Positions 1-25,388 of a stretch of 25,388 nucleotides of DNA are shown here, one piece after another (position 1 is the stretch's first letter; each line of letters starts with the position of its first letter). Origin of the DNA: a virus. The notes below the pieces were generated by a model. It did not search any database. It saw only the letters and a list, made by a program, of their open reading frames with translations, and was not told the origin of the DNA. The position numbers and the translations under genes are program-made. The stretch spans positions 1 through 25,388 of the IMG/VR virus record IMGVR_UViG_3300022074_000345; one strand, written 5' to 3'.

Positions 1-288
1 TTTGAACTCTAGATAACCTACAATAACACTAGTGTCTGGTGATATTATTGGCATTAATTTTGGCAGCAAGACTATCGCAAAGACAGCAGTTAATGCTATA
101 ATTCTTCTGGTCCATTGGAAACCTTTGTTTTCATATTCTCTTGCTTCTTTAAAACCTTTTTGTTGAACTTCAGCTCTTTGTATAAGCATCTTTTGTTCTT
201 CTCTTTTTGCTTTTATACTTTGTGACCAGATACTCATTACTCCACCGAGTACAGTAGAACCTAGCATTGTTATCATTTCAAATGGCAT
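1..288 (-). CDS. Small membrane protein, holin-like candidate (3' end outside window)
   Basis: The reading frame is open from the ATG at 288 to the window edge, giving the first 96 residues; the C-terminus is missing. A strong Shine-Dalgarno sequence, AGGAGA, lies just before the start and overlaps the stop of the upstream 100-aa gene. The protein starts with a hydrophobic or amphipathic stretch (about residues 4-22), then a charged helical segment rich in K, E, Q and R (26-58), then a membrane helix (about 62-82, preceded by WTRR). Similar proteins with an F-Q-W-T-R-R motif are familiar from marine phages, usually without a proven function. The place at the end of the late operon, after the tail fibres, suggests a lysis role (holin-like). 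That role is inference. Confidence 0.75.
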   Translation of the reverse strand, partial: MPFEMITMLGSTVLGGVMSIWSQSIKAKREEQKMLIQRAEVQQKGFKEAREYENKGFQWTRRIIALTAVFAIVLLPKLMPIISPDTSVIVGYLEFK

Positions 289-296
289 TGTTTCTC

Positions 297-599
297 CTAT
301 TCATATATTATTTTTACTTTTAATTTCTTTTGTTCTTTAGTTGCTCCTCTAGATATAAAGGATCCTTTAAGATTTCTTTTATATCCATCTGGCGCAGTAT
401 AACTGTCAACCTTTCTATAATTTTTAGCCTTAACATCATAAGCATTATACTCACCTGTAGCCATATTTAAAGTAACAATATCTATTGGTCCAAGACCACC
501 CAGGGGTGTAAACACTAGTATATTAGGATCTTTTGCAAGACGAAGTTGAGCAGTAAGTTCTGTGGTTAAGCCAACTATAGCTTTTTTTCTTCTAGCCAT
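297..599 (-). CDS. Compact PD-(D/E)XK-like nuclease candidate, 100 aa
   Basis: A 100-residue basic protein. It has a spacing that fits the PD-(D/E)XK nuclease core: E14 in a first helix (LTTELTAQL), D40 in a GPIDIV strand, and D55-V-K57 in a YDVKAKN strand after a T-G-E turn. The C-terminal third is rich in K and R, as expected of a DNA-binding protein. Its ATG lies inside the last codons of the upstream coiled-coil gene (8-base overlap) and has no strong Shine-Dalgarno sequence, so translation is probably coupled. The neighbours are small membrane proteins of the presumed lysis group. The nuclease call rests only on motif spacing seen by eye; possible roles (packaging-linked cutting, junction resolution, host DNA breakdown) are inference. 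It could also be a non-catalytic relative. Confidence 0.6.
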   Translation of the reverse strand: MARRKKAIVGLTTELTAQLRLAKDPNILVFTPLGGLGPIDIVTLNMATGEYNAYDVKAKNYRKVDSYTAPDGYKRNLKGSFISRGATKEQKKLKVKIIYE

Positions 600-834
600 T
601 ATATTTGATGTAGCCTAGCAAGGAAGCTATCGCACCACCAATTAGCAGCAGAACTCTAAAACCACCCTTACTTTTATTAACATCACTTTTTAATTCTTTT
701 ATATCTGTACGCATTTCATCAATAGCTTTAAATAAAGTTTTCATTCTTTCTGCGCAAACTTTTTCGTGGTAAGATATTCTTAAAGAATTGTTATCTTCTA
801 TGTTTTGTTTTAAAGTTTTTTTTTTACGCACCAT
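592..834 (-). CDS. Coiled-coil protein with one C-terminal membrane helix (XhlA/holin-like architecture)
   Basis: About 80 residues: a basic N-terminus (VRKKK), a long charged helix with heptad-like hydrophobics (about residues 8-58), and one hydrophobic helix near the C-terminus (VLLLIGGAIASLLGYI). This layout matches XhlA-type haemolysin/holin accessory proteins and some phage holins, but no signature residues prove it. The start is taken as the ATG at 834, with AAGG six bases upstream; a GTG one codon earlier (837) is in frame but less likely. The start lies inside the end of the 70-aa gene, and the end overlaps the nuclease-like gene by 8 bases, so the three are translationally linked. 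A membrane role in lysis is inference. Confidence 0.7.
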   Translation of the reverse strand: MVRKKKTLKQNIEDNNSLRISYHEKVCAERMKTLFKAIDEMRTDIKELKSDVNKSKGGFRVLLLIGGAIASLLGYIKYNG

Positions 835-1036
835 CACCTACCTTGTTACAAAAATAAGTAACATATAATTCTTCTTCGTTAAATCTTTCAGAGTTATAAT
901 TGATTACTTCTACAGTTGCTAATGCTCCTGCTTTATTACAATCACTCCATGTATAAAATTCCATGGGTGACATTGTAGGTGTGTTACACATTCCTGTCAT
1001 AGCCGAACAGATAGTATAAGCTAAAACAAATTTCAT
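824..1036 (-). CDS. Small four-cysteine protein, 70 aa, unknown function
   Basis: A 70-residue protein that starts with a moderately hydrophobic stretch (KFVLAYTICSAM) and carries four cysteines (C10, C17, C33, C63), a notable number for a small phage protein. The C-terminus is acidic (EEEL around residue 55). The cysteines could form disulfides if the protein reaches the periplasm, but there is no convincing signal peptide because the N-terminus has only one basic residue and the hydrophobic core is short. It begins directly after the stop of the 360-aa fibre gene (no gap) and overlaps the next gene. Similar small proteins occur near the tail fibre and lysis genes of marine podoviruses; their function is not known to me. 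Confidence 0.7.
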   Translation of the reverse strand: MKFVLAYTICSAMTGMCNTPTMSPMEFYTWSDCNKAGALATVEVINYNSERFNEEELYVTYFCNKVGDGA

Positions 1037-2119
1037 TTATCTAGCCGTACATGGTACATTGTTAGTTCCAACTAGGGGTGCTTCTGCAAAACACATATAA
1101 ATGTATGATTCACCAGATTGATTTAAACCTGCATCAGTTCCTCTTAATTTAAAACCATTACTTAAAATATCTGTTGCAAAAGCTGATGCTTTATTTTCTG
1201 CATTAGAATTATTAGCTGATGGGTGTTGTGTTTGATTAGGGTTCATTTGACCAAAATTTTGTAAAGCTGCTGTACCACTTCTTTTATTATCTTTCATATA
1301 CCAATTATCAGTATTACTAGTTCTTTTTATCATAACAAAAGCAGGTTTAAATCCTGTATAAATAAATGTTCCATCATTATTTCCATTCCCTGTGTAGCTT
1401 CCAAATTTTGAGTAGCCTTGTTTTTCTGCGAAGCAGTAGGCTATGTAAGTATCATCATTCGCATTTACTCCACCACCACTTCCTATAGCAAATACAGAAG
1501 ATGTTGGTGTAGTGCTATTCCAATTTGAATTATTACCAGCAGCACCAGTGCTATCTAAACTAATAGCTTTATCATTTCCTAAAGACGCATGATATACTTC
1601 CCAATTAGTACCACTAGCATTTATTTTTTTAACAATAATCGTTTTAGGTACTGCACTTAAATGATGAGGAATAGTATGACCTGCTGAACCATTTCCAACA
1701 TATTTAACAATAGAAAAACCAGCAGTTGTTGATACAGAATAAGAATATGCTTTACCAGTTCCAGAGCCAGTAGTTGTACCAGAACCAGTTGTTCCTGCTT
1801 TCCAGTTCCAACCAACAAAATTATTTGAACTTGAATTTGTTGCACCACTAGCACTTCCTAAAGTAAAACCATCACTATCAAAAGAAGTGATGTCATTACT
1901 ACCTGTTGCTTCTGCATCTGTAGCATTTGAATATATAGCTTTATCTACTCCTCTAACAGCATCAAATAAATGATGGTAAGAAGTATTAGTTCTTGCTTTA
2001 ACCCATAGCAAATCAGTTTGAAATCCTACTCCTGTAATTGCATGACCAGATGAACCTGTTCCTGTCCAAATTTTAGTATTAAAATGCTCCGAAGATTTAT
2101 TAATTGTTGTGTATGCCAT
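1037..2119 (-). CDS. Tail-fibre-associated adhesin-like protein with three internal repeats
   Basis: A 360-residue protein rich in G, S, T and N and low in charge, typical of extracellular beta-structured phage adhesins. It contains three related modules at about residues 14-109, 134-235 and 236-349. Each opens with a Y/W-x-G-x-G turn, then an I-x-x-x-F/L strand leading to a V/I-K-K/R/A strand, and each closes with a related strand: FVGWNWKAG (101), YIAYCFAEKQG (225), YIYMCFAEAPL (339). A Gly-Thr-Ser linker (109-122) separates module one from two. Modules of this kind (DUF7483-like, from memory) are common in marine phage fibre regions. The start overlaps the stop of the upstream LamG/SPRY gene (TAATG), so the two are probably translated in sequence. 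Host-surface binding is inferred from composition and position. Confidence 0.8.
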   Translation of the reverse strand: MAYTTINKSSEHFNTKIWTGTGSSGHAITGVGFQTDLLWVKARTNTSYHHLFDAVRGVDKAIYSNATDAEATGSNDITSFDSDGFTLGSASGATNSSSNNFVGWNWKAGTTGSGTTTGSGTGKAYSYSVSTTAGFSIVKYVGNGSAGHTIPHHLSAVPKTIIVKKINASGTNWEVYHASLGNDKAISLDSTGAAGNNSNWNSTTPTSSVFAIGSGGGVNANDDTYIAYCFAEKQGYSKFGSYTGNGNNDGTFIYTGFKPAFVMIKRTSNTDNWYMKDNKRSGTAALQNFGQMNPNQTQHPSANNSNAENKASAFATDILSNGFKLRGTDAGLNQSGESYIYMCFAEAPLVGTNNVPCTAR

Positions 2120-3477
2120 TATAAATTTAATCCTTTTGTTGATAAGGCAGTATAGCCTGTTGGTACATCATATTCAAATATTCCTATTCCACTTGCGTTA
2201 GTTCCTGCACTAGATACTGCTGTTGTTCCGAAGTAGCCATTGCCGAAGTTTGCTTGTAAAGTAGAATTACCTGCATTTTCATCTCCACCAGCAGGAAAAT
2301 AAAATCCACTTGAATTATTTTCTGGTTTTGTAACTCCTACTACTCCTGTTACTGAACTTGCATTTGATGGGTCAGAACCATTTTGCCAAACACCATTTTT
2401 ACTAAAATATAATTTATTTAATCCATCTTGCTCATCATCTAGATTTAAAGCAACTCCAATTATATCCCCTGTTGTGTAAGTTCCCCAAGTACCACCAACA
2501 GATGAACTATTATTTTTTACAGTACCATCTTTACTATATGACCAACCATAAGTTCTTTGTTGTAATTGTTGAGATGAAGAAGTAGTTACATTATCTACAA
2601 TTCCTATTTCGGTAGCACCACTATCATTAGCAGAAAATTTAATTTCCCAGTAATATTTACCAGAAGTCATACCTAAAGTTCCTGTATTAAAAGTTTCATA
2701 ACCATATTGAATTCCAGGAGATTTACCTCTTACTTGTGTATTTCCATGTGCAAATGTACTTTCTTGATAAAAATTATCTAAAGGATTCCAAGTACAAAAA
2801 ACATTGCTTGGATTATCTTCTGTTTTTGTAAGTGTACCACCACCAACTGTAAAGTTATTACTATTACCAGATTGGTCTGTAACACTATTACCATCTTTTA
2901 AAATAAAGAAACCATTGTTTCCATAAGTAACACTTGGAGAAGTTTTAATTTTCCATTCTCCAGTTGTACTATCTGTTTCTCCAAATGCTGATGCAGCATA
3001 AGCTGTACCATCTATAAAGTGAAAATGTGAAATTGAACCATCAAAATAATCTGCTCCACTTTCTGCTCTCCTACCAATTTGAAAAGTGTTACTATCTAAA
3101 ACATCCATTGATGTTATTTCTGCTTGTGTAGTTCCATCAAAAGAAGTTTCCTCAATACCATTTACATAAATTTTAACTCTATTTGCTGCTGATTGCGTAC
3201 AATCTATTGAAATTAATATATGATACCAAGCATTAACATCTCTAAAAACTTTATTTGTTATATATTGAATTTCTCCTTGACCAGTTATATTTCCATAAAC
3301 TTGAAAAGCATCAGTAGTTCTAAATCTTGCTCTTAGTTGTGCACCACTACTTGTACCTATTGAAAATATATGTTGATGTGCACCAGTCAATGCACCTCTT
3401 TTATACCACCCAGAAAAAGTACATTTTGTGTTTAAAGTAGAAGTACCTGTAGTTCTTGTTAAATATGTACTAGCCAT
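2119..3477 (-). CDS. Adhesin with LamG/concanavalin-like domain and SPRY-like domain
   Basis: A 452-residue protein with two sugar-binding-type folds. The first (about residues 15-165) has the LamG pattern: FSGWYKRG near the N-terminus, WYHILISID around residue 85, KIYVNGIE around 103, then IGRR and YFDGSISHFHFIDGTAY. The second (about residues 265-420) looks like a SPRY/B30.2 domain: SGKYYWEIKFS, GIVDN, YGWSYSKDG, GDIIGVALNLDD, LYFSKNGVW. The pair is known from marine phage tail-fibre regions. It sits between the Ig-like and three-repeat proteins, with stop/start overlaps (TAATG) at both ends, so the cassette is translationally coupled. It probably binds host glycans as part of, or attached to, the tail fibre. 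No cleavage or chaperone domain is apparent. Confidence 0.85.
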   Translation of the reverse strand: MASTYLTRTTGTSTLNTKCTFSGWYKRGALTGAHQHIFSIGTSSGAQLRARFRTTDAFQVYGNITGQGEIQYITNKVFRDVNAWYHILISIDCTQSAANRVKIYVNGIEETSFDGTTQAEITSMDVLDSNTFQIGRRAESGADYFDGSISHFHFIDGTAYAASAFGETDSTTGEWKIKTSPSVTYGNNGFFILKDGNSVTDQSGNSNNFTVGGGTLTKTEDNPSNVFCTWNPLDNFYQESTFAHGNTQVRGKSPGIQYGYETFNTGTLGMTSGKYYWEIKFSANDSGATEIGIVDNVTTSSSQQLQQRTYGWSYSKDGTVKNNSSSVGGTWGTYTTGDIIGVALNLDDEQDGLNKLYFSKNGVWQNGSDPSNASSVTGVVGVTKPENNSSGFYFPAGGDENAGNSTLQANFGNGYFGTTAVSSAGTNASGIGIFEYDVPTGYTALSTKGLNL

Positions 3478-4202
3478 TAGTTAAATTGTCCACCCCCTGT
3501 TGCACCGAAGCTAGAAGTTAAACTAAAGCTACGATCAGTTGTTTGGTTTTCAGCATCCGTAATTCGGAGTGTGAAATTATAGGTTGTTGCAGTTGTGCTT
3601 GAACCACCAAAGTCTGTAGTTGTTATCACACCTGTTGTAGAATTTAAAGAACAATTTGCTTGAGAAGCATTTGTTAATACATTGGTTACTTCAGAATAAG
3701 TAACTGCACTATCTGAAGTTCCAGCAACTGTAGCTACAGTTCCAGAAAAATTTCCTGCAATAGTTCCTAGTGTACCTGCAGCAGTTGTCCAAGTAGGAGC
3801 ATCTGAAACAGTTAAAATATTTGTAGATGATAGTACGGCTAAACCATTAGGATTTTCTATTCTAATTTTATATTGAGCATCAACAGTTAGTGTTGCTTGA
3901 ACTGTTAAAGAAGTTGAGTTGTTAAATGTAACTGTGTCTGCAACATACCAGATACCAGTAGAAGGATTTAAAAATTCTACTTGTGGTACTGAAACATAAT
4001 TAGTTCCTGTAATTGTAATTGAAGTTTGAGCATTAGTGATAACATCTGGAGTTATAGAAGTTATTGTAGGTTTTGTTTCTGCAACACCTGTTAATTGAGA
4101 ACCATCTAAAGCAGGAAGTCTAGCAGAGTTGTCAAGTTTAACAAAGTTTTCTGCTGTGTTAGCAGTAGAATAAACTGTTGCTATATCTTTAGCTTTAGTC
4201 AT
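3477..4202 (-). CDS. Ig-like (IPT/TIG plus cadherin-like) fibre-associated protein
   Basis: A 241-residue, Thr/Ser/Asn-rich protein. After a short N-terminal segment with a typical fibre linker (LDNSARLPALDGSQLTGV), it has an IPT/TIG-like domain (about residues 45-132: PTITSITP, then ITITGTNY, ending in an ILTVSD strand) and a putative cadherin/Ig-like domain (about 133-228: APTWTTAAGTLGTI, then NFTLRITDAENQTTDRSF). Such domains give weak sugar or surface contacts and extend fibres. The start has GAGG 11 bases upstream, inside a 14-base perfect palindrome that also holds the stop of the preceding 88-aa gene. The end overlaps the next gene. Fibre attachment is inferred from content and neighbours. 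Confidence 0.82.
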   Translation of the reverse strand: MTKAKDIATVYSTANTAENFVKLDNSARLPALDGSQLTGVAETKPTITSITPDVITNAQTSITITGTNYVSVPQVEFLNPSTGIWYVADTVTFNNSTSLTVQATLTVDAQYKIRIENPNGLAVLSSTNILTVSDAPTWTTAAGTLGTIAGNFSGTVATVAGTSDSAVTYSEVTNVLTNASQANCSLNSTTGVITTTDFGGSSTTATTYNFTLRITDAENQTTDRSFSLTSSFGATGGGQFN

Positions 4203-4216
4203 GAGGATTAATCCTC
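4203..4216 (-). promoter_or_regulatory. 14-base perfect palindrome over a stop codon and Shine-Dalgarno
   Basis: GAGGATTAATCCTC is its own reverse complement. In the late transcript it contains the TAA stop of the 88-aa gene and the GAGG that serves the 241-aa gene. A five-base-pair hairpin with a UUAA loop could form and hide the GAGG until a terminating ribosome opens it, a classic way to couple translation. The palindrome is seen directly; the coupling is inference. Confidence 0.45.
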
Positions 4217-4474
4217 GCTAGGTGGTGTATAACCAGTTAATGCAGTTGCTTCTGCTTGTGTTAATCCCAAGTCTAATAGCTTTTGATTGCCATTAGCTTT
4301 GTCTGTAGCTTTTTGAGTTTTTTCATTAGCTTCAGCAGTATCTAACTCTGCAATTTTTGCATCAATATCACTATCGCTAATTGGTGTTGTATCTAACCAA
4401 TCAATAACATCATTTGTTACTGTAACTTCTGCATTTGCATTGATTGCCATTATTGCTTCTATTTTACTTGCCAT
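4208..4474 (-). CDS. Small acidic protein, possible tail-fibre assembly/XkdW-like
   Basis: An 88-residue acidic protein. Residues 15-50 (VTVTNDVIDWLDTTPISDSDIDAKIAEL pattern, with W26, two adjacent Thr/Pro and a run of Asp) resemble the short XkdW-like domain seen near tail-fibre genes of marine phages. The C-terminal part holds a helix-turn segment LLDLGLTQAEATALTGY. A strong Shine-Dalgarno sequence, AGGAG, nine bases before the ATG at 4474 also forms the last codons of the upstream 274-aa gene. Members near fibre genes are often described as fibre-assembly chaperones, but this is a tentative fit. It could equally be a small structural adaptor. Confidence 0.65.
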   Translation of the reverse strand: MASKIEAIMAINANAEVTVTNDVIDWLDTTPISDSDIDAKIAELDTAEANEKTQKATDKANGNQKLLDLGLTQAEATALTGYTPPSED

Positions 4475-4476
4475 AA

Positions 4477-5301
4477 TTATACTCCTGTCTCCATTAATAG
4501 TACATTTGAAGTACCTCTTTGATTGTAATCATTTCCTTGACCAGCTGCATTATTATTAGATGTGTTAATATGAAAATTTCCACCATTTTCACAAACACCA
4601 TATAAGGTGTAAGTAACAGCACTCGTAGTGTTTGGACTATCTTGGTAGACATCACTTAAAATATTTAGTTGGTCTAAATTGTTTGGTTCTGGTCTATCAG
4701 ACAAATATGTACCTAAAGAATTTCCACCATTAGCATTGTTAGGTTCTGTATTTATAAAACCAGATGCACCACCAGATATACTTCTATACCATTTAAATCT
4801 AGGATAACTGTCTCCATTAACACCATGCAATGCTCTCAAAAATATTACAATTTTACTTGATGAACTTGTTGGTGTAATTGTTGCTACTAATGGTGTTGCA
4901 ACATAACTACTTGATGAACTACTAAACATAGTATCAGTTTGAGTAAATACAGTTTGTAATACTCCACCACCTGCGTCACCCCATGAAGGATTTGCACCAG
5001 TACCACCAGTAAGTAATGCTTGACCACTTGTTCCTGCAGCAAGTCTAGCGATTGCACTACCATTATTATAATACAAATCTCCTTGTACTGTACCTGTAAT
5101 ATTTAATAAGTCTGCATCTGTACCTTTACCAGACATTTGATCCCAGAAATTTGTATCTGTTGGAAGGTTACCAGTTGATGCAGCAGTACATACATAAGAT
5201 GATCCATTGTATGAAACAACATCATCTACTGCATAAGCAGTACCACCTGCGTAAGCACCTTTCCAATTAAATTTTATAGATCCTAAATTTACAATAGCCA
5301 T
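4477..5301 (-). CDS. Tail-fibre-associated protein with N-terminal CBM5/12-like module
   Basis: A 274-residue protein. Residues 12-57 have the pattern of a carbohydrate-binding CBM5/12-like module: W13-x-G-A-Y, then Y23, DDVVSYNGSSYVC, P43-T-D-T and FWDQM. A collagen-like/fibre linker (GDLYYNNGSAIARLAAG, then GTSGQALLTGGTGANPSW) follows, as in many phage fibres where a C-terminal domain is attached through short repeats. The remaining part (about 115-274) is a Ser/Asn-rich beta domain with SSKIVIFLRALHG. A strong Shine-Dalgarno sequence (AAGGAGA) precedes the ATG, in the 21-base gap after the tail fibre gene, so it can be translated independently. It is probably a second fibre or distal adhesin next to the T7-type fibre; its module matches one inside that fibre. 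Confidence 0.82.
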   Translation of the reverse strand: MAIVNLGSIKFNWKGAYAGGTAYAVDDVVSYNGSSYVCTAASTGNLPTDTNFWDQMSGKGTDADLLNITGTVQGDLYYNNGSAIARLAAGTSGQALLTGGTGANPSWGDAGGGVLQTVFTQTDTMFSSSSSSYVATPLVATITPTSSSSKIVIFLRALHGVNGDSYPRFKWYRSISGGASGFINTEPNNANGGNSLGTYLSDRPEPNNLDQLNILSDVYQDSPNTTSAVTYTLYGVCENGGNFHINTSNNNAAGQGNDYNQRGTSNVLLMETGV

Positions 5302-5322
5302 GTGTTCTCCTTATACTTATTT

Positions 5323-7389
5323 TTAAATTGTTGCAACTAAATTTCCATCATTATTTATGCTAAAAGTGAACCCACTAGCACTAAATAAAACATCATCAAA
5401 TGAAGCATAAGTCGTATCGCTTATGTCATCTACACCACCATTTGTAGTAGTTACTATTAATTCACCACTAGCATTTTTACTAAATCCATATACCTCTGCA
5501 GAACTTGCGTTTCCTGGTTGGAATGCACCAGCAGAATTATTGTAAACTAAAACTTGACCATCTGAAATACCACCTGTTGATACATCATTTGCATCATTAA
5601 TACTAAAGTTAGATAATTGGAAAGTTCCAAATGCAATAACATCTACAACATCAGTTCCAGAAGTTCCAATTGCACTAGCAAAAACAATACTATCTCCAGA
5701 AGCTACAGTAACATCTGTACCATTAACCATCTTAACACCATTTAGATATACATCTATAAATCCTGCATCGTAAGCAAGTGTATTAGTGTTGTCATCAGCT
5801 CCAGTAATTGTAGTAGTAGAACTAGATACTGTGTATGTAAACCTACTTGAAGTTCCATTCACACTTGAGCCAGCAGGAATCCACCCACTAGATGAGTAGA
5901 CTTTCATGGTTTGTGATGCAGTATCAAAATATAAATCACCAACATCTAATGCCGAACCATCTGGATCTGCAGTTGGAGCTGTAGCACTTGGTCCAAGATA
6001 GATATTTGCGAAAGCGTTTATGTCTGCAAGATTATTTGCTGCAGTTGTGATTGAAGATATGTTTGAACCTACATTCGTAACATTAGTATTATTAGCAGCT
6101 ACTAAATTTATATTTGTACTGTTTGCATTAACTGCATTAATATTTGCAGAATTTGAATTAACTGCAGATATTGCAGAACTTATTCCAGATACATTAGAAA
6201 TTTCAGTATCTATTCCTGCAGTTGTGTTTATATTCGCTATGTTAGTTGCAGTTGTGTTTACATTGGCTATAGATCCTGCAACAGTTCCTATTGTGTTTGA
6301 ACCAGATAAATCTGCAGCTACAGTATTAACATTTGCTTGATCTGAAGTTGAAAGTTGTATTTGTCTCCATTGAGTGTTAGTCAAATCGTACACTTTCATT
6401 ACATCATCTGTAGTATTAAAGTATAATGCTCCGTCTGTTAATGCGTCTCCATCATTATCTACTGTAGGATCACTAGCTTTAGCACCTAAAAATCTATCAT
6501 CAAAATTATCTAAAGCAGATTCTGCTGCTGCTTGAGCAACCTCTGCTGCAGTTTGTGCAGTTTCTGCATTTGTCTCTGCTAACTCTGCTGCCGTCTTTGC
6601 AGTTTCGGCATCGTTCTTATGACTTAACGCATTTGCTTCACTTGTTGATGCATTATTCGCACTAGCTAATGCTTCTGCTGCTTTTGTAGTTGCAGTATTG
6701 CTTGCCGTAGTTGCGCTAGCTGCGTCTACTAATAAATCCCATTTAGCACTATCTGTGTTTGTAGTTAAAGGTTGAGATCCAGAGGATGTGTGAGCTGTGT
6801 TAGCTAAAAAAATATTATTTGTTGATGTGTCTTTAACTATATCTCTAGCAGAATAAGTTGTGCCTGCAGACCAGTTACCTTTAAAAGTTCCTAGTTCTTG
6901 AGATACAACAAGTTCTCCATTAGAATCAAAACCAAAAATTTTTCCTGCTCTATCAGTTGAACCAATAGCAAACTCTGTAGTGTTCATTGTGTTTGTTCTT
7001 GATAACTTAATAGATCTATCAACTTCTTCTTGTAACTGTTGAATAGCCATCATAGATCTATCTAATCCTTCTTCATGACTTTCTGCAGGGAATGCGTCAT
7101 TAGCGATATAATCGATAGATTGAGTTTGAGGTAATGCTCTTCTTAAAACTACAGTTTCTGTAGCAGTTGGAATATTACCTGTTGTAAATACAATAGTTCC
7201 ACCAGATCCAGATCCTGCACCAGTAACTGTATAATGTGTAGTTAAAGTCTTGACTGTTTCAGTTGCATTAGCATCCCTAATAATTACTTGAATATCTGTA
7301 TCTGCAAAAATTTTAAAAGTATAGTTAAAGGTATCTAAAGTACCATTTCCAGAATAGGAATTTTTTACTGTAGTCGATGATATAGTCAT
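5323..7389 (-). CDS. T7 gp17-type tail fibre protein
   Basis: A 688-residue fibre. The N-terminal ~135 residues match the T7-type tail-attachment domain (YTFKIFADTDIQVIIRD, a TTHYTVTGAGSGSGG strand, VVLRRALPQTQSIDY, EEGLDRSMMAIQQLQEEVDRSIKL). Next come a CBM5/12-like module (about 168-221), an Ala-rich coiled coil (about 223-296), a module with LG-x-x-x-DPT-x-DG-x-x-L-x-x-GALYF (300-344), a stretch of N-I-N/V-N-T repeats (350-460), a second copy of the LG..LYF module (464-505), a beta domain ending GFIDVYLNGVKM (515-590), and a C-terminal tip. It lacks an obvious autocleavage chaperone. AAAGG upstream of the ATG serves as ribosome site; it lies in the last codons of the preceding internal virion gene. 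It binds the host receptor and anchors to the tail; the following fibre-like genes probably add to it. Confidence 0.93.
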   Translation of the reverse strand: MTISSTTVKNSYSGNGTLDTFNYTFKIFADTDIQVIIRDANATETVKTLTTHYTVTGAGSGSGGTIVFTTGNIPTATETVVLRRALPQTQSIDYIANDAFPAESHEEGLDRSMMAIQQLQEEVDRSIKLSRTNTMNTTEFAIGSTDRAGKIFGFDSNGELVVSQELGTFKGNWSAGTTYSARDIVKDTSTNNIFLANTAHTSSGSQPLTTNTDSAKWDLLVDAASATTASNTATTKAAEALASANNASTSEANALSHKNDAETAKTAAELAETNAETAQTAAEVAQAAAESALDNFDDRFLGAKASDPTVDNDGDALTDGALYFNTTDDVMKVYDLTNTQWRQIQLSTSDQANVNTVAADLSGSNTIGTVAGSIANVNTTATNIANINTTAGIDTEISNVSGISSAISAVNSNSANINAVNANSTNINLVAANNTNVTNVGSNISSITTAANNLADINAFANIYLGPSATAPTADPDGSALDVGDLYFDTASQTMKVYSSSGWIPAGSSVNGTSSRFTYTVSSSTTTITGADDNTNTLAYDAGFIDVYLNGVKMVNGTDVTVASGDSIVFASAIGTSGTDVVDVIAFGTFQLSNFSINDANDVSTGGISDGQVLVYNNSAGAFQPGNASSAEVYGFSKNASGELIVTTTNGGVDDISDTTYASFDDVLFSASGFTFSINNDGNLVATI
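6218..6270 (-). repeat. 30-base-period near-direct repeat inside the tail fibre gene
   Basis: Two 23-base copies (6218-6240 and 6248-6270), starting GCAGTTGTGTTTA on the plus strand, differ at two positions. They encode successive 10-residue units, IANVNTTATN and IANINTTAGI, of the fibre's Asn-rich repeat region. High identity at the base level suggests recent duplication or a slip-prone site that could change fibre length. Confidence 0.7.
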
Positions 7390-7392
7390 ATG

Positions 7393-9975
7393 CTAAAAAC
7401 CTTTAAACATTGATGATGGTTTAGTCAATAAATATTCTTGATTATAATCTTTTTTCATTCTTTTTTCTACTCTTTTTAATGCTCCTGGAGACATAGTTTC
7501 CATCATTTGAAACCCTATTAAATAATCGTAAACTGTCTTAATGTAAAACAAATTCATAAAAGGTATGTTGCTACTTACTGCTCTATATGCTGCTTTACCT
7601 GCTTTACCACCTTCTCCACGAATACCATAATTAATTGCTAATAATACATCTGCTACAGTTGTTGCTCCTGGTCCAGCAAGACCTGCAATAATAGTTGATC
7701 CGTCTCTTTGTTCTTTAAATAAAACATCACCATATAAACCTAAACCACCACCTTGTAATAGAGCTGCCATAACTGTGTTCCATTTAGCAGGATCTCTTGG
7801 TTCTCTTCCTTTTAAAAAATCTTTTGCCGTCATTGAAGCATATCCTAATAAACCAGTTGTAACTATAGTTGCAACCATACCTCTTGCACCTCTACCTATA
7901 TCTTGATTTGGTCCAGATCTCATGTAAGCTAAATCTCTACCAATTACTTTATTAAAAATTGCAATAGGGAAACCTTTAAATTGACCAAGAAATCTAAATG
8001 CTTCTCCCAAAGGAGTACCTGCTAAAGTTCCTTGTGTCATTATTCCTTTAACTCTAGCATCTGGTTGAATTACTGCAAATAAAGTTCTGTCTAGCATCAT
8101 TCCAGATACTGAATATTTAAATTTTTGTTTTTCTATTTGCGCTTCTCTTTTACTTAAATTTTCTATACCTGTAATTTTCTTTATATCTGCATCAGAAACT
8201 TGATCTAACAAACCAATATTAATAAATTCCATACCATCATCTGCAGTTTCCATGGCAGTTTTTCTTATTACATCCCATTTATTTGAGTCTATATTGTATT
8301 TTTCAAATAGTAATTGTAGTTGTTTATTTAACTTATTGTAGGGTAGTTTTTTTTGTCTTGCATAATAGTTAGCCATACCTAACATAGCATTTTCTTTTAA
8401 TGTGTTAGTCCACCAAGTAAGTAAATTAAATTTAAAGAATGTTCTTTGTATTTCTGTTCCTCTTCTACTTAAATTATCTCCTACTTGATTTCTTCCTGCA
8501 GTATCATGAATAGTTCCGTCAAGCATTAATCCTAACATTTCTGCTATTTCTTTTTTTTGTTTTGTATTCTTAACTCTTGCAAGCGCACCAAATGCTTCTG
8601 CAATTCCACCTAATAAAGTATTACCACCTTGATCTTTCATTTCAGATCCATAGATACCCAAATCAGTTGCAGCAGATATAGCAGCTCCACCTAGTTTTGA
8701 TACATTTCCTATTAATCTTCCTATTGCTCCATATTTTGCAAGAGCAAAATTTTCTACAGTATTTAAAGATCCATCAACTACATTCCAATATTTTTGAAAT
8801 GAATTAAAATTAGCAATCTTACTTCTATCTCTTCCTTGCATACTGTCATAAATAGCTTCTCTAATACTTTCAAAATTCTTTTTAGGATTAGTACCTAGTC
8901 TATCTATCATTCCAATATTTCTTCCTGCCGTCATCAAACCAGAAAGGAATGTTTCTTGAAGATTACCATTGCCAAATTTTTCATGGTAAGTAAACCACTC
9001 TCCAGCATTTTTAAAATGTAAAACCCTTTTACCACTAGCTGCTTTTGCTACACTTCTTGAACCAAAAACATTTACACCATCAGCTATTTGTATTTTGTTT
9101 CCAACCAAAGAATTATAAACTTCTGCCATAAACTCATCTATATTTTCTACTGTATCAAAAGTTCTTTGATCTAGTTTTGGCTCTACAAAATTTCTCCATG
9201 CTTTATAATTTTTATTATAGTTTATATCTTTACCTTTCATGTTTACATCTGCTTCTACTTCATCTAATTTTATTCCTAAAGTTTCGGCAGCATTTCTAAC
9301 ATTGAATTGATCATGACTATGTTTAACAACCCAACCCCAAAGTTTAGGTATATTTGCTCCTCTATCATTTAACATAGTTCTTATTGCTTCAGAGTGTTCT
9401 TCTAATAATATTCCTATTCTTTTTATATCTGCATTAGTTTCTGTAATAGGTGGTTTAATACCTGCTCTTTTTTCTATATCTGTTTGTTGTGCGCCAGCTT
9501 CTTCCATAACTTGTACTATTCTTTTTTGTGTAGGAAGATCTGCATCAGTAAATAATTTTTCTAATCCTTCTTTACGAAGTTTTTGTTTGAATGCGTTAAT
9601 CAAGTTAGCTTGAACAGTATCTTGTAAATTAGCTACAGAGTTTCTTGCACCTGCTCTTATTTCACTTGATCCAACCAATAATGCTAACAACCCTTCTTGC
9701 TCAACACCTTTATAATTATCTAAAATAAATTCTATTTCTTTTCTTGCAATAATTTCATCGTTTAGAGCATTGGCTCTATCTATTACTTTTTGTGCTTTTA
9801 TTTTTGATGCTGCATCTTGTGCAATCTCATCTACATTTATTTCATCTATACGAGTAAGCCTTCTTTCTGCCATGGCTTGCTTAACACTATTCATGATCTC
9901 TTCTTTTTTTACATTAGTAAAAGATGAGTCTCGTAATAAATTTTGTAATCTAGTTATACATACATTTTTAGACAT
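7393..9975 (-). CDS. Large internal virion protein, gp16-like C-terminal part
   Basis: An 860-residue protein placed where T7 has gene 16, between the other internal core genes and the tail fibre. It begins with a basic, helical region (about residues 1-170: IDRANALNDEI, GARNSVANLQDT, then KRIVQVMEEAG), is mostly alpha-helical and holds Ala/Gly-rich hydrophobic stretches at about 415-445 and 710-790 that could enter membrane. Such proteins are carried in the head and ejected to form the DNA channel across the cell envelope. A GGGAGA ribosome site lies in the last codons of the 418-aa gene, only two bases separate that gene's TAA from this ATG, and the two reading frames are different. No catalytic lysozyme motif is seen in it. 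The assignment rests on position, size and style rather than a signature motif. Confidence 0.8.
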   Translation of the reverse strand: MSKNVCITRLQNLLRDSSFTNVKKEEIMNSVKQAMAERRLTRIDEINVDEIAQDAASKIKAQKVIDRANALNDEIIARKEIEFILDNYKGVEQEGLLALLVGSSEIRAGARNSVANLQDTVQANLINAFKQKLRKEGLEKLFTDADLPTQKRIVQVMEEAGAQQTDIEKRAGIKPPITETNADIKRIGILLEEHSEAIRTMLNDRGANIPKLWGWVVKHSHDQFNVRNAAETLGIKLDEVEADVNMKGKDINYNKNYKAWRNFVEPKLDQRTFDTVENIDEFMAEVYNSLVGNKIQIADGVNVFGSRSVAKAASGKRVLHFKNAGEWFTYHEKFGNGNLQETFLSGLMTAGRNIGMIDRLGTNPKKNFESIREAIYDSMQGRDRSKIANFNSFQKYWNVVDGSLNTVENFALAKYGAIGRLIGNVSKLGGAAISAATDLGIYGSEMKDQGGNTLLGGIAEAFGALARVKNTKQKKEIAEMLGLMLDGTIHDTAGRNQVGDNLSRRGTEIQRTFFKFNLLTWWTNTLKENAMLGMANYYARQKKLPYNKLNKQLQLLFEKYNIDSNKWDVIRKTAMETADDGMEFINIGLLDQVSDADIKKITGIENLSKREAQIEKQKFKYSVSGMMLDRTLFAVIQPDARVKGIMTQGTLAGTPLGEAFRFLGQFKGFPIAIFNKVIGRDLAYMRSGPNQDIGRGARGMVATIVTTGLLGYASMTAKDFLKGREPRDPAKWNTVMAALLQGGGLGLYGDVLFKEQRDGSTIIAGLAGPGATTVADVLLAINYGIRGEGGKAGKAAYRAVSSNIPFMNLFYIKTVYDYLIGFQMMETMSPGALKRVEKRMKKDYNQEYLLTKPSSMFKGF

Positions 9976-9977
9976 AA

Positions 9978-11234
9978 TTATCTCCCATTAATACAATTGA
10001 TGTGGTCTATCAAAGTATCTTGTAAATCTTTTTCTCTTGTTTTTACTGCATCTAAATCAGCTTTTGTTGATTGAACAGTAGGTTCTCCAGTTTTAGATTT
10101 AAGTTCATAGTTTAAACCTTTTTCAGTTTGTTTGTTTCTTATATCTAATAATCTTTGTTCCATAATAGGAGTATCTTTTTCTAATGCTTGTGAATCTTTA
10201 TTAATAATTTTTTTATTAAAATTTTGTAATTCTAATTCATCAGTAGTTAATTTTTTTGTACCTTCAATTTTAGTTGTAGGTGATTCTGCTTTGCCAGATC
10301 GAAGAGTTGCATCGGCATTAGCAACACCAGTTACATCTACAGGGTTGTCTTGCATAACATCACCTATAGCTTTTTTTAATAAAAGTTCTCTAGTTCTAGG
10401 ATCTGTTTTTTCTAACTTCATCATAATGTCACTATTTTCTGGGTAATACTGTTTATATAAATTTAACTCTGGTTCTCCACCAGTACCAGCATCTAAATCT
10501 TTTTTATTTTTAATTAGTTGTTCTTGAAACTTTCTAGCAGTTCTAATATCTTTTAATTTACCTGCACCTACATGAAGTCCAGTACCAAGAATAGTACCAA
10601 AACCAATATTCATAAAACTATCTACTATACCATAATCTGCTTGTACTTGTTTTGCAGAACTATAAACAATAGGTTCAACAACTGCTGCACCAAAAGATCC
10701 TTCAACTGCACCTCTGATTGCTCTAGCTTTTGGTAAAGTTGTTCTAGCTGCTAATGCAGCAAATCTAGCTTGACCAAATACAGGAATAAAAGATGCTCCA
10801 ATATTTATAGGATCAAGAAAACTAGCACCAATACCTACTGCTAACTTTGATGCTCCAACATAAAAACCACTAGAAAAAGGATTCCATGATCCTTGTGGTC
10901 CACGCTCTAATATACTTTGTCTTTCTCTTTCTTCTTTTTTTTGATCAACCATAATATCAACAACAGATTGATATTCATCATTATCAAAATACAAACCTAA
11001 CTCTGCATACTCTTTATTTAATTCATTTTTATTTATTTTTTCTGCACCAGAATTTGCAGATTCATTTTTAGCTGTTGCTATTTGATAACTACTGTATGCT
11101 CTTACTGCAGGATTAAAATTTATAGTCTCTTCGTAAGTAGCACCTAATGCTTGACTAAAAGAAGTTTTGTATTGATCATAACCAGACTCTTTAGCTGTTT
11201 CATTTATGTTTAAACCAAATGTAAAATTTGCCAT
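9978..11234 (-). CDS. Internal virion protein (N-terminal part of the gp16-type function)
   Basis: A 418-residue protein. Its central part (about residues 115-250) is conserved-looking for podovirus ejection proteins: GPQGSWNPFSSGFYVGASKL, hydrophobic Gly/Ala segments (GIGASFLDPINIGASFIP, ALAARTTL), RAIRGAVEGSFGAAVVEPIVY and NIGFGTILGTGLHVGAG. The rest is helical and charged, with a Lys/Glu-rich C-terminal half. In several podoviruses a single very large internal protein carries these segments together with sequences like the next gene; here they are in two genes. The start lacks a strong Shine-Dalgarno sequence and follows the 951-aa gene by one base, which suggests coupled translation. The hydrophobic segments fit insertion in the inner membrane during ejection; that is inferred. 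Confidence 0.8.
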   Translation of the reverse strand: MANFTFGLNINETAKESGYDQYKTSFSQALGATYEETINFNPAVRAYSSYQIATAKNESANSGAEKINKNELNKEYAELGLYFDNDEYQSVVDIMVDQKKEERERQSILERGPQGSWNPFSSGFYVGASKLAVGIGASFLDPINIGASFIPVFGQARFAALAARTTLPKARAIRGAVEGSFGAAVVEPIVYSSAKQVQADYGIVDSFMNIGFGTILGTGLHVGAGKLKDIRTARKFQEQLIKNKKDLDAGTGGEPELNLYKQYYPENSDIMMKLEKTDPRTRELLLKKAIGDVMQDNPVDVTGVANADATLRSGKAESPTTKIEGTKKLTTDELELQNFNKKIINKDSQALEKDTPIMEQRLLDIRNKQTEKGLNYELKSKTGEPTVQSTKADLDAVKTREKDLQDTLIDHINCINGR

Positions 11235-11235
11235 A

Positions 11236-14091
11236 TTACTGTCTATTTAAAACTATACCTAAAGCTATTGTTGCAGCTAAATCACTATTTTGTAATAAAA
11301 GTTTTTGCATATCTGCATTAGATAATTTTGATAAATATTTTAATACTGTTGTATCTTTTTTATCTTTTATAATATTTGCAAATTGTAATTCAAAATCTTT
11401 ACCAAATAATGGATTAGATATTGGTGCGTTTTGTTTTAAAACATCTAAAGCAGATGCTGCTTCTACTTGCCAATATGATCTTGCTGGACCACCTTTGTAT
11501 TGAATTTTTGTATTATATTGAGATTCTATTTGTCCAATATCAGAAAGTAATTTAGTTAATGTTTCTTTACTCATATTATTTTGACCATCAAATATATTAG
11601 TTGCTATATCAATAGAAGATTTTGCTTCTTTAGGAACTTTATAGTTACCATTATTTAATCTTTTAGTTGCTTTATCTTTTTGAATTTTAATTTCTTCATC
11701 AGACATTTTAACTGGTTTACCATTAACTATTTTTGTTTCTGTTTTATAAAATTTATTCCACATACTTACAGAGGTTTTTATAGGAACTTCTGAATTTGCT
11801 GATGCTTCACTCATAGATAGTGATGAAGTTAAGTTAGCAATACTTTTTGTATTACTAAAAGCACTTTCTGGAATTTCATTAGTTCTTCTACCCATTATGA
11901 CATTGTCTTGAGTTGCATTACCTATATTTATATATCCTCTAGACATTTGAGTTTTAGACTCAATATCTAAATCAATCACAATATCAGTTCCTGGTACAGT
12001 ATTTTTATTAAAATCTTTTGGAATATATAATTGTTCACCTTTTTCGTTTTCAAGTATAGCAAAACTATTTCCACTCATTACTATTCCATAAACAAAACCA
12101 TTACCATCTGGAGTATTTCTCCATTCACCATTTTCTTTCATTTGAAATTTCATTGCATTTGTAAGTTTTTGAGAATCTTTTTCAGTATAAGAACCAAAAG
12201 CAACAGGATTAAAATCATCTAAATAATAATTTTTTATAACACTTAAAGTGTCTTTTACTTTTTGTCTTTTTTTATCGTTGATAGGTAAACCTGTAACTGA
12301 ATCTTTATAACTTAAATCAAAATAATAAGTATCAGTATTTTCCATATCAAAATTTTTAGTAAACATTAACGCAGCAGATTTTGCTGCATCTTTAAAATCT
12401 TTTTCTCCACCTGCGTAATATTCATTTGCTCCATATAATGCTAAAAATTCTACTATTTTTTCCATTTTTGGCAAAGACTCACTTGTATCTAAAGGAACAT
12501 TTCTTCTAACCATATTTTCAATATCTTTAAACTTTGAATCATTTCTAATTAAAGATCTCATTTTTGATAAACTTATTTCTGAATCATCTTCATCTTTTAG
12601 TTTTCCTTTTAATGCTTTTATTTTTTCTGGTTGATCAAGGCTAAAAAATTTTGTTGCATCTTCTTTTGTTGCAAATCCAGTATTTACAAATTCAGCACCT
12701 ACTGGCAATCCTGCTTCAACTAATTGAGCAACTACTTGTGGTTCTAAATCTCCATATTGAACATCTAAAGCACTAAACATATTAAATTGTTTGTTTACAT
12801 CTTTTTCTTCTGAAGCTAAATTATAGTTATTAATAAAATTTTTAGCCATACTATTAGTCATTACTTTTTGTTTAAATGGATGAACTTTTAATCTGTTTTG
12901 TTCAGTAATTAATAAGTTTGAAAGTAATAATTGAAGTGAAGTAACTTTTTCTACATTACCTTCATTTGATTGTTTTTCTATTTCAAAAACTATAGATTCT
13001 ATATCTTTATTAGTTGAAATTACATATTGTGCAGGATCTGAATCTAATTGTTTTTGTCTGTTTTCTAAAATAGTAGTATAATGATCTTTTATCTTTTCAA
13101 ATTCTTCTGGCATATACTTTAATCTAGCTTCTTCTATAAAACCTTCAGTAACTTCGTTGACAAGATCATTTGGTGTATTTAAAATAATTTTTCTATTATC
13201 TACTGTTTCTCTATGTAAAGTTTCTGCAGTTATCATTTTGTTTACCACTTCATCTGGTAAAACTTCTGAAGCTAAATCTAAATTAAAAGGCTCAACATCT
13301 TTACCTTCATTTATATTTGCAGTATGAATTTCCCATTGTTTCTTAACTATAGGTGCTAATTTTGTTTTAGCTTTTTCTATAAGCTGTAATCTTGATTTAT
13401 AATTTAATCCAACAAAATCTTTTTCATCTTTTAACATTTCTAATGCTTCAATAGGATTGTCAGCGATCATTTTTTCTGCTTCTAAAAATTTTATTTCATT
13501 AGGTATGCCTGCAATCATTTTACCTAAAACTGCATCTGAAACTTTACCTTTATAATTTGTTGTATATAAATCTTTTAAATCTCTACCTAAAACTGCGTAG
13601 TCAAATCCTTCATCAGTATCTATGGCAGTTATCATTAACTTTTGTTTTTTTTCATCAACCAAAGTATCTAACGCAATTAAAGTATTTCTTTCAACTGCAG
13701 TAGTTGTTCTAAATATTCCTTTCTGTACTTCAGATAAAGCATACTGATTAAATAAATCTTGAGTTCCTCTATTACTTGCAAGACCAGAATATTTTTTCAT
13801 TAAAATATTTGATTGAGTCTTAACTAAATTTTGTGCTTGATCTTGGTTTTCTAAATTACCTGCTTGATCATAAACTGATTGCATATCTCTAACAAAATCA
13901 TTTTCTAATCTCAATGCTTCTGTTTTGTTTTCAAAATCTTTTTGCTTAACTCTATGTTGTACTATTTCTTTTGTTACAGGTGCTAAAACATTTCCAATAG
14001 TTTGATTAAGACTCATTTGAGTATTAGATTGAACAGATCCAACTTCACCTGTTATCGTTGCTTCAGTTCTAAATGTAGGTATCTTTGGCAT
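11236..14091 (-). CDS. Internal virion protein (gp15-like) with C-terminal lysozyme-like motif
   Basis: A 951-residue, very AT-rich gene product in the T7 gp15 position. Most of it is charged and alpha-helical, as in ejection core proteins. The last ~97 residues differ: DIGQIESQYNTKIQYKGGP leads to GGPARSYWQVE (867-877). An E-S near the start (E856-S857) followed by a Gly-rich turn and W-Q-x-E is the pattern of lysozyme-like/lytic transglycosylase ejection domains, where a G-P-A-R-x-x-W-Q-x-E motif is common. In T7 the transglycosylase is at the N-terminus of gp16; here it is at the C-terminus of the preceding gene. The start overlaps the stop of the 176-aa gene (TAATG). Peptidoglycan cleavage during DNA entry is the likely role, but activity is not shown. 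Confidence 0.85.
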   Translation of the reverse strand: MPKIPTFRTEATITGEVGSVQSNTQMSLNQTIGNVLAPVTKEIVQHRVKQKDFENKTEALRLENDFVRDMQSVYDQAGNLENQDQAQNLVKTQSNILMKKYSGLASNRGTQDLFNQYALSEVQKGIFRTTTAVERNTLIALDTLVDEKKQKLMITAIDTDEGFDYAVLGRDLKDLYTTNYKGKVSDAVLGKMIAGIPNEIKFLEAEKMIADNPIEALEMLKDEKDFVGLNYKSRLQLIEKAKTKLAPIVKKQWEIHTANINEGKDVEPFNLDLASEVLPDEVVNKMITAETLHRETVDNRKIILNTPNDLVNEVTEGFIEEARLKYMPEEFEKIKDHYTTILENRQKQLDSDPAQYVISTNKDIESIVFEIEKQSNEGNVEKVTSLQLLLSNLLITEQNRLKVHPFKQKVMTNSMAKNFINNYNLASEEKDVNKQFNMFSALDVQYGDLEPQVVAQLVEAGLPVGAEFVNTGFATKEDATKFFSLDQPEKIKALKGKLKDEDDSEISLSKMRSLIRNDSKFKDIENMVRRNVPLDTSESLPKMEKIVEFLALYGANEYYAGGEKDFKDAAKSAALMFTKNFDMENTDTYYFDLSYKDSVTGLPINDKKRQKVKDTLSVIKNYYLDDFNPVAFGSYTEKDSQKLTNAMKFQMKENGEWRNTPDGNGFVYGIVMSGNSFAILENEKGEQLYIPKDFNKNTVPGTDIVIDLDIESKTQMSRGYINIGNATQDNVIMGRRTNEIPESAFSNTKSIANLTSSLSMSEASANSEVPIKTSVSMWNKFYKTETKIVNGKPVKMSDEEIKIQKDKATKRLNNGNYKVPKEAKSSIDIATNIFDGQNNMSKETLTKLLSDIGQIESQYNTKIQYKGGPARSYWQVEAASALDVLKQNAPISNPLFGKDFELQFANIIKDKKDTTVLKYLSKLSNADMQKLLLQNSDLAATIALGIVLNRQ

Positions 14092-14621
14092 TATTCTGTT
14101 GTTCCTATATTATATGGATCATAATAGTTTCCATCACTTTGCATTCCACCTGTATATTGTTTGCCACCACCAAAACTATTCATGTTAAGTAAACTTGTTG
14201 TAGTAGATGCGATAGTTTGATATTGAGCCATCCTAGCTTGCTCTCTAGCCATTTGAGCATTTATTCTTGCAAAGTTTGCTTGTTCTATTTTTTTAGATTG
14301 AGCAACTTTAGAATTATATCTCATAATGTTTTCTTGCATATACTTCTCTCTAGCATTTGCTGCTGCTATTCTATATGCTGTACCTGTTCCAGAAACTATA
14401 CCAGATTTAGCAAAAGCTACTTCTGCTTGACCTACTAGTTTTTGATAAGACTCATCAAATCTAGCAATATCAAATTCGGTTTTTTTTTCTATTTGTTCTG
14501 CTTCTGCTTCAAGAACTTTAGCATTACGATTGCCTATAGCTTCATTAAATTTTCCAATCTTACCTTGTTGTTTATATGTTGCTGCACCTATTGCGCCAAC
14601 TACTGCTGCTTGCCATCCCAT
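14091..14621 (-). CDS. Internal virion protein, gp14-like
   Basis: A 176-residue protein in the T7 gene 14 position. It begins with a small hydrophobic, Ala-rich helix (AAVVGAIGAATY), then a long helical region rich in A, E, K, Q and R (about 20-150), with a G-T-G-T motif in a Gly-rich stretch (AFAKSGIVSGTGTAYRIAA), and ends in a Gly/Tyr/Asn-rich tail. This matches phage internal core proteins of 170-200 residues that form part of the ejection channel, possibly in the outer membrane. Its ATG overlaps the TAA of the gp13-like gene (TAATG), and its stop overlaps the next ATG in the same way, so the internal-protein genes are read as a coupled unit. Confidence 0.85.
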   Translation of the reverse strand: MGWQAAVVGAIGAATYKQQGKIGKFNEAIGNRNAKVLEAEAEQIEKKTEFDIARFDESYQKLVGQAEVAFAKSGIVSGTGTAYRIAAANAREKYMQENIMRYNSKVAQSKKIEQANFARINAQMAREQARMAQYQTIASTTTSLLNMNSFGGGKQYTGGMQSDGNYYDPYNIGTTE

Positions 14622-15073
14622 TAGAATAACCTCGCATACATATATTGATCAGAACCATCAAAACCAAATTTTCTCATTAAACCTTCTTCTTCCAATCCTA
14701 ACCATTTAGCAAATTTTAAACCTGTTGTATAGTTTGCTCTTACAGCACTTTGAACTCTATTGATATTATTTTCTTTAGCAATTCGTGCAAAATCTTTCTT
14801 TATTGCTTTTGCAACAGCTATAGGATGATCTAAAGCATCTTTAGTTGCTAGTACCCAACCTTCTGCAACACCATTCCAAATAATTTTCATGCCTGCAGCA
14901 AAGATAGGTTTACCATCAATCATACCTGTAAATGCTAAATTTTCTTGTTCTAAATTCATTGCGTTACCTTCAAACTCCATATCTTTATCCATTAACATAT
15001 GATTCATTTCTTGTTTCATAATGTATGCTCCATGCTCTCCTCTGTACTTTACAATATTGATTATTCTATCCAT
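14621..15073 (-). CDS. gp13-like/GNAT-fold protein
   Basis: A 150-residue protein at the T7 gene 13 position. It has a GNAT acetyltransferase-like layout: a strand around residues 44-60 (LAFTGMIDGKPIFAAG), a helix region (KAIKKDFARIAKENNI), then the typical C-terminal part with NRVQSAVRANYTTGLKFAKW (about 104-123), LGLEEEGLMRKFGFDGSDQY, and an aromatic final strand. Proteins like this in T7-like phages may be inactive GNAT folds used in virion assembly rather than enzymes; I see no clear acetyl-CoA Q/R-x-x-G-x-G/A loop. Its ATG is inside the last codons of the gp12-like gene (8-base overlap) and no Shine-Dalgarno sequence is evident, so coupling is likely. Confidence 0.8.
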   Translation of the reverse strand: MDRIINIVKYRGEHGAYIMKQEMNHMLMDKDMEFEGNAMNLEQENLAFTGMIDGKPIFAAGMKIIWNGVAEGWVLATKDALDHPIAVAKAIKKDFARIAKENNINRVQSAVRANYTTGLKFAKWLGLEEEGLMRKFGFDGSDQYMYARLF

Positions 15074-17093
15074 CGTTTGTTTGAAGTTTAGGATATAATG
15101 ACAATATCGTCAAAGGTAAAGGTTGAGTTTGTCTAACAAATATAAAACCATCTGTTTCATAGTTTCCTCTAAATTCTATTTCTTTGTCTCCAGTAAATAC
15201 ATTGATACCACTATTCATTGCGTTAGCTGAAGATCTAAAAGGTATTCTTTCCATATTAGCTAGATCTGGACCAATCTCCACACCAATACTTTCATAAAGT
15301 CTAGCAGTAATCTCATAGATTCTTTTAGTCTTACTTTGTGATGTACCATTCTGTGCGCCTGCATCTATTCTCATTGTTTGTAATAAAGATGTATAACTTA
15401 ATCCAACTTTAACTTTACTTGCAGCTCTTTCTAAAACTATTGCTCCAGAACTTACAACCTTATCTGGGTGCGTTGCGCCATCTGCTAATACTGAAACTGT
15501 TTGACCTTCAAGATGAGCAAGACCAGAAATATTTGTAACTGCAGATCCATCATAAGATAATTGTGAGTCTAAAAAATTAAATGAAGTATCATCTGTTTCA
15601 TCGAAGTCATATTGATGAATATATTCTACATATCTTTTTGTAGCACCATTGATTGTTCTTTTTATAATAACCCATGTTTGATATTCAGAATCATCTGTAG
15701 GAATTGTAGCAACACTATCACAAACTGAATTACCACTTCCGAATACACCACCAAAAATATGTCTATGCCAGGCAACTACTTGTTGTTCTCTTTGATAAGT
15801 TAAGCCAACTAATTGACCATCGTTTCTTGCGCACCAAATAATTTGATTAGGTTCTTGTTGATATGATAGTTGTTTAAATCCACCTTCAGAAATATGCTCG
15901 GCAAGGATAGTTAGATCTGGAGCCACATAACCATCAACATCAAAGTTGTAAGCTAGTTCTCTTAACTTTCTTCTTGCTCTTTGTAAAAATAAAGTTGCGT
16001 TACCAACAGCTAGAGCATCTACATTTGCAGCTCCATTGTTAGATTGTTTTTTAATTAATATGTTTGTAGGTGTTATTGCAATATCAGTTCCACCACCACT
16101 AACTGCAAACTCACCCCCTGCAGTACCAATGATTAAAGTTCTTGTAGCTGTCATAAATCTAATTGCGTTTACTTGGTTTGATGCAATTGTATAAATAATA
16201 GAATCATCATCTGCCACAACTCCATGATAATTATCATCCATGTTTTCATAATCACCAGACTTTGAAAAAAATAATGTTTGTGGTTGAGATAAAGTTGCTG
16301 CAAATACTAATCTTTGTTCAAAGAAAGTTACGCAAGAAGGATGACCAGTAGTAGAACTAAAAGATCCTAATGCAAAATCAGTTGTAGCTGAACCATTTGA
16401 TATGTCTGATATGACTTCCATATTAACAACAGTTGATGATGTGTATCCTGTAATTTTTACATGACCATCAAGCATATGAACTAATCTTCCAACATCAGTT
16501 GACAACCAACCTTGATTAGAATTAACTCCAGTAGTTGATGATAAAGTTAATGTACCTGTTTGACCTGCATTAGTATGTGATGCTGTCATAGTTGTTGTTT
16601 CAATATTGTGATCCATAAATGGACCATTCGTAAATTCAACACTTGTTAGTGTCCAGGATGTGTGACCTGTTCTAGCTAATTTTTTTACTGGATGATTGGG
16701 GTGACATAAATACATAACATCAGCACTTTGTGCATATTTAATATCAAATAATTCTGATTCTAAATAAGGTGAAGATATTTCGTAAGCTGAACCACCAGAT
16801 AATATTTGACCATTATCTTTATAAAATCTTATGTACTGTTCACCAAACTCTAACATATAAGTTTGTGTTGTACTAAACTCAAAAGGAATTAATCTTGTTT
16901 CTTTAGAACTATCTTTTACTTCTGCTACAAACTGTGAGCCAGATCTTCTTGCTGCACTTCCATGAGGATAGACAATCATGTTTTCTAAAGTCTTACATCC
17001 TGTAGGGTATTTTTGTAGATCGTTTCTACCATCTAGCCTTGGTGATAATTCTCCACCTGTGAAGTTCGTTAATTGAACAGCAACTCTAGCCAT
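15066..17093 (-). CDS. Tail tubular protein B (gp12-like, tail stabilisation)
   Basis: A 675-residue beta-rich protein with the N-terminus typical of podovirus tail tube B/stabilisation proteins: NFTGGELSPRLDGRNDLQKY, CKTLENMIVYPHGSAARRSG, TRLIPFEFSTTQTYMLEFGE, YIRFYKDNGQI. The T7 protein is longer (about 794 residues) and phage tail tubular proteins of 650-800 residues are usual. Later segments (HPSCVTFFEQRLVFAAT, QPQTLFFSKSGDYENM, LYPKLQTNDG) fit the same family. It forms the tail nozzle below the gp11-like ring. The ATG follows the TAA of the gp11-like gene by three bases with AAGG about eleven bases upstream. Confidence 0.93.
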   Translation of the reverse strand: MARVAVQLTNFTGGELSPRLDGRNDLQKYPTGCKTLENMIVYPHGSAARRSGSQFVAEVKDSSKETRLIPFEFSTTQTYMLEFGEQYIRFYKDNGQILSGGSAYEISSPYLESELFDIKYAQSADVMYLCHPNHPVKKLARTGHTSWTLTSVEFTNGPFMDHNIETTTMTASHTNAGQTGTLTLSSTTGVNSNQGWLSTDVGRLVHMLDGHVKITGYTSSTVVNMEVISDISNGSATTDFALGSFSSTTGHPSCVTFFEQRLVFAATLSQPQTLFFSKSGDYENMDDNYHGVVADDDSIIYTIASNQVNAIRFMTATRTLIIGTAGGEFAVSGGGTDIAITPTNILIKKQSNNGAANVDALAVGNATLFLQRARRKLRELAYNFDVDGYVAPDLTILAEHISEGGFKQLSYQQEPNQIIWCARNDGQLVGLTYQREQQVVAWHRHIFGGVFGSGNSVCDSVATIPTDDSEYQTWVIIKRTINGATKRYVEYIHQYDFDETDDTSFNFLDSQLSYDGSAVTNISGLAHLEGQTVSVLADGATHPDKVVSSGAIVLERAASKVKVGLSYTSLLQTMRIDAGAQNGTSQSKTKRIYEITARLYESIGVEIGPDLANMERIPFRSSANAMNSGINVFTGDKEIEFRGNYETDGFIFVRQTQPLPLTILSLYPKLQTNDG

Positions 17094-17096
17094 AGG

Positions 17097-17678
17097 TTAG
17101 TACCTTGCGTTTATAAAAGATGAAGATCCAATAACATCTGATTGACCATTGTCTGGATTAGTATTTTGACCTTCTGTAGCATCTACAAATCTTGCTTCTC
17201 TTAATTTGTCTTGAAATAAATTATACATATTAGAAGCCGTAGGATTAGATGAAGTTACTGCATAAGCAATGTCTGCTGCTAGTGATGCAGAAATTGTTTC
17301 TCTTAATAGTTCATCATATTGATTAGCATCTGTTACTCTTGAAACATATTGAATTTTTACTGTTCCATGGTTTGCTAAAATTTTTCTACCTTCTACTTTA
17401 AAATCATAATCGTAATTTAATATTCCAAGAACTCTCAAACAATCTGCAGGTAAAGTAAATTGATAACTAAAACCCCATGAAGGAGTTTCTGTATCTCTTG
17501 CTAGTTCAACTCTTTTAATTAAACAATTCCAGGGATGAGATCTAAATAAACTATCTCTAACTTGTGTGTATCTTGCGTTGCAAAGTCTTGCGTTCTTTGA
17601 ATCTTCTGTAAGTGATAATATTGTCGATGCACCAAGTTGGTTTAATGCTCCATTACAAATGTCTACTACTGATGCCAT
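17097..17678 (-). CDS. Tail tubular protein A (gp11-like)
   Basis: A 193-residue protein in the T7 gene 11 position. The N-terminus is the family's hallmark: VVDICNGALNQLGASTILSL, EDSKNARLCNARYTQVRDSL, RSHPWNCLIKRVELAR, then the PADCLRVLGI strand. It forms the adaptor ring between portal and tail nozzle. Length matches the family (about 190-200). An AAGGAAG ribosome site precedes the ATG at 17678, and the gene starts just after the stop of the 66-aa gene. It is followed three bases later by the gp12-like gene. Confidence 0.94.
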   Translation of the reverse strand: MASVVDICNGALNQLGASTILSLTEDSKNARLCNARYTQVRDSLFRSHPWNCLIKRVELARDTETPSWGFSYQFTLPADCLRVLGILNYDYDFKVEGRKILANHGTVKIQYVSRVTDANQYDELLRETISASLAADIAYAVTSSNPTASNMYNLFQDKLREARFVDATEGQNTNPDNGQSDVIGSSSFINARY

Positions 17679-17679
17679 A

Positions 17680-17880
17680 TTACTTCCTTATAATATACTT
17701 TCGCCTTATATGTCTATCTTTTTCTAAAGCGAATATTTCTTCTGTCGTTCTTTCTTGTTTAGTATCAAATCCATAATGATTTTTACCATCATTCTTAAAT
17801 CTATCTACTAAAACATATCTATAAACATGATCTCCTTTTTTAAAATGTAGAACAGTTTGTAGATCTTTAATTTGTTTCAT
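17680..17880 (-). CDS. Small basic protein of unknown function, 66 aa
   Basis: A 66-residue protein rich in K, R and aromatic residues (HFKKGDHVYRYVLVDRFKNDG, then FALEKDRHIRRKYIIRK at the C-terminus). I do not recognise a family. The compact, basic, probably beta-then-helix shape could suit nucleic acid binding, but there is no diagnostic motif. It lies between the capsid gene and the gp11-like gene. A GC-rich hairpin sits directly before its ATG and there is no clear Shine-Dalgarno sequence, so its expression may be low or controlled by that hairpin. T7 has no gene at this place. Confidence 0.65.
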   Translation of the reverse strand: MKQIKDLQTVLHFKKGDHVYRYVLVDRFKNDGKNHYGFDTKQERTTEEIFALEKDRHIRRKYIIRK

Positions 17881-17886
17881 GCACTC

Positions 17887-17918
17887 TAGGGGGTTTCCAC
17901 TCTCGCTTCCACCCCCTA
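17887..17918 (-). terminator. GC-rich hairpin after the major capsid gene
   Basis: TAGGGGGT (17887-17894) and ACCCCCTA (17911-17918) form a perfect 8-base-pair stem with a 16-base loop, 12 bases after the capsid stop. T7 has its late terminator in this place, after gene 10. However, the transcript has no U-run after the stem; the next bases lead straight into the ATG of the 66-aa gene. It could therefore be a leaky terminator, an RNase-stop that stabilises capsid mRNA, or a block to 66-aa translation. Confidence 0.5.
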
Positions 17919-17930
17919 AAATTCTATTTA

Positions 17931-18794
17931 TTATGCTTCGTGAGCAAGTATTTCTACAACTTTAGCTTCTTCCATTCTAGTTGCACCGAATGCAGCAGAA
18001 TAGTAAACTTGAGTTGCGTAACCCTTGTCAGATCTTTCATCGATTCTAGCAGTTGAATCTTTTCCAACAGCTAATGCAACACCATCTTGTACGAAAGCGA
18101 TACATTTTCTTTTGCTTGAAGCGATTGATAGTCTGTTAGTTACACAGAAATCAAAACCTAGGAAAGTATTAACATCACCAGATGCTAACGCTTTTACTGT
18201 GTTGAAATCACTTGAAGTTACTTCAGTAGTTCCTAATAGATCTGTGATCTGTTTTGGAGATACGATGATGTATCTTTTTAGTGAAGGATCAACATCAGCT
18301 AGATCGATGATTTCTTTCGCTTGTCTTAATTTAGCGATAGTTAAACCAGCAGTTCCAGCTTCAGCAATCTTTTGAGCAGAAGGTAATGCAACAGAAGTAC
18401 CACCAGCAACACCTGTGTCAGATGCTCCTGTAGCAGCAGCAATAATTGCATCATCCATTGCTCTACCCATTGCATAAGCAGCAGCTTGTGCATAGCTAGA
18501 AGTTGGATCTACTAACATTCTTACTTTATCTAGATCATCAACTAAATCTGCGAACTCATAGTCAACAAGTGAAACTCTTCTTCTTGAGTGAGGAGTATCT
18601 GCTTGTGGAGTGTCAGAGTGTCTAGTTGATCTTACTGTTGCAGTTACACTTCCGATTTGATCGAAGAATGCATTTTTTCCTGTAACAGATTCAAGTCTCA
18701 CTTTATCTCTTAAAAGTGATCCTTTTTGTTGTGATAACATTTGTATGTTTGAACTATATTGTTCTACAAATGCTTTTGTTATTTCAGTTGACAT
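17931..18794 (-). CDS. Major capsid protein
   Basis: A 287-residue protein placed directly after scaffold and portal. Features match the smaller podovirus/HK97-fold capsid proteins: an N-terminal helix (FVEQYSSNIQMLSQQKGSL), a DTPHSRRRVSLVDYEFADLV segment (about 65-85), a spine-helix region with DDAIIAAATG around residue 115, a KLRQAKEIIDLADVDPSLKR segment (about 155-174), RYIIVSP and a C-terminal Y-S-A-A-F-G-A-T-R strand. A strong Shine-Dalgarno sequence, AGGAGA, precedes the ATG, in a 100-base leader that carries two alternative small hairpins. The DNA is visibly less AT-rich than the internal-protein genes, as expected for a highly translated gene. No Ig-like decoration domain is present. 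Confidence 0.93.
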   Translation of the reverse strand: MSTEITKAFVEQYSSNIQMLSQQKGSLLRDKVRLESVTGKNAFFDQIGSVTATVRSTRHSDTPQADTPHSRRRVSLVDYEFADLVDDLDKVRMLVDPTSSYAQAAAYAMGRAMDDAIIAAATGASDTGVAGGTSVALPSAQKIAEAGTAGLTIAKLRQAKEIIDLADVDPSLKRYIIVSPKQITDLLGTTEVTSSDFNTVKALASGDVNTFLGFDFCVTNRLSIASSKRKCIAFVQDGVALAVGKDSTARIDERSDKGYATQVYYSAAFGATRMEEAKVVEILAHEA

Positions 18795-18875
18795 AATTGT
18801 CTCCTATTATTTGTTAAGTTATTATTAAACAAAATCAGAGGAGTTCTCAAAAAAATTGGCTTCTCTTGGATTTAA

Positions 18876-18897
18876 AGTCTTTTAGACTACAAGTCTA
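18876..18897 (-). promoter_or_regulatory. Two mutually exclusive small hairpins in the capsid leader
   Basis: In the transcript, TAGACT-TGT-AGTCTA (18897 down to 18883) is a perfect 6-base-pair hairpin that starts with the TAG stop of the 60-aa gene. The same AGTCT can instead pair with the downstream AGACT (AGTCT-AAA-AGACT), so only one stem forms at a time. The pair lies about 80 bases before the capsid ATG. A ribosome stopping at TAG would block the first and favour the second. There is no U-run, so a simple terminator is unlikely. A role in capsid expression is inference. Confidence 0.35.
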
Positions 18898-19077
18898 TTC
18901 CTTGTTGTCAGAAAGGTTCTTACGAATTGTCTTTCTTTTGTTAGGCGAATTTTCACTCGCCTTACAAACCCATGTATAATATTCTTCGCAGATTGGCAAG
19001 GGATTAGATTTTTGATTCTCTGATCCACTCTCTACAACAATACGAAGTATTTCTAATCTTATTTCTTGATTATCCAT
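18895..19077 (-). CDS. Small conserved protein next to the capsid gene, 60 aa
   Basis: A 60-residue protein. The first third (MDNQEIRLEILRIVVESG) and the central YYTWV segment resemble small proteins found near capsid and scaffold genes in many phages, with the pattern R-L-x-x-L-R-x-x-x-E followed by a helix with Y-x-W-V. The C-terminus is basic (NKRKTIRKN). Function is unknown. The ATG is inside the last codons of the scaffold gene (8-base overlap), so its translation follows scaffold. Its stop is part of a small hairpin in the capsid leader. Confidence 0.7.
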   Translation of the reverse strand: MDNQEIRLEILRIVVESGSENQKSNPLPICEEYYTWVCKASENSPNKRKTIRKNLSDNKE

Positions 19078-19942
19078 TAATCATTGTTCTTAAAGTAAAT
19101 ACTTGTTGAACTACTTTGTCATGATCTGGATGAGACTTATTCCAATATGGACCATCCCTATCATTAACAAGTTTACTGATTTCGGCTTCATAATCTGTAC
19201 CTCTATCAACATTCTCACTTTCTGTACTTACTAATTTATCTTCTGACATTAGATTAGCAATGCTTGCAAAACCTTTAATCACAGAAGGATGATCTCCAAT
19301 ACGAGTACCATCTTTTAGTTCCATGTTAAGAATATCTTCACTCATGTTTGCTTTAGCAATAGCACCAGCTTTTTTTATATTCTCATCATAAGATCTACCC
19401 CACTCTTTACGAAGTTCTTGTTCTGCATTTGCTTGAGCAGTTTCAGTATCTACTCTTGCTTGTTGAATAGAACCTTCCATAGAATTTTTGTAGAACTCTA
19501 GAATACCTTGCGCTTGTTTATTATTTAAACCAAGTTGATGAGCATTCTCTGCAAATTGTTTTATTGCAGTATCATCTAATGGAGCTGTTTCAGATTGTAC
19601 TTCTAGTTTATATTTATCTGGAGATTCTGGTCTACCTAGTTTTCCATAAACTTCTTGCCATTGATCATCTGTTGAGTTTTCATTTGGTACTGCAACTTTA
19701 TCTTGACCAATCATTCTAGTTGCGTTGATATAACTTTTAGCTAGCGCATCTATTTCAGTAAATTTAGAAATGTTAGGATCGTTTCTAAACTCTTCCGAGA
19801 TTGTTTCTTTCCAAGATTTAGCAACAGTTGGTTGTTCTGCTGTTGTTGAAGTAACTGGTTGTTGTGTTACTTGAGGAGTGTCTGTAGTAGTTGTTGTCTC
19901 TTCTACAGGCACATCAGTTTGTGTTATCTGTTCACTTGACAT
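19070..19942 (-). CDS. Capsid assembly scaffold protein
   Basis: A 290-residue, acidic, mostly helical protein between portal and capsid genes, the place and size of podovirus scaffolds. The N-terminus is low complexity (Thr, Val, Pro, Gln, residues 1-40) and probably disordered. Then come conserved-looking pieces: SWKETISEEFRNDP, SYINATRMIGQDKVAVP, LGRPESPDKYKLEV (about 100-113), a long helix with many Gln/Ala/Glu, and a C-terminal YWNKSHPDHDKVVQQV block that fits the capsid-binding end of this protein type. It is expected to guide procapsid assembly and leave before DNA packaging. The AAGGAGA ribosome site lies in the end of the upstream 84/78-aa gene, which it overlaps by 11 bases. Confidence 0.92.
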   Translation of the reverse strand: MSSEQITQTDVPVEETTTTTDTPQVTQQPVTSTTAEQPTVAKSWKETISEEFRNDPNISKFTEIDALAKSYINATRMIGQDKVAVPNENSTDDQWQEVYGKLGRPESPDKYKLEVQSETAPLDDTAIKQFAENAHQLGLNNKQAQGILEFYKNSMEGSIQQARVDTETAQANAEQELRKEWGRSYDENIKKAGAIAKANMSEDILNMELKDGTRIGDHPSVIKGFASIANLMSEDKLVSTESENVDRGTDYEAEISKLVNDRDGPYWNKSHPDHDKVVQQVFTLRTMING

Positions 19943-20168
19943 TCTTATTCTCCTTTTGCAGCATTTGTTTTATAAATAGAAGAACGCTGCGTTGACCTTC
20001 CATATATGCACTTTCATGACTATCACCTTTTACATTTGTGGTAGAATGATAATGACATCTTTTTTCTAAATCAGACAAAACTTCTTTGCCTTCGTCTGTG
20101 TTAAAAATATATTGATAGTTATCTTTTAGTTTCTTTATGAAACTTTCCATTTGTTTTTCTGATTGCAT
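19932..20168 (-). CDS. Bbp19-like small phage protein
   Basis: About 78 residues with the Bbp19-like layout: a helix, then YQYIFNTDEGKEVLSDLEKRC around residues 20-40, H-Y-H-S-T-T, a GDSHESAYMEGQRSVLLFIKQML helix. This pattern (F-x-T/D-x-G-x-x-V-L-x-D-L, H-x-S/T, E-G-x-R) is common between portal and scaffold genes of podoviruses; the function is not established. The start is placed at the ATG at 20168 because GAG lies just upstream and it sits two bases after the portal stop. In-frame ATGs at 20186 and 20180, within the portal gene, would add 4-6 residues but have no ribosome site. Confidence 0.8.
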   Translation of the reverse strand: MQSEKQMESFIKKLKDNYQYIFNTDEGKEVLSDLEKRCHYHSTTNVKGDSHESAYMEGQRSVLLFIKQMLQKENKNVK

Positions 20169-20169
20169 A

Positions 20170-21795
20170 CTACTCAACATCTGCATTAGCTACTGCTTGC
20201 GCTTCTTCTGGCAATGCTTTTGCTAATGGTGCTACTTTTCCTCCTGCTTCTGCTAATTGTTGTACTTGTTGCATCTGTTGCATTTGTTCTTGTTGTTGTG
20301 CTTGCGCCTGTCTTTCTGCATCTAATTCAGATTGTGGTTTTAATATTTTTTGAGGTACACCAACAATGCTAGTTAGATGTCTAACTAATTTATCCATATT
20401 GATATGATCAAATACTGGAGCAACATTTGATAAGCTACCCATAATTTCTATTGCTCTCATGATAGATGAAAGTTCTGTAGATTTTTGTGCTTTAGCTAAT
20501 GGTGATACATATTCAATCTCAATGTCTTGACCAGATAAAAAGTCTGGTGCTTGTGCAAATAAATTTCTTCTCATTAAAATTGCAAATGCTCTATCGATTA
20601 ATGGTTTTAATAATTCAGATTGAAGTCTACCAAGAACTGGTCCAAGCAATCTCATCTTCTCTTCGTTTCTTTGTATAACTTCTGTTGCCGTCATTTGTGG
20701 ACCATCTTGCATCATTAATTGATTTACATAGAAAGCATTTCTAATTGAGTTTCTTCTTTGCTCTTCCATGTTTAAACCTAGTGTATTGTTTGCACCAATG
20801 TTTAGAGGTTCAATTCTATCTCTAGTTCCTGCTCTGTAAAAATTTAAACCACCAGGTACTGTTCTTACAGGTAACATAAAACCATCATCTGGAACAAGTA
20901 AAGGTGGATCAACTTGTTTCTGCGCAGACTTGATTATAGTTTTTGACATTTCATTTAGCATCTTAACATCTGGCAAAGCTGTCATTGCAGGAGATCTACC
21001 ATAGATTTCGTGTGATGCTTTTAAGTATCTAGGTACTACAAAAGGAAACTCTTTAAATCCAGAAACAGATAATTCATCACCACTATCTGCATCCATGTAA
21101 ATAGATTCAAAAGGCATATTTTCTTTATCTTGTTTTGCAGGATTAAAATCTGATCTAGGATAAACTGCGTGAAGTATATCTACTTCTTCGTAAGGATCCT
21201 TCTTTGCTGTAACTGCAATGTGAGTTGATACATTACCAAACTTTTGTATTGCAGCTCTTGCAGATATTCTAAACTTTCTAAATACTGTATCGATTCTTCC
21301 TTTATCATTTTCTGAAATATAAATTTCATTAATGTGTCTTGTAGAAAATTTTAAATTATCTTCATCATCTTCTTCTATAAACATTGCAGCAGTTCCAAAT
21401 GTAATTAGATCATGATACAATTCAAAAATTTCTTGTTGGAAGTTTGATTGATTGAATGCAGAGTACATAACTTCAGTAGCAGATTCTAACCATGCTTTAG
21501 CTTCATCTTCTCCTTCCATTCCTTGATCTTTAAATTTTAAAGAGAACCAAGGTGTTGATGGATTAGTTAGCATACCATGAAGTGATGCTGATAATAGTTC
21601 TACTGATTGTAATGGTGAACCATCAAAAATAAGTTCTGTTCTTTTATCACCTTTAGATCTTGACTTTGTTACATCTGCTTTTCTTGGTTGCATATAGTCT
21701 GCAACTTCTTGCCAATGACTTTCCCAATTTTGTCTTTGAGTTTTTAGTCTGTCAAATCTTGATAATAAAATTTTTGCTTTTTCTGATTGTGCCAT
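20170..21795 (-). CDS. Portal / head-tail connecting protein
   Basis: A 541-residue protein, the usual size for the Head-tail_con family of T7-like phages (T7 gp8). The N-terminus shows NWESHWQEVADYMQPRK (about 22-39), RTELIFDGSPLQSVELLSAS and LHGMLTNPSTPWFSLKF (about 73-89). A central region with DPPLLVPDDGFM (about 295-306) and MTATEVIQRNEEKMRLLG (about 368-385) and the long helices after it match the stem and crown of portal proteins. The C-terminus is Gln-rich (about 490-520) and ends in an Ala/Val/Asp tail. Twelve copies would form the DNA entry ring that works with the terminase. Its ATG follows the 244-aa gene's stop by one base; a weak AGGA is upstream. Confidence 0.96.
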   Translation of the reverse strand: MAQSEKAKILLSRFDRLKTQRQNWESHWQEVADYMQPRKADVTKSRSKGDKRTELIFDGSPLQSVELLSASLHGMLTNPSTPWFSLKFKDQGMEGEDEAKAWLESATEVMYSAFNQSNFQQEIFELYHDLITFGTAAMFIEEDDEDNLKFSTRHINEIYISENDKGRIDTVFRKFRISARAAIQKFGNVSTHIAVTAKKDPYEEVDILHAVYPRSDFNPAKQDKENMPFESIYMDADSGDELSVSGFKEFPFVVPRYLKASHEIYGRSPAMTALPDVKMLNEMSKTIIKSAQKQVDPPLLVPDDGFMLPVRTVPGGLNFYRAGTRDRIEPLNIGANNTLGLNMEEQRRNSIRNAFYVNQLMMQDGPQMTATEVIQRNEEKMRLLGPVLGRLQSELLKPLIDRAFAILMRRNLFAQAPDFLSGQDIEIEYVSPLAKAQKSTELSSIMRAIEIMGSLSNVAPVFDHINMDKLVRHLTSIVGVPQKILKPQSELDAERQAQAQQQEQMQQMQQVQQLAEAGGKVAPLAKALPEEAQAVANADVE

Positions 21796-21796
21796 A

Positions 21797-22531
21797 TTAC
21801 ATTCCTAATAAACTTGGTTTACCTAAAGTCAAGCCACCAGTTGCGCCAGTAACTCCTGTCATGATTGTTGGTGATCTTCCTTTTGCTTTAACTCTTCTTT
21901 TTTTTAATTCAATACTATCTTCTGCTTGTGCTGCTTTGCTTTGTGAAACTTCTGCAGTAGTTGGTGTTGTTGTAAGTAAAGTTCTTCCACCAATATTTTT
22001 TTCAACTATGTATGATCCACTACCTTCATCACGATTATTAATTGTTCTTCCCATTGCATCAACTGTACCAGATCCTCTTCCTTGCATATAACCTTTATAA
22101 TCATCTATAGATGCACCATAAAATCCACCACCTGGTTTTGCTTTTCCAATAACATTTCTTTCATAGTAAGATTTATTTACTTCAAATCCTTTTTTACCTA
22201 AACCTGTAATATGTAAACCTTGAGCAAGAGGTGAAAATCTTGCTAAACCTGTAGGTGGTTGATATGAATAATCTTTAAATGCTTGAGCATCTTTTTTTTC
22301 TTTAGCAACTTTTAATGCTAGTTCATTTCTTCTTTTTGTTGCAGCAGAAACTTTTGTTGTTGTATAAGTTGTAGTTCTATAATTTTCTCTATTATTAGTT
22401 CCACCCCCACCATTAAATGATGTTGATGTTTTTTTTGCTCCACTATTACCAGAAGAAAAAGCATGAGATGTACTATAGCTTTCTTTTTTATTAGATGACG
22501 CACCTATTGTTGAATAGTCTCTTCCTGCCAT
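21797..22531 (-). CDS. Protein of unknown function with GR..TIMTG...LLG C-terminus, 244 aa
   Basis: A 244-residue, basic, Ser/Thr/Gly-rich protein between terminase and portal genes. The N-terminal half is low complexity (Ser, Thr, Asn, Gly) and probably disordered; the middle has GLARFSPLAQGLHITGLGKKG and a GGFYGASIDDYKGYMQGRG stretch. The C-terminus (RRVKAKGRSPTIMTGVTG, then GLTLGKPSLLGM) shares a motif with the 73-aa protein two genes upstream: G-R-x-x-T-I-L/M-T-G near the end and K-x-L-L-G as the last residues. The ATG directly precedes the 55-aa stop (no gap). A structural or packaging-accessory role is suggested by neighbours only. Confidence 0.7.
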   Translation of the reverse strand: MAGRDYSTIGASSNKKESYSTSHAFSSGNSGAKKTSTSFNGGGGTNNRENYRTTTYTTTKVSAATKRRNELALKVAKEKKDAQAFKDYSYQPPTGLARFSPLAQGLHITGLGKKGFEVNKSYYERNVIGKAKPGGGFYGASIDDYKGYMQGRGSGTVDAMGRTINNRDEGSGSYIVEKNIGGRTLLTTTPTTAEVSQSKAAQAEDSIELKKRRVKAKGRSPTIMTGVTGATGGLTLGKPSLLGM

Positions 22532-22699
22532 TTACTTTCCGAAAGTTAAAGATGATTTAGTATCAGATTTAGTTTCAGATTTAGATTCTCTGTTTACTGC
22601 TATACCATTTTGTAAATCATTCATGTTATTAAATTTTGGTTCTTCTTTCTTTGCAGTAGGTTTCATTTTCTTGATAGCTTTTTTAATTTTATCTAACAT
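22532..22699 (-). CDS. Short Lys/Ser-rich protein, 55 aa
   Basis: A 55-codon frame starting at ATG 22699 with an excellent AGGAGA ribosome site seven bases upstream, ending at 22532 directly against the start of the 244-aa gene. The N-terminal half is a basic helix (MLDKIKKAIKKMKPTAKK); the C-terminal half is a four-residue repeat of the type S-E/D-T-K, encoded by three tandem 12-base repeats. No family is recognised. The good ribosome site, the exact fit between its neighbours and the conserved reading direction make it a likely real gene. It is shorter than common size cut-offs and could be missed. Confidence 0.7.
   Translation of the reverse strand: MLDKIKKAIKKMKPTAKKEEPKFNNMNDLQNGIAVNRESKSETKSDTKSSLTFGK
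22555..22588 (-). repeat. Tandem 12-base repeat in the 55-aa gene
   Basis: On the plus strand ATTTAGTATCAG, ATTTAGTTTCAG and ATTTAGATTC follow each other with a 12-base period. They encode the S-E/D-T-K repeats of the short protein. Repeat number could vary between relatives. Confidence 0.75.
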
Positions 22700-22700
22700 A

Positions 22701-22922
22701 TTAATCTCCTAATAAAGTTTTTAGTTTTTCTTCCTTATCTTCCTGTATACCTAATGGTCCAGTAAGTATTGTAGACTTTCTACCTCTTCTTCTTCTTTCA
22801 ATTGCAGCTTGTTCCTTGTCAATCTTTGCTTGTTCCTCTGGAGAAATTTCTGGCTCTGGTGGCTCAACAGGAGCTGGAGGTGGTGGCAATGCTGGCATTT
22901 TTGGTTTAAATATTGAACCCAT
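22701..22922 (-). CDS. Small Pro-rich protein with GR.STILTG...LLG C-terminus, 73 aa
   Basis: A 73-residue protein. The first half is Pro/Glu-rich (PALPPPPAPVEPPEPE), then a charged helix (SPEEQAKIDKEQAAIERR), and a basic C-terminal motif RRRGRKSTILTGPLG followed by EKLKTLLGD. This GRxSTILTGxxG...LLG motif is familiar in small proteins encoded next to terminase or portal genes of podoviruses, where function is unknown. The 244-aa protein downstream has the same motif. It follows the terminase gene by two bases with an AGGA site upstream. A disordered, Pro-rich region and a basic tail suggest a binding or tether protein; that is inference. Confidence 0.8.
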   Translation of the reverse strand: MGSIFKPKMPALPPPPAPVEPPEPEISPEEQAKIDKEQAAIERRRRGRKSTILTGPLGIQEDKEEKLKTLLGD

Positions 22923-22924
22923 AA

Positions 22925-24196
22925 TTATATAATCCTATAGTTATTATCTGCTACACTTTGTGGCGCAGTTTGTCTAGTATTTAATTCTTGTAAACCTACT
23001 GCTAGATACCTCATCGCATCGCAAGCATGACTACTCCAATCATGCACAGGTTTAGATCTAAACATTCTTGATTTGTCTACATACTTCCTGTGGTAATGTC
23101 TTAACGCATCTATTAACTTTTTGCAATGGTCTGTATCAAACCAACATCTATTCAACAACATTGTTACTGCATGAATACCTTCTTCTACTGGTAGCTTCGG
23201 TACTACCTTAAACCTAACTCCTAACTGATATGCAATCTCTCTTCTGGTTTTGCCATTGCCGAACTCTTGTACATCAATGTCGTGTGGAGCAAAGTGATCT
23301 TTGTAGATGTAAGGTTTTTCGTTTAGCATCTGAATATAGTGAGGTAAGCCATGACCTCTTTCTTCATGGTAATCTATTATCTGTACTGCCGTACCTTTTT
23401 GTTGAAAAAATATAATACTACTGTGGTCTGCGACACCGAGATCCCAAGCAGTTGAGACAGGCAAAGTAGGATCGTAGGGAACTCTAGCTAGTTGTTTCTT
23501 ATCATCTAGTTTAGATATTTCTTCTCCATAGATTGCACCTTCTATATTGGCTATCCAATCGCACTCAAATTCTTGCAGGTACTTCTTCTCACCCATAACT
23601 TCTTTTGCTTTATCTAACTCTTCCTGGTCAACTATCTTTGTTTCACTTGCTTTAGCTTTGTAGTTAAACCAATCTTCTGCACCATTTGCGTGTTGGTATA
23701 GATCATAGAAGTTATTATTCATTCCTGCAGGTGTACCAATAAAGACACAGTAGCCTTTACGATCTGATAGAGCTGGTCTAATTATCTCTGCAAATAGCTT
23801 TCCATCTATGTTTGCGTACTCATCTATAACGCAGCCATCCAGGTAGATACCTCTCAATCCATCAGAGTTTTCTGCTCCCAGTAATGTAATCCTAGCACCA
23901 TTTGGCAGATCTACTCTTAATTCTGTTTCATTGAACTTTGTTGATGGGATTTTATCAGTAAACTGTTTCATGTAATCCCAAGCAATGCTTTTAGCTTGCT
24001 TGAATGTAGGAGCTATGTATGCAAATCTTGGGTTCTTATGTGGACACATTAATGCAGATTTGATTAAATGGTTGATCATGCATACTGTTTTACCGAACCT
24101 TCTGTGGCAAACTAGCACACTCCATCTATGATTGTTAATCTGTTTATGTAAATATGCTTGATGCTTCCTTGGTGTGTAAGGTATTTTAATATTCAT
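22925..24196 (-). CDS. terL: Terminase large subunit (DNA packaging ATPase and nuclease)
   Basis: A 423-residue protein with the complete motor and nuclease signature. Walker A-like H-R-R-F-G-K-T-V is at 31-38; the Q-like region PTFKQAK at 63-69; Walker B VIDEY at 123-127; the coupling motif GTPAG at 155-159. The C-terminal RNase H-like nuclease has WDLGVADHS (251-259; D252 and D257), D306/D308 and ACDAMRYLAV (391-400; D393). It is at the short end of the usual range (T7 gp19 is about 586 residues). It cuts and pumps phage DNA through the portal. The start overlaps the 63-aa gene's stop (TAATG). No small subunit of known type is visible in the window. Confidence 0.97.
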   Translation of the reverse strand: MNIKIPYTPRKHQAYLHKQINNHRWSVLVCHRRFGKTVCMINHLIKSALMCPHKNPRFAYIAPTFKQAKSIAWDYMKQFTDKIPSTKFNETELRVDLPNGARITLLGAENSDGLRGIYLDGCVIDEYANIDGKLFAEIIRPALSDRKGYCVFIGTPAGMNNNFYDLYQHANGAEDWFNYKAKASETKIVDQEELDKAKEVMGEKKYLQEFECDWIANIEGAIYGEEISKLDDKKQLARVPYDPTLPVSTAWDLGVADHSSIIFFQQKGTAVQIIDYHEERGHGLPHYIQMLNEKPYIYKDHFAPHDIDVQEFGNGKTRREIAYQLGVRFKVVPKLPVEEGIHAVTMLLNRCWFDTDHCKKLIDALRHYHRKYVDKSRMFRSKPVHDWSSHACDAMRYLAVGLQELNTRQTAPQSVADNNYRII

Positions 24197-24387
24197 TAGT
24201 GTATCATATTGGATCTATCACCATGATCTAGTGGTTGATAATCAACACCTAGTGTTACCATGACATAGTTTATAAACAAATTTGCAGATTCTTTATTAGG
24301 AATACCAATAAATTTAACTGTTACTGAATTAGTTTTCTCATCTATAAAAGCAATACAATCAAAATCGTCTGTGTCTAGATAAGCCAT
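24196..24387 (-). CDS. Small acidic protein before the terminase gene, 63 aa
   Basis: A 63-residue acidic protein with an N-terminal strand-like half (FDCIAFIDEKTNSVTVKFIG) and a helix (KESANLFINYVMVTLGVDY). It is the first gene of the leftward operon. The start at 24387 has no good Shine-Dalgarno sequence; a T-rich stretch lies just upstream. Its stop overlaps the terminase ATG. Location could suggest a terminase small subunit, but it has no helix-turn-helix and is short for one. I do not recognise the family with certainty; small proteins of this type occur next to terminase genes in marine podoviruses. Confidence 0.7.
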   Translation of the reverse strand: MAYLDTDDFDCIAFIDEKTNSVTVKFIGIPNKESANLFINYVMVTLGVDYQPLDHGDRSNMIH

Positions 24388-24450
24388 ATACCATATGTAG
24401 TGGATTTAAAAAAAAATAAAACAAAAAAGTGTTTGTGTATAACTGGCTAG

Positions 24451-24466
24451 GTGTCTGTGTGTCTGT
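24451..24466. repeat. Perfect 8-base tandem repeat GTGTCTGT
   Basis: Two exact copies of GTGTCTGT side by side, in a GT-rich stretch (24430-24468) that stands out from the A/T background. It lies 65-80 bases upstream of the first late gene. Confidence 0.6.
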
Positions 24467-24578
24467 TGAAATTATCCATGTATATATATGTATAACATCG
24501 CAGGTAAAATCTGGGGTATAGGGGGTAGTTTAGAATGATAATAATGTGCAAGTAAATAGTAAAAAAGGTGGATATAAG

Positions 24579-24595
24579 TATCATTACTATTGATA
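24579..24595. repeat. Dyad TATCA-N7-TGATA
   Basis: TATCA (24579-24583) and TGATA (24591-24595) are inverted copies with seven bases between. The arms share the TGATAA/TTATCA core with the longer dyad 50 bases to the right. It might be a weak operator or chance in AT-rich DNA. Confidence 0.35.
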
Positions 24596-24628
24596 ACAAA
24601 AATATATCACTATCTATTTTATAAGGAT

Positions 24629-24655
24629 TTTCTGATAACGATTAATTATCAGAAA
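24629..24655. repeat. Perfect 10-base inverted repeat; operator-like or weak terminator
   Basis: TTTCTGATAA (24629-24638) and TTATCAGAAA (24646-24655) are perfect inverted arms with a seven-base spacer. On the plus strand TTTTT follows, so a rightward terminator is conceivable, but the stem has only two G:C pairs and there is no rightward gene to its left. A repressor operator between divergent units fits the position better. Confidence 0.5.
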
Positions 24656-24769
24656 TTTTTAGATCCGTTGGTCATAATGCGTAAACAGAAAAAAGATTGC
24701 TTAATGTTTGGATAGTGAATTATTTCTATTTTTAATTCCAATTCCTAAACCAATAAACAATTGAGCTGC

Positions 24770-24791
24770 GCCACAATTTAGCCACAATTAT
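24770..24791. repeat. Tandem 11-base repeat GCCACAATTTA/GCCACAATTAT
   Basis: Two adjacent copies with nine of eleven bases identical and a period of one DNA helical turn, about 90-110 bases before the first rightward gene. This arrangement is typical of tandem protein-binding half-sites on one face of the helix. Confidence 0.5.
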
Positions 24792-24832
24792 TATGCGTCA
24801 ATCTGTCATATTCTATTTTTAAATTAGATCTT

Positions 24833-24852
24833 TAAGTTACCCTTATAAGTTA
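24833..24852 (+). promoter_or_regulatory. Direct repeat TAAGTTA (period 13) before the rightward gene
   Basis: TAAGTTA occurs at 24833-24839 and 24846-24852, flanking CCCTTA; a TTATAA string between them could act as a -10 element for the rightward genes. The ribosome site AAAGGAAA follows at about 24864. The promoter call is tentative. Confidence 0.3.
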
Positions 24853-24879
24853 AATTAAACAGTAAAGGAAAAAAAACAA

Positions 24880-25071
24880 ATGGATAGTAAAACAAAACGA
24901 TTTTTGGACAATTTAAAATTTGTACAAACTGAAATAGAAAATCTTCAAAGTGATAAAGGTTTTCAAGAATATCATGCCGATGAAAAATATGATGATATTT
25001 ATAAAAAAATTTATGATGTTCAATCTCATGTTGAAGATTTAATAGAGGAATTAACAGAGGGTGGTGAATAA
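24880..25071 (+). CDS. Small acidic helical protein, 63 aa, first rightward gene
   Basis: A 63-residue acidic protein, predicted to be two helices or a short coiled coil (FLDNLKFVQTEIENLQSDKG, then YDDIYKKIYDVQSHVEDLIEEL). No family recognised. AAAGGAAA upstream of the ATG is a fair ribosome site. Its TAA overlaps the ATG of the next gene (TAATG). As the first gene of the other transcription unit it is probably early-expressed; small acidic early phage proteins often bind host proteins, but nothing here shows that. The opposite strand has an open frame across the same bases, which I treat as a shadow. Confidence 0.75.
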   Translation: MDSKTKRFLDNLKFVQTEIENLQSDKGFQEYHADEKYDDIYKKIYDVQSHVEDLIEELTEGGE

Positions 25072-25244
25072 TGGAAATCAAAGTATCTATAAAAAATGTT
25101 TATGGCGTTGAACGAATTTATCCAAAATGCAAAATTTCAACTTCATTTTCAAGATTAATGAGAAAAAGAACTTTTGACAGGGAAGAGATCCAGGAAATTA
25201 AAACAATGGGATATTCTGTCGAAGTTGTTACAGAAACTTTATAA
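25071..25244 (+). CDS. Small conserved phage protein of the VSIKNVYG...IYP type, 57 aa
   Basis: A 57-codon frame beginning with the ATG that overlaps the preceding stop. The sequence MEIKVSIKNVYGVERIYP, followed by C20, RKRTFDREEIQEIKTMGYSV, fits a widespread small phage/prophage protein family known to me by its V-x-I-K-N-V-Y-G and I-Y-P-x-C start and a K-x-L/F-T/D helix ending L/M-G-Y/F-x-V. Its function is unknown. The frame is too short for many size cut-offs but coupling and resemblance make it a likely real gene. It ends at TAA 25242-25244, and a conserved-looking DNA element lies over this stop. Confidence 0.75.
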   Translation: MEIKVSIKNVYGVERIYPKCKISTSFSRLMRKRTFDREEIQEIKTMGYSVEVVTETL

Positions 25245-25262
25245 TGCGACAACTTGTCAATT
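25241..25262 (+). promoter_or_regulatory. Repeated element ATAATGCGACAACTTGTCAATT (second copy)
   Basis: This segment resembles 24790-24811 (shared TATGCG/AATGCG, CAA, TGTCA; about 16 of 22 positions agree). Both lie roughly 75-90 bases before an ATG on the plus strand. GACAA-C-TTGTC inside it is a perfect 11-base inverted repeat. It may be a promoter or operator for the partial gene that follows; unproven. Confidence 0.35.
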
Positions 25263-25317
25263 TAAAGAAAGTAAAAAATAAATAAGATAATAAAAAACAA
25301 AAAAAGGAAAAAACAAA

Positions 25318-25388
25318 ATGGAAAAAATGACAATCGAACAGTTAAGAAATCGACCCTATAAAATACCAAATAATATATTGCGTAAAGG
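25318..25388 (+). CDS. Start of a rightward gene (cut by window edge)
   Basis: ATG at 25318 with AAAAGGAAA upstream; open to the window end (23 codons: MEKMTIEQLRNRPYKIPNN and a few more residues). Too little to identify. The ribosome site and the 73-base gap before it suggest it is the first gene after a possible internal control site. Confidence 0.55.
   Translation, partial: MEKMTIEQLRNRPYKIPNNILRK

Follow-up and report, generated by a model that had tools for sequence, protein, structure and literature searches.

A conserved C-terminal tag on small proteins encoded upstream of podovirus portals, proposed as a docking peptide for the portal-tail ring

Why should two small proteins encoded side by side in one phage genome end in nearly the same peptide? 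The question is raised by proteins A and B of the window analysed here, a virus record of 25,388 bases studied at its full length. Its gene order matches that of HTVC010P-type pelagiphages. Pelagiphages infect the most abundant marine bacteria. In the window, the order is terminase large subunit (TerL), A (73 aa), C (55 aa), B (244 aa), portal, scaffold/protease-like protein and capsid (Table 1), and the gene at 19070-19942 matches the protease family phrog_458. The closest named record is HTVC024P, with an identity of 98.6% for A and of 65.4% for B over 96% of the B length. Comparison with HTVC024P also suggests that tail tubular proteins A and B follow the capsid. The former was assigned because the gene has the position and the 582-base length of HTVC024P gp51, 'putative tail tubular A', and the latter because it has the position and the 2028-base length of gp50, 'putative tail tubular B'.

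Table 1 Features of the window related to the C-terminal tag
Feature	Position	Strand	Basis
Terminase large subunit, directly upstream of A	22925..24196	-	phrog_2 and PF03237 matches
Protein A, 73 aa	22701..22922	-	ORF; phrog_831 E 9.3e-14 (3.6e-15 on record); model
Protein A make-up: conserved N-terminus rich in Pro, then a predicted helix, an Arg-rich patch and the tag at the C-terminus	22701..22922	-	
A conserved N-terminal KPKMPALPP, residues 6-14	22881..22907	-	P7, K8, P10, L12 and P13 invariant in 20 A proteins
A C-terminal tag, residues 47-73, GRKSTILTGPLG...KTLLGD	22704..22784	-	Sequence; invariant and near-invariant columns
Lys-rich protein C (55 aa), lying between A and B, with a conserved end of its own, SSLTFGK	22532..22699	-	ORF
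Protein B, 244 aa, portal-proximal paralog with variable N-terminal extension	21797..22531	-	ORF; invariants mostly in last 55 residues
B module homologous to phrog_831, residues 189-243	21803..21967	-	E 6.9e-6 (2.3e-8 on record)
B C-terminal tag, residues 218-244, GRSPTIMTGVTG...KPSLLGM	21800..21880	-	Sequence; motif HMM
Portal protein PF12236, directly downstream of B	20170..21795	-	E 1.4e-159
Putative tail tubular protein A / adaptor, candidate docking partner	17097..17678	-	Position and length
Putative tail tubular protein B / nozzle, candidate docking partner	15066..17093	-	Position and length

The C-terminal ends read ...GRKSTILTGPLGIQEDKEEKLKTLLGD in A and ...GRSPTIMTGVTGATGGLTLGKPSLLGM in B, and the distance from the core threonine to the C-terminus is 23 residues in each. 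A sequence-only reading of the locus had described the shared end as GR..TI(L/M)TG followed by K-x-L-L-G. The first half is indeed present in both proteins; the second is inexact, with KTLLG in A and KPSLLG in B. The two proteins had also been called otherwise unlike, which proved wrong. Both match phrog_831, a family with no assigned function, A with residues 1-72 (E 9.3e-14) and B with residues 189-243 (E 6.9e-6), and are therefore homologous over their last ~55 residues. Clean family profiles, made from the C-terminal 56 residues with rows assigned by gene order to A (60) or B (59), align in hhalign over 55 columns with a probability of 98.4%, against 0.6% for the reversed control and at most 2.8% for 20 column shuffles. 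Among the 351 pairs of C-terminal 30-residue ends from 27 window genes, A/B came top with a score of 38, and the next pair scored 30. Shuffling the last 30 residues of B reached the A/B score in 4 of 5000 trials, and shuffling the whole of B reached the full-length A/B score in 2 of 3000. A profile made from six non-pelagiphage proteins recovers A (E 1.2e-5) and B (E 2.8e-4), and no other member of the 156-ORF window set is among its eight best matches. With the motif HMM, A scores 53.2 bits and B 45.4 bits, both being among its 14 seeds. To judge from these sequence comparisons, A and B go back to an old duplication of a single small protein of the phrog_831 superfamily, encoded close to the portal and mostly unfolded.

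The tag itself has the consensus G-R-x-S-T-(I/M/L)-L-T-G-(P)-x-G ... K-K-T-L-L-G-x, with K-x-(T/S)-L-L-G at the terminus. In phrog_831, it takes the form STxLTG..G...KTLLG at a near-fixed distance from the end, and A and B both keep it at 23 residues. The distance from core to end has a median of 23 residues and a 5-95% range of 21-26 in 175 of 207 representatives, these being the ones with the core 12-34 residues from the end, the range searched. Without any restriction on distance, 293 of 369 profile matches reach precisely to the C-terminal residue. The mean number of Arg and Lys in the 14 residues preceding the core is 3.8, compared with 1.3 in the rest of these proteins. In A, the N-terminal PKMPxLPP is conserved as well. 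In B, the invariant positions fall mostly within the last 55 residues, and the protein varies elsewhere while the tag is nearly invariant. The copy next to the portal can be as short as 70 aa and as long as 264 aa, which makes the 244-aa form of B an extension. B residues 94-166 (window 22034-22252) form a lineage-specific insert of predicted small helices, with one relative among phage records.

AlphaFold2 predicts one helix in A (residues 28-53), with unconfident ends and a tag of low confidence (blocks of 59, 55 and 61). For B, a small helical insert is predicted, and residues 167-244 stay below 50. The low confidence of the tag as a lone chain fits a peptide that takes up its fold on binding to a partner; alone it proves nothing. 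Against a viral library, the B model gave a single match with E below 0.001, 63% identical. Among solved structures, no related chain was found for A, B, the A and B profiles or the epsilon15-type protein; the best match, ribosomal protein L6 (E 0.02), is unrelated by name.

The spread of the tag was surveyed in loci fetched by their portal, with no use of the motif: 80 pelagiphage, 80 bacterial/archaeal genome, 80 epsilon15-like viral and 80 more distant viral loci. Each set is the best 80 of a longer list and contains many near-copies; crude clustering gave the 207 representatives. Every ORF of at least 30 aa in these 320 loci and in 15 phage records (335 loci) was scored with the profile from 14 seeds, at a threshold of 8 chosen after the gap between ORF classes had been seen. 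The tag is present in 366 of the 3613 ORFs ending at most 2.5 kb upstream of a portal. It occurs in 3 of the 6981 other same-strand ORFs, all three next to portals for which the start was set too far upstream, and in none of the 13704 opposite-strand ORFs of the 335 loci. Away from the portal-upstream stretch, the flanks of the 335 portals hold no score of 8 or more.

Counting loci with more than 1500 nt upstream, at least one tagged ORF lies just upstream of the portal in 234 of 263 (best-80 lists, near-copies included); the 57 of 320 loci with shorter upstream sequence were excluded from this count. The remaining 29 have no match at threshold 8. The sequence-only reading had looked to conservation in relatives, and this is borne out: ORFs just upstream of the portal have the motif at the C-terminus or close to it in all 54 of the pelagiphage loci and in 180 of 209 others, again from best-80 lists (genome loci 74/77, epsilon15-like 68/72, more distant viral 38/60). 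Over all 80 loci of each set, those without a match number 5 (pelagiphage), 5 (genome), 4 (epsilon15-like) and 34 (distant viral). Degenerate ends are often visible by eye in unmatched loci, though not in all. The phage records carry the tag in 10 of 15 cases, several of them seed sources; the records of T7, Vibrio K292, D105, vir555 and Hodr have no match at threshold. In the records of the Pelagibacter phages Hodr and Baldr (L095 and L096; OQ414635 and OQ414636), the locus tags seem to have been exchanged. Since the seeds came partly from surveyed loci, profiles were also cross-trained. A six-seed non-pelagiphage profile found 124 upstream ORFs and none elsewhere in the pelagiphage loci (51 of 54 loci). 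A four-seed pelagiphage profile applied to the other loci found 196 upstream ORFs, no other same-strand ORF and 2 opposite-strand ORFs (170 of 209 loci). The conservation and the cross-trained profiles together fit a common docking partner of the tagged proteins in the neighbourhood of the portal.

The search was also run in the reverse direction. A phrog_831 search of 289 genomes, all from a single class, yielded 24 matches, spread over 23 genomes. A PF12236-type portal lies downstream on the same strand within 1.5 kb in 20 of the 23 matches found by phrog_831 alone, two of which (L415 and L429) are tandem copies in one place. L404, L405 and L406 were left out of the 23, as these genomes had been picked because of their portal loci and are not independent. 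On visual inspection, the three loci without a nearby portal (L410, L411 and L416) resemble prophages that have been rearranged or have decayed, and two of them have a TerL-like end upstream. In 3 of 26 loci (L417, L420 and L425), phrog_831 and the portal were matched and the motif profile was silent. The family is rare in the sample of 369 gammaproteobacterial genomes, with one match, in a genome chosen beforehand.

Members of the family include epsilon15 gp3 (NP_848211), Carin-1 gp47, BPP-1 bbp22, proteins of Vibrio phage 1.185.O and Limnohabitans phage DC33, and others. The DC33 record (L090, PQ492659) is filed under Inoviridae, yet holds a podovirus-type portal. Overall, the family is found in phages of alpha-, beta- and gammaproteobacteria, and 71 of 75 genome loci with the tag belong to Pseudomonadota by record lineage. 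The members tested have no credible Pfam, NCBIfam or PDB match, and the proteins examined are labelled hypothetical; in the epsilon15-like record OR757455 the member gene is unannotated. No description of the motif or family was found in the openly licensed literature, as judged by title and the start of the abstract. For Carin-1, the portal, connector and nozzle are flagged as seen in its cryo-EM structure and gp47 is unflagged, so its density, if any, was left unassigned. A solved chain of 556 residues, 8ck0, matches the epsilon15-type portal profile and is that of Carin-1.

As for the number of copies, 52 of 54 pelagiphage loci retain two or more tagged ORFs, and most other phages have one. 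A tree was made from 126 short sequences, with labels taken from gene order. In it, the 60 pelagiphage A rows fall into a single group; the label changes 2 times for A and 4 times for B, against a mean of 42 for shuffled labels. The tree rests on 56 columns, its bootstrap had yet to converge and the placement of several long branches is doubtful. As the A rows group apart from B, the duplication looks older than the pelagiphage radiation. The A and B proteins of the freshwater phage ct8d5349 pair together on the tree, which may be an independent duplication or a long-branch artefact. Five pelagiphage loci gave three matches. The third copies in L011 and L070 look real; those in L051 and L072 are long-branch rows and doubtful. 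In the former two, the third tagged protein lies between A and C (L011:2073-2315, L070:3686-3988; GRSGTVVTSGG...KKTLLG / KKKLLG). An extra small protein at the same place in L019 (4120-4347) ends in SLGKPSLLGA and has no GR..T core. Protein C was found by regular expression in 37 of 57 pelagiphage loci, the expression missing some copies, and HTVC010P has an unannotated copy between A and B.

Several explanations of the shared end have to be weighed. It could come from a plain recent duplication, that is, only from copying, with no shared site behind it. A and B are homologous, as such an account expects, but the separate grouping of the 60 A rows, on few columns, points to a duplication older than the pelagiphage radiation. 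Moreover, the tag stayed nearly invariant in B while the rest of the protein varied, and the same tag is kept in single-copy relatives. We find this account very improbable. A general cargo signal, loading any protein that bears it into the head, would explain why the tag is common to two, sometimes three, proteins of one genome. The sequence-only reading had tentatively suggested a signal for loading into the head. Such a signal would be expected on several kinds of internal proteins, and the survey speaks against it. Of the 1016 ORFs of at least 30 aa in the window and in the BPP-1 and Carin-1 records, no more than four score, all of them adjacent to a portal; the next best has an E of 0.27, and the portal flanks tell the same beyond the upstream stretch. 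A general head-loading signal is disfavoured because no other window ORF is tagged and other proteins do without the tag; it would be a surprise if it were true.

Recognition by a phage prohead protease or a host protease, with the tag as a processing or turnover signal, is given only a slim chance. The C-terminal position of the tag and the nearby match to phrog_458 would suit it, as would the degradation of T7 gp6.7 and gp7.3 by host proteases, reported in the excerpted text of PMC11784390. However, the scaffold and capsid proteins of the same loci have no tag, and conservation stops no more than one residue short of the end, leaving no variable stretch past a cleavage site. An accessory of DNA packaging is unlikely too, if by no means far-fetched. 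Here the tag would bind the large terminase or the portal clip, and the finished virion need not contain the protein. The gene lies between TerL and portal in the window, HTVC024P, HTVC010P, Lederberg and ct8d5349, and two of the three portal-less family loci follow a TerL-like end by eye. An accessory of the portal or tail would be expected there just as much, and the positional analogues in T7 are virion proteins according to the excerpt of PMC11784390. The protein could nevertheless be absent from the virion and act in packaging or assembly only.

We propose instead, at even chances, that the tag is a C-terminal docking peptide which anchors a small assembly or ejection protein, with its Arg/Lys patch, to the portal-adaptor-nozzle ring. 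The proposal stems from a layout like that of T7: the proteins are small, encoded upstream of the portal and equipped with a basic patch and a conserved C-terminal end. In T7, as described in the excerpted text of PMC11784390, two small virion proteins, gp6.7 and gp7.3, are encoded upstream of the portal. Twelve gp6.7 surround the portal barrel, with residues 2-15 on it, and link barrel and core. Six gp7.3 are anchored by residues 84-98, a C-terminal loop, to pairs of adjacent nozzle subunits, and K84 and K85 contact the DNA end. After ejection, gp6.7 is part of a new channel. One of its ejected-state conformers, modelled as far as residue 59, places a helix where neighbouring nozzle subunits meet (PMC11784390, same excerpt).

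In the docking proposal, the last ~30 residues would be the conserved business end, an Arg/Lys cluster followed by the GRxST core and the terminal KxLLG. The tag would dock in a groove repeated around the ring and the basic patch would touch DNA in the channel, leaving protein-specific jobs to the variable N-terminal parts. The family protein might then work like gp7.3, as a nozzle-anchored loop with lysines at the DNA end, and/or like gp6.7, as a portal-barrel clamp that later forms part of the ejected channel. With two paralogs, two such roles could share one kind of binding site. An ejection core for such a protein appears to be present, given that T7-like gp14, gp15 and gp16 are reported for Skadi, an HTVC010P-type phage, in the excerpted text of PMC10504331. 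The strict conservation of the tag, its single genome slot and its spread over phages of alpha-, beta- and gammaproteobacteria suggest that it should serve a core step in building or opening the portal-tail channel. If the docking proposal is true, existing virion maps of epsilon15-type phages, e.g., Carin-1, may already hold the answer. The small portal-adjacent proteins of many podoviruses would gain a role at once, and the two-copy pelagiphages would show one binding site serving two proteins.

A bolder version, which we think rather improbable, takes the tag as a general podovirus docking peptide for a groove between subunits of the portal-adaptor-nozzle ring, used by the paralogs in turn. 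B would hold the groove in the virion and leave first. A, bound to the portal barrel by its PKMPxLPP N-terminus, would arrive with the ejected core and take the groove over. In T7, an equivalent relay may operate with sequences that look unrelated: residues 84-98 of gp7.3 lie on two adjacent nozzle subunits in the virion, and residues 51-59 of gp6.7, which hold most of its GRKxLKV string, are built only in the ejected state. For this comparison, the excerpt of PMC11784390 does not tie the gp6.7 helix at the nozzle interface to particular residues.

The likeness to T7 is one of layout. gp7.3 is small and encoded upstream of the portal like the tag family, and its basic residues are followed by a C-terminal nozzle-anchoring segment (excerpt of PMC11784390). 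The family has the basic stretch in the same place, ahead of its conserved C-terminal segment (Arg and Lys 3.8 vs 1.3). In contrast to the LLG of the tag family, gp7.3 ends in GGGINI. gp6.7 is likewise small and encoded upstream of the portal, and it starts with Met-Cys and Pro/Lys. Within the first 60 residues, a Met-Cys and Pro/Lys pattern is present in 48 of 140 non-pelagiphage representatives, compared with 109 of 4940 background ORFs; window protein A begins with Met-Gly-Ser. In some T7-like records (L403, L399 and T7, L007), one string, GGKKSL(K/S)V, occurs in both gp6.7 and gp7.3, a case comparable to the tag common to A and B. Membership of A and B in the T7 families was rejected: neither has a Pfam match to gp7.3 (PF11653) or gp6.7 (PF17570), and hhalign gave 0.7-1.9% and 0.1-0.6%, respectively. 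These comparisons were run with reversed and column-shuffled controls, and one shuffled gp6.7 control reached 40%, so the values mean little alone on such short, skewed families. Protein C reached 2.3% against gp7.3. For Peru-2, a preprint (PMC13320782) states in its excerpted text that no gp6.7 or gp7.3 orthologs were found and names small ORFs upstream of the portal as possible analogues.

The PSSP7_023 family of cyanophage P-SSP7 (L341:1905-2186) is, like the tag family, encoded directly upstream of the portal, and has a Pro-rich Met-Cys N-terminus. It aligns with the combined tag family at 84.6% in hhalign, against at most 0.7% for reversed and column-shuffled controls. With the sub-families, the values are 51% for A (reversed control 20%) and 10% for the others (reversed 2.5%). 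Its C-terminus is GGIQ, and the match stops before the tag core. The family is a possible distant relative. The family members epsilon15 gp3, BPP-1 bbp22 and Carin-1 gp47 occupy the same slot as A and B, directly before the portal. bbp22 and gp47 carry the tag, their membership resting on the motif profile, and a protein identical to epsilon15 gp3 in an epsilon15-like phage matches phrog_831 at 6.2e-34. Compared to the other phrog_831 phages, the HTVC010P-type pelagiphages differ in having two copies and a B extended at its N-terminus, to up to 264 aa.
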